NCBI GenBank assembly: GCA_016791005.1
Contig: JAEUNY010000011.1
Coordinates: 1 to 64,000 of the forward strand
DNA: 64,000 nucleotides
Direction of reading: 5' to 3'
Source of the DNA: Zoogloeaceae bacterium
Lineage (GTDB): Bacteria > Pseudomonadota > Gammaproteobacteria > Burkholderiales > Rhodocyclaceae
This document shows positions 1 to 64,000 of this stretch, piece after piece. The stretch's first letter is position 1. Each line of letters starts with the position of its first letter. Under the pieces are notes generated by a model, which searched no databases, was not told the DNA's origin, and saw nothing but the letters and a program-made list of their open reading frames with translations. The position numbers and the translations under genes are program-made.

Positions 1-33
1 CGGCACCGGGGCCGCAACCCGCGCCCAGGGGGC

Positions 34-1095
34 ATGAGGAAACGCCGGGCCGACTGGATCGGGGCCTGGTTCCGCCTCGCCCGCCAGACCACCCGGGCCG
101 CCGGTGATCTGGGGCGGGCGGGTGTGACCCGGATCGCCCGGAATCCGGCGGTGAAACGCAATGTCCGGCGAGTCCTCACCGGCGTGGCAACCCCCACGCC
201 GCCACCGGCGGTCCGCGGATCCGGGGCTTGGCACGAAGGGAGTTGGGGACTCGGGCCCCTGGCCATTCGTTCCTATCGGCTCTTCATTCCGCCTGGCGCC
301 CGTGCTGGGCATCCGGTTCCCCTGGTGGTCCTTCTCCACGGCTGCGGTCAGGATGCGGCGGCGTTTGCCGCCGTCACCCGGGCAGCGGCCGCCGCGCGGG
401 CCGGTGGGTTTGCCGTCCTGCTGCCAGAGCAATCGTCCTCGGCCAATCCCCAGCGATGCTGGAACTGGTTTCGCCCCGAGCCCGTCGTGGCCGGCGAGGC
501 GGGCATTCTGCTCGCCATCGTGGATCACGTCTGCCGTCTCCACCCTCTTCGGGCCGACGCGGTCTTTGCCCTCGGGCTCTCCGCCGGCGGCGCCATGTCC
601 ATGGTGCTGGGGCTGAGTTTTCCGGAGCGGTTCCGCGGGGTGGCCAGTCATTCGGGCGCGGTTCCCCTGAGCGCCCGGACCTCCGTCCAGGGCACCCAGG
701 CGATGATCGGCCAGCGGGGGCCCCGGGGCGCTCGCGTGGAACGCCTGCGCCGGCGCCTCACCGGTCGGCGCCCCCCGCCGCTATTGTTGATTCACGGCGA
801 CGCCGACCTCGCGGTGAACGTGTCCAATGCCGAGGCGGCGGCCGGTTTATGGTGCGACCTGGTTGGGGCGCCCGATCTGACGCCCCGGACCTCCGGGACG
901 CGGCAGCGCGGCGGTCGCCGCCCATGGACCGTGTCGGACTATCGTCTGGGGGCGAGCCTGGTTGCCCGGGTGGTTCGGGTGAGCGGTCTCGGGCACGCCT
1001 GGAGCGGCGGGCCGGCGGGGCAGGCGTTCTCTGATCCTTCAGGACCCGATGCCCTACGCATGGCGTGGGGATTCTTCTCCCAGTGGTGCGACTGA
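34..1095 (+). CDS. PHB-depolymerase-family esterase (alpha/beta hydrolase)
   Basis: 353 aa. The protein has the plan of the polyhydroxybutyrate depolymerase / LpqC-like esterase family: an HGCGQ oxyanion-hole motif near residue 103, a GLSAGGAM nucleophile elbow (GxSxG) near 183, an HGDAD acid motif near 254 and a GLGHAWSGG histidine motif near 320. The first 50 residues are Arg/Ala-rich with no clear signal peptide, which fits a cytoplasmic enzyme or one with a basic leader. Intracellular members hydrolyse PHB or related short-chain esters; the true substrate cannot be read from sequence. The ATG follows a weak AGGGGGC. It stands alone ahead of a minus-strand VOC gene. A hydroxyacid-type permease and CoA transferase lie 10 kb away, which may or may not be a metabolic link. 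Confidence 0.85.
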   Translation: MRKRRADWIGAWFRLARQTTRAAGDLGRAGVTRIARNPAVKRNVRRVLTGVATPTPPPAVRGSGAWHEGSWGLGPLAIRSYRLFIPPGARAGHPVPLVVLLHGCGQDAAAFAAVTRAAAAARAGGFAVLLPEQSSSANPQRCWNWFRPEPVVAGEAGILLAIVDHVCRLHPLRADAVFALGLSAGGAMSMVLGLSFPERFRGVASHSGAVPLSARTSVQGTQAMIGQRGPRGARVERLRRRLTGRRPPPLLLIHGDADLAVNVSNAEAAAGLWCDLVGAPDLTPRTSGTRQRGGRRPWTVSDYRLGASLVARVVRVSGLGHAWSGGPAGQAFSDPSGPDALRMAWGFFSQWCD

Positions 1096-1197
1096 GCCGT
1101 GAGCGCTGGTTTGGCCTCCGGTCGTCGTGGTGCTCTCTCGTTCCCCGCGGGTGGCCGCCCGGCCAAATTTGAACCGGGGCTCGATCCGGTGGCGGCC

Positions 1198-1665
1198 TCA
1201 GGGTGCCGCGTCGGGGCAGCCCTGGGGGGCCATGGCCTGGAGCTCCTCCGGGCTCACATCCCGGACATGGGTCGCCACCGACCATTGGTGCCCAAAAGGA
1301 TCCACCAGGCGGCCATAGCGGTCGCCCCAGAACATGTCTGCGGCGGGCAGGGTGATCTGCCCGCCAGCGGCCTCGGCTTGGGCGAGGGTGGCGTCTACGT
1401 CGGGCACATAAAGGTGGATCGTCACCGGCGACGCGCCAGGCGCCTGCGGACCGAGGCATCCCTGTTCAGGGTATTCGTCCACCAGCATCAGGGTCGAGTC
1501 GCCGATCCGCAGCGCGGCATGCATCAGGCGTCCGTCGGGTCCTGGCAGGCGCATCATTTCGGCAGCGCCAAAAGCCCGGACATAAAAATCGATGGCCGAA
1601 GCGGCGTTCCGGCACACGAGGTGAGGCGTCAGGCTGTGCAGGCCGGGCGGAATGGGGGCGGGCAT
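1198..1665 (-). CDS. VOC (glyoxalase/bleomycin-resistance fold) family protein, PhnB-like
   Basis: 155 aa. The sequence starts with the SLTPHLVCRNAASAIDFY pattern typical of PhnB-type VOC proteins and ends with the paired beta-alpha-beta half (FWGDRYGRLVDPFGHQWS). These proteins are small metalloenzyme-fold dimers of varied and mostly unknown activity, so no reaction is assigned. The ATG at 1665 was chosen because AAGGAGA lies a few bases upstream and the family's usual N-terminus follows; the open frame extends much further upstream but only as antisense to queF. It is divergent from queF. Confidence 0.85.
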   Translation of the reverse strand: MPAPIPPGLHSLTPHLVCRNAASAIDFYVRAFGAAEMMRLPGPDGRLMHAALRIGDSTLMLVDEYPEQGCLGPQAPGASPVTIHLYVPDVDATLAQAEAAGGQITLPAADMFWGDRYGRLVDPFGHQWSVATHVRDVSPEELQAMAPQGCPDAAP

Positions 1666-1785
1666 GGCGATCTCCTTGGGGCGGTGGCGGGCTTCTTTGG
1701 CCGTGGTCGCGGTCGTGGCCCAGAAAGCAGGATAATCGACCCGGTCAGGGAGCCGTTGCAAGACGGCCCGGTTAGAATGCCCGCC

Positions 1786-2646
1786 ATGTCCACCATGCCG
1801 CCCTCCGCGATCCCGGGAGACGTCCAGGAATCTCCCTTGGGCCGACCGGTTGCTTACCGGAATCGCTATGCGCCAGAGCTGCTCTTCCCGATCCGCCGCC
1901 AGGTGAAGCGGGACGAGCTCGGCATTGCGGAGGCGGCCTTGCCCTTCGTGGGATGGGATCTCTGGAATGCCTATGAACTCTCCTGGCTCTCGCCCGGGGG
2001 AAAACCGGTGGTGGCCCTTGGCGAGATCCGGGTGCCAGCGGATTCGCCCTGCCTGATCGAATCGAAATCCCTCAAGCTTTATTTCAACAGTTTCAATCAG
2101 TCGGTTTTCGAGTCGCTGGAGGCGGTGGTCGGAACGGTTCGTGAGGATCTTGCCCGGGCAACGGGGGCGCCGGTGGAGGTCCGATTCACCCGTCTGGGGG
2201 AGGGATGGCGAGTGGAGCGGGGCGGGGGACCTCCCGGCGGGGCGATCCTCCTCGACGACCTGGAGGTCACCATCCCTGGCTACGACCTCGACCCGTCGTC
2301 GCTGAAGGCGGGTGGGGCGCCGCGGGAGGAATGCCTCTATTCCCATCTCCTCAAGTCGAATTGCCTCGTAACCGGGCAGCCGGACTGGGGCAGCGTGATG
2401 CTGCGGTATCGCGGGCCGGCCATTGATCGCCCGGGATTGCTGGCCTACATCGTGTCCTTCCGCGAGCACAACGAGTTCCACGAGCAGTGCGTCGAGCGCA
2501 TCTTTTGCGATGTCTGGCGGAGATGCCAGCCCGAGTACCTCGCCGTGGCGGCGCGATATACCCGTCGTGGCGGGCTGGACATCAACCCGTTCCGGGCGAG
2601 CCATCGTGGTTGGGAACCTGGCGATTGGTGGGATCCACGACAATGA
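1786..2646 (+). CDS. queF: NADPH-dependent 7-cyano-7-deazaguanine reductase QueF (long form)
   Basis: 286 aa from this ATG; in-frame ATGs at 1777 and 1795 are possible. QueF reduces preQ0 to preQ1 in queuosine tRNA modification. The length matches the long two-domain QueF form. The N-terminal half carries the QueF motif IESKSLKLYFNSFNQ that binds NADPH. The catalytic cysteine lies in LKSNCLVTGQPDWGS, followed by the EHNEFHEQCVE and GGLDINPFR blocks. Other queuosine genes are not in the window. The long upstream extension of this frame (from 1099) is antisense to the VOC gene and is not real protein. Confidence 0.96.
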   Translation: MSTMPPSAIPGDVQESPLGRPVAYRNRYAPELLFPIRRQVKRDELGIAEAALPFVGWDLWNAYELSWLSPGGKPVVALGEIRVPADSPCLIESKSLKLYFNSFNQSVFESLEAVVGTVREDLARATGAPVEVRFTRLGEGWRVERGGGPPGGAILLDDLEVTIPGYDLDPSSLKAGGAPREECLYSHLLKSNCLVTGQPDWGSVMLRYRGPAIDRPGLLAYIVSFREHNEFHEQCVERIFCDVWRRCQPEYLAVAARYTRRGGLDINPFRASHRGWEPGDWWDPRQ

Positions 2647-2653
2647 CATGTGG

Positions 2654-2698
2654 GCGCCAAGTCGGTGCGTTCCACTTCGCATGCACCCCTGAGGTGCG
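2654..2698 (+). promoter_or_regulatory. Tandem NtrC-type binding sites upstream of the urease operon
   Basis: TGCACC-CCTGA-GGTGCG at 2682-2698 is a perfect GCACC-N5-GGTGC dyad, the known NtrC enhancer consensus. A second copy with one mismatch, GCGCC-AAGTC-GGTGC, lies at 2654-2668. Their centres are 29 bp apart, close to three helical turns, and about 130 and 160 bp upstream of the start predicted from the sigma-54 promoter at 2793-2808. This arrangement resembles the paired glnA enhancers. Binding is inferred, not shown. Confidence 0.75.
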
Positions 2699-2792
2699 TC
2701 GGGAGCCCGTATTCGTTGGCCAGACAAACGCCATGGCCTGCGAAAATGGAAGTATTCCGGGCTCGGGAGAAGTTTTCGGTTTTTTTTACACC

Positions 2793-2808
2793 TGGCCCGC
2801 TAGTTGCT
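2793..2808 (+). promoter_or_regulatory. Sigma-54 (-24/-12) promoter of the urease operon
   Basis: TGGCCCGCTAGTTGCT matches the consensus TGGCACG-N4-TTGCW at all but one fixed position. GG is at 2794-2795 and GC at 2806-2807 with exact spacing. The expected transcription start is about 2819, only two bases before the ureD ATG. A T-rich tract (2773-2787) lies just upstream. Together with the NtrC dyads this predicts induction under nitrogen limitation. Confidence 0.72.
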
Positions 2809-2820
2809 GAGAGGCGCTGC

Positions 2821-3687
2821 ATGAACGCTCCCATCGACGTGGGCATTGGGGCTGAGGCCCGGAGCGGGCAGGCGGGGTGGAATGCCCGCCTCACCCTCGG
2901 CTTTGAACGGCGAGGTGAGCGGACGGTGCTCGCACAGCGGCGCCACCAAGGGCCCCTGCGGGTGCAGAAGGCACTTTACCCGGAAGGGGAGGACGTGTGC
3001 CAGGTGATCCTGGTCCATCCCCCAGCCGGAATCGCAGGCGGTGACGATCTGCAGATCGACGTCACCGTGGGCGATGGAGCGAAAGCGCAGATCACGACTC
3101 CCGGCGCTGGCAAGTGGTATCGCTCGGCCGGTCGCCTGGCCACCCTGACGCAACGGGTGGTGGTGGAGGCGGGCGGGATGTGCGAATGGGTGCCCCAGGA
3201 AAGCATCGTGTTCGACGGGGCATTGGGCAGCATGTTGACGGAAGTGGATTTGGCCCCGGATGCCGTCTACCTTGGCATGGAGACAATCTGCCTGGGCCGG
3301 ACGGGATCCGGGGAGCGATTGACCCGAGGGTCGCTGCGCATGGAAACGCGGTTGCGCCGTGCAGGTAAGACCCTCTGGCTGGAGCGTGGGCGAATCGATG
3401 GTGGTAGCGGGCTCATGCATTCGCCCGCCGGCCTGGACGGCGCCACCGTCACAGGGACTTTGCTGGCCGTGGGGCCGCCCCTGGATGCCGATGGCCTGGC
3501 CCGTTGCCGAGCAATTGAGACGGAATCGGGGCAGGGCACCGTGACCTGTTTGCCCGGGGTGCTGGTGGCGCGGTATTTGGGCGCGAGCAGTGAGTCGGCG
3601 CGGCGATGGCTTCTGGCCTTATGGCAGGCGTTGCGGCCGATGATGGCAGGACGGCCAGGGATCGTGCCCCGGATTTGGAATACCTAG
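2821..3687 (+). CDS. ureD: Urease accessory protein UreD
   Basis: 288 aa. UreD is the scaffold that joins apo-urease and recruits UreF and UreG for nickel insertion. The family blocks are clear: GWNARLTLGFERRGERT, RRHQGPLRVQKALYPEG, HPPAGIAGGD, ITTPGAGKWYRS and WVPQESIVFDGA. It is first in a nine-gene run ureD-A-orf-B-C-E-F-G-hupE. The ATG was chosen because it directly precedes the usual N-terminus and follows GAGAGG at 2809-2814. If the sigma-54 promoter is used, its mRNA would be almost leaderless here, so a slightly later start (for example GTG at 2839) is possible. Confidence 0.96.
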   Translation: MNAPIDVGIGAEARSGQAGWNARLTLGFERRGERTVLAQRRHQGPLRVQKALYPEGEDVCQVILVHPPAGIAGGDDLQIDVTVGDGAKAQITTPGAGKWYRSAGRLATLTQRVVVEAGGMCEWVPQESIVFDGALGSMLTEVDLAPDAVYLGMETICLGRTGSGERLTRGSLRMETRLRRAGKTLWLERGRIDGGSGLMHSPAGLDGATVTGTLLAVGPPLDADGLARCRAIETESGQGTVTCLPGVLVARYLGASSESARRWLLALWQALRPMMAGRPGIVPRIWNT

Positions 3688-3710
3688 AAGCCTGATGTGA
3701 AAGGACGAGG

Positions 3711-4013
3711 ATGGAACTTACACCCAGGGAGAAGGACAAGTTGTTGATCTTCACGGCGGCCTTGCTGGCCGAACGCCGACGGGCCCGGGGCCTCAAGTTG
3801 AACTACCCGGAATCGGTGGCCTTGATCTCGGCGGCCATCATGGAAGGCGCCCGGGATGGGCGCACGGTGGCGGAGCTGATGGCCTACGGCACGACCTTGC
3901 TGGCCCGTGAAGACGTGATGGAGGGCGTAGCGGAAATGATTCCTGAAATTCAGGTGGAAGCGACTTTCCCCGACGGGACCAAACTGGTCACCGTGCACAA
4001 CCCGATTCTGTAA
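3711..4013 (+). CDS. ureA: Urease subunit gamma
   Basis: 100 aa, exactly the family length. The sequence begins with [23 protein letters not shown] and contains [23 protein letters not shown] and the C-terminal [14 protein letters not shown] block, all standard for UreA. It is a structural subunit of the (alpha-beta-gamma) trimer. AAGGACGAGG lies directly before the ATG. The next gene starts two bases after its stop codon, but that gene is an unrelated 97-aa protein rather than ureB. Confidence 0.98.
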
Positions 4014-4015
4014 TC

Positions 4016-4309
4016 ATGGAACCAGATTACATCGAGACCGCGCGTTTGATGGCGCGCTTCAAGCAGCAGGTCAGCCGGACCCTGGATATGTCCGTCGATC
4101 TCAACGTGATGGCGCGAGACCCGCGCTACGCGTTCCAGATCCTCGCCGACGTGGAGGGGAGGGCTCGCGACGCGGAACTGACCGCCACGCTGCGCCAGTT
4201 GCGTGAGCGGCTGGGCAAGGTCCTGCCAGCGGGCAAGTTCGATCTGGGGGAAGGGGCGGGCACCGGTGGAGGCCGGGCACGCTTTATCCGTTCGGGCCGA
4301 TCGGACTGA
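4016..4309 (+). CDS. Unrecognised 97-aa protein inserted between ureA and ureB
   Basis: 97 aa. Its ATG lies two bases after the ureA stop, so it is translated together with the subunits. The sequence is mostly helical-looking and charged (residues 5-70, with the run LTATLRQLRERLGKVL), followed by a Gly-rich basic tail (GEGAGTGGGRARFIRSGRSD). There is no signal peptide, Cys pair or His cluster, so a metal-binding role is not suggested. I do not recognise a family. Position suggests a urease-related or assembly role, but that is inference only. It sits in the same strand and phase-neutral spacing as an ordinary operon gene, and codon use looks like its neighbours. Confidence 0.72.
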   Translation: MEPDYIETARLMARFKQQVSRTLDMSVDLNVMARDPRYAFQILADVEGRARDAELTATLRQLRERLGKVLPAGKFDLGEGAGTGGGRARFIRSGRSD

Positions 4310-4377
4310 CCCGCGGCGTGTGCACGCCGCCCTTTTTCACCTGCTTCTAAAAACAATTAGCCAGCGCTGGGGGAGCC

Positions 4378-4683
4378 ATGATTCCAGGCGAAATGCAGAC
4401 CTTGGATGGCGACATCGAGATCAATGTCGGCCGTCCCACACTGACTCTCACGGTGACCAACACCGGGGATCGCCCGATCCAGGTCGGTTCTCACTACCAT
4501 TTCTTCGAAACCAACGGCGCGCTGGCTTTCGACCGTGCGGCGGCACGGGGTTTTAGATTGAATATTGCGGCGGGCACGGCGGTGCGCTTCGAGCCCGGGC
4601 AGAGCCGCACGGTGGAATTGGTGGCCCTGGCAGGCAGCCGGGAAGTTTATGGATTCAATGGCAAGGTGATGGGCTTTCTTTAA
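4378..4683 (+). CDS. ureB: Urease subunit beta
   Basis: 101 aa, the usual length. It starts with [20 protein letters not shown] and contains the [47 protein letters not shown] and FNGKVMGFL blocks of UreB. It is a structural subunit packed against UreC. A GGGGGAG Shine-Dalgarno precedes the ATG. A 68-base gap separates it from the 97-aa gene; ureC follows after 30 bases with its own AGGGAGAGGAG site. Confidence 0.98.
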
Positions 4684-4713
4684 GCCGCGGGCTCTCAGGG
4701 AGAGGAGTGCGCC

Positions 4714-6414
4714 ATGACAAGAATTTCGCGCCGCGCCTACGCGGAAATGTTCGGACCCACCGTGGGAGACCGGCTGCGGCTGGCCGACACGGAGCTGTGG
4801 ATTGAGGTGGAAAAGGACTTCACGGTCTACGGTGAAGAGGTGAAGTTCGGTGGCGGCAAGGTGATTCGTGACGGCATGGGCCAGGGTCAGCGCATCGCGG
4901 CCGAAGTGGCGGACACCGTGATCACCAACGCCCTGATCGTCGACCATTGGGGGATCGTCAAGGCCGACATCGGCATCAAGGACGGGCGCATCGCCGCCAT
5001 CGGCAAGGCCGGTAACCTCGACATCCAGCCCGAGGTCACCATCAACATCGGCCCGGGGACGGAGATCATCGCTGGTGAGGGGATGATCGTGACCGCCGGG
5101 GGCATCGACAGCCACATCCACTTCATCTGCCCGCAGCAGATCGAAGAGGCCCTGATGAGTGGGGTCACCACCATGCTGGGCGGAGGCACTGGCCCGGCCA
5201 CCGGGACCTACGCCACGACCTGCACCCCCGGCCCCTGGCACATCCGGAAAATGCTACAGGCTGCGGAAGCGTTTCCCATGAATCTCGGCTTCCTGGGCAA
5301 AGGCAATGCCAGCCTGCCCATGGGCCTGACCGAGCAGATTTCGGCGGGGGCCATCGGCCTGAAGCTCCATGAGGACTGGGGGACCACCCCGGCCGCCATC
5401 GACTGCTGCCTGTCCGTCGCCGAATCCATGGACGTCCAGGTGGCGATCCACACCGATACCCTGAACGAGTCGGGTTTCGTGGAGGACACCGCCGCGGCGT
5501 TCAAGGGTCGCAACATCCACACCTTCCACACGGAGGGCGCCGGGGGCGGTCACGCCCCGGACATCATCAAGCTGGCGGGCTACACCAACGTGCTGCCCAG
5601 TTCCACCAACCCGACCCGGCCCTACACGGTGAACACCATCGACGAGCACCTGGACATGCTCATGGTGTGTCATCACCTGGACCCCGCCATTGCCGAGGAC
5701 GTGGCCTTCGCAGAGAGCCGGATCCGGCGCGAAACCATCGCCGCCGAGGACATCCTCCACGACCTGGGGGGCTTCTCCATGATGAGTTCTGACTCCCAGG
5801 CCATGGGTCGGGTCGGCGAGGTGATCCTGCGCACCTGGCAGACCGCCCACAAGATGAAGGTGCAGCGCGGGGCGCTGCGGGAAGACCCGGCCCGCCACGA
5901 CAATTTCCGCGTCAAACGCTACATCGCCAAGTACACCATCAATCCGGCCCTCACCCACGGCATCGCTCATGAAGTCGGGTCCATCGAACCGGGCAAGTTG
6001 GCCGATCTGGTCCTCTGGCGGCCTGCATTTTTCGGCGTCAAACCGAGCCTGATCCTCAAGGGCGGGATGATTGCCGCGGCGGCGATGGGCGATGCCAACG
6101 CGTCCATCCCCACCCCCCAGCCAGTGCACTATCGTCCCATGTTCGGCAGCTTTGGCGGCGGTCTCACCAGCTCGGTGACCTTCGTGTCCCAGGCGGCCCT
6201 GTCCTCCGGCACGCTGGATCGCCTGAACCTCACCAAACCCCTCGTGGCGGTGCGTGACGTGCGGCGAATCAACAAGTCCGACATGGTGCACAACTTTTGG
6301 CAGCCCAACATCGAGGTGGATCCCGAGACCTACGAGGTGCGGGCGGACGGCGACCTGCTGGCTTGTGAACCGGCCACGGTGCTGCCTTTGGCCCAGCGTT
6401 ATTTCCTGTTCTGA
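4714..6414 (+). CDS. ureC: Urease subunit alpha (catalytic)
   Basis: 566 aa, full length. UreC hydrolyses urea to ammonia and carbamate at a di-nickel site. Ligands are visible: the HIH pair in [12 protein letters not shown], the carbamylated lysine in GLKLHEDWG near residue 217, histidines in HTDTLNESG and in [13 protein letters not shown], and the flap histidine in the MVCHHLD region. The conserved N-terminus [23 protein letters not shown] is intact. No frameshift or missing active-site residue is seen, so an active enzyme is expected. Confidence 0.99.
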
Positions 6415-6422
6415 GGACGGCG

Positions 6423-6899
6423 ATGATCCTGATCGAACATCGCGCGCCAGAGGGGGCCGTGGCGACGGAGCGCTTGGTCCTGCCCTTCGAGACCCGCACC
6501 AAGAGCCGGCTGCGGGCGCGGTTGGCGAGCGGGGAGGAGGTAGGAATGTTCCTCCCGCGGGGAAGCATCTTGCGCGGCGGCGATTGCCTGCTCGCCCGGG
6601 ACGGTCGCATCGTTAAAGTAGTGGCCGCCGAGGAGGATCTCCTCGAAGCCGTCTGCGAGAGCGGGGTGGAGTTGGCCCGGGCCGCCTACCATCTGGGCAA
6701 CCGTCATGTCGCGGTGGAGGTCGGCAGCGGCTGGCTGCGGCTGCAGAACGACCATGTCCTGGAGGGCATGTTGCGGGGTCTGGGTTGCACGGTGCGCAAC
6801 GTGCGGGCGGCCTTCGAACCCGAGGCCGGGGCCTACGCCCATGGCCACCAGCACCCGGGCGATGGCTCCGGCGCCAAGATTCATCTGATGGGGATGTAA
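6423..6899 (+). CDS. ureE: Urease accessory protein UreE (nickel metallochaperone)
   Basis: 158 aa. UreE delivers nickel to the UreDFG-urease complex. The N-terminal peptide-binding domain includes [15 protein letters not shown] and [18 protein letters not shown]. The C-terminal metal-binding domain includes the [13 protein letters not shown] block with its conserved histidine and the [23 protein letters not shown] region. The tail [11 protein letters not shown] is a short His-containing segment, much less His-rich than in Klebsiella UreE. It starts nine bases after ureC. Confidence 0.97.
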
Positions 6900-6930
6900 T
6901 GAGTCCGCAAGGGATCCAGGGTCGTCGTTG

Positions 6931-7611
6931 ATGCTGCCTCTTGTGCGCCTGCTCCAGCTGGCCAGTCCTGCCCTCCCCGTGGGGGCCTACACCTACTCCC
7001 AGGGCCTCGAGTGGGCGGTGGAGTCCGGAACGGTGCGAGATGAAGCCGGGGCCGCCCAGTGGATCGAGGATTTGCTGCACTGGGGGGTGTCGGCCTTTGA
7101 AGCCCCCCTGGTGGCGGCCGCCATGATGGCCTGGGAGGCCGGGAACGCGGTGGAAGTCCAGCGCCTGAACGAGGATTTCCTGGCCAGTCGAGAGAGCCGG
7201 GAGTTGCGCCAGGAGGCCGAGCAGATGGGCCATTCCCTCGTGCGCCTGCTGCGGGATCTGCACGAGTTCGCGGCGTTGCCCGGCTGGCGCGCACGCTTGA
7301 TGGATCTCGAGACACCGTCTTTCCCGCTGGCCTGGAGCGCCGCCGCTGCCGCCTGGCAAATCCCTCGTGAGATGGCGGTGACGGGGTATCTCTGGGCTTG
7401 GCTGGAGAATCAGGTGATGGCCGCCGTCAAATTGGTGCCCTTGGGACAGTCGGCGGGACAGCGGCTGTTGGCCCGCCTCGGCGCGCACCTTCCCACCCTC
7501 GCTCAGGCGGCAGTGAGCCGCCCGGAGCGCGAATGGACCAACTTTCTGCCTGGCTTTGCAATGGCCAGCGTGAGTCACGAAACCCAATATTCGAGGCTTT
7601 TCCGTTCATGA
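6931..7611 (+). CDS. ureF: Urease accessory protein UreF
   Basis: 226 aa. UreF is an all-helical protein that bridges UreD and UreG and gates GTP-dependent nickel transfer. The conserved [20 protein letters not shown] start, the SQGLEWAVE segment and the [15 protein letters not shown] block identify it. A TTG at 6928 directly precedes the chosen ATG and would add only one residue. Spacing to ureE is 31 bases and to ureG 28 bases. Confidence 0.97.
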
Positions 7612-7639
7612 TGCGAGTACTGTCACCACGAGGACGGCC

Positions 7640-8323
7640 ATGACGGCGTCGAACCTTTCCTTCCGCCCTGAAGTTGGCACGGCGCCTGAAGCTCCAGGGC
7701 AGGACCCCGCCCGACAGCCGCTGCGGGTCGGAATTGGTGGACCGGTGGGGTCGGGCAAGACGGCCCTCACCCTGGCCCTGTGCCAGACGCTACGCGAGCG
7801 CTACAACCTGGCCGTGGTCACCAATGACATCTACACCGCCGAGGATGCCCAGTTTCTGGTGCGCCACGAGGCTTTGGCCCCCGAACGGATCATTGGGGTG
7901 GAAACGGGGGGCTGCCCCCACACCGCCATTCGCGAGGATGCGTCGATCAACCTCGAGGCGGTGGATCGGTTGAATCAACGTTTCCCCGGACTCGAGATCA
8001 TTTTCGTCGAATCGGGCGGGGATAATCTGGCGGCCACTTTTTCGCCCGAACTTTCCGACCTGACCCTCTACGTCATCGACGTTTCCGCCGGGGACAAGAT
8101 CCCCCGCAAGGGCGGGCCGGGCATTACCAAGAGTGATCTTCTGGTGATCAACAAGATCGATTTGGCATCCCTGGTGGGGGCCAGCCTGGAAGTGATGGAC
8201 CGGGACGCGAAAAAGATGCGTGGCGACCGGCCCTTCATCTTCAGCAATTTGAAAACCGGCCAGGGGCTTGCCGAGATCGTCGAGTTCATTGAAACCCAGG
8301 GCCTGTTGCGACCCGTCGCCTGA
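7640..8323 (+). CDS. ureG: Urease accessory GTPase UreG
   Basis: 227 aa. UreG is a SIMIBI-class GTPase that powers nickel loading. The P-loop [11 protein letters not shown] is near residue 35, the [10 protein letters not shown] metal region follows, then [15 protein letters not shown] (the conserved CPH nickel motif), [33 protein letters not shown] and the base-recognition motif NKID. The N-terminus is not His-rich. GAGGACGG precedes the ATG. Confidence 0.98.
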
Positions 8324-8356
8324 CCCTCATTCCCACATCATTCTGGAGGCACTCCC

Positions 8357-8929
8357 ATGCGTCGATCGAACTTTCCTGTCGGCCTGATTCTCGCGCTGAT
8401 TGCTGGCCCTGTCCTTGCGCACCCGGGCCATGGTAGCGACGGATTTGGGGCGGGGTTGCTCCATCCGCTCCTGGGGTGGGACCACCTGCTGGCAATGTTG
8501 GCAGTGGGCCTCTACGCCGCGCGTACTTCGGCGGCACCCTGGCGCATGCCTGCTACCTTTGTCGCCGCGATGCTCGCTGGGACCGGCCTCGGGGCAATGG
8601 GGATCGATTGGCCGGGAGTCGAGACGGGGGTCGCTTCCTCGGTTCTGGTTCTGGGATTGATGATAGCGGCGACGATGCGGCTGCCGGGGGCCTTGCCCCT
8701 GGTGGCGTTTTTTGCCCTTTGTCATGGCGTGGCCCACGGGGTCGAGATGCCGGCAGACGCGGCACGGATGGCGGGCTCCTATGTCCTCGGACTGGTTTTG
8801 GTGACCGCTTTGCTGCATGCGGTCGGCTACGTGGTGGGGCGGCAGCTTGCTGGTCAGGGCGGCCGGACGCTTGAGCGGGGGGTTGGGGGTGTTCTGGCCA
8901 TTGCTGGGGTGGTCATGCTGTCCACCTAA
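8357..8929 (+). CDS. HupE/UreJ-family membrane protein, probable nickel permease of the urease operon
   Basis: 190 aa. An N-terminal signal-like helix (residues 7-22, ending ALA) is followed by the HPGHG and GLLHPLLGWDHLLAMLAVGLYA motifs that define HupE/UreJ, and six hydrophobic segments overall. Further His residues occur in FFALCHGVAHGVEMP. Family members carry nickel or related divalent metal and sit in hydrogenase or urease operons. Here it is the last gene of the urease operon, 33 bases after ureG, with a GGAGG site. Nickel transport is inferred from context. Confidence 0.9.
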   Translation: MRRSNFPVGLILALIAGPVLAHPGHGSDGFGAGLLHPLLGWDHLLAMLAVGLYAARTSAAPWRMPATFVAAMLAGTGLGAMGIDWPGVETGVASSVLVLGLMIAATMRLPGALPLVAFFALCHGVAHGVEMPADAARMAGSYVLGLVLVTALLHAVGYVVGRQLAGQGGRTLERGVGGVLAIAGVVMLST

Positions 8930-9051
8930 TGGGCTCGGTGGGTGGCCCGAGGGAGGCCGCGGAACTCGGCTGAAAGTCGCCGCTGCGGGGTTCGGGCGGC
9001 GATGGTGCGGTGCAGAATGCGGCGAGGCGGTCCGACGCATATCCTTCCGCC

Positions 9052-10530
9052 ATGAACCTTGATGCGCCTGACGCCGCGGCCCCCGGGGCGGTGGTGAACC
9101 TGACCGATTTCGATCGTGTCCATCGCCACGCCATGCAATCCCTGTTTGCGAGTCTCGAGGGGTTGTGCGAAGGAACCCTGGTGGTGGACCGGGACGCGCG
9201 GGTGGTCTGGATCAACGAGCGCTATGCGGCTCGGTTTGGGCTGCGGTCGGCCCAGGAGGCCATCGGTCAGGAGGTCGAGCGCGTCATTCCCTCGAGCCTG
9301 ATGCGGGAAGTGGTGACGAGCGGCCAGCCGATCCTCCTCGATATTCTGGAGACGAGCGGGCGTTCCTTTGTCGTCACCCGCCTGCCGGTCAAGGACGATC
9401 TCGGCCAGGTGATCGGCGCCGTGGGGTTGGCTCTTTACGACAACTTAAAGCCCCTTTCACCGTTATTCTCGAAGTTTCTCGCACTCCAGGCGGAACTGGA
9501 CAAGACCCGCAAATCTCTCCAGCAGGCGCGGCGAACCCGTTACACCTTCTCCAACTTTATTGGCATGAGCCCCGCTTGTCTGGAAGTCAAGCGTCAGGCG
9601 CGGCGTGCGGCCAACCTCGACTCCCCGGTCCTGCTCCTGGGAGAAACCGGGACGGGCAAGGAACTCCTGGCTCAGGCAATCCACGCCGCATCCCCTCGGG
9701 CGCACCAGCCATTCATCGCACTGAACGTCGCGGCGATTCCCGATACGCTGCTGGAGACCGAGTTCTTCGGCGTTGCGCCAGGGGCCTATACCGGGGCCGA
9801 TCGTCGAGGGCGGGATGGCAAGTTCACGCTGGCCGATGGGGGCACCCTGTTCCTCGATGAGATTGGCGACATGCCCCTCGTCCTGCAGGCCAAATTGCTG
9901 CGGGTCCTTCAAGAGGGGGAGTTCGAGCCAGTAGGATCCAATCGGGTCGTCAAGGCCAATGTGCGCATCGTCGCCGCGACATCCACCGATTTGCCGGCTT
10001 TGGTGGAGTCGGGAAGATTTCGCGCTGACTTGTTCTATCGCCTCAATGTCCTGATGTTGCAGGTTCCACCGCTGCGAGATCGCCTGACTGACTTGCCCCA
10101 GCTGTGTGAGGCGATCCTCGAACAGCTCTCGATCCAAACCGGCGCCGCCCAGCGGGAGGTGGGTGCCGACGCCCTCGCGCTCTTCCGGGCCCAGCCCTGG
10201 AAGGGGAATGTCAGGGAACTGCGCAACGTGTTGGAGCGGGCGGCCATGCTTTCCGACGACCTTATCCTCGGCGAAGCAGCCTTCCGCCCTGTCCTGCCGG
10301 GGGGCGGCGCGCGTGGGCGGGCGAGTGAACCCGTTCTCCCTGTCGAGACGCCAACACCGGTGGCGATCCCGAAACATGCCGATGCCATGGCGGCCTTCGA
10401 GCGGCGCCTTCTGGTGGACGCGCTGGCCGCTTGTGGCGGCCGGGTCAGCGAGGCCGCCCGGCAACTTGGCCTTGGTCGTGCCACCTTGTATAAAAAACTC
10501 ACCGCGCTGGGCTTGGCGTCTCCAAACTGA
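9052..10530 (+). CDS. Sigma-54-dependent activator: PAS, AAA+ and Fis-type HTH domains
   Basis: 492 aa. Residues about 25-140 form a PAS-like sensor ([20 protein letters not shown]). The AAA+ domain (about 165-395) has Walker A GETGTGKE, Walker [13 protein letters not shown] and the sigma-54 contact loop as GAYTGA rather than the common GAFTGA. A Fis-type helix-turn-helix closes the protein ([22 protein letters not shown]). It has no receiver domain, so the signal probably acts through PAS. ATG 9052 was preferred over GTG 9010, which adds 14 residues. Its target is very likely the next gene, which has three matching palindromes and a -24/-12 promoter. The first palindrome overlaps its stop codon. 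Confidence 0.93.
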
Positions 10531-10616
10531 GACGCGTCTCCAAACTGAGACGTCGGCCCGGGGTCAGAAGTCTGTTAAATCCCTTCATTCAAGGATTTTT
10601 GTCTCTGTCTGGAGAC
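10518..10616 (+). promoter_or_regulatory. Three GTCTC-N6-GAGAC palindromes, probable upstream activator sites
   Basis: GTCTCCAAACTGAGAC occurs at 10518-10533 and again, identical, at 10536-10551. GTCTCTGTCTGGAGAC at 10601-10616 has the same architecture and matches the reverse complement of the first copy at 14 of 16 positions. Centres are 18 and 65 bp apart. They lie about 118 to 201 bp upstream of the start predicted from the sigma-54 promoter at 10701-10716, the normal range for enhancer sites, and directly after the gene for a sigma-54 activator. Confidence 0.72.
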
Positions 10617-10700
10617 AAATGCGCCTGATGTTTGCCCCTTGTTCTTTGTTTCCTGCAGAGCGGAAAAAATTACCGTGAAAAAACAGTGAGATAGATCCCG

Positions 10701-10716
10701 TGGCATGAATTTCGCC
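10701..10716 (+). promoter_or_regulatory. Sigma-54 (-24/-12) promoter of the CoA-transferase/permease operon
   Basis: TGGCATGAATTTCGCC fits TGGCAYR-N4-TTGCW with one change (T to C in TTGC) and the exact GG/GC spacing (GG 10702-10703, GC 10714-10715). The predicted start is about 10727, giving a 70-base leader to the ATG at 10797. The activator gene and its likely binding sites lie just upstream. Confidence 0.65.
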
Positions 10717-10796
10717 ATGAAGGGAATCGATGACGGGAAAACTCCCGCGTCGTTCCAATGCGCGGACTGGTCCGCCGATCATGGAGGAGAGAAATC

Positions 10797-12839
10797 ATGT
10801 CTGAGCGTATCGCTCATCCCATACTGGGCGGCATCCTGCCGTCCAGGCGCAGCAAAATCCTGTCGGCCGCCGAAGCGGTGCGTCTCATCCGTGATGGGGA
10901 TACTGTCGCCACTGGCGGTTTCGTTGGCATCGGATTCCCTGAGGGCATCGCCGTCGCCATCGAAGAGATGTATCTGGCAGGCGACCCCACCACCCTGGCG
11001 GAGGAAGGTCAGCCGCGGAATCTGACACTGGTTTATGCGGCCGGTCAGGGGGACGGCAAGGACCGCGGCCTCAACCACTTGGGCCACCCCGGTCTGGTAC
11101 GGCGGGTCATCGGCGGTCACTGGGGCCTGGTGCCCCGCCTGCAGCAACTGGCGATCGCCGACCAGATCGAGGCCTACAACCTGCCCCAGGGCGTGATCAG
11201 CCATCTATTTCGTGACATCGCGGCCGGAAAGCCCGGGCATCTGTCCCGAGTCGGCCTCGGAACCTTCGTGGATCCCCGCCACGGGGGGGGCAAGATCAAT
11301 CAGCGCACGCGGGAAGACCTCGTCCAGCTCATGCATTTCGAGGGCGAGGAATATCTCTTCTATAAAGCCATCCCGATCGACGTTGGGATCGTGCGGGGTA
11401 CGACCGCCGACCCCGACGGCAACGTGACGATGGAGAAGGAGGCCCTCACCCTGGAGGCCCAGGCCATCGCCATGGCCGCCCACAACTCCGGGGGACTTGT
11501 GATCGTCCAGGTCGAACGCATCGCCGAGCGGGGCACCCTGAACCCCCGCCAGGTCAAGATTCCCGGGGTATTGGTGGATTGCGTCGTGGTGGCGGAAAAA
11601 CCCGAACATCACATGCAGACCTTCATCGAGCCCTACAGCGCCGCCTTTTCCGGTGAGATTCGGGTCCCGGTGAGCGGAATCGAACCCCTACCTCTGGACG
11701 AGCGCAAGCTCATCGCCCGCCGGGCCGCCCTGGAACTTACTGCCAACAGCGTGGTGAATCTTGGGATTGGCATGCCGGAGGGGATTGCCGGAGTTGCCAA
11801 CGAGGAGCGGGTGATCGATTTGATGACCTTGACCGCGGAGCCGGGGGTCATCGGGGGGATCCCGGCCTCGGGTCTGAACTTCGGTGCGGCGATCAACACC
11901 GACGCCATCATCGATCAGCCCAGCCAGTTCGATTTCTACGATGGTGGCGGGCTCGACCTGGCCTTCCTGGGCTTGGCACAGGCGGACCGGGACGGCAACC
12001 TCAACGTCAGCAAGTTCGGGCCGCGTCTGGCAGGTGCTGGAGGATTTATCAACATCAGCCAGAACGCCAAGAAGGTGGTGTTCGTGGGCACTTTCACGGC
12101 CGGTGGCCTGGAGGTGGCGGTTGGCGACGGCCGGCTCCAGATTGTTCGGGAAGGGCGGTCGCGCAAATTCCTCACCGAAGTCGAGCACCGCACCTTCAGC
12201 GGAGCGTATGCCCGCCGCAGGGGGCAGCCCGTGCTTTACGTGACCGAGCGCTGTGTCTTTCGCCTGGAAGAGGAGGGCCTGGTCCTGGTGGAGATTGCCC
12301 CCGGGATCGATCTCGAGCGCGACATCCTCGCCCACATGGATTTTCGGCCCATCGTCAGTCCTCGCCTCGCCTTGATGGATGCGCGGATCTTCCGCGAAGA
12401 GCCCATGGCGTTGCGCGAGACCCTGCTCTCGCTTCCCCTCGAACAGCGTTTGTCCTACGACCCGGGAAAAAACCTGTTCTTCGTCAATTTCGAAGGTCTC
12501 GCCATTCGGAGTCCGCAGCAGATCGACCGCATTGCGGATTTGGTGCGGGAGCGCTTGGCGCCCCTGGGGCATAAGGTCATGACGGTCGTCAATTACGACA
12601 ACTTCTCCATCACCCCAGAACTGATGGACGGCTACAGTGCGATGGTCCGGGGTCTGGTGGACCAGTTCTACCTCCATGTGACCCGCTATACAGCGAGCGC
12701 CTTCCTCCGTGCCCGCTTGGGTGACGCCCTCAATCAGCAGGAAATCCAGCCCAACCTTTTTCCGGATTCCGATGCGGCCCTATCAAGGCTGCATGACGCG
12801 GCAGACCCGGAATCCGGTCCACCGTCGCGGGCTGCCTAA
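10797..12839 (+). CDS. Acyl-CoA:acetate/3-ketoacid CoA-transferase with C-terminal extension
   Basis: 680 aa. Both halves of a class I CoA-transferase are present in one chain: the alpha-type half starts at [33 protein letters not shown], and the beta-type half (from about residue 300) has the catalytic glutamate in [12 protein letters not shown] and the downstream NLNVSKFG block. YdiF-like propionate CoA-transferases are about 520-530 aa; this one has some 150 extra C-terminal residues (from about MDFRPIVSP) that I cannot assign. It would activate a short acid using acyl-CoA. GGAGGAGA decides the ATG. A permease gene follows after 39 bases, so uptake and CoA activation are probably coupled. 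Confidence 0.88.
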
Positions 12840-12878
12840 GCCCAAGGTTCCCCATCCACATCCCATCAGGAGACTCCC

Positions 12879-14276
12879 ATGGAATTCGCCATCGTGCTTG
12901 GCGCCCTCATATTTTTGATGTTTATCGCCTACCGCGGCTATAGCGTCATCCTCTTTGCTCCGGTGGCCGCTCTGGCCGCAGTTCTGCTCACCGACCCATC
13001 GCTCGTGCCCCCCATGTTTACCGGCCTCTTCATGGACAAGATGGTGGGCTTCGTGAAGCTTTACTTTCCGGTCTTTCTCCTCGGCGCGGTCTTTGGCAAA
13101 GTGATTGAGCTTTCCGGCTTTTCCAAGTCCATCGTCGCCTCGGTCATCAAGCTCCTTGGCGCAGAGCGGGCTATGCTTGCCATTGTCGTGGTCTGCGCGA
13201 TCCTGACTTATGGTGGCGTGTCGCTCTTCGTCGTGGTGTTCGCGGTCTATCCGTTCGCGGCTGAGATGTTCCGCCAAAGCGGCATTCCCAAGCGGCTCAT
13301 TCCGGGCACCATTGCCCTGGGCGCCTTCACCTTCACCATGGATTCGCTGCCTGGGACGCCGCAGATCCAGAACATCATCCCCACCACGTTCTTCAACACC
13401 GATACTTGGGCCGCGCCCTGGCTGGGTGTAATTGGTGCGGCGTTCATCCTGGTGTGTGGCCTGTCCTATCTCGAGTGGCAGCGTCGTCGCGCCGCCCACG
13501 CTGGCGAGGGCTACGGCACCAACCTCGTCAATGAGCCGGAAGCCTTCGAGCACGACAACCTGCCCAATCCTTTCATCGCGATCCTGCCCCTGGTGATGGT
13601 GGGGGTGATGAACAAGGTCTTCACGCTTCTCATTCCGGAGTTCTATGGCAAGTCCCACTCATTCATCCCTGCGGTGATCGGCAAGGCGGCCCCGGTGGTG
13701 CAGGATGTGTCCAAGATCGCCGCGATCTGGGCGGTGGAAGGGGCGCTCTTGGTGGGGATCATTACGGTGTTGGTGTTCGCCTGGAAGACTGTTTCCGCCC
13801 GTTTCGCCGAGGGCTCCAAGGCGGCGGTGGGCGGCGCCTTGCTGGCCTCCATGAACACGGCTTCCGAGTACGGCTTTGGGGCGGTGATCGCAGCGCTTCC
13901 TGGGTTTTTGCTGGTGGCCGATGCTCTGCGCGCGATCCCGAATCCCCTGGTGAATGAGGCGATCACCGTGACGTCCCTGGCGGGGATCACCGGGTCGGCG
14001 TCCGGGGGCATGAGCATTGCCCTGGCCGCCATGGCGGATGCGTTCAAGCAGAACGCCGAGGCGGCGGGGATTCCCTTCGAGGTGCTCCACCGTGTGGCGT
14101 CCATGGCCTCCGGAGGCATGGACACGCTGCCGCATAACGGCGCGGTGATCACCTTGCTGGCCGTGACGGGCTTGACCCATCGCCAGTCCTACAAGGACAT
14201 CTTCACAATCACGGTCATCAAGACTCTGGCAGTGTTCGTGATCATTACCGTGTATTACCTGACGGGGATCGTGTGA
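12879..14276 (+). CDS. GntP-family permease (hydroxy/short organic acid uptake)
   Basis: 465 aa with about a dozen hydrophobic segments. GntP-type features include the N-terminal VLGALIFLMFIAYRGYSVILFAP helix pair, the YGGVSLFVVVFAVYPFA segment, the TMDSLPGTPQIQNIIP loop and the C-terminal SGGMDTLPHNGAVITLL motif. Family members carry gluconate, beta-hydroxybutyrate and similar acids with protons. The pairing with a CoA-transferase favours a short hydroxy or fatty acid over a sugar acid. AGGAG precedes the ATG. It shares the sigma-54 promoter upstream of the transferase. Confidence 0.88.
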   Translation: MEFAIVLGALIFLMFIAYRGYSVILFAPVAALAAVLLTDPSLVPPMFTGLFMDKMVGFVKLYFPVFLLGAVFGKVIELSGFSKSIVASVIKLLGAERAMLAIVVVCAILTYGGVSLFVVVFAVYPFAAEMFRQSGIPKRLIPGTIALGAFTFTMDSLPGTPQIQNIIPTTFFNTDTWAAPWLGVIGAAFILVCGLSYLEWQRRRAAHAGEGYGTNLVNEPEAFEHDNLPNPFIAILPLVMVGVMNKVFTLLIPEFYGKSHSFIPAVIGKAAPVVQDVSKIAAIWAVEGALLVGIITVLVFAWKTVSARFAEGSKAAVGGALLASMNTASEYGFGAVIAALPGFLLVADALRAIPNPLVNEAITVTSLAGITGSASGGMSIALAAMADAFKQNAEAAGIPFEVLHRVASMASGGMDTLPHNGAVITLLAVTGLTHRQSYKDIFTITVIKTLAVFVIITVYYLTGIV

Positions 14277-14503
14277 CCCATCGATCGCTCCGGCCGGACG
14301 CCCATCCAGCAGGCGGCGCCACCCGGCCGGGGGACAAATCCTTACAAACCATTCGCCCAGGGAATCCCAATCAGGTATTGAATGCAGGGGGTCGGTCTCG
14401 GCGCCGCCCCAGCGTCTCAATACCGCGATAGGCAAAGGCCGATCGTTGGTTTAGTATCGGCCGCTGCCGTACCGTTCCCCACAAACGACCGAGAGGAAGG
14501 AAA

Positions 14504-14818
14504 ATGAAAATCGTCTTCGCTGCTGCATCTGCCCTAGGTGTCTTGATGGCGGCCCCTGCATTCGCCGACGCCGGCATGGATCTGGCCAAGGCCAAAAACT
14601 GCCTGGCGTGCCACGCGGTGGACAAGAAGGTGGTGGGCCCTGCCTACAAGGATGTGGCGGCCAAATACGCAAGCGACAAGGGCGCGGCGGCCAAACTTGC
14701 GGAAAAGATTCAGAAGGGTGGCGTCGGCACCTGGGGCCAGATCCCCATGCCCCCCAACACCCAGGTCAATGCGGACGAGGCCAAGAAGCTGGCCGAATGG
14801 GTCCTCGCCCAGAAGTAA
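14504..14818 (+). CDS. Class I cytochrome c (c551/c552-type), periplasmic
   Basis: 104 aa. A signal peptide (residues 1-22, ending AFA) precedes an 82-residue mature domain with one haem site CLACH near residue 36 and the distal methionine in QIPMPPN near residue 84. This is the plan of the small soluble electron carriers that feed nitrite reductase or oxidases. GAGGAAGG precedes the ATG. It is monocistronic, followed by a strong hairpin terminator. Its partner cannot be told from the window. Confidence 0.95.
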   Translation: MKIVFAAASALGVLMAAPAFADAGMDLAKAKNCLACHAVDKKVVGPAYKDVAAKYASDKGAAAKLAEKIQKGGVGTWGQIPMPPNTQVNADEAKKLAEWVLAQK

Positions 14819-14833
14819 GGGTTTTCGACGGAA

Positions 14834-14863
14834 AAAAGAACCAGCCTGCGGGCTGGTTTTTTT
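14834..14863. terminator. Bidirectional intrinsic terminator
   Basis: An 8-bp stem AACCAGCC/GGCTGGTT with a TGCG loop (14839-14858) is flanked by an A-run on the left and seven T residues on the right. It can end the cytochrome gene on plus and the GGDEF-EAL gene on minus. Confidence 0.9.
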
Positions 14864-14880
14864 GTTGGATCTGGACCCGC

Positions 14881-17070
14881 TCAGGAGAACATTTGATCCG
14901 GCAAAAACGCCAGTAGTTTGGAGATCGTGGTGCTGTCAGCGGGGCGGGAGAAGAAATAACCCTGCATGCAGTCGCACCCGAGGTTGCGCAGCATTTTGGC
15001 CTGTGCCGCGGTTTCCACTCCTTCGGCCACCAGGTGGTGGCCGAAGCCCCGGGCGATCCCGGTAATTGCCGAAATGATGGGATGCGTGCCCGGCGAATCC
15101 AGATCCCGGACAAAACTGCGATCAATTTTGAGGGCGCTGATGGGGAATTTTTGCAGGTAGGCCAGGGCGGAATAGCCGGTGCCGAAATCGTCGATCGAGA
15201 TGCCCACCCCTACTTCCCGCAACTGTTTGACCTTGGCGGTAACCGCAGCGGTGTCCTGCATCATCACGCTTTCGGTGATTTCCACATCCATGGCGTCTGG
15301 CGGCAGCCGGTGGCGGGCCAAGGTCTCACGAATGATCTCGACAATCCCCTCGCGGTCAAAATCGTGGGGACTGAGGTTGAAGGACATCCGCAGGTCCGAA
15401 TACCCGGCCGCTCGCCAGTGGGCCAATTGCTGGGCGGCACGGTCAATGACCCAACGGCTGATCCCGCTGATCAGTCCCACCTCCTCGGCAACCTGGATGA
15501 AGGAGGCGGGGCTCAATAGACCATGAATCGGATGATGCCAGCGGATCAGAGCCTCGACGGCGATGACGCGCCGTTGTGAAACGCTGACTTGAGGCTGGAA
15601 AAACAGTTCGAATTCGTTTCTTTCCAGGGCGGTGCGCAGGTCGTTTTCGAGCTCGATCCGCTGCCGATAATGGGCATTGAGTTCGGTGTCGAAGAACCGG
15701 AAGCCATTTCGCCCGCTGCGTTTGACCTGGTACATCGCCACGTCCGCGTGCTGCGTCAGCGACTCCGCCGAATCGCCATCCCGCGGGAAGAGGGCAATCC
15801 CAATGCTCGCCGAAACGCGAAAGTCGCCGCGAGAAAGCTGAAACGGCATCTGCATGAGATCGAGGACCTTGCGGGCGATAATTTCCGCGTCTTCCGGCTG
15901 GTTGATGTCCGGGAGGAGGATCGTGAATTCGTCGCCGCCCAGGCGGGCGAGAGTGTCCCCGCGCCGCAAGGTTTCTTTGAGCCGGGTCGCGACGCCGCGG
16001 AGCAGCAGGTCGCCCTCTGAGTGGCCGTAGGTGTCATTGACCAGCTTGAAGCGGTCGATATCCACGAACATCACTGCCAGGGATCCGCTCCGACGCGTGG
16101 CCTGGGCAATGGCCACCTCCAGCCGGTCCTTGAAGAGGACGCGGTTTGGCAGATGGGTGAGCTGGTCGTGATAGGCCTGGAAGCTGATGATCTCCTCGGC
16201 CCGTTTGCGCTCCGAAATGTCCCGGGCGACGCCGTAAGTGCCCAGGTGCTTCTGAATCGGCTCCCCCTCACCCTTGGCGTACATCGGCATCGCGTTCAGG
16301 GCGACGGTGATGTGGCCCATGGACGCCCGCGGCCAGCCGGCTCGATTGCGACACAAGCGCAGTTCGAGGTTGTAGCCACTGGCGGGGGCATTGTCCGGAT
16401 TGCTGGTGAGCATTTCCACCCGGGTGACGTCATCCGGCAACAGGATCGTCGCAAACGGACGATTCAATAGCTGATGGCGCTCGTACCCGAGCAGGGATTC
16501 GATGCGCGGATTGATGTAAGTGAAGCGCGCCTGGGGATCCAGCGTGAAGATGAGATCCGGAGAGCTCTCTACGAGATAACGGTGGAGCCGCTCAGAGGCT
16601 CGCAGTCGCTCCCCCATCGCGCGATTGGCGCGCTCCAGGGCGGCTTTGTGGAGGGCGCTCTGCACCGCTCTTTGCAGTTGAGCCACGTGGTAGGGTTTGC
16701 GGACAAAATCGTCCGCCCCGCGGCGAAGGGCCCCGATGGCGGCGTCGATGCCGTCTTCGCCGCTGATCATGACCACCGCCTCTTCTCGCTGCTGACTCTG
16801 CAGCCAATCCAGCAATGCAAGGCCCGTGGCGTCGGGCAGGCGGTAATCCAGAAGGACGAGATCGTAGTTCTGGCGCTCAAGGCACTGGATCGCTTCGCCG
16901 ACCGATCCGCATTCATCGAAGGTACGACCCGCCTGCGCAAGGACCCGGGGAAGGGTTTGCCGCAAGGGAACGTCGTCATCCACAATGAGGATGCGACACG
17001 CGAGCTCACTTGGCGTGGCTGTCTCGAGCGGTTGCGGGCCCAGGAACGGACCCTCACCCGGAATGACCAT
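14881..17070 (-). CDS. Response regulator with REC-PAS-GGDEF-EAL domains (cyclic-di-GMP turnover)
   Basis: 729 aa. Order: receiver domain (about 25-145, with IVDDD and the phospho-acceptor in LVLLDYRLPDATG), PAS (about 165-290), GGDEF (about 300-460, intact RLGGDEFTILL) and EAL (about 480-729, intact VEALIRW, DDFGTGYS, LKIDRSFV and AEGVET). Both the cyclase and phosphodiesterase motifs are complete; which dominates is unknown. The ATG at 17070 was preferred over 17100 because AGGGGAGGT precedes it. It is last in a minus-strand run and directly follows an HDOD histidine kinase, its probable partner. Confidence 0.93.
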   Translation of the reverse strand: MVIPGEGPFLGPQPLETATPSELACRILIVDDDVPLRQTLPRVLAQAGRTFDECGSVGEAIQCLERQNYDLVLLDYRLPDATGLALLDWLQSQQREEAVVMISGEDGIDAAIGALRRGADDFVRKPYHVAQLQRAVQSALHKAALERANRAMGERLRASERLHRYLVESSPDLIFTLDPQARFTYINPRIESLLGYERHQLLNRPFATILLPDDVTRVEMLTSNPDNAPASGYNLELRLCRNRAGWPRASMGHITVALNAMPMYAKGEGEPIQKHLGTYGVARDISERKRAEEIISFQAYHDQLTHLPNRVLFKDRLEVAIAQATRRSGSLAVMFVDIDRFKLVNDTYGHSEGDLLLRGVATRLKETLRRGDTLARLGGDEFTILLPDINQPEDAEIIARKVLDLMQMPFQLSRGDFRVSASIGIALFPRDGDSAESLTQHADVAMYQVKRSGRNGFRFFDTELNAHYRQRIELENDLRTALERNEFELFFQPQVSVSQRRVIAVEALIRWHHPIHGLLSPASFIQVAEEVGLISGISRWVIDRAAQQLAHWRAAGYSDLRMSFNLSPHDFDREGIVEIIRETLARHRLPPDAMDVEITESVMMQDTAAVTAKVKQLREVGVGISIDDFGTGYSALAYLQKFPISALKIDRSFVRDLDSPGTHPIISAITGIARGFGHHLVAEGVETAAQAKMLRNLGCDCMQGYFFSRPADSTTISKLLAFLPDQMFS

Positions 17071-17133
17071 GACCTCCCCTATCACCCGGCCGGAATGCAT
17101 GAATTGTTAGCACTAAAGCAATAATGCAACAAG

Positions 17134-19248
17134 TTATGTCACGGGATCCAGCGGAATAAAGAGTTGGAAGCTCGTGCCGGATCCGGATTGGCTCCGACAG
17201 AGGATCGAACCCTGCCATTGGTGCAGCAAATCCTTGCAGATCGACAGGCCGACGCCTTGGTGGCCAGGCTTCTGGCTCGGGTGGGGTTTGAAGACTTCGG
17301 GGAGCCGATCGGCAGCGATTCCGGGCCCGTTGTCGATGAGGCGAACTTCCAAACTGGGTACGCCGTCGGCAACGACCACCCCTGCCGTTGAGACCGACAA
17401 TTTATGGCCCCTGCCCAGGGCTTCCGAAGCATTGCGCAGCAGGTTGATCATGACCTGCTTGAGTACCGATGGCGGAATGCGGGCTGCCGGCAAGCCGGAC
17501 GCGACCCGAAGATCGAGCTCAATTTGACGTCGACCAAACCAGGGCTCGCCATAGAGTGTCCGCAATTCGAGGAGCAATTCGGCGACCTGACAACGGGGCG
17601 CTTCGACCACCTCCATCGGCCCCTTGGCCATGGTCTGGAGCAGGGTGCCGACCCGGTCCAGTTCTTTGTTCATCACAGCGATTTCGTCGCCACCCCCCAG
17701 CGCAGCGCCGAGCCGTTGCCCCATCAAATCCAGATAGCTCCGGATGACGGTCAGGGGATTGTTGACTTCATGGACCACCCGTCGGACATGCTCGCGGTAG
17801 CGCCCTTCGATGCCGGCCCTAAGGGTGCTGTCGGCGGCCGCCTGCGCCGCGTGGGTATAGACTCGCCCGGCGGCGGCGCCAGCAAGGGCTGCCATCAGGG
17901 GTTGATCCGCGGCGGCGCGCTCCAAAGGGGCGTCGATGGGGAAAATCGCCACGAATTGGGCATCACCAAACGTACAAGGCAAACATAGCAGGCCGCGGGC
18001 GTCCAGCCAGCGCGCCAATTGCCAGTCGGCGGTGCTGCGTCCAGGCAACTCCGTCCCCGGGAATTGGCTTGTTGTGGCGCCGGTTCGGCCGGCTAGCGAA
18101 AGAACGCTGGCCTCGTCATCGAGTGCGAGTTGCATCTCATCAAAACGGCGGGCGATCGACTCAAGGCCGCTCATCGGGACTGCCTGCATTGAGCCGCCGG
18201 TTTCCCGGCTCGCCACCAGGGGCATGCGTCGACCGAACAGGAGCCGGCACCCGGCATCAAGGCGCGCCCCCGTCTCTTCAATCGAAGCATCGCTAAAGGC
18301 GGTCTTCATTAGCCCCTGGATCGCTAGGAATCGGAGATGGCGTTCCACCGGGCTCGGTGCCATTCCCGGCGCTGGTATCGCGACTTCCAGCGCGCCGACC
18401 GGGCCCGGTTCGCTCCACTCGGCGGCTGCGTGGGTGATTTCAACCGGAGTGACGTGGTCCACCGCAAATTCCGTCTGGGCGCTTCTGGTGGTGGCGAGGA
18501 ACGCCACGTCAGTACGGAGGCTGAGAAGGGTAGGCTCCGACAAACCGGTTACTCGACTGACCGCCGCCAACGCCGGTGGGGCGTCCTCGCCCGCGAGTCG
18601 CACTGCGGACCAGACAATACGAACAAGGGGATGCGCCGAGCGGATCTGCTCTTCGAGGCCGAGGTGCAGGGCGATGGCGTCCTGGACCACTTCCGAAGCC
18701 CCAAATTGGCGGACGAGTTGGGCGGCTAGATTGGCTTCGTTCTGATGGTGGCGCTGTTGTTCGGCACTCAAGGATTCGTCGCGGTTGCCAAAACCAGCAC
18801 GCCGATCTGTGTAGTTCGTTAGCTCGGGCGCGGGCAGGAGACGACCGAGGCCATGCCAGAGGCCGGCCAGATAGGCTTCCTGGGGACGGGGGTAGCGGAT
18901 TTCGATGGCGAGGTGATGGGCGCACTCCGCAACCATCAGGCTTGTGTTGGTAAAGGTCGGGTCCGAGGTGACAGGGACGATCTGGAGCAACCAGGCGTGG
19001 AGGAGGTTGCCGCCAATTTGCCGGAGGCGGGTCCCGAGGGCTACCGTGACATCCTGAACGTCGTCGTGCGGTTCGAGGGGGACCGCCGTGAAGATGGCGT
19101 GGGTGAAAGCCGCGTCCTTGGCCGCGATCTCAGCGAGCGGCTCCCATTCGATGTTGTTGGCATGGACCCTGCTCAGCGCCGCCTGAATGTTCTGTGCCGA
19201 AGGCGCAAAACGCGACAGGTGGTTCGTGCTGGCGAGCCCTGCAAGCAT
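17134..19248 (-). CDS. HDOD-domain sensor histidine kinase
   Basis: 704 aa. The N-terminal third (about 15-230) resembles an HDOD domain (ECAHHLAIEI, YLAGLWHGLGRLL, HHQNEANLAAQL). A GAF-like middle segment follows. The kinase core has the phospho-acceptor H in VVHEVNNPLTVI near residue 495, an N-box LKQVMINLLRNASEAL and the G boxes DNGPGIAADRLPEVF and GVGLSICKDLL. There is no membrane segment, so it is cytoplasmic. It lies just upstream of the REC-GGDEF-EAL gene and could phosphorylate its receiver domain. The input signal is unknown. Confidence 0.88.
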   Translation of the reverse strand: MLAGLASTNHLSRFAPSAQNIQAALSRVHANNIEWEPLAEIAAKDAAFTHAIFTAVPLEPHDDVQDVTVALGTRLRQIGGNLLHAWLLQIVPVTSDPTFTNTSLMVAECAHHLAIEIRYPRPQEAYLAGLWHGLGRLLPAPELTNYTDRRAGFGNRDESLSAEQQRHHQNEANLAAQLVRQFGASEVVQDAIALHLGLEEQIRSAHPLVRIVWSAVRLAGEDAPPALAAVSRVTGLSEPTLLSLRTDVAFLATTRSAQTEFAVDHVTPVEITHAAAEWSEPGPVGALEVAIPAPGMAPSPVERHLRFLAIQGLMKTAFSDASIEETGARLDAGCRLLFGRRMPLVASRETGGSMQAVPMSGLESIARRFDEMQLALDDEASVLSLAGRTGATTSQFPGTELPGRSTADWQLARWLDARGLLCLPCTFGDAQFVAIFPIDAPLERAAADQPLMAALAGAAAGRVYTHAAQAAADSTLRAGIEGRYREHVRRVVHEVNNPLTVIRSYLDLMGQRLGAALGGGDEIAVMNKELDRVGTLLQTMAKGPMEVVEAPRCQVAELLLELRTLYGEPWFGRRQIELDLRVASGLPAARIPPSVLKQVMINLLRNASEALGRGHKLSVSTAGVVVADGVPSLEVRLIDNGPGIAADRLPEVFKPHPSQKPGHQGVGLSICKDLLHQWQGSILCRSQSGSGTSFQLFIPLDPVT

Positions 19249-19347
19249 GGTTCCGACCGCATCGGTGGATGGAAGACGGTCGGATTCTAGCGAGTCGTCG
19301 GCCTAATTCCTCGTGATCTAGTCGACTGAGCTTTCGGGCGGACGTGA

Positions 19348-20484
19348 TCAGTTTTGCAGATTATCGGCAAAATTCAGGCCCGACAGCAGGGCCCGGTTGA
19401 CCTTGGCAGGATCGAGATGGAGTTGGGCGGCCTGGTTGGCCAAAGCGGTACCGTCAAAGGCTTCGCAATGGCGGGCCAAGGCCAGGAAAGGACCGAACTC
19501 TCCTTCGCCGCTGATCAAAGCGTCGGAAATCATGCTGGGTAGATGCATTTCTTCCAGGAGGGACTCCATGCTCGTTCCCAGCAGCGTGTGAAGAAGCGAG
19601 AAGGCACCGGTGATGAACAGGTTGTCCTGGCCGGCCCGGTCAAAGTAGCCCGCACCAATCTCCTCCATGAAGCGGCCGCGGGCAATGGCGGCCTGCATCA
19701 AGGCCGGCGCTGCCGGATCGCGGCTGGCGGTAACGAGGAGGAGCGAGAGCCACTTGTTCAGGTTGTTGTAGCCGAGAATGCTGACCGCGTGGCGGAAGGA
19801 TTGGATCTCGCACATCAGCCCGAACCCGGCCGAATTGATGTAGCGCAGCAATTTGTAGGAAAGCGCCACATCCTGTTTCAGTACCGCCTCGATTTCCTTG
19901 ATCTCCGCATTGTTGCGAACCAGATTCAGGAGACGGACGATCTGGGCGTAGGCCGGCGCAAGTTGCTTGGCGGCGGGAGCGCCTTTCAAAAAGAACCAGC
20001 CGGATGCGCCGTCGAATCCAGCCTGGACCGCTCCCAGAAACGCTTCGGTGTCCCCGAGTCCCCAAGCCAGATTGAGGCCGGAAAGGCCCGCCGGCGGCGC
20101 CTGGCGGCGGGCGTCCACGATGACGAAGCGCCAGTCCAATTCGGTGGGTACGGGCGCCCCGGCTTGATACCAGGAGAGGCAGGCGCTGATGCCTGCATCC
20201 CGGAGGCGTGGCAACAGCGCTTGGGTTTGCGGGTGTCCGAGAGTCGGAGCGGGAATTTCAATCAGCGTATTTTCCGGCACTGTCCATTCCAGGAGATCCT
20301 GGGTGGGGACGAGTTTCCCCAGGCTCAGGAAGGCCGTGTGGCGATCTGGCCAGACATCGCCCAGGCCTTTCAAGCTTTCCACGATGGCGCCGACGCTCGG
20401 CCCATGGGCGATCAGGCGGTTGGCCGTGATGGCCCGGGCTTTATTGACGACGGGTTCGCGAGTGAAAAATACGGATTGGGACAT
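19348..20484 (-). CDS. EAL-HDOD (YuxH-type) signalling protein with degenerate EAL part
   Basis: 378 aa. The layout is that of YuxH-like proteins: a reduced EAL-like barrel (about 1-180) followed by an HDOD domain (about 190-378, with YKLLRYINSAGFGL, FRHAVSILGYNNLNKWLSLLLV and GAFSLLHTLLGTSMESLL). The ExLxR motif of active phosphodiesterases is absent, so no catalytic activity is expected. The ATG at 20484 was preferred; an earlier ATG at 20523 would overlap the reductase gene by 35 bases. The gene starts four bases after the upstream stop codon. Confidence 0.88.
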   Translation of the reverse strand: MSQSVFFTREPVVNKARAITANRLIAHGPSVGAIVESLKGLGDVWPDRHTAFLSLGKLVPTQDLLEWTVPENTLIEIPAPTLGHPQTQALLPRLRDAGISACLSWYQAGAPVPTELDWRFVIVDARRQAPPAGLSGLNLAWGLGDTEAFLGAVQAGFDGASGWFFLKGAPAAKQLAPAYAQIVRLLNLVRNNAEIKEIEAVLKQDVALSYKLLRYINSAGFGLMCEIQSFRHAVSILGYNNLNKWLSLLLVTASRDPAAPALMQAAIARGRFMEEIGAGYFDRAGQDNLFITGAFSLLHTLLGTSMESLLEEMHLPSMISDALISGEGEFGPFLALARHCEAFDGTALANQAAQLHLDPAKVNRALLSGLNFADNLQN

Positions 20485-20488
20485 CGTT

Positions 20489-21514
20489 TCAGGCAGCGCT
20501 GTCAGTCGAGTAGGTGAAGGCATCCGCGAAAAATGCGTCCTCCGCCAGACCGCAACGGGTCGTGAATTCCTGGCGGGCGGCGTCGATCATGGGCGGTGCT
20601 CCGCATGCATAGACTTGGTAACCGGAGAGATCCGGTAGATCGGCCATGACCGCCTGATGAACCAAACCGGTCCGGCCGCTCCAAGCATCTTCCTCGGTGC
20701 TATCGGACAGGACAGGGACGAACTTGAATCGAGGAAGCGCGTGTGACCACGAATCCGCGAGGTCTGCCAAATAGAGCCCGGCCCGGTTCCGGGCCCCCCA
20801 GTAGAGGGTCATTGGACGAGAGATACCTGCTTCGATGGCGTGCTCCACCAGACCCTTGATGGGGGCAAAGCCCGTCCCACCGGCGAGGAGCACGATCGGG
20901 GCGTCCGAGTCTTCTCGCAGGAAAAAACTGCCCAGCGGACCTTCGAAGCGAAGAATCTCCTTTTCCTTCATGCCGCCAAATACGTGCCCGGTAAATTCGC
21001 CGCCCTCAATGAGGCGAACGTGGAATTCGAGGGTGGTGGCGCCCTCAGGGGCATTGGCGATGGAAAAGCTGCGTCGTTTGCCGCCGGCGATGAGGAAATC
21101 CACATACTGCCCGGCGAGAAAGCGGAACTGCTCGGTCGCCGGCAACTTGACCTCCAGGCGCATGACGTCGGGAGCCAGACGCTCCAGGCGCTGTACTCGG
21201 CACGGCAGCTTCTTGATCGGGATGTCTCCAGCCCGCTGGACGTTGCGTACGGTCAGCACGAGATCGCTGGTCGGGTGGGCTCGGCAAAGCAGCGTCATGC
21301 CGGCGGCGACGTCCTGCGGGGTCAGCGCCGTCGGGGAAAACTGGTCGAGCAAGACTTCGCCGGAATTCAGGGTGGCCTTGCAGGCGCCGCAGGCGCCGTC
21401 CCGGCAGCCATAGGGGACCATCAAGCCGGCCTGGATGGCGGACTCGAGCAGGGATTCGTCAGCCTCGGCGCTGATCACATGGCCGCTTGGCTGGAAGGTA
21501 ACTTGGTACGACAT
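20489..21514 (-). CDS. Ferredoxin-NAD(P)H reductase-type flavoprotein (CDP-6-deoxyglucoseen-reductase-like)
   Basis: 341 aa. An N-terminal plant-type 2Fe-2S domain has the cysteine set CRDGACGAC and a fourth Cys in TLLCRAHP. It is followed by an FAD domain (RSFSIANAP) and an NAD domain (LLAGGTGFAPIKGLVEHA, YACGAPPMIDAAR). In betaproteobacteria this form is usually annotated as CDP-6-deoxy-delta-3,4-glucoseen reductase, but the true acceptor is normally unknown and no deoxysugar pathway is visible. It heads the minus-strand signalling run and is divergent, 26 bases apart, from the SDR-type gene. Confidence 0.88.
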   Translation of the reverse strand: MSYQVTFQPSGHVISAEADESLLESAIQAGLMVPYGCRDGACGACKATLNSGEVLLDQFSPTALTPQDVAAGMTLLCRAHPTSDLVLTVRNVQRAGDIPIKKLPCRVQRLERLAPDVMRLEVKLPATEQFRFLAGQYVDFLIAGGKRRSFSIANAPEGATTLEFHVRLIEGGEFTGHVFGGMKEKEILRFEGPLGSFFLREDSDAPIVLLAGGTGFAPIKGLVEHAIEAGISRPMTLYWGARNRAGLYLADLADSWSHALPRFKFVPVLSDSTEEDAWSGRTGLVHQAVMADLPDLSGYQVYACGAPPMIDAARQEFTTRCGLAEDAFFADAFTYSTDSAA

Positions 21515-21540
21515 GGATTTTGCCGTGAGATAATTAATTA

Positions 21541-22422
21541 ATGAAAAATGCAGTCCTGATCGTCGGTTGCGGCGATGTGGCCCGGAGAATGATTCCGTGG
21601 CTCGTCCGGCGATTCAAGGTCTTCGCCCTGATCCGGCGGGAAGAGGATCGGCCGGCGCTGCGGGCCCTTGGAGTGTGCCCACTGGTCGGCGACCTGGATG
21701 ACCCCCGGTCACTCCGCCGCTTGGCGGGCGTGGCCGACTATCTGATCCATACCGCCCCTCCGGCCGCCCAGGGGGCCCTCGATACACGCACCCGTCATCT
21801 GATTGCCGCATTGCGCCGCGGAAAAAGTCTACCACAGGCCCTGAGCTACATCGGGACCACGGGCGTGTATGGCAACGTTGGCGGACGATGGATCGACGAG
21901 TGCCAGCCCGTCGCACCGACGACGCCAAGAGCCCATCGCCGGGTCGATGCGGAGCGGGTGTTGCGTCGTCTGGCTCGGGAGTCCGATGTGCGAGTGGCGA
22001 TCCTGCGGGCACCGGGCATCTACGCCGGAGACCGGTTGCCTATCGAGCGCCTGCGGCGGGGCGATCCGGTGTTAAGGAAGGAGGAGGACGTCTACACCAA
22101 CCATATCCACGCCGATGACCTCGCTCGCCTCGCTTGCCTGGCGCTGTTTCGCGGCCGCCCGGGGCGCAGCTACAACGCCGTCGACGCGAGCGCCCTGGCC
22201 ATGGGCGATTACTTCGACCTCGTGGCCGATGCCCTGTCGCTGCCCCGGCCCCCGAGAATGGCGCGGGCCGACATTGCCTCCCGCCTGTCGCCGATGGCCC
22301 TGTCCTTTCTCGGCGAGTCACGCCGCCTGAAGAATCGGCGCATGCACGCAGAATTGCGCCACCGCCTGATCTACCCCACGATTCAGGATGGCCTGGCGGC
22401 GCTGGGCCTCCCGCGTTTTTGA
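21541..22422 (+). CDS. NAD-dependent epimerase/dehydratase-like protein (YeeZ type)
   Basis: 293 aa. The N-terminal dinucleotide-binding motif is VLIVGCGDVARR, followed by the YIGTTGVYGN and RAPGIYAGDRLPIERL blocks seen in YeeZ-type atypical SDR proteins. The canonical YxxxK catalytic pair is not obvious, so it may bind nucleotide without acting as an epimerase. Substrate unknown. It starts a plus-strand trio with the HemJ/CopD-type gene and the RNA methyltransferase. Confidence 0.82.
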   Translation: MKNAVLIVGCGDVARRMIPWLVRRFKVFALIRREEDRPALRALGVCPLVGDLDDPRSLRRLAGVADYLIHTAPPAAQGALDTRTRHLIAALRRGKSLPQALSYIGTTGVYGNVGGRWIDECQPVAPTTPRAHRRVDAERVLRRLARESDVRVAILRAPGIYAGDRLPIERLRRGDPVLRKEEDVYTNHIHADDLARLACLALFRGRPGRSYNAVDASALAMGDYFDLVADALSLPRPPRMARADIASRLSPMALSFLGESRRLKNRRMHAELRHRLIYPTIQDGLAALGLPRF

Positions 22423-22447
22423 TTTCTCCCTGTCGATCGTTGATCCG

Positions 22448-22858
22448 ATGCTTACCGTCAAGTCCCTGCACATCATCTTTGTCGTTAGCTGGTTCGCCGG
22501 CTTGTTTTATTTGCCGCGCCTATTCGTGAACCATGCGATGGAAACGGACCCCAACACCCTCGCCCGGCTGAGTCTGATGGAAGGCAAGCTCTATCGCTTT
22601 ATGACGCCCCTTGGAATCCTTGCGGTGGTGTTCGGGTTTTGGCTGTGGTTTGGCTACGGATTTGCCGGCGGTTGGCTTCACGCCAAGACGGCTTTGGTGA
22701 CCTTTCTCATCCTTTACCATCTGTACTGTGGGCGCTTGATGCGGGAGCTCACCGCGGGGCGCAGTCACCGCAGCCACGTCTGGTTCAGGGTGTTCAACGA
22801 GATTCCGGTGCTCGTGCTGGCCGTCGTCGTGTTCCTGGTGGTTTTGAAGCCCTTCTGA
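22448..22858 (+). CDS. HemJ/CopD-family integral membrane protein
   Basis: 136 aa, four hydrophobic segments. The N-terminus MLTVKSLHIIFVVSWFAGLF and the following YLPRLFVNHA closely follow the HemJ (UPF0093) pattern, and a conserved lysine lies in GGWLHAKTALV. HemJ oxidises protoporphyrinogen IX; CopD-family relatives have been linked to copper handling. The motif set favours HemJ-like, but I cannot exclude the broader family. The ATG at 22448 is the natural N-terminus; the frame is open further upstream within the preceding gene. Confidence 0.75.
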   Translation: MLTVKSLHIIFVVSWFAGLFYLPRLFVNHAMETDPNTLARLSLMEGKLYRFMTPLGILAVVFGFWLWFGYGFAGGWLHAKTALVTFLILYHLYCGRLMRELTAGRSHRSHVWFRVFNEIPVLVLAVVVFLVVLKPF

Positions 22859-22872
22859 CTGGCGGCCTGTCC

Positions 22873-24033
22873 ATGACTCAACGCTTTTTTTCCCCGTGCC
22901 CGCGGGGCCTGGAACCCTTTCTCGCCACCGAGCTCACTGATCTCGGGGCGCGGCAGCTCCGGGTGCTCCCCGGGGGGGTGGCTTTCGAGGGCGATTGGTC
23001 CGTCGGGTACCGGGCCAACCTGGAAAGCCGCCTCGCAACCCGGGTGCTGTGGCAGGTGGCCCAGGGCCGCTATCGGGGCGAAGAGGATATTTATCGGTTG
23101 GCCTACGGCGCCACCTGGGCCAAGTGGTGGACGCCGGACCAGACGATCCGGGTCCAGGTGACGGCACAGAAGTCGCCCCTCAAAAGTCTGGAATTCATCA
23201 CTCTGCGCATCAAGGACGCCATTTGCGACCATTTCCGCACGGTTACCGGCCGGCGCCCAAGCGTCGATACCGAGCGGCCGGACGTGCGGATCCATGCGTT
23301 TCTCTCGGCGGACCAGGCTACCCTGTATGTGGATACCTCGGGTGAGCCCCTGTACAAGCGTGGCTTCAAGCACGCTAGCGTCGAGGCGCCGCTCAAGGAG
23401 AATCTCGCGGCCGGCCTGTTGCGAATGACGGGTTGGCAACCTGACCAGCCGCTGATCGATCCGATGTGCGGCAGTGGCACCTTTCTCATCGAAGCGGCGC
23501 AGATCGCCCTCAACGTTGCACCGGGATTGGGGCGCCGCTTTGCCTTCGAACGGCTCAAGTCCTTTGATAGCGGCAGTTGGGCGGCCCTGCGGCGGGCCGC
23601 CGAGACCCGCCTTCATCCGGTGCGGGGGCTGGCCATTTACGGGTCGGATCGGGAGGCGGACCAGGTGCGCCGCAGCCTCATCAATCTGCGGGCGGCCGAT
23701 CTGGCCGACGCGGTGACCCTTGAGGAGGTCGACCTCCTGGAGCGTGGGGCCCCCGCCGGGTCGGGAGTGATGATCGCCAATCCGCCTTACGGCGTGCGGA
23801 TTGGCGATGTCGAAGCGCTGGCCGCGTTCTATCCCCGGCTGGGTGATGCCCTGAAGGCCCGCTGGGCAGGATGGAACTGCTACTTTCTCTCCGCAGATCC
23901 CCAATTGCCTAAACTGATCGGATTGAAAGCAAGCCGGCGCACCCCGGTGTTTAACGGGGCGCTGGAGTGTCGGCTCTTCGAATATAAGATGCTGGCCGGC
24001 AGCCTGCGGCGGTCGCGGCCAGAGGAAGCCTGA
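22873..24033 (+). CDS. THUMP-domain class I methyltransferase (RlmL-N / YpsC-like, 23S rRNA m2G)
   Basis: 386 aa. The N-terminal ferredoxin-like/THUMP part (1-160) starts with FFSPCPRGLEPFLATEL. The SAM-dependent domain has IDPMCGSGTFLIEAA as motif I, IYGSDREADQVRRS as motif II and the NPPY catalytic motif in IANPPYGVRIG. This matches the N-terminal half of E. coli RlmKL or stand-alone RlmL-type enzymes, which methylate guanine N2 in 23S rRNA. The length shows that the RlmK half is absent. It starts 14 bases after the HemJ-like gene. Confidence 0.9.
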   Translation: MTQRFFSPCPRGLEPFLATELTDLGARQLRVLPGGVAFEGDWSVGYRANLESRLATRVLWQVAQGRYRGEEDIYRLAYGATWAKWWTPDQTIRVQVTAQKSPLKSLEFITLRIKDAICDHFRTVTGRRPSVDTERPDVRIHAFLSADQATLYVDTSGEPLYKRGFKHASVEAPLKENLAAGLLRMTGWQPDQPLIDPMCGSGTFLIEAAQIALNVAPGLGRRFAFERLKSFDSGSWAALRRAAETRLHPVRGLAIYGSDREADQVRRSLINLRAADLADAVTLEEVDLLERGAPAGSGVMIANPPYGVRIGDVEALAAFYPRLGDALKARWAGWNCYFLSADPQLPKLIGLKASRRTPVFNGALECRLFEYKMLAGSLRRSRPEEA

Positions 24034-24049
24034 GGGCCGGCGACGCCGG

Positions 24050-25183
24050 CTAGATGATGTCCAGGTGCTTGATTCCAGCGGTAAGGTCTTTGTCGCCGTG
24101 GCGGCTGTTGAGCTTGATCTGGAGTCGCAGGTCGTTCACCGAATCGGCGTTGCGCAGGGCGTCTTCATAGGTGATGAGTTCGTCTTCATGGAGACGGAAC
24201 AGGCTCTGGTCGAAGGTCTGCATGCCCAGTTCGCCGGAACGCTTCATGATCTCCTTGATCTCGGCGACTTCGCCTTTGAAGATCAGGTCGGCGATCAAGG
24301 GCGAGTTGAGCATGATCTCCACCGCCGGCGCCCGGCCCTTGCGGTTGGCCAGCGGAATCAGGCGTTGGGAGATCATCGCCTTCAGGTTGAGGGAAAGATC
24401 CATCAGCAACTGCGGGCGTCGGTCTTCCGGGAAGAAGTTGATGATCCGGTCGATGGCCTGGTTGGCGCTGTTGGCGTGCAGGGTCGCCAGACACAGGTGG
24501 CCCGTTTCGGCGAAGGCGATGGCGTAGTCCATGGTTTCCCGGTCGCGGATTTCCCCCATCAGGATCACGTCCGGGGCCTGACGCAGAGTGTTTTTCAGCG
24601 CGATTTCCCAGCCCTCGGTGTCGATGCCGAGTTCCCGCTGGGTCACGATGCAGTTCTTGTGGGGATGGACGAATTCGATCGGGTCCTCCACCGTGATGAT
24701 GTGGCCGAAGCTGTTCTCATTGCGATGGTCCACCATCGCAGCCAGGGAGGTCGTCTTGCCGGTGCCGGTGCCGCCCACGAAGATCACTAGGCCGCGCTTG
24801 CCCATGGCGACTTCCTTGAGCACTGGCGGCAGACCCAACTCGTCGAAGGTGGGGATCTTGGCTGGAATGGTCCGAAGCACCAGACCGACTCGGCTTTGCT
24901 GGACGAAGGCGTTGGCCCGGAAACGGCCGATGCCGGCTGGAGAGATCGCGAAGTTGCACTCTTTGGTGGCTTCGAACTCTGCGGACTGCTTGTCGTTCAT
25001 CACCGAACGCGCCAGCTCGGCGGTGTGGGCCGGGGTCAGGGGCTGATTCGATTGCGGGGTGATCTTGCCGTCGATCTTGATGGCCGGCGGATAACCGGCA
25101 GTGATGAAGAGGTCCGAGCCTTTCTTCTGCACCATCAACCTCAGCAGATCGTGCATGAATTTGAGGGCCTGATCGCGCTCCAT
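24050..25183 (-). CDS. pilU: Type IV pilus retraction ATPase PilU
   Basis: 377 aa. PilU is the accessory hexameric retraction motor. The N-terminal PAS-like domain includes KKGSDLFITAGYPPAIKIDGKI. The ATPase has Walker A GGTGTGKTTS, the Asp box TVEDPIEFVH, Walker B VILMGEIRDRETM and the His box ETGHLCLATLHANSA. The C-terminal tail beyond the AIRNLIR-like region is longer than in PilT, typical of PilU. It follows pilT on the same strand after 100 bases. Confidence 0.95.
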   Translation of the reverse strand: MERDQALKFMHDLLRLMVQKKGSDLFITAGYPPAIKIDGKITPQSNQPLTPAHTAELARSVMNDKQSAEFEATKECNFAISPAGIGRFRANAFVQQSRVGLVLRTIPAKIPTFDELGLPPVLKEVAMGKRGLVIFVGGTGTGKTTSLAAMVDHRNENSFGHIITVEDPIEFVHPHKNCIVTQRELGIDTEGWEIALKNTLRQAPDVILMGEIRDRETMDYAIAFAETGHLCLATLHANSANQAIDRIINFFPEDRRPQLLMDLSLNLKAMISQRLIPLANRKGRAPAVEIMLNSPLIADLIFKGEVAEIKEIMKRSGELGMQTFDQSLFRLHEDELITYEDALRNADSVNDLRLQIKLNSRHGDKDLTAGIKHLDII

Positions 25184-25283
25184 GGTGGTCTCCGAATGCC
25201 GGGGAATGCCGGCAGGTGGGGGTGGGTTTTAGGTCTGCTTGATGGTTCGCGGGGCGGCGTCGAGGGGCCGGCCCCGGGTGGCT

Positions 25284-26324
25284 TCAGGCGAAGTTGTCCT
25301 TGTTCTGGGCCCGGACTTTGGCCTCGGCGGAGGAAACAACGTTGCGTCGCACCAGGTCCGCAAGGCATTGGTCCAGGGTCTGCATGCCGAAGTTCTGGCC
25401 GGTCTGGATCGCCGAATACATCTGGGCGATCTTGTTTTCGCGGATCAGGTTCCGGATGGCGGGGGTGCCGATCATGATCTCGTGGGCCGCCACCCGTCCA
25501 GCGCCGTCCTTGGTCTTGAGGAGGGTCTGGGCGATCACCGCCCGCAGGGACTCCGAGAGCATGGCGCGGACCATGTCCTTTTCCGCAGCCGGAAAGACGT
25601 CCACGATCCGGTCGATGGTCTTGGCGGCGCTGGAGGTGTGGAGGGTCCCGAAGACCAGGTGACCGGTTTCTGCCGCTGTCAGGGCCAGGCGGATGGTTTC
25701 CAGGTCCCGCATTTCGCCCACCAGGATCACGTCCGGGTCCTCCCGCAACGCCGAGCGCAGGGCCGCATTGAAGCTCTGGGTGTCGCGCCCGACTTCCCGC
25801 TGGTTGATCAGGCAGCGCTTGGGTTCATGGACGAATTCGATGGGGTCTTCCACGGTCAGGATGTGGCCGTATTCGCTCTCATTGACGAAGTCCACCATGG
25901 CCGCCAGCGTCGTTGACTTGCCGGAGCCGGTCGGGCCCGTCACGAGCACAATTCCCCGGGGTTGCTGGGAAATGTCCTTGAAAATTTTCGGCGCGTGGAG
26001 TTCCTCCAGGGTCAGCACCTTGGAGGGAATGGTCCGGAACACTGCGCCGGCTCCTCGCAACTGGTTGAAGGCGTTGACCCGGAAGCGCGCCAGGTTGGGC
26101 ACGGCGAAGGAGAAGTCACACTCCAGAAACTCCTCGTAGGCCTTGCGCTGGGCGTCGTTCATGATGTCATACACCATCCCGTGCACATCCTTGTGCTCCA
26201 GGGGTGGCAGGTTGATGCGGCGGACGTCGCCGTGCACCCGGATCATCGGGGGCAGGCCGGAGGAGAGGTGGAGATCGGAGGCTTTGTTCTTGACGGCAAA
26301 AGCCAGCAGTTCAGTGATGTCCAT
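25284..26324 (-). CDS. pilT: Type IV pilus retraction ATPase PilT
   Basis: 346 aa, normal PilT length. It starts MDITELLAFAVKNKASDLHLSSGLPP and has Walker A GPTGSGKSTT, the Asp box TVEDPIEFVHEPKRCLINQREVG, Walker B VILVGEMRDLETI, the His box ETGHLVFGTLHTSSA and the retraction motif AIRNLIRENK. PilT powers pilus retraction and twitching. GGAG lies about eight bases before the ATG. It is divergent from yggS. Confidence 0.98.
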   Translation of the reverse strand: MDITELLAFAVKNKASDLHLSSGLPPMIRVHGDVRRINLPPLEHKDVHGMVYDIMNDAQRKAYEEFLECDFSFAVPNLARFRVNAFNQLRGAGAVFRTIPSKVLTLEELHAPKIFKDISQQPRGIVLVTGPTGSGKSTTLAAMVDFVNESEYGHILTVEDPIEFVHEPKRCLINQREVGRDTQSFNAALRSALREDPDVILVGEMRDLETIRLALTAAETGHLVFGTLHTSSAAKTIDRIVDVFPAAEKDMVRAMLSESLRAVIAQTLLKTKDGAGRVAAHEIMIGTPAIRNLIRENKIAQMYSAIQTGQNFGMQTLDQCLADLVRRNVVSSAEAKVRAQNKDNFA

Positions 26325-26392
26325 GATGCTCCAGGAGTCTCGATCGGAAAGGCTTGCGCAGGTCGGGCGGCGGCGGGGGCCTGAGGGCGCAG

Positions 26393-26401
26393 TGCTATAC
26401 T
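26393..26401 (+). promoter_or_regulatory. Extended -10 promoter for yggS
   Basis: TGC-TATACT at 26393-26401 is a near-perfect extended -10 element without a recognisable -35. The predicted start near 26408 gives a leader of about 28 bases to the yggS ATG. Confidence 0.55.
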
Positions 26402-26435
26402 CTGAGCGGCTTTGCGGGCAGAAACTTTAGGGCAT

Positions 26436-27164
26436 ATGACATCAATCAGCGCCAACTTGCAAGGCGTTCGCCGGCGCATCGCGGCGGCCTGCGAGGCCTG
26501 TGGGCGCGCGCCCGCCGAGGTGGCCTTGCTGGCGGTCAGCAAGACTTGGCCGGCCGCCTGCGTGGCCGACGCGGCCGCCGCCGGGCAACGCGCTTTCGGC
26601 GAAAATTACGTCCAGGAAGGTGTTGCGAAGGTTCAGACTCTGAGCGGTCTGGGCCTGGAGTGGCATTTCATCGGTCCGCTCCAGAGCAACAAGACCCGCC
26701 TCGTCGCCAACCACTTCGCTTGGGTGCATTCGGTGGATCGTCTCAAGATTGCCGAGCGCCTCGCGATGCAACGAGACGCGCATCTTCCGCCCTTGAACCT
26801 TTGTCTGCAGGTAAATGTGAGCGGGGAGGCCAGCAAGAGCGGTGTGGAGCCGGAGGCGATTCCCGTGCTGGCGCGGGCAGTCGTGGCCTTGCCGGGGATC
26901 CGGCTGCGGGGGCTGATGGCGATTCCCGAGCCCACGGCGGACCAAAGCCTGCTGGCCGCCCGCTTTGCGACCCTGCGGCGCCTGTGGGAGGCGCTGCGGG
27001 CTGAGGGGATGGAACTCGACACCCTCTCGATGGGTATGTCGGATGACCTGGAGGTGGCGATCGCGGAAGGCGCGACCATCGTGCGGGTCGGTACTGCAAT
27101 TTTTGGCAATCGGGGTGCGCCGGGGAATCTCGAACACAACATGGGACAGGTAGATGAAAATTAG
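26436..27164 (+). CDS. PLP homeostasis protein (YggS/PLPBP family)
   Basis: 242 aa. YggS binds pyridoxal phosphate through the lysine in LLAVSKTWPA and keeps free PLP in balance; it has no known catalytic activity. Family blocks AFGENYVQEG, WHFIGPLQSNKTR, VHSVDRLKIAERL, LRGLMAIPEP and LSMGMSDDLEVAIAEGATIVRVGTAIFG are all intact. The ATG at 26436 was chosen over 26412 because it gives the usual N-terminus. Its last 11 bases overlap proC, the conserved yggS-proC-yggT order. Confidence 0.96.
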   Translation: MTSISANLQGVRRRIAAACEACGRAPAEVALLAVSKTWPAACVADAAAAGQRAFGENYVQEGVAKVQTLSGLGLEWHFIGPLQSNKTRLVANHFAWVHSVDRLKIAERLAMQRDAHLPPLNLCLQVNVSGEASKSGVEPEAIPVLARAVVALPGIRLRGLMAIPEPTADQSLLAARFATLRRLWEALRAEGMELDTLSMGMSDDLEVAIAEGATIVRVGTAIFGNRGAPGNLEHNMGQVDEN

Positions 27165-27975
27165 CTTTCTTGGCGGTGGCAACATGGCGGCCGCGCTGGT
27201 CGGCGGTCTGATCGCCAAGGGCTTTGCAGCCGTGGATCTGCAGGTCGCGGAACTCAGCCCGGAGGGGCGGGCCAGTCTCGAAGCCCGTTTCGGGGTGCGG
27301 ACGGTCGCCGCCCTGGACGATGCCGCGCTGGATTGCGACCTGCTTCTGCTGGCGGTCAAGCCGCAGCAGATGCGCCAGGCCCTTGCGCCCCTGGCGGGTC
27401 GTCTGTCCCGTCAGGTCGTGGTGAGTATCGCAGCCGGGTTGCGCATGGCGGACCTGGCGCGGTGGCTGGGTGGTCACCGGCGTCTGGTGCGCTGCATGCC
27501 GAGCACCCCCGCGCTCATTGGCGCCGGCGTCACTGGCCTGTGTGCCGACCCCAGCGTCGATGAGGCGGGGCGCACGGCCGCCGAGACCGTCCTTGCGGCG
27601 GTGGGCGACACGGTCTGGCTGGCGGACGAGGGCCAGATGGATGCGGTCACGGCCTTGTCCGGGAGCGGCCCGGCGTATGTTTTCCATTTCATCGAAGCCC
27701 TGGAGGCTGGGGGGGTCGAGATGGGCTTCGACTCGGCGACCGCCCGCCGCCTGGCCATCGGCACCGTCCTGGGCGCGGCCCGCCTCGCAGCGGAGAGCCC
27801 CGAACCGCCCGCCGTGCTGCGGGAGCGGGTGACTTCAAAAGGTGGGACCACCGAAGCTGCGCTCAAGCTAATGGCCGCGGACGGATTTTTGCCCCTGGTT
27901 GCCCGGGCGCTGCGGGCGGCCGAGGCCCGCGGGCGGGAGCTGGGGGATCAACTCGGCCGCGATGACGCGGCCTGA
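27154..27975 (+). CDS. proC: Pyrroline-5-carboxylate reductase
   Basis: 273 aa. ProC makes proline from pyrroline-5-carboxylate with NAD(P)H. The N-terminal Rossmann motif is FLGGGNMAAALVGGLI. The C-terminal helical dimer domain has the substrate-binding signature ALSGSGPAYVFHFIEAL and VTSKGGTTEAAL. It overlaps the yggS stop by 11 bases, implying translational coupling. Confidence 0.98.
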   Translation: MKISFLGGGNMAAALVGGLIAKGFAAVDLQVAELSPEGRASLEARFGVRTVAALDDAALDCDLLLLAVKPQQMRQALAPLAGRLSRQVVVSIAAGLRMADLARWLGGHRRLVRCMPSTPALIGAGVTGLCADPSVDEAGRTAAETVLAAVGDTVWLADEGQMDAVTALSGSGPAYVFHFIEALEAGGVEMGFDSATARRLAIGTVLGAARLAAESPEPPAVLRERVTSKGGTTEAALKLMAADGFLPLVARALRAAEARGRELGDQLGRDDAA

Positions 27976-27990
27976 CGGCGAGGAAACCCC

Positions 27991-28572
27991 ATGTTGATCG
28001 GCATTCTGCTTCTGTTGATCGAGACCGCCTGCGGTCTGCTGACCGTGATGTTTCTCGCCCGATTCCTGATGCAATGGGCGCGGGTCTCCTTCCGAAACCA
28101 GTTGGGCCAATTCGTCGTGGCCACCACCGATTGGGCGGTGCGGCCCATGCGGCGGGTACTGCCCGGGCTCTTCGGGCTTGACCTGGCCAGCCTCGTTCCC
28201 GCCTGGTTGGTGCAGACCCTGTTCGTGTTGGTTGAATTGGGGCTTCAGGGCCTCGCCGGGATGGGCAATCCCCTGGGTGTGCTGCTTGGCGTCATGGGCT
28301 TGGGATTGCTCGGGGTCCTCAAGCTCGCCATCTATCTTCTGATTGGCGTGGTCCTGATCTCCGCAGTGTTGTCGTGGGTCAATCCCTACGCGCCGGCGGC
28401 GCCCGTGTTTTTTGGCTTGGCCGAGCCTTTTCTGCGACCCATCCGCCGGGTCCTGCCCACCATTGCAAACGTCGATCTCTCGCCACTGGTCTTGATTCTG
28501 GCACTGCAGATCATGCTGATGGTCCTGGCTTCGGCGTCCGGGGGATTCATCGGCCTGATCATGGGGCGATGA
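27991..28572 (+). CDS. YggT-family membrane protein
   Basis: 193 aa. The duplicated YggT architecture is seen: two copies of a hydrophobic hairpin, each followed by a conserved PIRR-type motif ([17 protein letters not shown] and [21 protein letters not shown]). Function is not firmly known; homologues have been linked to osmotic-shock tolerance and to cell division or envelope organisation. GAGG precedes the ATG. Its stop overlaps the next start (ATGA). Confidence 0.92.
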
Positions 28573-28874
28573 GCCCGGCGGATTGGTTGCGGCGGGAGCC
28601 CTCCGGGGACGTGGTCCTCAGCCTGCACGTTCAGCCGGGGGCCAAGCGCACGGAATTCGCTGGCCTCCACGGCGGCGCCCTCAAAATTCGTCTCGCCGCG
28701 CCGCCGGTCGAAGGCCGAGCGAATGCGGCGCTGTGCGCGTTCCTCGCCGAGTTTTGCGACGTGCCCAAGGGCGCCGTGTGCCTGGTGAGCGGAGACACTG
28801 CCCGGGCCAAGCGTGTGCGGATCGCCGGGGCTGGGGACGACGCCTTCGCCCGCCTCACCGCCTTGGGGGCTTAG
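28569..28874 (+). CDS. DUF167/YggU-family protein
   Basis: 101 aa. The family pattern is clear: [38 protein letters not shown] and [13 protein letters not shown]. Function is unknown across the family despite solved folds. It overlaps the yggT stop by four bases (ATGA) and converges with the 72-aa gene, whose stop codon overlaps its own. Confidence 0.9.
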
Positions 28875-29089
28875 CGGGTGGCTTCCTCGGCCTGACGGGC
28901 GCGGGCCGCCGCGCCCTCCCGGGTGAGGTCATTGACGTCCTGGCTGAACTGGCGCAGCGACTCCCGGCTGGCCGGGACGCTGGCCGGGCCACCGGCCTGG
29001 GGCGCGACCACCGGCACGCTGGTGCTCAGGAAGTGCTTCGCCGCAATGCCGATGGCCGCCACCACGATGAGCAGCAGGACGATGCGCAT
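28871..29089 (-). CDS. 72-aa predicted single-pass membrane protein coupled to prlC
   Basis: 72 aa. An N-terminal hydrophobic helix (about residues 2-18) is followed by a Pro/Ala linker and a charged helical tail ([21 protein letters not shown]). Its ATG shares one base with the prlC stop (TGATG), a translational-coupling arrangement. I do not recognise a family. It could be an inner-membrane-anchored partner of the peptidase or unrelated. The coupling and good codon use support a real gene. Confidence 0.65.
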
Positions 29090-31176
29090 CAGGCGGCTTC
29101 CACCATGCCGCTGTGGCGCAGCAGGGCATCCACCTCGGGCTCCCGGCCCCGGAAGGCCTTGAAGGAGTCGATGGCCGGGCGGCTGCCCCCCACCGCCAGG
29201 ATCTCGCGCCAGAATCGTTCGCCGGTGTCGCGGTCGAGCAAGCTACCCTTGCCTTCGCCTGCTTCCTCGAAGGCCGCGAAGGCGTCCGCCGACAGCACCT
29301 CCGCCCACTTGTAGCTGTAGTAGCCCGCCGCGTAGCCGCCGGCGAAGATGTGGCTGAAGCTGTTGGGGAAGCGGTGCCAGGCGGGCGGGACGAGCACCGC
29401 CACTTCCTCGCGCACCGCGTCGAGGAGGCCCAGCACCGTGGCCATGGGCACCGGGCCGGCGCTGGCATCCACCTCGTGGTGGAGTTGCAGGTCGAAGAGG
29501 GAAAACTCCAGCTGGCGCACCGTCTGCATGCCGGACTGGAAGTTCTTGGCGGCGATCATTTTGTCGAAAAGCGCCTTGGGCAGGGGCTCGCCAGTGTCCA
29601 CGTGGCCGGTCATGCCCGAGAGCACGTCCCATTCCCAGCAGAAGTTCTCCATGAACTGGCTGGGCAGTTCCACCGCGTCCCACTCCACGCCGTGGATGCC
29701 CGAAACGGCCAGTTCATCTACCCGGGTGAGGAGGTGGTGCAGGCCGTGGCCCGCCTCGTGGAAGAGGGTCTGGACGTCGTCGTGGCTGAAGGTGGCCGGT
29801 TTGCCGCCGACCGGGCCCGGGAAGTTGCACACCAGATAGGCTACCGGCGATTGCAGCCCGTGGCTGCTGCGGTGGCGGCTGCGGGCCGAATCCATCCACG
29901 CGCCGCCCTTCTTGGTGGGGCGGGCGTAAAGGTCGAGATAGAACTGGCCGACCAGCTCGCCGTCCCGCTCGATGCGGAAGAAGCGCACGGACGGGTCCCA
30001 GGTCGGCCCCTCGTCGGGGAGGATGTCCACCGCGTAGAGCTGCTGGATCACGCCGAAGAGGCCGGCCAGCACCTTGGGCTCGGGCAGATATTGCTTCACC
30101 TCCTGCTCAGAGAAGGCGTAACGCGCCTGGCGCAGCTTTTCCGAGGCGTAGGCGGTGTCCCAGGGCTGGAGGGGGTCGAGGCTCAGCTCAGTCTTGGCAA
30201 AGGCGCGCAGCTCGGCCACGTCCCGCTCGGCGAAGGGCTTCGCCTTGGCGCCCAGATCCCGCAGGAAGGCCAGCGCCTGGGCGGGGGAGTCCGCCATCTT
30301 GGGTACCAGGGATACCTCGGCGAAACTCCCGTAGCCCAGCATCTTGGACTCCTCGGCGCGCAGGGCCAGGATGCGGCCGATCAGCGGGCCGTTGTCCCAC
30401 TCCGCCTGGCCCGATTCCCCCAGCACCTCGGACGCCCGGGTGCCATAGGCGCGGTAGAGCCGCTCCCGCAGGGCGCGGTGGTCGGCATATTGCAGCACCG
30501 GCAGGTAGGAGGGCATGTGCAGGGTGAATTTCCATCCCGGCTGGCCGGCAGCTTCCGCTGCGGTGCGGGCGGCGGCCTTGGCGTCTTCCGGCAGGCCGGC
30601 CAGCTCCGCCTCGTCGGTGACGAAGGCGGCGAAGGCGTTGGTGGAATCCAGCAGGTTCTCGGAAAACTTGGCCGACAGGCTCGCCAGCTCCTCCTGGATG
30701 GCCTGGAAGCGGGGCTTCAATTCGTCCGGCAACTCCGCGCCGGAGAGGCGGAAATCCCGTACCTCGTGATCCAGGATGCGCTGGCGGGCCGGGCTCAGGC
30801 TGGCGTACTCGGCGCTCTCCGCGAGGGCCTTGTACTTCTGGAAGAGCTTGAGGTTCTGCCCGATCTCCGCCCAAAAGCGCGACACCTCCGGCAGCATCTG
30901 GTTATAGGCCTCGCGCCAGGCCGGCACGTCCAGCACGCTGTGCAAATGCCCCACCACCCCCCAGGCCCGCCCCAGGTTTTCTCCCGCCTCGGTCATGGGT
31001 ACCACGAAGCTCTCCCAGGTCGGCGCCGCCTGATCGTCCTGCAGGCGCGCGATCAAGGCCCGGTTGTCTTCCAGCAATTGAGTGATCGCCGGCGCGACAT
31101 GCTCGGGCTGAATGGCATCGAAAGGCGGCAGGCCGGTGAAGGTGAGGAGGGGATTGGCAGCGGGTGCGACGGACAT
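29089..31176 (-). CDS. prlC: Oligopeptidase A (M3 zinc metallopeptidase)
   Basis: 695 aa, the usual length of PrlC/OpdA. The zinc site HEAGH lies in LFHEAGHGLHHLLTR, with the third ligand in the downstream EWDAVELPSQFMENFCWE block. The N-terminus MSVAPAANPLLTFTGLPPFDAIQPEHV matches the family; an upstream in-frame ATG at 31272 adds 32 unrelated residues and was rejected. The enzyme degrades short peptides, including signal peptide fragments, in the cytoplasm. A 72-aa membrane protein is coupled behind it. Confidence 0.96.
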   Translation of the reverse strand: MSVAPAANPLLTFTGLPPFDAIQPEHVAPAITQLLEDNRALIARLQDDQAAPTWESFVVPMTEAGENLGRAWGVVGHLHSVLDVPAWREAYNQMLPEVSRFWAEIGQNLKLFQKYKALAESAEYASLSPARQRILDHEVRDFRLSGAELPDELKPRFQAIQEELASLSAKFSENLLDSTNAFAAFVTDEAELAGLPEDAKAAARTAAEAAGQPGWKFTLHMPSYLPVLQYADHRALRERLYRAYGTRASEVLGESGQAEWDNGPLIGRILALRAEESKMLGYGSFAEVSLVPKMADSPAQALAFLRDLGAKAKPFAERDVAELRAFAKTELSLDPLQPWDTAYASEKLRQARYAFSEQEVKQYLPEPKVLAGLFGVIQQLYAVDILPDEGPTWDPSVRFFRIERDGELVGQFYLDLYARPTKKGGAWMDSARSRHRSSHGLQSPVAYLVCNFPGPVGGKPATFSHDDVQTLFHEAGHGLHHLLTRVDELAVSGIHGVEWDAVELPSQFMENFCWEWDVLSGMTGHVDTGEPLPKALFDKMIAAKNFQSGMQTVRQLEFSLFDLQLHHEVDASAGPVPMATVLGLLDAVREEVAVLVPPAWHRFPNSFSHIFAGGYAAGYYSYKWAEVLSADAFAAFEEAGEGKGSLLDRDTGERFWREILAVGGSRPAIDSFKAFRGREPEVDALLRHSGMVEAA

Positions 31177-31712
31177 GAAAACCTCGAAGACGTGGCCAGA
31201 GGCACTGGCGATCCGTGGAATTGTAGCGCTGCTGAGCGAGAGGGCGTGGGATCGGGCGGAGTGCGGGGGCACGAATCAGCGTCGGGCCATATCCGGGCAG
31301 TTACCAGCATTGCGTGGCGGCAGCAAGTGGTCATTCCGTCGCTTGATCCACATCGGAAGCCGACGGACGGCCTCTGGAAGCGGGGCGGCCGGAGCGGGCA
31401 GTCGTCTTGCACGGATTGGAAGACTGGTTCGCACTCCGTTACCGTCGCAAACCCATCAGAACGGATGCAACAACGCAAGACCGAACCCAGTGGTTCTCTC
31501 TGCTTGATGGGGTCAAATTTACATGGCATTCTCGCAAGATGAAGGGGCTGGCAGCTCTTATGTGCGGTTGGCGACACTCAAGCCTACCAAGGCATTGGTG
31601 GCCGTCACGATCCATCTGCGACGGGAAACCAATGACATCAACGCTTCTCATCGCGCCGTTGTCCTCGTTGTCTTGGGCTCCAGCAAGCACGGTGATTTGG
31701 GAGGGCTTTATA
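31177..31712. other. 536-base stretch without a convincing gene; left edge of a lower-GC block
   Basis: The ORFs crossing this stretch are shadows: a plus-strand frame antisense to prlC, and the upstream extension of the permease frame, which lacks a good start or protein-like sequence. Base composition drops from left to right. I see no tRNA, integrase, terminal repeat or clear promoter. A strong Shine-Dalgarno (GGGAGGG, 31699-31705) at its right end serves the permease gene. It may contain decayed sequence from an insertion event. Confidence 0.5.
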
Positions 31713-32801
31713 GTGGTAAACCTCAAGGGTCTAGCGATCTTTGTGCCACACCCGCGCGAATTGATCGCACCGGTGCTCCTACTCGTGGTATTCGGGTTGG
31801 CAATAGCCATGCATCCGCCAAGTCGCGACACGCTGGACTACACGCTCGACTTGTTGCGCTCGATGCTGAAAGACGGCACTGCGCGTGCGCTGTTGGCAAC
31901 CGGCGCTGGACTGGTACTCGCGAGCGCCGGCGTCGACCTGTCTGTCGTTGGCGTTGCTGTGATGTCCGGGGTTCTGTTCGCTTTGGGTGTGCGGCTTTTC
32001 GAATTGGCTCCGGCGGACATTATGCTCTTGGCGTGCTTGATCACCACTTGCGTTCTTATTGGCTCCGGGGTCGGGGCTTTCAACGGCTGGACGGTCGCGC
32101 GATTCAAAGCGCCCGCATTGATCGTGACCTGGGGCATTGGGGCCATTGTCCTGATCATTGCGGTTGGCCTCGCGGAATTGATGCCCCGGATCTCTTCTTT
32201 GTCGGGCCTTATGAACGCGGACGCGAGCGGAATTCCCATCGCGAATGAGTTAGCTGACTTGACATCCGATTCGAAACTGCTTGCCCTGCTGGCGAGTGCG
32301 CTTTTCATTGGCATCCCGATCTTTCTGAGCGCCTTCAATATCGGCCGTAACGCACGTGCGGTCGGAGCACACCGGATCAGCGCCATGTACGCAGGCATTC
32401 GCGTCCGCAAGACGTTATTGGCAACCTATGCAGCCAGCGGCGCTTTCGCGGCGGGCGCAGGTGTCTGGCTCGCGTTGCTCGAAGGCAAAGCAATGACAGC
32501 CTCCTACGCTGGCCTCGAACTCAGTGCAATTGCAATTGCCGTCCTCGGCGGTACGGCAATGAGCGGTGGGTATTTTTCGCCGGTTCCGATCGTGTGCGCA
32601 GCGTACTTCTGGTCGGTCATGCTCAGCTTGCTGCAAGGACCCGACGTTCCCACCGGCTCGTTGAATACCACTTTGCAAGCGAAAGCGGCGGAAGCGTTGT
32701 TCGCTCTCGCGCTAATACTCGTTAGCATCGCACTGGGCCGCAGGTTGAGTGGTGATACCGTGACCATAAACATTCATTCCCGCATCGGAGGAAAAGCGTG
32801 A
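31713..32801 (+). CDS. ABC sugar-importer permease (RbsC-like)
   Basis: 362 aa with about nine to ten hydrophobic segments. RbsC/BPD_transp_2 features include LLATGAGLVLASAGVDLSVVGVAVMSG, the AFNGWTVARFKAPALIVTWG motif (normally GLxxxxLxxPxFIxTLG) and the C-terminal YAGLELSAIAIAVLGGTAMSGG block. The GTG at 31713 was chosen because GGGAGGG sits seven bases upstream; the frame is open for another 100 codons without protein-like content. Its stop overlaps the next gene (GTGA). It is part of a three-gene importer operon with lower GC than its surroundings. Confidence 0.85.
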   Translation: MVNLKGLAIFVPHPRELIAPVLLLVVFGLAIAMHPPSRDTLDYTLDLLRSMLKDGTARALLATGAGLVLASAGVDLSVVGVAVMSGVLFALGVRLFELAPADIMLLACLITTCVLIGSGVGAFNGWTVARFKAPALIVTWGIGAIVLIIAVGLAELMPRISSLSGLMNADASGIPIANELADLTSDSKLLALLASALFIGIPIFLSAFNIGRNARAVGAHRISAMYAGIRVRKTLLATYAASGAFAAGAGVWLALLEGKAMTASYAGLELSAIAIAVLGGTAMSGGYFSPVPIVCAAYFWSVMLSLLQGPDVPTGSLNTTLQAKAAEALFALALILVSIALGRRLSGDTVTINIHSRIGGKA

Positions 32802-33763
32802 AACTCGACCGTCGACGCGTGCTTGCCAGTCTTGCTCTGGCGCCCGCACTGAACCTGCTCGCCGCTTGTTCGCGGCAGGAGTCCGAGCGTGTGCTGTTGC
32901 TCCTGAAAACACTCGACAACCCGTTCTTTCGAGACATTGATGCGGGTTTTCGCAGCAAATGGTCCTCTATGATGGCCCTCGACGTGCGGGCCGGTAAGAA
33001 CGAGGCTGACGTGCCTGGGCAGCGGGTAATACTGGAATCGTATCTGAGAGCAAACGTGCGCGGCCGCAACAAACCGATTCTGCGGGGTCTGGTACTCACG
33101 CCTTCCGATTCCGGCGATGGATTGGTTCCACTTCTGGCCGAATTTCGTCGCGCTGGTATTCCGCTCGTCCTGGTGGACACCGCAATTTCCCCCGAGGCGC
33201 TCAAGGCCGCGGGCACGGATTACAACGTTCTTTTGGCGTCTGACAACTTACTCGGCGGTCGACTGGCTGCCAAGCTCGTTTTGGATGCAATGGCGGGGAA
33301 GAAACAAGCGAACGTTCTAATCCTAAATGGCGTACCGGAAAGCGATACCGCGAAGCAGAGGCGTGAGGGCTTTCTTGGCGTGGTTCAAGGTTCTGGTTTC
33401 GACCTGCGCGAGCGCACCGGAAATTGGCGGCGTTCAGAAGCACGCACCATCGTGGAGTCTTTTCGGATCGCCGGCCAAATTCCGGATGCCATTTTCGCCG
33501 CCAATGACGAAATGGCGATCGGGGCTATCGAGGCGTTGCGTCAAAGCAAGGCCGCGCTTCCGTACATCGTCGGCTTTGACGCAACCGATGAGGCCCGTCT
33601 GTTGGTCAAGCAAGAGATTCTGAACGCCACCATTGCGCAGTCACCAAAGCACATGGGCGAGCGTGCAGCTGAGGTCTTGGCTGATCTGGTTGCCGGAAAG
33701 GCAAGCTACGTGATGCGTGCTGAGCCGGTAGCGGTAGAGGTCGTGACGAAGGCCAACGCATGA
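32798..33763 (+). CDS. Periplasmic sugar-binding lipoprotein (RbsB-like)
   Basis: 321 aa. The N-terminus has a basic stretch (DRRR), a hydrophobic core and a lipobox LAAC with the lipidated Cys at 24. The mature protein has the RbsB/LacI-type fold: LLKTLDNPFFRDIDAGF, VDTAISPEALKAAG, LASDNLLGGRLAAK, LNGVPESDTAKQRREGF, FAANDEMAIGAIEAL and IVGFDATDEA. Such proteins bind pentoses, hexoses or cyclitols such as inositol. It starts at a GTG overlapping the permease stop and ends overlapping the ATPase start (ATGA). The ligand is unknown. Confidence 0.88.
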   Translation: MKLDRRRVLASLALAPALNLLAACSRQESERVLLLLKTLDNPFFRDIDAGFRSKWSSMMALDVRAGKNEADVPGQRVILESYLRANVRGRNKPILRGLVLTPSDSGDGLVPLLAEFRRAGIPLVLVDTAISPEALKAAGTDYNVLLASDNLLGGRLAAKLVLDAMAGKKQANVLILNGVPESDTAKQRREGFLGVVQGSGFDLRERTGNWRRSEARTIVESFRIAGQIPDAIFAANDEMAIGAIEALRQSKAALPYIVGFDATDEARLLVKQEILNATIAQSPKHMGERAAEVLADLVAGKASYVMRAEPVAVEVVTKANA

Positions 33764-35739
33764 GTGAAGAAGCGCCCGCGCTCTTTGCCGACCTATCGAT
33801 TTCTCGCACGGAGGGTAGAAAGGAGTTGAAGGTCGTCGATACCGGCGACCAGCCGTTGCGTCTGCGTGTTGGCTACATCTACACCTTGCAAGGAGCTAAT
33901 GGCGCCGGAAAGAGTTCGCTCATTCGCGCGTTGATGGGTGTGCCGGAGGGCGATGACCCGGTTCGCATGCGCGTTGGCGGTATGGAGGTTGCCGTCAAAG
34001 ATGTCGCCGATGCACTGTCCCATGGCTTGGTCGCGGTGTTTCAGGATGACGAGCTCATTCCGACGATGACCGTGCGCGAGCAGCTTTTGCTGCGGCACGC
34101 GGGCAAGGGATTTCGCACGCTGTTTCGCAACTGGTCGCGCCGACTCTTGCGGCGATTACCCGATAATCGCGGCAACGACATCGCTGAGAAACTAGGCTTA
34201 GAGCGTTCGGTCGAGGAGCAGGTGCTCGAACGAGCGAAACGAATGTTGGAGCAATTCGACGCGTTCGATCCGAACGCGCACTATGTCGATGTACTGGAAA
34301 AGTACCCGCGTCAGCTGTCGGGAGGAGAGTTCGCTGTCGCCCGCATCGTACTGTCACAGGTGTACGAGCGCGTGCGTGTAATGTTTCTTGACGAAATATT
34401 CAGCGGCGTTTACCGCGATGTCTGGCCGCGAATTGTCGACGCGTTTCGCAAGTGGGCGATCGAGAACAGGGTCAGCGTTCTGGTGGTGAGTCACAGCGAT
34501 GCCGAGTTGGTGCGCTGGCGCCCGAACGGCCGCTTTGAAATGAAGGATCGAACGCTGCGCCGGTTGCCGCCCGTGCAGTACGAGGCTGTTTATGCGGGCC
34601 TCCCGGCGCGTCATTCGACGTGCGCTGTCTTTGACGCGCGCAAGCACGAAAAATGGTGCGATGAGATGGATCTTCATGGCCCCTGGATCGTGCTGGTAGA
34701 CCAGGTTCTCGCGCAGACGCCTAGTTTTAAGCGCATTCGAAACCAGCAATTGAGGGGTGAGGTTGTCTTCGAGCTGTCGCTGGCCGGGGGAGAGACGTTG
34801 AAGTCCCTCGATTCAGCAGCCGCCATGCTCAGCAATTTGGCGGAGAACGGCGAAGCATCGCGATCGCTGCGCGGCGGGGCAGTGTTAATTGTGGGCGGCG
34901 GCACACTGCTCAACTTCGGCGGCTTCATTGCCAATGTGCTTTATCGAGGGCTGACAACCGTTCTGGTTCCGACCACCGTCATGGCCATTGCCGATGTTGC
35001 GATCGGTAGCAAGACTTCGCTCAATCTGCTGACCCTCGAAGGCATGCCATTCAAGCATGCGCTCGGGACCTATCACAATCCAGCTGCCATCGTGCTGGAC
35101 AACCGGTTCTTGCAAGAACTTCCTAGCGAACAGCGCCGGCTCGGTCTTTCCGAATGCCTGAAGCACGGCCTGTTGCAGGATCCCGGTCTGTTCAAGCAGG
35201 CACTGGCGCTGATGGTTGACCAGGAGCCTTCGTGGGAGCGCTGCTATGACGTTGCATGCCAAACCATGGAATTGAAGGCCGAGGTGCTGAGTCTCGATCC
35301 CTGGGAAGCCTCTTATGGGCGCCTGCTGTTGTTCGGACATCTGCATGCCCACTCACTTGAACGTCTTAGCGGACTTACGGTGCCGCACGGACGCGCTGTG
35401 ATTTTCGGTCTGCTGGTCGATCTGCACCTGTCTGGCTGTGACGCGTATGCGGAATTGCGCGACGCTAGCGTCAGGTCGCGCGTATTGATACAGAATGGGT
35501 TGTTATCTGCGGCCCAACGCTCGGAAGCCGACTGGCGGAGCGCGTATTTCGCGGACCCCAAGGAGCAACACATCAAAGACGAAGAGATTCACTACCTCGC
35601 ACTGGAGAAGTCCGGACAGTTTCGCGAACCGACGGCGCAATTCAACCAGTCCGTGCGCAAACTCCCATGGAGCCAATTCTGGCCCCAGCTACGTTTCGTC
35701 CTCAACGACATTCAATCCGCCCCCACGCGTGATCGGTAG
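33760..35739 (+). CDS. Fusion of an ABC-transporter ATPase and a 3-dehydroquinate-synthase-like sugar-phosphate cyclase
   Basis: 659 aa. Residues about 1-275 form a single ABC ATPase: Walker A GANGAGKSS (45-53), Q-loop Q95, signature LSGGE (186-190), Walker B VMFLDE (207-212) and switch H245. Residues about 280-659 form a complete sugar-phosphate-cyclase domain: GETLKSL (344-350), NAD-binding GGGT (379-382), PTT (404-406), KTSLN (418-422), the metal/catalytic block LSECLKHG with E465 and K468, FGHLHAH with H527 and H531, and PHG with H543. All three presumed metal ligands (E465, H527, H543) are kept. RbsA-type ATPases normally carry two ATPase halves; here the second place is taken by the cyclase. 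DHQ synthase, EEVS and DOI synthase are the relatives; specificity cannot be told. Confidence 0.85.
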   Translation: MSEEAPALFADLSISRTEGRKELKVVDTGDQPLRLRVGYIYTLQGANGAGKSSLIRALMGVPEGDDPVRMRVGGMEVAVKDVADALSHGLVAVFQDDELIPTMTVREQLLLRHAGKGFRTLFRNWSRRLLRRLPDNRGNDIAEKLGLERSVEEQVLERAKRMLEQFDAFDPNAHYVDVLEKYPRQLSGGEFAVARIVLSQVYERVRVMFLDEIFSGVYRDVWPRIVDAFRKWAIENRVSVLVVSHSDAELVRWRPNGRFEMKDRTLRRLPPVQYEAVYAGLPARHSTCAVFDARKHEKWCDEMDLHGPWIVLVDQVLAQTPSFKRIRNQQLRGEVVFELSLAGGETLKSLDSAAAMLSNLAENGEASRSLRGGAVLIVGGGTLLNFGGFIANVLYRGLTTVLVPTTVMAIADVAIGSKTSLNLLTLEGMPFKHALGTYHNPAAIVLDNRFLQELPSEQRRLGLSECLKHGLLQDPGLFKQALALMVDQEPSWERCYDVACQTMELKAEVLSLDPWEASYGRLLLFGHLHAHSLERLSGLTVPHGRAVIFGLLVDLHLSGCDAYAELRDASVRSRVLIQNGLLSAAQRSEADWRSAYFADPKEQHIKDEEIHYLALEKSGQFREPTAQFNQSVRKLPWSQFWPQLRFVLNDIQSAPTRDR

Positions 35740-35899
35740 GGGGCTGCGTAGGCCGCTTGGGTCTGGACGCGGCACTGCCGTGAATATAAAGCAGTCTGCC
35801 GAAGGATGGTAAACCCAACGCCACCAGTCGGGAGTACGACTGTGGCCGATGGGTCGCTTCCGACTGCTCGGCGAACAATCAATTCGCCGATGCTTCTTC
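35740..35899. other. Right edge of the lower-GC block, no gene seen
   Basis: This 160-base stretch lies between the stop of the fusion gene and the purC stop. One short minus-strand frame crosses it but has no protein-like features or ribosome site. No T-run hairpin, tRNA or repeat matching the left edge (31177-31712) was found by eye. Confidence 0.4.
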
Positions 35900-36835
35900 T
35901 CAACTCACTTTTTCCCCCGTCAGCCGCTCAAACGCATCCCGATACTTGGCGGCGGTGGCTTCGATGACGTCTGCCGGTAGCTCCGGGCCGGGCGCTTTTT
36001 TGCCCCAGTCCAGGGTTTCCAGGTAGTCGCGGACGTATTGTTTGTCGAAGGAGGGGGGGCTGATGCCTTTCCGGTAGGCGTCGGCGGGCCAGAAGCGGGA
36101 GGAGTCGGGGGTGAGGGCTTCGTCGATGAGGTGGAGGGTGCCGGCGGCGTCGATGCCGAACTCGAACTTGGTGTCGGCGATGAGGATGCCCCGGGTGGCG
36201 GCGTAGGCGGCGGCTTCGGTGTAAAGGCGCAGCGCCGCGTCGCGGGCTTCGGTGACCAGCCCGGCGCCGGTCTTGCCGGTGCCTTGGAGGGCGCTGGCGA
36301 GGAGCGCGTCGGTGCGGGCCTGGGCTTGTTCGAAGGAGATGTTTTCGTCGTGATCTCCAACCTCGGCCTTGCTGGCGGGGGTGAAGATGGGGGCGGGGAG
36401 CTTGGCGGCCTGCTGGAGCCCGGCGGGCAGGGCGATGCCGCAGATGGCGCCGGTGTCCTGGTAATCCTTCCAGCCGGAGCCGATGACGTAGCCCCGCACC
36501 ACGGCTTCGATGGGGAGCGGCGTGAGGCGCTTGACCACCAGGGCGCGGCCGCGCACCTGCTCCCGCTCGTCGGCGGCCACGACGCTCTCGGGGTCGATGC
36601 CGGTGAGCTGGTTGGGGACGACGTGGGCGAGGCGGGCGAACCAGAAGTTGGCCAGGGCGGTGAGGACGCGGCCTTTGTCGGGAATTGGGTTGGGCAGCAC
36701 CACGTCGAAGGCGGAGAGCCGGTCGCTGGTGACGATGAGGAGCTTGCTTTCATCCACGGCGTAAATGTCGCGGACCTTGCCGCGCCCGAGCAGGGGCAGA
36801 CTCTGAATGGAGGATTCGAACAGGGGAGCGGTCAC
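35900..36835 (-). CDS. purC: SAICAR synthetase (purine biosynthesis)
   Basis: 311 aa, the longer yeast/beta-proteobacterial form. PurC joins aspartate to CAIR using ATP. Motifs: [30 protein letters not shown] at the N-terminus, [20 protein letters not shown], the [18 protein letters not shown] block and [11 protein letters not shown] with [17 protein letters not shown]. It lies 36 bases downstream of hisC on the same strand. Confidence 0.97.
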
Positions 36836-36871
36836 GATGGCGGGTTCCGGTACGTCGGCAAGGGGCGGATT

Positions 36872-37951
36872 TTAGGCGAGGATCGCAGTCAGCGCTTCGA
36901 TCAGGGCGGCGCACTGGGCGTCGGTGCCCACGGTGATGCGCAGGAACTGGTCGATGCGCGGCGCCTTGAAGTGGCGGACGATGATGCTGCGGCTGCGTAG
37001 GGCTGCGGCCAGCTCGGCGGCATCGCGGTCAGGGTGGCGGGCAAAGACAAAATTGGCGGCCGAGGGGAGCACCTGAAAGCCCAGCGCGGCGAGATCGGCA
37101 GCGAGCTTTTCCCGGCTAGCGATGACACGCTGGCGGGTTTCGTCGAACCACGCCTGGTCGGCCATCGCGGCGGCGGCGCCGACCAGGGCGAGGCGGTCGA
37201 GGGGGTAGGAGTTGAAGCTGTCCTTGACCCGGACGAGGCCCTCGATGAGTGGCGCCTGGCCGATGGCGAAGCCCACCCGCAGCCCGGCCAGCGACCGCGA
37301 TTTGGAGAGGGTGTGGATCACCAGCAGGTTGGGGTGGCGGTCGATGAGGGCGGTGGCGGAGTCGGCGCCGAAGTCGACGTAGGCTTCGTCCACCACGATG
37401 GGGCAGTCCGGCAGCCCGGCCGCAAGCCGCTCGATCTCCGCCAGGGGCAGGGCACGGCCGGTGGGGGCGTTGGGGTTGGGGAAGATCGCCGCGCCGACGC
37501 CGGCGGGGCCCCGGGCGAGGTAGTCGTCGACCCGAATCTGGAACGCCTCATCCAGCGGCACGGTGGCGTAGTCGATGCCGTAGAGGCCGCAATAGACCGG
37601 GTAGAAGCTGTAGGTGATGTCCGGAAACAGCAGGGGCCGGTCGTGCTTGAGGAGGCCGAGGAAGGTGTGGGCCAATACCTCGTCCGAGCCGTTGCCGACG
37701 AACACCTGTTCCACGCTGACGCCGTAGCAATTGGCGATGGTTTGGCGCAGGGCCAATCCGGTGGGGTCCGGGTAGAGCCGCAGGCGCTCGCCGCCACTGG
37801 CCAGCTCGGCCTGAATCGCCTCCTCTACCCGGGGGCTGGGGGGGTAGGGGTTCTCGTTGGTGTTGAGCTTGACGAGGTGGGCGAGCTTGGGCTGCTCCCC
37901 GGGAACATACGGGGTTAGTCCGTGGACGACGGGGCTCCAGAAGCGACTCAT
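36872..37951 (-). CDS. hisC: Histidinol-phosphate aminotransferase
   Basis: 359 aa. HisC is a PLP enzyme of histidine synthesis. The N-terminal [14 protein letters not shown] block, [20 protein letters not shown] and the PLP-lysine motif [18 protein letters not shown] are all present, with the C-terminal FLRITVGT arginine. The ATG at 37951 was chosen because the earlier one at 37996 adds an unlikely Pro/Cys-rich leader. It is divergent from the hisB-H-A-F-I-E cluster. Confidence 0.96.
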
Positions 37952-38010
37952 GGTGCGGCAGGCAGGGGACGGATGAGGGCGGGGGCAGGGGCGCAACCCG
38001 TGGGTGGCAA

Positions 38011-38019
38011 TGGTATCAT
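38011..38019 (+). promoter_or_regulatory. Extended -10 promoter for the hisB operon
   Basis: TGG-TATCAT at 38011-38019 in the hisC-hisB divergent region is a good extended -10 element. The predicted start is near 38026, about 40 bases ahead of the hisB ATG. No -35 and no His-rich leader peptide or attenuator hairpin is visible. Confidence 0.45.
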
Positions 38020-38066
38020 GGCCGCCTTATCCCCTCCGATCGTGCCCGTCACGCCCTTGCCCGCCC

Positions 38067-38654
38067 ATGCGCCAGGCTGAAGTCACCCGCAATACCCTCG
38101 AAACGCAAATCACGGTTCGCCTCGACCTGGATGGGACCGGCCAGGCGCGCCTCGCCACCGGGGTGCCCTTCCTCGATCACATGCTCGACCAGATCGCGCG
38201 CCATGGGGCGATGGATCTGGAGGTGGGCGCCAGCGGGGATGTGCATATTGATGACCACCACACCGTCGAGGATGTGGGCATCACCCTGGGCCAGGCCTTC
38301 GCCAAAGCCCTGGGGGACAAGAAAGGCATTCGTCGCTACGGCCATGCCTACGTGCCGCTGGACGAGGCCTTGTCGCGGGTGGTGGTGGATTTCTCCGGCC
38401 GGCCGGGGCTGCATTATTTTGTCGAATACACGCGGGCCCGCATCGGCGGGTTCGATGTGGACCTCGTGCGGGAGTTTTTCCAGGGCTTCGTGAATCACGC
38501 CGCCGCCACGGTGCATATCGACAACCTGCGCGGCGACAACGCCCACCACCAGTGCGAGACGATCTTCAAGGCCTTCGGCCGGGCGCTGCGCATGGCGGCG
38601 GAACTGGATCCTCGCGCGGCGGGGGCGGTGCCCTCCACCAAGGGCGCCCTCTGA
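38067..38654 (+). CDS. hisB: Imidazoleglycerol-phosphate dehydratase
   Basis: 195 aa, the monofunctional form without a phosphatase domain. The manganese-binding repeats [41 protein letters not shown] and [17 protein letters not shown] are intact. It starts [15 protein letters not shown]; the ATG at 38067 is preferred over 38004, which would extend back across the promoter. First gene of the plus-strand his cluster. Confidence 0.97.
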
Positions 38655-38702
38655 GGCTGTCATTCACTTTTTATCGACGTGATTCATTCGGGCTGACGGG
38701 TC

Positions 38703-39341
38703 ATGGGCAGCGTTGCCATCATCGATTACGGCATGGGAAATCTCCGCTCGGTCTGCAAGGCCATCGAGCACGTCGGGCCGGACGCGGAGGTGCGGGTGAC
38801 CAGCGACCCCGCAGTGGTCAAGGCCGCCGGGCGGGTGGTGTTCCCCGGCCAGGGCGCGATGCCCGACTGCATGAAGGAACTCGACGCCCGGGGCTTGCGC
38901 CCGGCTGTGCTGGAGGCGGCCGCGACCAAGCCCTTCCTGGGGATCTGCATCGGCTTGCAGATGCTTTTCCGCCACAGCGAAGAGGGCGACGTGCCGGGCC
39001 TGGGGGTATTCCCCGGAGAAGTGCGCCGGTTCCCGGCGTCCCGCATGGTGAGTCCGACCGGGGAGCGCCTGAAGGTGCCCCACATGGGATGGAACGAGGT
39101 GCGCCAGGTGGGCGCGCATCCCCTGTGGAGCGACATCCCGAAAGACGACCGATTCTATTTCGTCCATAGCTATTACGTGGAACCGGCTGATTCCTCGGTC
39201 ATCGCGGCCGAGACGGACTACGGCCTGCGCTTTACCAGTGCGGTGGCCAAGGATAATATCGTTGCGGTTCAGTTCCACCCCGAGAAGAGTGCCCATTCAG
39301 GATTGCAGCTGCTCGCTAACTTCCTGCGCTGGAAACCCTGA
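38703..39341 (+). CDS. hisH: Imidazole glycerol phosphate synthase glutamine amidotransferase subunit
   Basis: 212 aa. HisH releases ammonia from glutamine for HisF. The nucleophile Cys is in FLGICIGLQMLF, preceded by VFPGQGAMPDC, and the catalytic His/Glu pair lies in AVQFHPEKSAHSG. The MGWNEV and FYFVHSYYVEP blocks are normal. It lies 48 bases after hisB and 52 before hisA. Confidence 0.98.
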   Translation: MGSVAIIDYGMGNLRSVCKAIEHVGPDAEVRVTSDPAVVKAAGRVVFPGQGAMPDCMKELDARGLRPAVLEAAATKPFLGICIGLQMLFRHSEEGDVPGLGVFPGEVRRFPASRMVSPTGERLKVPHMGWNEVRQVGAHPLWSDIPKDDRFYFVHSYYVEPADSSVIAAETDYGLRFTSAVAKDNIVAVQFHPEKSAHSGLQLLANFLRWKP

Positions 39342-39393
39342 TGCTGGGCATGCCTGATAGACCGGTCATTTCCATTCCCATTCCTGAACTGCC

Positions 39394-40134
39394 ATGTTGT
39401 TGATTCCAGCCATTGACCTCAAGGACGGCCACTGCGTACGCCTCAAGCAAGGTGAAATGGAAGGCGCCACGGTTTTCTCCGAAGACCCCGTGTCCATGGC
39501 CCGACACTGGGTCGCCCAGGGGGCGCGGCGCCTGCATTTGGTGGACCTCAACGGGGCCTTCGCCGGCAAGCCGAAAAACGAGGCGGTGATCAAGGCCATC
39601 GTCAGTGCCGTGAGCGACGACATCCCCGTTCAGCTGGGTGGCGGGATTCGGGATCTCGATACCATCGAGCGCTACCTGGATGACGGGGTCTCCTACGTGA
39701 TCATCGGCACCGCGGCGGTCAAGAATCCCGGGTTTCTGCACGACGCCTGCTCGGCCTTCGGCGGACACATCATCGTCGGTCTCGATGCCAAGGAGGGCAA
39801 GGTGGCCGTTGATGGCTGGTCCAAGATGACCGGCCACGATGTGGTGGACCTCGCCCGCAAGTTCGAGGATTACGGGGTGGAAGCCGTGATCTACACCGAC
39901 ATTGGCCGGGACGGGATGCTGAGCGGCGTGAATGTGGAAGCCACCGTGCGTCTGGCCCAGGCGCTGCGGATTCCGGTGATCGCCAGTGGCGGCATCGCCG
40001 CCATGACCGACATTGAGCAACTCTGCGCGGTGGAGGGTGAGGGCATCATGGGCGCCATTACCGGGCGTGCGATCTACGAAGGCACCCTCGATTTTCAGGC
40101 TGCCCAGGCGCGCGCCGACGTGCTTTCGGCCTGA
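39394..40134 (+). CDS. hisA: Phosphoribosylformimino-AICAR-phosphate isomerase
   Basis: 246 aa beta-alpha barrel. [20 protein letters not shown] carries the first catalytic Asp, and the second lies in [14 protein letters not shown]. The phosphate-binding motifs LGGGIRD and [14 protein letters not shown] are present. It precedes hisF by 24 bases, the standard order. Confidence 0.98.
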
Positions 40135-40158
40135 TCGGCCGTCGCGCTCCTCACGGTC

Positions 40159-40917
40159 ATGCTAGCCAAACGCATCATTCCTTGCCTCGACGTCAATGCC
40201 GGACGGGTGGTCAAGGGCGTCAATTTCGTCGAACTTCGCGATGCCGGAGATCCGGTCGAGGTGGCGCGCCGCTATGACGAGCAAGGGGCCGACGAGATCA
40301 CCTTCCTCGACATCACGGCCAGCTCCGACGCCCGGGACACCATCATCCATGTGGTGGAGCAGGTGGCGGAGCAGGTTTTTATTCCCTTGACCGTCGGGGG
40401 AGGGGTGCGCACGGTGGAGGATGTTCGCCGCCTCCTGAATGCGGGGGCCGACAAAGTGTCCATCAACACCGCCGCGGTCAACAATCCCCAGGTGGTGGCG
40501 GAGGCCAGCGGCAAGGTGGGCAGCCAGTGCATCGTGGTGGCCATCGATGCCAAGCAGACGGCCCCCGGGAAGTGGCAGGTTTTTACCCATGGCGGGCGCA
40601 ATAACACGGGTCTGGATGCCATCGAATGGGCGTGCCGGGTGGAGAGTCTGGGCGCGGGCGAAATTCTGCTCACCAGCATGGACCGGGACGGTACCAAGTC
40701 CGGCTTTGATCTGGCTTTGACCCGGGCGATCTCGGACGCGGTGCGGATTCCGGTCATCGCCAGCGGAGGCGTGGGTAACCTCGATCATCTCGCCGATGGC
40801 GTCAGCCAGGGTGGGGCGGACGCGGTGCTGGCGGCCAGCATCTTCCATTTTGGCGAGCACACGGTGCGGGAAGCCAAGGAGCTGATGCGTCGGCGCGGTA
40901 TCGAGGTTCGCCTGTGA
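40159..40917 (+). CDS. hisF: Imidazole glycerol phosphate synthase cyclase subunit
   Basis: 252 aa barrel partner of HisH. The conserved N-terminus [23 protein letters not shown] with the first catalytic Asp, [15 protein letters not shown], the second catalytic Asp in [14 protein letters not shown] and the [12 protein letters not shown] phosphate motif are present. Its end overlaps hisI by four bases. Confidence 0.98.
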
Positions 40918-41315
40918 GTACACCCATCAGCGCCAAATGGTTGAACGAGGTGACCTGGGACGACCAGGGGCTCGTTCCCGTCATCGCCCAGGAAGCCAGC
41001 ACCGGGACCGTGTTGATGTTCGCCTGGATGAATCGCGAGGCCCTGGCCTTAACCGCGGAGACCGGTCAGGCGGTGTATTGGTCCCGCTCCCGCCGCAAGC
41101 TCTGGCACAAGGGCGAGGAATCTGGCCATGTCCAGAAGGTCGTGGAGATCCGCATGGATTGCGACAACGATGTCATCCTGCTCAAGGTCGAGCAATTGGG
41201 GGGCATCGCCTGCCACACCGGTCGTCATAGTTGTTTTTTCCAGCGCCACTTGGACGAAGGTCAGTGGGAGGCGGTGGATCCGGTTTTGAAAGACCCGAAG
41301 GATATTTACAAATGA
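40914..41315 (+). CDS. hisI: Phosphoribosyl-AMP cyclohydrolase
   Basis: 133 aa, the separate HisI form. The zinc and catalytic residues lie in [35 protein letters not shown] and [12 protein letters not shown]. It starts at a GTG overlapping the hisF stop (GTGA) and its own stop overlaps hisE (ATGA), so the three are translationally chained. Confidence 0.98.
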
Positions 41316-41638
41316 TCGATATCGAAGTCCTCCATCGCGTTGCGGCCACCCTTGCGGAACGAAAAGGCGCGCCGCCGGAGTCGTCCTACGTGTCCAGCCT
41401 GTATTCCAAGGGGACGGACGCCATTTGCAAGAAGGTGGCCGAGGAAGCCGCTGAGACGATCATGGCGGCCAAAGACAAGGACCTCCTCCACGTTGTGTGG
41501 GAGGTGACCGACCTCTGGTTCCATTCATTGATTCTTCTCTCTCATTTTGGGCTCTCGGTGGATGATGTCCTCGCGGAGTTTCGCCGTCGGGAGGGTGTGT
41601 CGGGGATCGATGAGAAGAAATCCCGCACGGCGGGCTGA
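41312..41638 (+). CDS. hisE: Phosphoribosyl-ATP pyrophosphatase
   Basis: 108 aa. The MazG-like helical motif is clear: [31 protein letters not shown] and [23 protein letters not shown], with the metal-binding EEAAE and EVTDL clusters. The ATG overlaps the hisI stop by four bases; longer upstream in-frame sequence is antisense-like and was rejected. Confidence 0.97.
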
Positions 41639-41643
41639 TCGCG

Positions 41644-41991
41644 GTGGCCGACTGCATCTTTTGTCGTATTGCCGCAGGGGCCATTCCGGCGAAGAAGCTA
41701 TATGAAGACGATCTCGTGGTCGCCTTCCACGACATCCAGCCGGCGGCCCCGATTCACATTCTGGTGATCCCCAAGGCCCACGTCACCTCCCTGGCCAGCG
41801 TCGAGTCTGCCCATGAGGCAATGCTCGGCCGCCTGCTTGCCGTGGGTTCCCGCCTTGCGAAGGAGCAGGGGTGCAGCGATGGGTTCCGCACCATCGTCAA
41901 TACGGGGCGGGTGGGTCGGCAGGAGGTGTATCATCTTCCCGTCCATTTTCTGGGTGGCCCGGACGTGTTGCCACCCATGTTGAAGCATTAA
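41644..41991 (+). CDS. HIT-family protein (HinT-like) with altered histidine triad
   Basis: 115 aa from a GTG five bases after hisE. The zinc-site N-terminus [40 protein letters not shown] and [12 protein letters not shown] are typical HinT. HinT enzymes are nucleoside phosphoramidases with the active motif HxHxHxx, whose middle His is the nucleophile. Here the motif reads H97-L-P99-V-H101: the middle position is Pro (codon CCC at 41938-41940), one base from a His codon. Catalysis should be lost if the sequence is right. Gene position between hisE and tatA is standard in betaproteobacteria. Confidence 0.93.
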
Positions 41992-42001
41992 GGAGGGGCC
42001 C

Positions 42002-42229
42002 ATGGGTTCTTTCAGCATTTGGCACTGGCTCATCGTTCTGGTAATCGTGATGCTGGTGTTCGGCACGAAGAAGCTGCGCAATATCGGTCAGGATCTCGGT
42101 GGTGCGGTGAAGGGCTTCAAGGAAGGCATGCGGGATGCGGAAGGCGGCGATACGCCGAAGCAGCTCGATGGCCAAAGCACCAGCAACACCGTCGAGGGCG
42201 AAGCCCGCGAGAAATCCAAATCCTCCTGA
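42002..42229 (+). CDS. tatA: Twin-arginine translocase subunit TatA
   Basis: 75 aa. One N-terminal membrane helix ([18 protein letters not shown]) with the [24 protein letters not shown] amphipathic helix directly behind it, then a polar tail. TatA oligomers form the transient pore for folded Tat substrates. AGGAGG precedes the ATG. tatB follows after 99 bases. Confidence 0.97.
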
Positions 42230-42328
42230 TCGGGAGCCCGGCTCCCTTCCCCTCGGTCGCCCTGCAGAGGCGCCCATCGCGGATCCGAGTTTCCGTTCAT
42301 ACTGCCTGCCGTCACGACGCTTTTCGTC

Positions 42329-42841
42329 ATGTTTGACATTGGATTTTCCGAACTCGTGGTGATCGGCTTGGTGGCCTTGGTGGTCATCGGGCCTGAGCGC
42401 CTGCCGCGGGTGGCCCGGACGGTGGGGCATCTCCTTGGGCGCCTTCAGCGCTACGTGTCCGACGTTAAGGCGGACATTCACCGGGAAATGCAGATCGAGG
42501 ACCTTAAAAAGCTGCAACAGCAGATGGCGGATTCTGCGCGGGAGTTCGAAGGCTCCATGCGCAGCCAATTTTCGGCTTTGGAATCCGGCGCGCGGGACAC
42601 TGCGGCCAAGGTCGACGCGGAGCTTCGGGGTGGACCGGAGGCCAGAGAGGTGGCAAGGCCGTCCCAGGCGGAACAAGGTGGCCGTCTACTCGATCGCCAT
42701 TTGGGCGAGGCCGACGCCCTGGCCGGCGCGCCCCCCTTTCCCTCGGCGGGAGCGGGGTCGGCCGGTGGTGGCAAGAGCCAGCTTGAACTGGGGCTCGACG
42801 CAGGGGGCGGGTCGGAATCAGCTCGGCGCGACGGGCCATGA
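42329..42841 (+). CDS. tatB: Twin-arginine translocase subunit TatB
   Basis: 170 aa. The N-terminus MFDIGFSELVVIGLVALVVIGPERLPRVARTVG is the TatB signature (Glu in the helix, GPERLP hinge). A long amphipathic helix and a low-complexity Gly/Ala/Pro tail follow. TatB pairs with TatC to receive signal peptides. Its stop overlaps tatC by four bases. Confidence 0.97.
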   Translation: MFDIGFSELVVIGLVALVVIGPERLPRVARTVGHLLGRLQRYVSDVKADIHREMQIEDLKKLQQQMADSAREFEGSMRSQFSALESGARDTAAKVDAELRGGPEAREVARPSQAEQGGRLLDRHLGEADALAGAPPFPSAGAGSAGGGKSQLELGLDAGGGSESARRDGP

Positions 42842-43608
42842 GCGAGGGCCAGGAAACCTTTATTTCGCATCTGGTGGAATTGCGGGACCGCCTGCTCCGG
42901 GCGATCGTTGCCATCGTTCTGGTGTTCGGCTGCCTGATGCCCTGGGCCGGCAGTATCTATGATCTCCTCGCCCAGCCCATGTTGCGCGCCCTGCCCGAGG
43001 GAACGCGGATGATCGCCACCGGGGTGGTGACCCCGTTTTTCGTGCCCGTCAAGGTGACCTTGATGGTGGCCTTCGTGCTGGCCTTGCCCGTCGTCCTTTA
43101 TCAGGCCTGGGCATTCGTGGCGCCGGGCTTGTATGCCCACGAAAAGCGTCTCGCCCTGCCGATGGTGCTGGGGGGGACGGTGCTTTTCCTGCTTGGCATG
43201 GCCTTCTGCTACTTCTTCGTGTTTGGCACGGTGTTCAAATTCATTGCCGAATTTGCGCCGAAGAGCATCACCCCGGCGCCGGACATCGAGCAGTATCTCG
43301 CCTTTGTGATGACCATGTTCCTGGCCTTCGGCCTGACCTTCGAAGTGCCGATCGTGGTGATCCTGCTCGTCCGCTTCGGCGTCATCAGCGTGGCCAAGCT
43401 GAGGGAGGCCCGGCCCTACGTCATCGTCGGCGCCTTTGTCATTGCGGCGGTGATTACGCCACCCGATGTGGTGTCCCAGTTCATGCTGGCAGTGCCGATG
43501 TGCCTGCTTTTCGAGTTGGGGCTTTTCCTCGCCAGTCTGATGCGGCGCTCCCCCTCGGAAACCTGGCAGCCCACCGAACCGTCGATTGGGCCGCCGTCCG
43601 GGGATTGA
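42838..43608 (+). CDS. tatC: Twin-arginine translocase subunit TatC
   Basis: 256 aa with six membrane helices. Signature elements HLVELRDRLLRAI at the N-terminus, PVVLYQAWAFVAPGLYAHEKR, the FxFG-like YFFVFGTVFKFIAEF and FGLTFEVPIVVILL are present. TatC recognises the twin-arginine signal. Starts at ATGA overlapping tatB. The tat operon ends here, 18 bases from the convergent protease gene. Confidence 0.98.
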   Translation: MSEGQETFISHLVELRDRLLRAIVAIVLVFGCLMPWAGSIYDLLAQPMLRALPEGTRMIATGVVTPFFVPVKVTLMVAFVLALPVVLYQAWAFVAPGLYAHEKRLALPMVLGGTVLFLLGMAFCYFFVFGTVFKFIAEFAPKSITPAPDIEQYLAFVMTMFLAFGLTFEVPIVVILLVRFGVISVAKLREARPYVIVGAFVIAAVITPPDVVSQFMLAVPMCLLFELGLFLASLMRRSPSETWQPTEPSIGPPSGD

Positions 43609-43626
43609 GGCGGGGGCCCTCGTTAG

Positions 43627-44802
<1,176 letters not shown>

Positions 44803-44870
44803 AATGGATTCCTCTTTGCAGGCGGGAAGCCGAATGGCTCTGATGAGCCAGTGACTGGAGGTGAAATTTG

Positions 44871-45617
44871 GTGGAGCGGGACGCGTTGCAAGCTTACCTG
44901 GACCAACTGTTGGACCCGACCCGTATCAAAGATTATTCCCCAAACGGGTTGCAAGTGGAAGGTCGCCCGGCGGTTCGGCGCGTTGCCTGCGGGGTCACGG
45001 CGAGCCAGGCGCTACTCGATGCGGCGGTCGGGTGGCAGGCCGATGCGATCCTCGTTCATCACGGATATTTCTGGAAGGGCGAGGATGGGCGGGTGACGGG
45101 GATTCGTCGGCGTCGATTGGCGACCCTGCTTCTCCACGAGATCAGTCTTTTTGCCTATCACCTTCCCCTCGACGTGCATCCGGAACTTGGCAACAACACC
45201 CAGCTTGGCAAGCTCCTCGGGTGGGACGGGCAACCGACGTTCGGGGAGCTCGATTTGGGGTGGATGGCAGAGCTGCCGGAGGGGGGCACCGCCAGGGAGA
45301 TTGCCGAGGAAGTGGGGCGCCGCCTGGAGAGGACGCCTCAATCGGTGGGGCCGATAGACAGACCGGTGCGTCGGGTCGCTTGGTGCACCGGGGCGGCGCA
45401 GGGGTTCTTCGAGGCAGCGATTGCCGCCGGGGCGGATCTCTACCTGTCCGGGGAAATCTCCGAACAAACCGTGCATCTGGCCCGGGAGTCGGGGGTCACC
45501 TACCTCGCAGCGGGCCACCATGCGACGGAGCGGTATGGGGTCCAGGCGGTGGCGCGGCGGCTGGAAGCGGATCTTGGGTTGGAAACCCGATTCTTCGACC
45601 TCGAGAACCCCGTCTGA
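44871..45617 (+). CDS. Nif3-like dinuclear metal centre protein (YbgI family)
   Basis: 248 aa. Metal-binding motifs are LVHHGYFWKG, HLPLDVHPELGNN and the C-terminal GHHATERYGVQAV, matching the Nif3/YbgI hexameric toroid family. The family is linked to GTP cyclohydrolase I type 2 annotations, but activity is unsettled. GGAGGTG at 44857-44863 places the start at GTG 44871; a TTG three bases earlier would add one residue. Converges with the FimV-like gene. Confidence 0.93.
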   Translation: MERDALQAYLDQLLDPTRIKDYSPNGLQVEGRPAVRRVACGVTASQALLDAAVGWQADAILVHHGYFWKGEDGRVTGIRRRRLATLLLHEISLFAYHLPLDVHPELGNNTQLGKLLGWDGQPTFGELDLGWMAELPEGGTAREIAEEVGRRLERTPQSVGPIDRPVRRVAWCTGAAQGFFEAAIAAGADLYLSGEISEQTVHLARESGVTYLAAGHHATERYGVQAVARRLEADLGLETRFFDLENPV

Positions 45618-45628
45618 GTCGGGGGGCG

Positions 45629-47434
45629 CTAGGCGGAGGCATGGCCGGTGACGGCCAAAGGGTCCTGAGCCAGGGTGGCTTCAAGGACCCCCTGGAGGGC
45701 GACCAGGTCGTCAGCCACCCCGATGGGGAATCCCTGCCGTGTACCAGCCCGATTGTCACGCAATAGGCGGTCGATGTACTTCAGGCAATCACGGGTATTC
45801 CACAATTGGCTGATCTGTTCGAATACATGGGGGACGTCCTCAACCTGATCCGGTTTGGCGTGCATGGCGTCGTCAAACTGCTCCCACGGAATCGTGGCGA
45901 TGTTGAATAACTGATTCATACGCTGGGAAAGCGCCTCGAATTCCGGCTGCATTCCGCCGATTTCATAGACCGCGAGCAGTTTGACCCAGGGTGCCAGCGA
46001 CTTTTTGGGATGGGCCTCGATGAACTCTTCGAGAGCCTGGGCTGCCCCCTGGACCCGTCCGAAGCTCAACATGATGTCAGCCAGTTCGATGACTGAATCA
46101 TGGGCAACCAGCATGGCTTCCGCATCAAGATCCGAGCTTGAGGGGGCAAGAGACGCCATTTCCGTGGGGTCCGGCACTTGTCCTCCGGTCAGATCGAGCA
46201 TCAGCGGTACCGCGATGTTTGCGGAAGGGGCGGGTTCGACCGGGGAAGTGGCTTCCGGTGTTTGGATGGGCCGGAGGGGCGCCTTTGGCGTCGGTCGAGA
46301 CCTGAAACGCCACAGCAACACTGCGGCAGTGGCCGCTACGAGGGCTGCCAGACCGGCGATCCAGGAGAAGGCCGAATTTGTCTCCGGCGGCACGTCGATT
46401 TTGTTCGCTTGGGGGGCAGGAGGTGTCGCATTGGCTGGGGCCGCGGGGGGGCTGAGTTGGCTCCGCAATTCAGCCTGCAGCGCTTCCAGGCGGCGCAGAC
46501 GCTGGGCCAATTCGGCTTGCTGGACGGTCTGCGCTTCGACCGTCGCCTGCAATTGCTGTTCTCGACGAATCAGATCCCGGTCGATTGTCCCTGGGGTTGG
46601 CGGCGTGGCGGGCGCAAGGCGTGCGGCCATCTGGAGTTCCGGCTTGCCCTTCTGTTCGCGCTGGCCCTCCACGACCAGTTGGTCGACCTTTTCGGTCTTT
46701 TCTGGACTGGCTATGACCTGTGGGCGGGAATGGGAAGAAGCTTCCCCGGCTGCGTCGCTGGGCGGATTGCGCCGTAGGGGCAGGGCGTGCGGCGATGGTG
46801 TCGAGGCTGGCCGGGCCTTAGGCGATGGGGTCTTGGCGGGACGAGGGGGTGAGGTCTTGCTAGTCCTCTTGACGATGGTTGGCCCTGCCCTTTGTGGAGC
46901 AGGTTTCTCGCTGAGTCGCGCGGCATTGCCGCTGGTGCGGGAGAGAGTGGGGGGGGCGCTGGCTTCAGGTCGGCGAATTTCTTGTGGCGCATCAAGGAGC
47001 AGGACGTAGTCGCGCTGCAGGCCGCTCGCACACCCGTCCTTCAGCCTCAAGCGGACGACTGGGTGGCTGATGGGCCGACCATCGGTGATGACGGCGACGG
47101 ATTCGCCGCCGCTGACGCGAAAGGCGATGGCGGCGCGGCCGATACCAGGAATTCCATCCTGCGAAAGTTCGGGGAGGGCGATGACCCGCACGCAGCCCTC
47201 GGGCGCCCGACCACTGTTCGCCAGGCGAATTTCGACCCGTAGGGGTTCACCGATGGCTGATTGGGAGAGAATTTCGCCAAAACTCGCTGCCTGGGCTTGC
47301 GGGGTGAGGAGGGCGGTGAAGGCGGCGATGATCCAAGGCGCAAGAATGCGCGCAGGAACTATCGATCGATGGCGTCGGGAGAGACAAAACGGGATAAGAG
47401 GGGAGGTGTCCAGCGAGGCCGCCATCCGATTCAT
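45629..47434 (-). CDS. FimV-like type IV pilus/polarity protein
   Basis: 601 aa. A long signal-like N-terminus (to about residue 49, ending AQA) precedes the FimV/HubP-type domain ASFGEILSQSAIGEPLRVEIRL...DYVLLLD. A Pro/Ala/Lys-rich linker, a coiled coil (EQQLQATVEAQTVQQAELAQRLRRLEALQAELRSQL), one transmembrane helix (WIAGLAALVAATAAVLLW) and a cytoplasmic C-terminal part with a tetratricopeptide-like segment (ELADIMLSFGRVQGAAQALEEFIEAHP) follow. No LysM motif is evident. FimV promotes pilus assembly and polar localisation. pilT/pilU are 20 kb away. Confidence 0.82.
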   Translation of the reverse strand: MNRMAASLDTSPLIPFCLSRRHRSIVPARILAPWIIAAFTALLTPQAQAASFGEILSQSAIGEPLRVEIRLANSGRAPEGCVRVIALPELSQDGIPGIGRAAIAFRVSGGESVAVITDGRPISHPVVRLRLKDGCASGLQRDYVLLLDAPQEIRRPEASAPPTLSRTSGNAARLSEKPAPQRAGPTIVKRTSKTSPPRPAKTPSPKARPASTPSPHALPLRRNPPSDAAGEASSHSRPQVIASPEKTEKVDQLVVEGQREQKGKPELQMAARLAPATPPTPGTIDRDLIRREQQLQATVEAQTVQQAELAQRLRRLEALQAELRSQLSPPAAPANATPPAPQANKIDVPPETNSAFSWIAGLAALVAATAAVLLWRFRSRPTPKAPLRPIQTPEATSPVEPAPSANIAVPLMLDLTGGQVPDPTEMASLAPSSSDLDAEAMLVAHDSVIELADIMLSFGRVQGAAQALEEFIEAHPKKSLAPWVKLLAVYEIGGMQPEFEALSQRMNQLFNIATIPWEQFDDAMHAKPDQVEDVPHVFEQISQLWNTRDCLKYIDRLLRDNRAGTRQGFPIGVADDLVALQGVLEATLAQDPLAVTGHASA

Positions 47435-47647
47435 TGCCAGGTCCGTGTCTAGAGTGGGGCGTACATATCACGTTGAGGAGAGTTTGACTCCACTATGGAC
47501 GCCTTACGGACGAACGTGTCAGCAATTGAGTTTTGCGAGAACAATTTGATCGCCGCAGCGCAAAATCCTATCCAACGGGGGCGGGCTGATCGTCAAAAGA
47601 CCAGTTATGATCGGACCGCCTTCCATACGTAAGAGTACGGTCAAGCC

Positions 47648-48214
47648 ATGTCGGATCCTGGATTTGGGGTAGCGCGCCAGCCGCTACATGTGCGCACCAT
47701 CAACCTCGAGGGGTTCGAACGCGAGGACGGACTGTTCGAGATCGAAGCCCGTCTCACCGACGTCAAGGCCAGGGACTATCTGATCGCGACGGGGCTGCGG
47801 AGGGCCGGAGCGCCCATCCACGATATGTGGGTAAAGGTCGCGGTGACGGCGGCCTTCGAGATCGTCGCCGTCGACGTGCGCGCGGAGGCCGTGCCGTACG
47901 TGGGGGCCTGTGAAACCATTGCACCGGCCTACGATCGCCTCGTGGGCCTGAATCTGGTGCGCGGCTTTCGTCAGGCTGTCCGCGAACTCTTCGGCGAAGT
48001 GCGGGGCTGTTCGCATATTTCGGAGTTGCTGTTGAGCCTGCCTACGGCGGCGATTCAGACCCTTGCGACGTTGCGCAGGGACACCGACGATCGGGCCGGC
48101 AAGCCGTTTCAACTCGATCGCTGCCACGCCCTTGATACGCAATCAGAGACCGTCCGAACCTATTATCCCCGCTGGTATCGCGCTGGAAATGGGACCGACG
48201 ATCAGGAACGGTGA
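47648..48214 (+). CDS. DUF2889-family protein
   Basis: 188 aa. The sequence RQPLHVRTINLEGFEREDGLFEIEARLTDVK and the later CETIAPAYDRLVGLNLVRGFRQAVRELFGEVRGCSHISELL block match DUF2889, a small family of unknown function common in betaproteobacteria. Three conserved cysteines (CETI, RGCSHI, DRCHALD) could bind metal, but this is speculation. No signal peptide. It stands alone between fimV and the sucCD promoter region; a TATGAT -10-like element lies at 47606-47611. Confidence 0.85.
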   Translation: MSDPGFGVARQPLHVRTINLEGFEREDGLFEIEARLTDVKARDYLIATGLRRAGAPIHDMWVKVAVTAAFEIVAVDVRAEAVPYVGACETIAPAYDRLVGLNLVRGFRQAVRELFGEVRGCSHISELLLSLPTAAIQTLATLRRDTDDRAGKPFQLDRCHALDTQSETVRTYYPRWYRAGNGTDDQER

Positions 48215-48242
48215 TTGCGGGAAGCCATGGCCAGAATTCGGT

Positions 48243-48248
48243 TATAAT
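48243..48248 (+). promoter_or_regulatory. -10 element of the sucCD promoter
   Basis: A perfect TATAAT sits 200 bases upstream of sucC, followed by a T-run. No matching -35 at 16-18 bases is seen, so an activator may be needed. The leader of about 190 bases is long; no riboswitch-like structure was recognised in it. Confidence 0.5.
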
Positions 48249-48446
48249 TTTTTGATCTCTCGGCCAAATTTCAGGAGAAGTTGATCGGGAGAGAGGGGTG
48301 GCAGGCAAGCACTGCCATTCCGCAGCGGGAAGACACGCGGACGAGGGAGACCGCGTTGCTTTTCGTGGGGCGAGACGGTCCCGAAAGTCCCATCAACCAA
48401 GTGTTCGTGGCGATAGCTGAGCTGCGACTTCGATCGAAGGGCGATC

Positions 48447-49607
48447 ATGAAAATTCATGAGTATCAGGCAAAAGAAGTATTGAGGAAGTTCGGCGTGGTG
48501 ACGCCCCGGGGGGTGCCCTGTTTCTCCGTGGATGAGGCTGTCAAGGCTGCGGAGCAACTCGGGGGGGCGATTTGGGTTGTGAAGGCCCAGATTCACGCTG
48601 GCGGTCGTGGCAAGGGTGGCGGCGTCAAGCTGGCCCGTTCCCTGGATGAAGTAAAAACTGTCGCTGGCCAAATCCTCGGCATGCAGTTGGTGACCCACCA
48701 GACCGGCCCAGGCGGCCAGAAGGTCCGTCGCCTCCTGGTCGAAGAAGGCGCCGACATCAAAAAAGAATATTACGTTGCTGCCCTGACCGACCGTGCTACT
48801 CAAAAAGTGGCCATGATGGCGTCCTCCGAGGGGGGGATGGACATCGAAGAGGTTGCCCACAAGACGCCTGAAAAGATCATCAAGGTATTCATCGATCCGC
48901 TCGTCGGCTTGACGGACGCCCAGGCCAAGGAGCTGGCGGCGGGCATCGGGGTCCCCGAAGCTTCCCAGGCCATGGCGATCGACACCTTCAAGAAGCTCTA
49001 CACCTGTTACATGGAAACCGATGCCTCCCTGGCGGAAATCAATCCGCTCATCCTGGAAGGCAACGGCAACATCAAGGCTCTCGACGCCAAATTCAACTTC
49101 GATTCCAATGCGCTGTTCCGCCATCCTGAGATCATGGAAATGCGCGATCTGGACGAGGAAGACGCCGACGAGATCGAAGCCTCGAAGTTCGATCTGGCTT
49201 ACATTTCCCTGGACGGCAACATCGGCTGTCTGGTGAATGGCGCGGGTTTGGCCATGGCCACCATGGATACCATCAAGCTGTTCGGTGCCGAGCCGGCCAA
49301 CTTCCTGGACGTGGGTGGCGGTGCGACGACCGAGAAGGTCACCGAAGCCTTCAAGATCATGCTCAAGAACCCAAAGGTGAAGGGCATTCTGGTCAACATC
49401 TTTGGTGGCATCATGCGCTGTGACACCATCGCCACCGGCGTCGTCGCAGCAGCCAAGGAAACTCACCTTTCCGTGCCGCTGGTCGTCCGCATGAAGGGCA
49501 CCAACGAGGATATCGGCAAGCAGATCTTGCGCGACTCCGGGTTGCCCATTATCTCTGCCGATTCCATGGCTGAGGCCGCCACCAAGATCGTCGAAGCGGT
49601 CAAGTAA
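48447..49607 (+). CDS. sucC: Succinyl-CoA synthetase subunit beta
   Basis: 386 aa, normal length. ATP-grasp fold beginning [28 protein letters not shown], with [32 protein letters not shown], the [19 protein letters not shown] block and [20 protein letters not shown]. Together with SucD it makes ATP (or GTP) from succinyl-CoA in the citric acid cycle. sucD follows after 11 bases. Confidence 0.98.
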
Positions 49608-49618
49608 GGAGCCACAGA

Positions 49619-50512
49619 ATGTCTATCCTGATCAACAAAGACACCAAGATCATCACCCAGGGCATCACCGGAAAGACCGGCCAGTTCCATACCGAAAAGT
49701 GTATCGAGTACGCTAACGGCAAGAACTGTTTCGTGGCGGGTGTGAACCCGAAGAAAGCCGGCGAGAAGATTTTCGATGTGCCTATCTTCGCCAGCGTGAA
49801 GGATGCTGCGAGCGCGACCGGTGCAACGGTCTCGGTGATTTACGTGCCGCCCGCCGGCGCCGCCGCCGCAATTTGGGAAGCCTGTGAGGCCGATCTTGAT
49901 CTGGCGATCTGCATCACCGAAGGGATTCCGGTTCGCGACATGCTGGTGGTCCGCAACAAGATGCGGCAAAAGGTGGCTGCGGGCGGCAAGGAAACCTTGC
50001 TCCTCGGCCCCAACTGCCCTGGTCTGATTACCCCGGACGAAGTGAAGATCGGCATCATGCCCGGCCACATTCACAAGAAGGGTCGGATCGGCGTAGTGTC
50101 CCGTTCCGGTACGCTGACCTACGAGGCCGTCGGTCAGTTGACCGAGCTAGGCCTGGGCCAGTCTTCCGCCGTCGGCATTGGGGGTGATCCGATCAATGGC
50201 CTGAAGCACATCGACGTGATGAAGGCCTTCAATGACGACCCGGACACCGACGCGGTCATCATGATTGGCGAAATCGGTGGCCCCGATGAGGCCGAGGCCG
50301 CCGTGTGGTGCAAGGCCAATATGAAGAAGCCCATCGTTGGCTTTATTGCCGGCGTCACGGCGCCTCCGGGCAAGCGGATGGGTCACGCGGGCGCGTTGAT
50401 TTCCGGCGGTGCAGACACTGCAGATGCCAAGCTCGCGATTATGGAAGAATGTGGCTTCAAGGTGACTCGCAACCCGTCCGAAATGGGTAAGTTGCTGAAA
50501 GCGCTGCTCTGA
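49619..50512 (+). CDS. sucD: Succinyl-CoA synthetase subunit alpha
   Basis: 297 aa. It carries the CoA-binding domain (TKIITQGITGKTGQFHTEKCIEYANG) and the phospho-histidine motif KRMGHAGALISGG. The LLGPNCPGLITPDEVKIGIMPG and SRSGTLTYEAVGQLT blocks are standard. AAGGAG precedes the ATG. A strong terminator follows. Confidence 0.98.
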   Translation: MSILINKDTKIITQGITGKTGQFHTEKCIEYANGKNCFVAGVNPKKAGEKIFDVPIFASVKDAASATGATVSVIYVPPAGAAAAIWEACEADLDLAICITEGIPVRDMLVVRNKMRQKVAAGGKETLLLGPNCPGLITPDEVKIGIMPGHIHKKGRIGVVSRSGTLTYEAVGQLTELGLGQSSAVGIGGDPINGLKHIDVMKAFNDDPDTDAVIMIGEIGGPDEAEAAVWCKANMKKPIVGFIAGVTAPPGKRMGHAGALISGGADTADAKLAIMEECGFKVTRNPSEMGKLLKALL

Positions 50513-50568
50513 TCGAAAGCTTAAACGGCGCCGCAATGGGTGCGCGCGCCGAATGAGCTCGGAACACG

Positions 50569-50591
50569 GCCGCCTTCGGGCGGCTTTTTTT
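50569..50591 (+). terminator. Intrinsic terminator of sucCD
   Basis: GCCGCC-TTCG-GGCGGC hairpin (UUCG tetraloop) followed by seven T residues, 56 bases after the sucD stop. Confidence 0.93.
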
Positions 50592-50720
50592 CTAATGTGC
50601 CGGACGGTGATGGCTTGCTGCTGGCGAAGGCTCGCACTTTTTCATACCATTCTTAGATAACGAGTCACCCGTGGGGTTGGGTGGTGGGGTGGATGGGCTT
50701 CCATTTCTGGAAATGCGTCG

Positions 50721-51392
50721 ATGTCCAAACTGATTTTGAGTATGGATGGCTTGGTTTTAAAGGAGATTCCTCTTGAAAAGGAGCGAATCACAATTGGTCG
50801 CAAGCCCCATAACGATATTCAGATCGATAATTTGGCTATTAGTGGCGACCATGCTGCCATTACGACTATTCTTGACGACGCATTCTTGGAGGATCGGAAT
50901 AGCACGAATGGAACCTACGTTAATGGCCACCCCATCAAGCGCTGTGCGCTGCGCCATAACGATCTGATCGAGCTCGGCAAATATCGTTTGAAATACTTGG
51001 CGGATCGTGACTTGACTGCCGGGGAAAGTTTGCCCTCCCCAGAGGACAGGGCGAACACCAGAAATAGCACGGACACGGCCGTTCAGGCTCCAAGTACTGA
51101 CTCAGTCGGGACAGCCACGTTACCTAAAAGCGAAGAAGGATTAATCCGTATTCTCAGCGGTCGCAACTGTGGGCGGGAACTGCCGTTGGTCAAGTCCCAA
51201 ACCACCTTGGGGAAGCCTGGCGGCGAAGTGGCAATTATTCTTCGTAATTCGAACGGTTACTTCGTTTCCCAAGCCGACGGAGCCGCTCCGCCCACGCTCA
51301 ATGGGGTGCCTTTGGGTGGGAAAATCAAGCGCTTGTGCAATCACGATCTGCTGGAAGTGGCAGGTGTGAAAATGGAATTCTTGATGAAGTGA
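50721..51392 (+). CDS. FHA-domain protein
   Basis: 223 aa. An N-terminal forkhead-associated domain (about 1-95) shows ITIGRKPHNDIQIDN, the SGDHAAI motif and DRNSTNGTYVNG, the phosphothreonine-binding core. A Ser/Thr-rich linker (100-138) joins a second, weaker FHA-like half (about 140-223, LIRILSGRNCGRELPLVKSQTTLGKPGG). No membrane segment. It would bind a phosphothreonine partner; a Ser/Thr kinase gene lies 12.5 kb downstream. Base composition is visibly less GC-rich than sucCD (27 of 60 G+C in 50821-50880). Confidence 0.88.
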   Translation: MSKLILSMDGLVLKEIPLEKERITIGRKPHNDIQIDNLAISGDHAAITTILDDAFLEDRNSTNGTYVNGHPIKRCALRHNDLIELGKYRLKYLADRDLTAGESLPSPEDRANTRNSTDTAVQAPSTDSVGTATLPKSEEGLIRILSGRNCGRELPLVKSQTTLGKPGGEVAIILRNSNGYFVSQADGAAPPTLNGVPLGGKIKRLCNHDLLEVAGVKMEFLMK

Positions 51393-51526
51393 GCCTCGGC
51401 CTGGATCACTCCAAACGCCCTACGTGACACACTTATCAATGCAAGTTCACTCTGAATGCTAATCTTGCGTCCTTGGCGGGTGTACGTTCTCAGGGCTCGT
51501 CGTAACCAGCGGAATGCTCACGTCAA

Positions 51527-52297
51527 ATGAGATTGACCGTACTGGGCTGCAGCGGCGGGATCGGCGGACAGGCTTCCCGGACAACGTCGTTCCTGCTCGA
51601 TCACGATACGCTTATCGATTGTGGAACCGGCGTCGGTGATCTGTCCTTTGATGACCTATTGAAAATCGACCAGATTTTCATTACTCACTCTCACCTCGAC
51701 CATATTGCATTTTTGCCTTTACTGGTCGATACGGTCGCAGAGGCGCGGAAGCAGGCAATTACCGTTTTCGCTTTGCCCGAGACGATTCGAATTCTTCGGT
51801 CTCATATCTTCAATTGGCTGGTCTGGCCGGATTTTTCGGCCATTCCTGATCGTCATGACCCTTTTCTGCGTTTTCAGGTGCTTACGGTGGGTGAAACCGT
51901 CCGCCTTTCCGGTGGGAGAAGGATTTCAGCATTACCGGCCCATCATACTGTTCCGGCCTGTGCTTATGCCATTGATAGCGGTTCAGGAAAGCTCGTGTAC
52001 ACAGGCGATACGACCTATGCTGGTGACTTGATTGAAGCCATCAATGGCCTTGAGGATGTTCGCCACCTTTTGATCGAAACTGCATTTTCTGACGGCCAGC
52101 ATGCGTTGGCCATGGCGGCCCGCCATTTGTGTCCAAGCATGCTCACGGCGTTCCTGGAAGAATTGTCAATTGACCCTCAAGTTTGGATTAGCCATCTCAA
52201 GCCTGGCATTGAGGGAAAGATCATGGGGGAGATCCATGGGTATCCTGGAAAGAAAAGTCCAGCCATGTTGCGAGGTGGCCAGATCCTCGAATTCTGA
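51527..52297 (+). CDS. Metallo-beta-lactamase-fold phosphodiesterase-like protein
   Basis: 256 aa. The motif THSHLDHIAFLP is the di-metal HxHxDH site, with further ligands in PAHHTVPACAYAI, YTGDTTYAGDL and ISHLKPG. Overall pattern and length match proteins annotated as class II 3',5'-cyclic-nucleotide phosphodiesterases (CpdP-like), although RNase Z-like hydrolases share the fold. It lies between an FHA protein and a GAF-containing pilus-type ATPase, suggesting a signalling role. Confidence 0.82.
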   Translation: MRLTVLGCSGGIGGQASRTTSFLLDHDTLIDCGTGVGDLSFDDLLKIDQIFITHSHLDHIAFLPLLVDTVAEARKQAITVFALPETIRILRSHIFNWLVWPDFSAIPDRHDPFLRFQVLTVGETVRLSGGRRISALPAHHTVPACAYAIDSGSGKLVYTGDTTYAGDLIEAINGLEDVRHLLIETAFSDGQHALAMAARHLCPSMLTAFLEELSIDPQVWISHLKPGIEGKIMGEIHGYPGKKSPAMLRGGQILEF

Positions 52298-52432
52298 TGG
52301 TTAGTCAATGCTGCTTTCATCGAGTAAGCAGCTTCAATTGGGATGAAGTTCGGAGTCCGCCAACCCGATAAAGCAGACTAGAATGATGACCACTGGGGTC
52401 AAACACCGCGGCAAGCTAGAGGAATGCACGAC

Positions 52433-54790
52433 ATGGGTCTAGTGAGTACTCGCCAGGTTTCGGCCAATGAAGTGGTTGCACGCCTGGCATTCTTCAAAAA
52501 TCTTCAGTCGGTGACGACGCGTATCCACGCGACACAGGATATCGACGAAATTATTCTGGAGTTGTCAGGCGCCGTATGCGAGCTATTTGGTGCCGAACGC
52601 CTCACCATCTACACAATGGATGAGAGCCGGAAAAGCATCAATGCCAAGGTTAAGACGGGTTTGGCAATCAGCACGCTTCGCCTTCCCGTTTCCCCAGCGA
52701 GTATTGCCGGTTATGTCGCTCAGACCCGCCGTACGCTGAATATTCGTAATGTTTATGATCGGAGCGAACTTTCAGGGTTTTCTCCGGAAATTCAATTTCG
52801 CAAGGATATTGACGAACATTCGGGCTACCGCAGCCGGGAGATGCTGGTATCTCCAATTATCGATCCTGAGAAGGACGAGTTGCTCGGTGTCATTCAGCTG
52901 ATTAATTCCGTTGACGGCAAGGCATTCACTGCGTTTGCCGAAGAAGGATTGCAAGGTCTTGCTCAAACTTTGGGAGTGGCTTTCGCCCAGCGCAGTCGTC
53001 CTAATGCTTTCCTGCGATCCCGCTACGATCAACTGGTGGAAGAGTCACGCATTACCGCTGAGGAACTCCAGGCGGCAACGACGAAGGCCAGAGAAAAGGG
53101 GGTCAGTCTTGAAACGGTCCTCATCGATGAGTTTTCCATTGAACCTTCAGCCATCGGTCAGGCCCTGTCGCGGTTTTACCGGGTGCCCTATGAGCCATTC
53201 AAGTCGGATCGCATCAAGCCGGTCGATTTGCTCCGCAATTTCAAGCGCGAATATGTGGATCAGAACCGCTGGTTACCCCTTGAGGAGGGTGCCGAGGGGA
53301 TTGTGATTCTCGCGGTGGATCCGGAGCAGGTGCGTGCCTCCCGGATTGCTCAGAATGTCTTTCCGAAGTCGCGTATTGCCTTCCGGGTGACGACTCAGGG
53401 TGAATTCAATCGAACGACCGAGCAATACTTCGGCATTTCCCTTGATGCGGGCTCCGTCGACGACTTGCTGTCGGATTTGACCGACGTCGATCAAGAAGGA
53501 ACTTCGGTCGCGGAGGATGTCTCTGCCGCTGCCGACAATGAATTGGTTAAGCTGGTCAATAAAATCATCCTGGACGCGCATCGGCAAGGTGCATCGGATA
53601 TCCATATCGAACCGAGGCCCGGCAAAGAGAAAACGCAAATCCGGTTTCGCAAGGACGGCTCCCTCATCCCATATATCGAGGTACCAGCGAGCTATCGGAA
53701 TCCCTTGATCACCCGCATCAAGATCATGTGTGACCTGGATATTTCGGAACGGCGCCGGCCCCAGGACGGAAAGATCAAGTTTCGGAAATACGCACCCCTC
53801 GATCTGGAACTTCGGGTTGCCACCGTTCCGACTGCGGGGGGGATGGAAGACGTAGTGATGCGTCTCCTTGGCAATAGTGAGCCATTGCCGCTGGAAGATC
53901 TGGGGTTGCTACCGTTCAACCTCAAGATGTTAAAGGACACCGTCGCAAAACCCTACGGCCTCTTTTTCGTTTGTGGCCCGACCGGCTCGGGAAAGACCAC
54001 CACCCTGCATTCGATTTTGGCCCATATCAATACGCCGGACACGAAGATCTGGACCGCTGAGGATCCAGTGGAAATCACTCAACGCGGATTGCGCCAGGTC
54101 CAGGTGAATCGTAAGGCTGGTCTCGATTTCGCCGCCATGATGCGGGCCTTCCTGCGGGCGGACCCGGACGTGATCATGGTCGGCGAAATGCGGGACAAGG
54201 AAACGGTCTCGATCGGGATCGAAGCGTCCCTGACCGGCCATTTGGTTTTCTCCACGCTTCATACGAATAGCGCCGCCGAATCGATCGTTCGACTTCTAGA
54301 CATGGGCATGGACCCGTTCAATTTTGCGGACGCGTTGGTCGGCGTGTTGGCCCAGCGCCTCGCAAAACGGTTGTGTCTGAAGTGCCGCAAGGCGCGTTTT
54401 GCCACCGATGAAGAACTCCATGATTTGGTCAATGACTATTGCGAAGACCTCAAGCTCACCCCAAATTTCAAAGTGGACCCTGAAGCGGCGCGCCGGGAAA
54501 TGCTCCAGTACTGGCGCACCCACCACGGTGACGGTAAGGGCAATGTAACGCTTTATGACCCGGTCGGCTGTCAGGAATGCAACGGTGGCTATCGGGGGCG
54601 GCTGGGACTGCATGAATTGATGGTGGGTTCCAATGAGGTCAAGCGCCTCATTCAAATACGGGCCCGCGTACCCGAATTGGTGGTTCAGGCCATGGAGGAG
54701 GGAATGAGGACTCTTCGGCAGGACGGCATCAAGAAGGTGCTCGCGGGCCTCACCGACATGAATCAGGTGCGGCGGGTCTGTATCCGCTGA
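52433..54790 (+). CDS. GspE/PilB-type ATPase with N-terminal GAF domain
   Basis: 785 aa. Residues about 20-190 are a GAF domain (FKNLQSVTTRIHATQDIDEIILELSGAVCELFGAERLTIYTMDE). A T2SSE-N/MshEN-like region follows (about 210-340), without a clear RLGxxL start motif, so cyclic-di-GMP binding is doubtful. The ATPase has Walker A GPTGSGKTTT, the Asp box TAEDPVEITQRG, Walker B VIMVGEMRDKETV, the His box LTGHLVFSTLHTNSA and the tetracysteine zinc site CLKC...CQEC. GAF fusion makes it a sensory version of an extension/secretion motor. ATG 52433 is preferred to 52424 because TAGAGGA ends nine bases before it. No pilC or pilD lies nearby. Confidence 0.88.
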   Translation: MGLVSTRQVSANEVVARLAFFKNLQSVTTRIHATQDIDEIILELSGAVCELFGAERLTIYTMDESRKSINAKVKTGLAISTLRLPVSPASIAGYVAQTRRTLNIRNVYDRSELSGFSPEIQFRKDIDEHSGYRSREMLVSPIIDPEKDELLGVIQLINSVDGKAFTAFAEEGLQGLAQTLGVAFAQRSRPNAFLRSRYDQLVEESRITAEELQAATTKAREKGVSLETVLIDEFSIEPSAIGQALSRFYRVPYEPFKSDRIKPVDLLRNFKREYVDQNRWLPLEEGAEGIVILAVDPEQVRASRIAQNVFPKSRIAFRVTTQGEFNRTTEQYFGISLDAGSVDDLLSDLTDVDQEGTSVAEDVSAAADNELVKLVNKIILDAHRQGASDIHIEPRPGKEKTQIRFRKDGSLIPYIEVPASYRNPLITRIKIMCDLDISERRRPQDGKIKFRKYAPLDLELRVATVPTAGGMEDVVMRLLGNSEPLPLEDLGLLPFNLKMLKDTVAKPYGLFFVCGPTGSGKTTTLHSILAHINTPDTKIWTAEDPVEITQRGLRQVQVNRKAGLDFAAMMRAFLRADPDVIMVGEMRDKETVSIGIEASLTGHLVFSTLHTNSAAESIVRLLDMGMDPFNFADALVGVLAQRLAKRLCLKCRKARFATDEELHDLVNDYCEDLKLTPNFKVDPEAARREMLQYWRTHHGDGKGNVTLYDPVGCQECNGGYRGRLGLHELMVGSNEVKRLIQIRARVPELVVQAMEEGMRTLRQDGIKKVLAGLTDMNQVRRVCIR

Positions 54791-54837
54791 CGGGTGACAA
54801 GCGGCCGCGCTGCGGCCATGGCTTTCTGCTGTCGTTC

Positions 54838-54846
54838 TGCTAGAAT
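54838..54846 (+). promoter_or_regulatory. Extended -10 promoter of tRNA-Ser
   Basis: TGC-TAGAAT at 54838-54846, followed by a GC-rich discriminator. Predicted start about 54853, seven bases before the tRNA. Confidence 0.5.
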
Positions 54847-54859
54847 GCCGACCTCGCGC

Positions 54860-54950
54860 GGAGAGGTGGATGAGTGGTTTAAGTCGCACGCCTGGAAAGC
54901 GTGTTCAGGGTAATACCCTGACGGGGGTTCGAATCCCCCCCTCTCCGCCA
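54860..54950 (+). tRNA. tRNA-Ser (anticodon GGA)
   Basis: The 91-base sequence folds as a class II tRNA. The acceptor stem GGAGAGG pairs with CCTCTCC, the anticodon stem-loop is CACGC-CTGGAAA-GCGTG with anticodon GGA, a long variable arm (TCAGGGTAATACCCTGA) follows, and the T arm is GGGGG-TTCGAAT-CCCCC. The discriminator is G and CCA is encoded. It reads UCC and UCU serine codons. Confidence 0.97.
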
Positions 54951-54963
54951 GTCGAATTTATGG

Positions 54964-54987
54964 AAGCCGCTCGTGCAGCGGCTTTTT
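54964..54987 (+). terminator. Intrinsic terminator of tRNA-Ser
   Basis: AAGCCGCT-CGTGC-AGCGGCTT hairpin (54964-54984) running into a five-T tract, 14 bases after the tRNA. Confidence 0.85.
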
Positions 54988-55119
54988 GATTTTCTGCGCC
55001 TTCTGGTGCGCTCTGCTAGATTGGGTCGGGCATAAGCCTCACTGGCAGGGCGTGACTGGGGGCATGCATGGCGCTGGCCGACCGGCGATCGCGGCCAAAA
55101 TCACCCGGAGGGATCAGGC

Positions 55120-55602
55120 ATGGCATCAGTAAACAAAGTGATATTGGTCGGCAACCTCGGGCGCGATCCCGAGACCCGTTACGCGCCGAGTGGCGACGCA
55201 ATCTGCAATGTCGCCTTGGCGACCACGGATACCTGGAAAGACAAGGGAACCGGCGAAAAGAAGGAACAGACCGAATGGCACCGGGTGGTGTTCTTCGGAA
55301 AGCTGGCGGAAATCGCCGGCCAGTACCTGAAGAAAGGTAGTCAGGTTTACATCGAAGGGAGCTTGCGCACCCGCAAGTGGCAGGATCAGAACGGTCAGGA
55401 GCGATACACCACCGAAATCCGCGCCGATCAAATGCAGATGCTGGGTCGCCGTGAGGGCATGGGTGGGGGTGAGAGCGGGGGTTTCGAGCCATCTGCTCCG
55501 CGGAGTTCTGGCGGAAGCCGCACGAACGCGCCTCCTGCTGCGCCGGCACCTTCCAAGGGCGGTGGAGCCTTCGGCGACTTCGACGACGATATTCCCTTTT
55601 AG
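55120..55602 (+). CDS. ssb: Single-stranded DNA-binding protein
   Basis: 160 aa. The OB-fold begins [21 protein letters not shown] and includes [43 protein letters not shown] Gly/Pro/Ser linker leads to the acidic tip FDDDIPF that binds replication and repair partners. CGGAGGGA precedes the ATG. A weak TGC-TAGATT element at 55014-55022 may be its promoter. Often next to uvrA, but not here. Confidence 0.98.
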
Positions 55603-55635
55603 GGCGACGTCTCCGAATTGGCGGGCCCAACTTGC

Positions 55636-55655
55636 GGCGGGGAAATCTCCCCGCC
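55636..55655. terminator. Hairpin between ssb and the TonB-receptor gene, without a T-run
   Basis: GGCGGGGA-AATC-TCCCCGCC is a perfect 8-bp stem between two convergent genes. Lack of a T-tract on either side makes it a weak terminator candidate. Confidence 0.45.
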
Positions 55656-55656
55656 C

Positions 55657-57714
55657 TCAGAAAGGCAGGGTTCCGGTAAGAAGAAACGTCCGCCCGAACT
55701 GCGGAGCGGTGGAACGCGGGCCGGCGAGGGTGTCATCCGCGGCGACGGGATCGTCATGCTCCCGGTCGAGCAGGTTGTAAATTCCCAGGGACAGGCGCGG
55801 TCCGCCCGACGTGGGCTGGTATTGGAGATTGAGGTTCACCATCGCGTAGGGTCCTACCCTTGAGTTGCGATCGGTGGTTTCGCGGCGGCTGACGAATTGG
55901 CCCTCGAGGCCCGCCTGGATGTGGTTTCCGAGGTCTAGCGCGAGATTGGCGGTGACTTGGTGGCGCGGTGCATTGGGAGTAGGGCCACCGTGCTGCTGGG
56001 GAAATTGAAGTGCGTAGCCGCCGCGGAACAAGGTACTCTGACCCCAGCGTTGATCGATCTGGAGTTCCAGCCCACGGCCGGAGATTGCGTGAGCATTGTC
56101 GGCGATACCATCCGCGTTGGTTCCGATCAGGTCGTGAATACGAAACCAATAGGCGCTGGCTTTCAACGCACTCGACCCGACCCGGCCCTCCCAGGTTGCC
56201 TCGATGGATTGCATTTTTTCGGGGCGCAGCGCCGGGTTGCCATAGGAATAAGTGGGCGAGGTGTAAAACCGCTCATAGACCGTTGGATCCCGAAAGGCGC
56301 TGGCATAGAGGATCTTGAAGTGGCCCATTGAATCCGCGTCGTGGACCAAACCGATGCGTGGGCTCCAGTGGTGTTCCTGTCCAAATATCGTGTCGAATCT
56401 CAAGCCAGCCGTTAGCCAGGTGTTCGGACCCATTGAGATTTCGTTCTGGGCATAGACATTGAGTAGGCGAGAGGGGTTGTTGCGGTCGAGGCAATGATCG
56501 GGACCCACGTCATAGCAGCCATAGCCGGGGTCCGCATTGACCTGGAACTGCCGGAAATTGTCCCGGAATTCCACGCCCAGGGTCCATCGCTGGCCCTCCA
56601 TCGCCTGGCTGACGAGGCGACTCTCAAATCCGTACCAATAGCCGTGTGCATCGTCCCGATTAAGGATGCGCGGCGGATAGGTGTAGGGGAATAGGCCGCG
56701 ATAGACGTATTGCCCAAAATACAGGCGCTGATGAGTCGTGGTCTTATGATCCAGGGTTTGCTCAAACGCAGCCTCGGCAAGGGTGTAGGTGTCCCGCTCC
56801 CGGTGGCTGGGATCGTCGAAGTCCGTCGCGTAGCTCCCGGTCGGGACGATCCGGTCGCGGCTGGCGTGAATCAGCGTCGTGCGCCAACCTTGCCCCCTGG
56901 CCTGGGCAAACATCTTCAGATTGGTTTCGCCACCCACATGATGCGCCGTGGTGCTGTCCACGGCGCCACTCAAATCTGGAAATCCAAGGTTCCGACCGTC
57001 GGCCTGGGCCCCGCTGACGGAAACGAGGTAGGCCGTGCCGTCCGTCTCCTGACCCCAGGTGAGGCGGCCCTGGCGGTGGCGGCCGTTTGCGACCCCCGCG
57101 CTGGCCTCGCCGCCCTGGAGTGCAGACCCACTGCGGGTGATGACATTGATGACGCCAAACAGCGAGTCGCCGCCATAGACCGAGGCGCTCGGGCCGCGGA
57201 TGACTTCGATCCGCTCCACCAAATCGAGGTCGAGGGGGAAGGCCGAATCCACCGGAACGCTGGCGTAAATGTTGTCGTTCACGCTCATCCCGTCGATGAG
57301 CACCTGGAAGCGCTGACGGTAGTCCCCGGGGGACGAAATCCCCCGCACGCCCACGTAGGCGTACGTATGGTCTTGGGTGACGTTGAATCCCGGTAGGGTC
57401 CGCAGCACGTCGCCGAGGGTTCGCCAGCCGAAGCGTCGGATGTCGGACGCGGTCAAGATCGATACCGCGGTGGGAGAATGGGCGGTGTCTTCGGAGAACT
57501 TCGGTGTCGCCAGAATCTGAACCCGCGCGAGTTCTTCCAACGACAGGCTCAGGGGATCCGTGGCGGCGTAGCTGCTTGTCGCGGCCAGCCCGAGGGCGAT
57601 CGCGAGCAAGACGTGGCGAGCCCCGGGACGTCCAACGCCTCTGGGCGATCGACGCCCGGAGGGGCCCGGCGTCAGGTTGGGGTAGGCCCCGATTCGCAGG
57701 CGTCCCTTCAACAT
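55657..57714 (-). CDS. TonB-dependent outer-membrane receptor
   Basis: 685 aa. After a leader with a signal helix ([17 protein letters not shown]), the plug domain has [34 protein letters not shown] and [29 protein letters not shown] 22-strand-type barrel follows and ends with the terminal aromatic LTGTLPF. The ligand is unknown; there is no Fur box or siderophore gene nearby. The ATG overlaps the end of the hybrid-kinase gene by seven bases, so this receptor is cotranscribed with YfiR and the kinase. ATG 57714 was chosen over 57816. Confidence 0.93.
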
Positions 57715-60482
57715 GGCTGGGTTTTCTCCAATTCCCGAAGGTGCTGGGCTACGGCGCCTCGCAGCGGGCTGAACGCCTCGAAGATTCGCGGTTTCATCCC
57801 AAGTACCTTCGGCCAATCCGAGGCTTTGGCCGCGTATTCAGCCTTGGCGCACAGTTCGGCAAAACCGGCGGCGCCAATCGCGGCGCTGGAACTCTTCAGG
57901 TCATGGAAAATGCGGATGACGGTCTGGGGGTCGAACTCGCCTGCCAGGGTCGTCAAGGTCGCTATATGAGCGTCGCTTTCCCGGAGATAGCTGGCAAGCA
58001 GAGGGGCAAGAAATCCGTCCGCATCGTCTCCTAGCGTCTCCCGCAGGGTGCTCAGGTCCAGCACGGCGGGTGGCTGGCTCGGGGCGGCGGGCGGTGTCGG
58101 GCAGGGTGGGTGGGCCTGCGGCGTGGACGCCAACCTGGGTAGCCACTTGGCAAAAGCCTCGGTCAGGCGATCGAAGGTGATGGGCTTGGTAAGGTAGTCA
58201 TCCATGCCGGCCTCGAGGCACATCTCACGGTCCCCGGCCAAGGCATTTGCGGTGAGCGCGATCACCAACTGATGCGGCGCGCTAGTGCTCCGCTCCCGCT
58301 CCCGAAGGGCCCGGGTGGCCGACAATCCGTCCATGATGGGCATCTGCACATCCATCATGACCAAGTCAAAGGCGCGGGCCGAAAGCGCATCGAGGGCCTC
58401 CTGCCCATTGCGGGCAAGCTCCACCACACAGCCGAGGCGATGGAGCATTTCCCCAAGCAGGACACGATTGACTTCGTTGTCCTCAACCATCAGCACCTGG
58501 GCAGAGAAATGCGGTGGCGCGGCGGTCGCCGACTCTGGGGCGCTGGGCCGGAGAATGCCCACTACTTCGGCAAGGCGGGTCCACAGGGCGCGGTCGCCAA
58601 AGGGCTCGTGGACCTCACCCTTCACCCATTGGGGCAGGCATAGCTCGGCATCGGCGGGCGTCAGGAAGCGCCGCACGAAAATGACCGGAATGTCCCCGGG
58701 GCCCGCGAAGTTCGGATCGCTGCGTGCCATCTCGAGGCAGTGACTCTCCTCGACCAGGATGGCGTCGGGCAGGGGGCCCGAGCCCAAGCCCGCCAAGGCC
58801 GTCCCGCAGGCGTTGAAAGACATCGCCCCCACACCCACCGTGCCGAGCATGCCCTCCCAGCGCGCACAGCGATCGCTTTCCGAACATATGATCGCGACAC
58901 CAAGTCCTCGCAGTTTCTTTGCCCAAATGGGGAGTCGGCGCTCGGCCTCGACGGCCGCTAGGGGCAATGTGACCGTAAAGCACGATCCGGTGCCCACCTC
59001 GCTGGAGACCGTGATGTCGCCGTCCATGAGCTTGACCAGGTCGCGGACGATGGCCAAGCCAAGACCTGTGCCACCGAAGCGGCGGCTGGTGCTGTTGTCG
59101 GCCTGGCGGAAGGGTTCAAAGATTTGCGACAAGACCTCCTTGTCCATGCCCAGGCCGCTATCCCGCACCTCGATCACCACATTGGCCATGTCGCCGTCGG
59201 AGAACTGTCGGCAACGCACCTCCACGCCGCCCTGTTCGGTGAACTTGATGGCATTGTTCACCAGATTGTTGAGGATCTGGCGGATCCGGTGGGCATCGCC
59301 AAGGAATCCATCGGGCATTTCCGGTGAGATGGCAATTTGCAACTCCACGCCCTTTTTCCGGGCGGTCGCGGCAAACACCGAAACGGTGCTCTCGATCAAC
59401 GTGCGTAGATCGAAGGGTTCCATTTCAAGCTGGACGCTTCCCGCCTCCATGCGGGAGAAATCCAGAATGTCGTTGAGGAGGTGCAGGAGGGTGGTGGCGG
59501 AGCCGCGCTGGCTCTCGAGCAGTTCCCGTTGGCGCGGGCTCAGGGAACTCGCCGCCAGGAGTTCTGCAACACCGATAATCCCGTTCATCGGAGTGCGAAT
59601 CTCGTGGCTCATATTCGCCAGGAATTGGCTTTTCGCCCGGCTGGCCTGTTCCGCAGCTTCTTTGGCAAGCCGAAGCTCGTGGGTCCGCTGCTCCACCGTT
59701 TGCTCCAGATCCTCCCGGTGACGAGCCAGTTCACGGTCCCGGGAGGCGATCTCCATCAGCATGGTGTCGAAGGCCGACGCCAACTCGCCAAGCTCGTCGT
59801 CGGAATGCCGGCTAATGCGACGGGAAAAATCGCGGCTGCGGGAGACCGCTTCGGCAGCTTCGGTGAGGTCCGTGATGTCCTGAATCATCGACTCCTGGAG
59901 CCGCCGGGCGACCACCACGGCCAGGGCGAAGGCAGCGCTCAGGCACAAGGCCACCACCCCCAAGTGGTAGCCCACTGCCCGCCACGCGGTTTCGAGTTCC
60001 GTGACCACGGCGAGGGACCCGATCAACTCATCGCCCACCCGCATGGGCACGACCACTGTGAGCGTATGCAAGTCCAGGGCGCTGGCGACTGACTCGTTCA
60101 CCTGACTGGCCACCTCCGGCAAGGGGCGTTGCCAGCGTGGTGCGTGATAGGTGTGGTGGAAACCGCCGCGTGCTGCGTTGATCTGGGCCGCGACGATGTC
60201 GGGGTCTCCCTGAAGGGCCTGCAGGAGCTTGTCTGCGCCAGCCGCATCCTGGAATTCCAGCACCGCGCTGGCGTTGAAAGCCACGGCCTGGGCAACGGCG
60301 GTGGCTTTTGCCACCCGGTCGCGATAGCGCTCACGAACATCCTCGATGCCGAGTAGCAGCATCAGCAGCATGAGGCTGATCGCGACGGCGATCGCCATGA
60401 TGGCCGCCAACTTCTTGCGAATCGGAAGGCGCCGCAGGGATTGGCTCCATCCCGCGCGCCGGGGGGCCTGCCGCTCGCTCAT
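57708..60482 (-). CDS. Hybrid sensor histidine kinase (periplasmic sensor, HAMP, HisKA, HATPase, REC, Hpt)
   Basis: 924 aa. Two membrane helices (about 24-46 and 173-195) frame a periplasmic domain of CHASE8-like size, followed by HAMP (to about 250), HisKA with [13 protein letters not shown] near residue 302, HATPase ([28 protein letters not shown]), a degenerate receiver-like segment (about 545-660), a true receiver (about 680-800, MVEDNEVN and phospho-acceptor in [12 protein letters not shown]) and a C-terminal Hpt with [10 protein letters not shown] complete phosphorelay is thus in one chain. It overlaps YfiR upstream (ATGA) and the TonB gene downstream. Confidence 0.93.
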
Positions 60483-61033
60483 CGCGGCCCGCCAATCACT
60501 TCGCGAGCGACCCGCAGCATCTGCGGGCTCAGTCGCAATTTGGCCCGCGTGGTCGTCTCCAGATTGATATCGAAGGCCAGACGGTTATCGATGCGCACAA
60601 GGGCGATGGCGCCGCCATGGCGGATGAAGGATTCGCCTTCGCCAACCACCAGGGTCGCCGGGGGCTCCCCGGACTTGATGAGGTCGGCAACCCGGCTTTC
60701 GTCGCCCGGCCCGACATAAAGCTGCTGGCAGCCCGCGATCTCCTCCCGCCGGCTGATGCGGCGAATGTGGATCTCACTGCCGGCCACCGTGCGTCCTTCG
60801 TAGGCGCTGAGGTGGTTGCCGACGGCATCTTGGCCGAGCAGGCAGATCGTGGCGCCGCTGGAGGAAGGCGGCCATTCCACATACTTGAAGAAGTTCACCA
60901 GGAACGCGGCCTTGAGCTGCGGCTCGGACATGCTCTCGGCCGTCGCTTGGGAGACACCCAATACGAACGCCTGGGTCAGGCCCAGGCAAACGATCCCGAT
61001 TCGGCGACGGAGGGGTATCAGCAAATGGCGCAA
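60479..61033 (-). CDS. YfiR-family periplasmic protein
   Basis: 184 aa. A signal peptide (residues 1-32, ending TATA-like AQATA region) precedes a YfiR (DUF4154) domain: [85 protein letters not shown]. In the P. aeruginosa YfiBNR system YfiR represses the cyclase YfiN from the periplasm. Here its stop overlaps the start of a histidine kinase gene instead, so the kinase is the probable partner. Confidence 0.92.
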
Positions 61034-61442
61034 GGGGTTAGGTCAACGCGATCGACGGCCGATGCCACGATTTCATGCAGCAAGGGGCCCAGCCCGGCGG
61101 CTGATGCAGCGACTTCCGCCCCTGCCGATGGTAGCAAGGGTGCGACCTCGAGCGTGGCGGTCTTCCTGCGATGACTTGACTCAGGCATGGGCACGGGCGA
61201 TGAGCGCATGGGGTGCGACGCTCAACGTCAATTTGCCGTGTGACTTGAGCCGATGGGCACGCTGGTTGACCCACCGGCAGGTGGGACTCTTCCGGGACGG
61301 GAGGGGGGCTGAGCACGCTCACGTGATCGAAGGGCTTGGAAAAATCCGGATGCTCGTGCCATCATTTTTTTTAATTCAATTGTACCGGAGCCGGAATGCC
61401 GCTTTTTTCTGGGCGGATAGGGGCCCTTCAGTCGTGAAATCC
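61034..61442. other. 409-base divergent region between yfiR and the FecR-domain gene
   Basis: The plus-strand frame is open through this stretch but lacks protein-like content and overlaps yfiR, so it is not taken as coding. An A+T-rich tract (61363-61384) interrupts the otherwise GC-rich sequence just ahead of the FecR-domain gene and probably marks its promoter region; no confident -35/-10 pair or -24/-12 element was found. Confidence 0.5.
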
Positions 61443-62306
61443 ATGCAGATTGTCTGTCGATGGCTGCTTTTCTGGCTGATGCTGGGGGTTGCAGGTAGCG
61501 TCTTGGCCCAGACCGGGGGGGTGGTGACCGTGGTCCAGGGCGGGCTGAGGATCGTCCGGGGTGATGAATCTATGGCGGCGACTCCGGGTACTTCCCTTGA
61601 GGCGGGAGACTTGCTCTCCACGTCGCCGGATGGTTTCGCCGTGATCGAGCTTCAGGACGGCGCACTCCTGGGCCTTGGCGCCGACTCACGCTTATTTCTT
61701 TTTCGCATGACATCCGTCAAGGGCGGGAAGGATCCCGCCGAGGCCTACCTCCTGCAAGGCTGGATGAAAGCCCAGCTGCCGGAGCGCCCCTGGCGTCTCT
61801 CATTTCCCGAACTGCGGGGGGAGGGGACCGCTTTCCGCACCACGGTGAGGGTTGAGGCATCGCGCACCGCGGTGTTCGTCGAAGCCGGTCAGGCTAATTT
61901 GACCCAGATGCAGGGGGGGCGGGGGCGGGCGAAGGTGGGGGCGAATGCGGGCCAGTTTGTCGTCCAGGCGGCCGGCAAGGCGCCGTCCGTGATCCAGCGC
62001 CCGGATGGGGAGTTTTTGGCCGGATTGCCCCGCCCGTTTCGCGACCCGCTCCCGAGTCTTGCGGCGCGATTTGAGGGTAAGGCCGTCAAGGTTTCTGGCC
62101 GCCCTGTCGAATATACCGAGATCGCTGACTGGATGAAGCTCGGCGCGCCGTGGAGCCAGGGTATGACCCGACGCTTTCGCGACCGCTTGAAGGATGCCGG
62201 ATTTCGAGCGGCGGTCGAGCCGGACATTGCGCGGTACCGCGACTGGGATCGCATCGTTCATCCGGAAAAGTACGCGCCGCCACCCAAGCCGGCAAAGACT
62301 TATTGA
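61443..62306 (+). CDS. FecR-domain periplasmic protein
   Basis: 287 aa. A signal peptide (about 1-20, ending VLA) precedes a FecR-like domain: VVTVVQGGLRIVRGDESMAATPGTSLEAGDLLSTSPDGFAVIEL and the RLFLFR and GEGTAFRTTVRVEASRTAVFVEAGQ strands. A C-terminal segment of about 100 residues is rich in Arg/Pro and ends PPPKPAKTY. It has no sigma-factor partner gene, so it is likely a stand-alone FecR-fold sensor or envelope protein rather than an anti-sigma regulator. GTG at 61434 is an alternative start. The next gene follows after 36 bases. Confidence 0.82.
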   Translation: MQIVCRWLLFWLMLGVAGSVLAQTGGVVTVVQGGLRIVRGDESMAATPGTSLEAGDLLSTSPDGFAVIELQDGALLGLGADSRLFLFRMTSVKGGKDPAEAYLLQGWMKAQLPERPWRLSFPELRGEGTAFRTTVRVEASRTAVFVEAGQANLTQMQGGRGRAKVGANAGQFVVQAAGKAPSVIQRPDGEFLAGLPRPFRDPLPSLAARFEGKAVKVSGRPVEYTEIADWMKLGAPWSQGMTRRFRDRLKDAGFRAAVEPDIARYRDWDRIVHPEKYAPPPKPAKTY

Positions 62307-62342
62307 TTCATCCTGGCGGATTCAACCGAGGACTTGCCTGCC

Positions 62343-63215
62343 ATGAAGCTCATTGTCAAATTCAATCTGGTCTTGTTGCTCATCTTTGCGCTGGGGTTCG
62401 CGGCCACGGGGTATTTTTCCCACGACCTCCTGCAGCGGAACGCCCGGGAGGAGATTATCCAGAACGCCCGGATCATGATGGAAGCCGCCCTTGCAACGCG
62501 CAACTACACCAACGTCCAGGTGAAGCCTTTGCTGGCCAATCAGATGCAGTACGAGTTCCTCGCTGAGTCGGTTCCCGCCTTTGCCGCCCACGAGACCTTT
62601 GCGGCCTTGCAGAAGAAGTACCCGGATTATGCGTACAAGGAGGCGGCTCTGAATCCGACCAATCCCCGAGATCGTGCGACGGACTGGGAGGCGGACGTGG
62701 TGAACATCTTTCGCCAGGACACCGGTCGGAGTGAGTTGATCGGCGTGCGGGATACGCCCCAGGGCCCCTCCCTCTATCTTGCCCGGCCGATCCAGATCAA
62801 GGACCCTGGGTGCCTCCAGTGCCACAGCACCGTGGCTGCTGCGCCCAAGACCATGATTGACAAATATGGCACGGCCAACGGCTTTGGCTGGAATCACAAC
62901 GAAGTGATCGGCACCCAGGTGGTGTCGGTTCCGATGGAACTGCCCATCTCCCGCGCCGACAAGGCATTCAAAGTCTTTATGGCGTCCCTCGCAGGGGTCT
63001 TTGTCTTCATCTTCATTGCCATGAATCTCATGCTTGCCGCCTTGGTCACCCGTCCAATCCGCAAGCTGGTCGCGATTGCCGACGAGGTGAGCCTGGGCAA
63101 TATGAATGCGCCGGAATTCGAGGCAAAAGGGCAGGACGAGATCGGGCTCCTGGCTCAGTCCTTTGGCCGCATGCGCAAGAGCTTGGTGCAGGCCCTGAAG
63201 CTGCTGGAAGGCTAA
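62343..63215 (+). CDS. Haem-binding membrane sensor (DUF3365/Tll0287-like) with HAMP domain
   Basis: 290 aa. An N-terminal membrane helix (about 5-27), a periplasmic domain with one c-type haem site CLQCH near residue 156, a second helix (about 207-230) and a HAMP domain (TRPIRKLVAIADEVSLGNMNAPEFEAKGQDEIGLLAQSFGRMRKSL) are visible. There is no kinase or methyl-accepting output domain. Tll0287-like domains bind haem for redox or gas sensing. The signal may pass to the protein kinase encoded 12 bases downstream. A TTG at 62334 would add three residues. Confidence 0.87.
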   Translation: MKLIVKFNLVLLLIFALGFAATGYFSHDLLQRNAREEIIQNARIMMEAALATRNYTNVQVKPLLANQMQYEFLAESVPAFAAHETFAALQKKYPDYAYKEAALNPTNPRDRATDWEADVVNIFRQDTGRSELIGVRDTPQGPSLYLARPIQIKDPGCLQCHSTVAAAPKTMIDKYGTANGFGWNHNEVIGTQVVSVPMELPISRADKAFKVFMASLAGVFVFIFIAMNLMLAALVTRPIRKLVAIADEVSLGNMNAPEFEAKGQDEIGLLAQSFGRMRKSLVQALKLLEG

Positions 63216-63227
63216 GGGCGCCACCCA

Positions 63228-64000
63228 GTGGGCCAGGAACGCACCCGCCTCGGCAAGTACGCGATCACCGGGACCCTGGGTCGCGGTGGGATGGGCTTCG
63301 TCTATCGCGGGGTCGATCCCGTGATCCAGCGCACCGTTGCGATCAAGACCGTGGCGCGGGATCTGCTGGAGGACGGCGGCGAACAGGCCGTCGCACGTTT
63401 TCGCAATGAAGCCCGGGCAGCCGGGCGGCTCTCCCACCCAAACATTGTCGGTGTGTACGAATATGGCGAGGATGGCGATACCGCCTTCATCGCCATGGAG
63501 TACGTGGAAGGGTTTGGCCTCAAGGACTTCCTGCGCCAACGGGGCAAGATGACGGTGTCGGATACCGTCGGGGTGATGCTGCCGCTCCTGGACGGTTTGG
63601 CCTATGCCCACGAACAAGGCGTCGTCCATCGGGACATCAAGCCGTCGAATCTCATCATCACCAGCAAGGGCAAGGTGAAGATTGCGGATTTCGGCATCGC
63701 GCGGATCGAATCCTCGACCCTGACCCAGGTGGGGACCGTCATCGGGACGCCCAGCTATATGTCCCCCGAACAATTCATGGGTGCGCCGGCCGATGCCCGG
63801 GCGGACATCTATGCGGCGGGGGTGGTGCTGTTCGAACTCTTGGCCGGCAAGCGCCCCTTCGAGGGGCCGGTGGAAGCCATCGCGTCCCGCATTTGCCGCG
63901 AGCCTCCGCCGCGCATTTCGGAAGTGGAGAGTTCGGTGCCCCCCTTCTTCGACCCGGTGGTCAATCGCGCCCTCGCAAAGAGGCCCGATGATCGCTATCA
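63228..64000 (+). CDS. Serine/threonine protein kinase, cut by the window end
   Basis: 257 codons are visible and the frame stays open to the last base. Starts at GTG 63228. Kinase subdomains: GRGGMGFVYRG (P-loop), VAIKTV (ATP lysine), HRDIKPSN (catalytic loop), IADFGIAR (DFG), GTPSYMSPEQF (APE region) and DIYAAGVVLFELLAGKRPF. This is a PknB-type Hanks kinase with an intact active site. The C-terminal part is not in the window. It forms an operon with the FecR-domain and haem-HAMP genes. Confidence 0.93.
   Translation, partial: MGQERTRLGKYAITGTLGRGGMGFVYRGVDPVIQRTVAIKTVARDLLEDGGEQAVARFRNEARAAGRLSHPNIVGVYEYGEDGDTAFIAMEYVEGFGLKDFLRQRGKMTVSDTVGVMLPLLDGLAYAHEQGVVHRDIKPSNLIITSKGKVKIADFGIARIESSTLTQVGTVIGTPSYMSPEQFMGAPADARADIYAAGVVLFELLAGKRPFEGPVEAIASRICREPPPRISEVESSVPPFFDPVVNRALAKRPDDRY

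Follow-up and report, generated by a model that had tools for sequence, protein, structure and literature searches.

The closest described relatives of the system examined here are the importers of the CUT2 (ribose) family, such as RbsABC, AlsABC, and YtfQRT-YjfF, which share with it a permease of the BPD_transp_2 family and a substrate-binding protein of the Peripla_BP_4 family. In RbsA, each motor chain carries two nucleotide-binding domains (NBDs), one of which is degenerate (PMC11466899). The fusion gene described below differs from RbsA in having a sugar-phosphate cyclase (SPC) domain in place of the second, degenerate NBD. One counterpart of that domain is AroB, the 3-dehydroquinate synthase (DHQS), with which it shares the fold, the E/H/H metal ligands, the lysines, and the catalytic His. 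Fusions of DHQS-type domains are also found in shikimate kinase-DHQS proteins and in AROM, but the partners in those proteins are enzymes of the shikimate pathway rather than a transporter motor. The initial annotation of this DNA knew of no described system joining an importer motor to an SPC-like enzyme, and our literature searches likewise found no description of an ABC motor-SPC fusion, although coverage of subscription papers was limited and this is weak evidence of absence. The parts of the locus are known; their combination is not known from any described system.

A fused motor gene in a three-gene importer operon

The window, the whole 64,000-nucleotide stretch of Zoogloeaceae bacterium DNA analyzed here, carries an operon in which a permease gene is followed by a binding-protein gene and, last, by the fusion gene, with no further genes and with adjacent genes overlapping by 4 bases (Table 1). 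Compared with CUT2 importers, the operon consists of permease, binding protein, and fusion only.

Table 1. Positions of features in the window and of the homologous genes at the Thalassotalea locus L131
Feature	Position	Strand	Basis or remark
prlC (oligopeptidase A), divergent upstream neighbor	29089-31272	-	
Intergenic region, divergent prlC/operon	31273..31712	.	GC drop at ~31400
CUT2-type (ribose family) ABC permease, 362 aa	31713..32801	+	BPD_transp_2, homologue identity, hydrophobic segments, start codons
Lipoprotein substrate-binding protein, ribose/allose type, 321 aa, lipobox LLAAC	32798..33763	+	Peripla_BP_4, structure similarity
Fusion gene, ABC ATPase + putative SPC domain	33760..35739	+	Single 659-aa ORF, ATG start, Pfam/NCBIfam
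ATPase (NBD) part, residues ~1-270	33760..34569	+	ABC_tran 33-214; canonical motifs also in Thalassotalea homologue
SPC (DHQS-fold) part, residues 299-659	34654..35736	+	Pfam DHQ_synthase + DHQS_C; AlphaFold; structure matches
purC, convergent downstream neighbor	35900-36835	-	
Thalassotalea permease (P0006)	L131 4968-6062		Thalassotalea operon gene 1
Thalassotalea lipoprotein binding protein (P0005)	L131 6073-7011		Thalassotalea operon gene 2
Thalassotalea fusion, 684 aa	L131 7008-9062		Thalassotalea operon gene 3

Pfam recognized a single NBD in the fusion (ABC_tran, residues 33-214, E 3e-13), followed by DHQ_synthase (residues 340-458, E 1.5e-21) and DHQS_C (residues 462-581, E 7.5e-15). 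The NBD has Walker A (G45-S53), a Q-loop, the LSGGE signature (186-190), Walker B up to D211/E212, and an H-loop (H245), and alignment with the Thalassotalea homologue described below found the canonical motifs common to both fusions. Among transport ATPases, those of the CUT2 family were the best NCBIfam match of the window NBD; they were not the closest match of the Thalassotalea NBD.

The initial annotation had described one uninterrupted frame encoding an ABC ATPase and then a full cyclase domain, and both the 659-residue frame with its Pfam domains and the homologue, which is also fused, bear this out. The positions that it had given for Walker A, LSGGE, Walker B, H245, E465, K468, H527, and H543 are all correct; the alignment shows that the cyclase domain keeps E465, H527, H543, and K468, and the predicted DHQS fold is complete. 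Its description of the ATPase as an importer motor is supported by the two partner genes, since the permease matches BPD_transp_2 (E 2e-19, Pfam) and the binding protein matches Peripla_BP_4 (E 5.6e-40, Pfam), with ribose/allose binders as the nearest solved structures. The two families that mark a CUT2 importer are found together in the operon. From this gene content, the operon appears to encode a sugar importer that is complete in itself, with the fusion as its motor. No sugar kinase gene or cyclitol-processing gene was found in the window operon or in the Thalassotalea operon.

The permease reading frame spans 31407-32801. The GTG at 31713 is the most likely start because it is preceded by a GGGAGG-like ribosome site and because it agrees with the length of the Thalassotalea permease. 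The approximately 300 bases from 31407 to 31712 are AT-richer and free of stop codons in the permease frame; no homologue of them was found. This stretch could be regulatory, or the permease start could have been misjudged.

Fold, pocket, and relatives of the cyclase domain

Residues 299-659 were modeled by AlphaFold from 30 sequences with a pLDDT of 88.1 and a pTM of 0.90. The closest structure to the model by VIA-align was A. nidulans DHQS (Z 34.4, rmsd 2.7 over 330 residues), followed by DOI synthase (Z 32.6), EEVS (Z 31.9), and DDGS (Z 31.4). SPC structures as a whole scored Z 30-34 and the next group, iron alcohol dehydrogenases, scored 23.5; Foldseek agrees. The model places the whole domain in the SPC-superfamily (DHQS) fold, and the structure prediction that had been proposed as a check on the enzymatic reading therefore found that fold retained. 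A full-length model of the fusion (AlphaFold, 8-row alignment) had a pLDDT of 38.6 and was not used.

Much of the DHQS active site is present in both fusions. The metal ligands E465, H527, and H543, the GGG loop for NAD (G379-G381), and D412, K418, K468, K506, H531, K601, and R396 of the pocket are all kept. H531 is the catalytic-shuttle His; the role of His275 of A. nidulans DHQS is cited in PMC7144000. The cyclase sites that were checked are identical between the two fusions in 14 of 14 cases at a domain identity of 37.6% (hypergeometric P 7e-7).

The pocket nevertheless differs from that of AroB. Eleven residues form the DAHP pocket of the S. aureus and M. tuberculosis enzymes (PMC6262012). 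All eleven are kept in each of the 21 aligned AroBs and eight in both fusions, in which the same three positions are replaced in the same way (N433H, R520G, and N524L). Both fusions also have Asn385 where AroB has Asp, and N385, H433, G520, and L524 are each common to the fusions and found in none of the AroBs compared. The Arg replaced by G520 and the Asn replaced by L524 are those of the RxxLN motif of DHQS. This Arg contacts the carboxylate of DAHP in DHQS, so that a substrate without that carboxylate would naturally follow. Leu occupies the position of M. tuberculosis Asn246, a residue required for activity (PMC6262012), and the replacement of this Asn by Leu524 may have changed the chemistry or stopped it.

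Other SPCs match this pocket in part. The DOI synthase BtrC (2gru; sequence confirmed against PDB 2d2x/2gru) matches the fusions at positions 385 (N) and 520 (G) but has Glu where the fusion has L524 and Asn where it has H433, and identity is 20-22%. EEVS and DDGS share the fold with the fusion cyclase (Z 31-32). However, in a comparison limited to two EEVS-like proteins and one EboD-like protein, EEVS/EboD lose the Lys at the positions of K506 and K601, both of which the fusion keeps along with H531. The fusion thus lacks an EEVS-type pocket, in which the pocket Lys is replaced and Pro or His follows the metal His. The AroB-related putative phospholyases of TIGR04425 share the GSK..SxN and PHG motifs with the fusion but retain the DHQS Arg and Asn, which the fusion does not, and the window and Thalassotalea fusions scored 130.4 and 133.9 bits, respectively, against a TIGR04425 cut-off of 400.

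In a tree of SPCs, the two fusions grouped together (100/100) at the end of a long stem, which fell weakly beside divergent AroBs of viral contigs. The fusions and DOIS were not joined with support, although a clade uniting them was not rejected (p-AU 0.095), nor was one with EEVS/EboD (p-AU 0.088); a clade with TIGR04425 was weakly rejected (p-AU 0.039). We file the fusion cyclase as a putative separate SPC lineage whose position in the tree is weakly supported.

The viral contigs from IMG/VR have domains of their own to note. Many of them (L164 and L166-L203) carry a stand-alone SPC near TIGR04425; the two that were scored against that family reached 349 and 375 bits, slightly under the cut-off. 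It is possible that this SPC is a phage-borne cyclitol or cell-surface gene. On another viral contig (L165:952-2361), Pfam recognized a shikimate kinase joined in one protein to a DHQS-type domain, and a further contig (L175:1063-2430) resembles it by motif only.

A homologous operon in Thalassotalea and the origin of the locus

A collection with one genome per species, covering 84,980 species, was scanned with the unusual cyclase motifs SEC[LI]KHGL and GGTL[LT]NFG as guides. Artificial alignments that kept only such motifs were used solely to pick them. The scan yielded one homologous operon, at locus L131 of the Thalassotalea sp. MAG ALOHA_ZT_66, with the same gene order and the same domain order as the window operon. 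The window and Thalassotalea proteins are 32% identical for the permease, 41% for the binding protein, and 35% for the fusion, within which the cyclase part (37.6%) is slightly more conserved than the ATPase part (35.5%). The initial annotation had reasoned that homologues with the two domains always on separate proteins would count against the fusion; the sole full-length homologue found is also fused. This homologous fused operon establishes the fusion as a real and old arrangement that is under selection and conserved across two bacterial orders. Directly 3' of the Thalassotalea operon lies a gene for an IrrE/ImmA-like M78 peptidase (L131:9369-10163, minus strand), a type often found on mobile elements.

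Further copies were not found in the 1,982 genomes sampled. Plain similarity searches found no fusion in 61 genomes of relatives or in 399 order, 399 family, and 398 phylum genomes, and no third fusion was found in 198 genomes of the order of Thalassotalea or in 194 of the class. The fusion was likewise absent from the plasmid collection and from an exact-peptide genome scan; in these two and in the searches of relatives, order, family, and phylum, only AroBs or ordinary ABC ATPases matched. Plasmid searches with the permease and binding protein gave no better lead, and no fusion was found on viral contigs. The best cyclase-domain matches of the first searches (L002-L040), which had been suspected of having transporter neighbors, were set aside, all having canonical AroB motifs. 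The fusion family is rare in the sampled genomes, with two members known.

The operon was most likely acquired horizontally. Its GC content is approximately 0.58 throughout, compared with 0.65-0.70 in the flanks, and GC3 is 0.63-0.70 in the operon genes versus 0.72-0.89 in twelve neighboring genes. Three genomes of this family have prlC and purC side by side, approximately 0.1 to 1 kb apart and without the operon, compared with 4.6 kb here. Within the genus, the one other genome sampled has a different gene set flanking purC and has AroB only, without the fusion. At the borders of the operon, no convincing direct or inverted repeats and no mobile element were found, and an AT-rich border motif is present as a single copy in the genome. 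In the sister species of the genus (G001 contig C207, L064:1-3000), the genes beside purC are unlike those of other family members, and this neighborhood may have been rearranged repeatedly.

Alternative readings, proposed mechanism, and significance

One possibility for a gene of this kind is that an assembly or sequencing error joined two genes, and the window genome is fragmented (180 contigs, 92.8% complete). However, an unrelated assembly carries the same fusion, 35% identical, within the same order of three genes, and the two halves of the window fusion are alike in composition (GC3 0.70 and 0.68), which makes such an artifact extremely improbable. The Thalassotalea homologue, with its shared domain order and operon, indicates that the fusion is not a chance or sequencing join, and this evidence led us to drop sequencing error, a chance fusion of an AroB, and gene decay as explanations. 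It is also very unlikely that the domain is a dehydroquinate-producing DHQ synthase whose fusion to a transporter is incidental. The best NCBIfam match of the cyclase part is indeed aroB, at 162.8 bits for the window fusion and 169.8 bits for the Thalassotalea fusion, but the curated cut-off for AroB (TIGR01357) is 305 bits, a separate canonical AroB is present in each genome, and 3 of the 11 DAHP-pocket residues, the Arg among them, are replaced. For these reasons the cyclase domain is not an ordinary AroB.

The domain might serve mainly as a dimerization scaffold that replaces the second NBD and joins two single NBDs, as would fit the dimeric state of DHQS-type enzymes (PMC9074039) and the presence of one NBD here versus two per chain in CUT2. 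A scaffold, however, would not need the 14 of 14 catalytic and pocket residues that are conserved between fusions of such low identity, and we regard this explanation as unlikely. A doubtful but less remote alternative is an enzyme, dead or nearly so, whose binding of NAD(H), of a cytosolic sugar phosphate, or of both switches the ATPase on or off (trans-inhibition). Such a sensor would be consistent with the loss of the DHQS-pocket Arg and Asn from both fusions, the Asn being one that M. tuberculosis DHQS needs (PMC6262012), with the commonness of plug-in regulatory domains on transporters (PMC10710835), and with the lack of pathway genes in either operon. However, the metal ligands, both phosphate-side lysines, the catalytic His, and the pocket Lys are all kept, which is seemingly more than a sensor requires. 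Furthermore, DOI synthase, whose enzymatic activity is established, and other SPCs without this Arg and Asn are active. Because the whole catalytic set is conserved, we lean toward a catalytically competent SPC with a new, non-DAHP substrate within the importer over a pure sensor.

The explanation that accounts best for the locus as a whole, and that we hold to be somewhat probable from the sequences compared, is a horizontally acquired CUT2-like importer in which an SPC takes the place of the second NBD and acts as an enzyme or a sensor, with metal, NAD, and a non-DAHP sugar phosphate for its ligands. The dimeric nature of DHQS-type enzymes and the single NBD per chain suggest a homodimeric fusion as the simplest assembly. 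The importer would then comprise the lipoprotein binding protein, two permeases, and two fusion chains, which would provide two competent ATP sites and be held together by the ATPase pair and by the SPC dimer below it. The binding protein would hand over a free sugar or polyol, which the permease and ATPase would import. At the cytosolic face, the ligands of the SPC would be NAD, a divalent metal, and some sugar phosphate different from DAHP. Either the SPC would convert the sugar phosphate or its occupancy would control transport. Import of a sugar or cyclitol would in this way be linked to the amount of a sugar phosphate in the cytosol or to its processing.

The substrates of known SPCs are sugar phosphates, whereas the ligands of ribose-type binding proteins are free sugars. 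Because of this difference, and because neither operon has a kinase gene, the direct import-then-cyclization picture of the initial annotation has a gap. If the SPC converts its ligand, the phosphate would be made from the imported sugar by a kinase, which must be encoded elsewhere. The stronger proposal, that a single polypeptide combines a transporter motor with an active SPC of new specificity and so couples uptake to carbocycle formation or to sensing at the catalytic site, as a vectorial enzyme-importer for which no counterpart has been described, is put forward tentatively.

Members of the SPC superfamily produce the core structures of aminoglycosides, acarbose, and sunscreen compounds. 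If the fused domain is active, it would add a new cyclase specificity and would be one of the few enzymes that form a physical part of an importer, and if transport and cyclization are coupled, the function is possibly a categorically new one. If the domain is a sensor, it would represent a new way of regulating sugar uptake, with NAD or a cytosolic sugar phosphate as the signal. In both cases, the two fusions provide a two-member system ready for testing, and their single-NBD layout lets the role of the degenerate second NBD in RbsA-type importers be tested by comparison. In the two distantly related bacteria that carry it, the fusion may tie uptake directly to sugar-phosphate metabolism.
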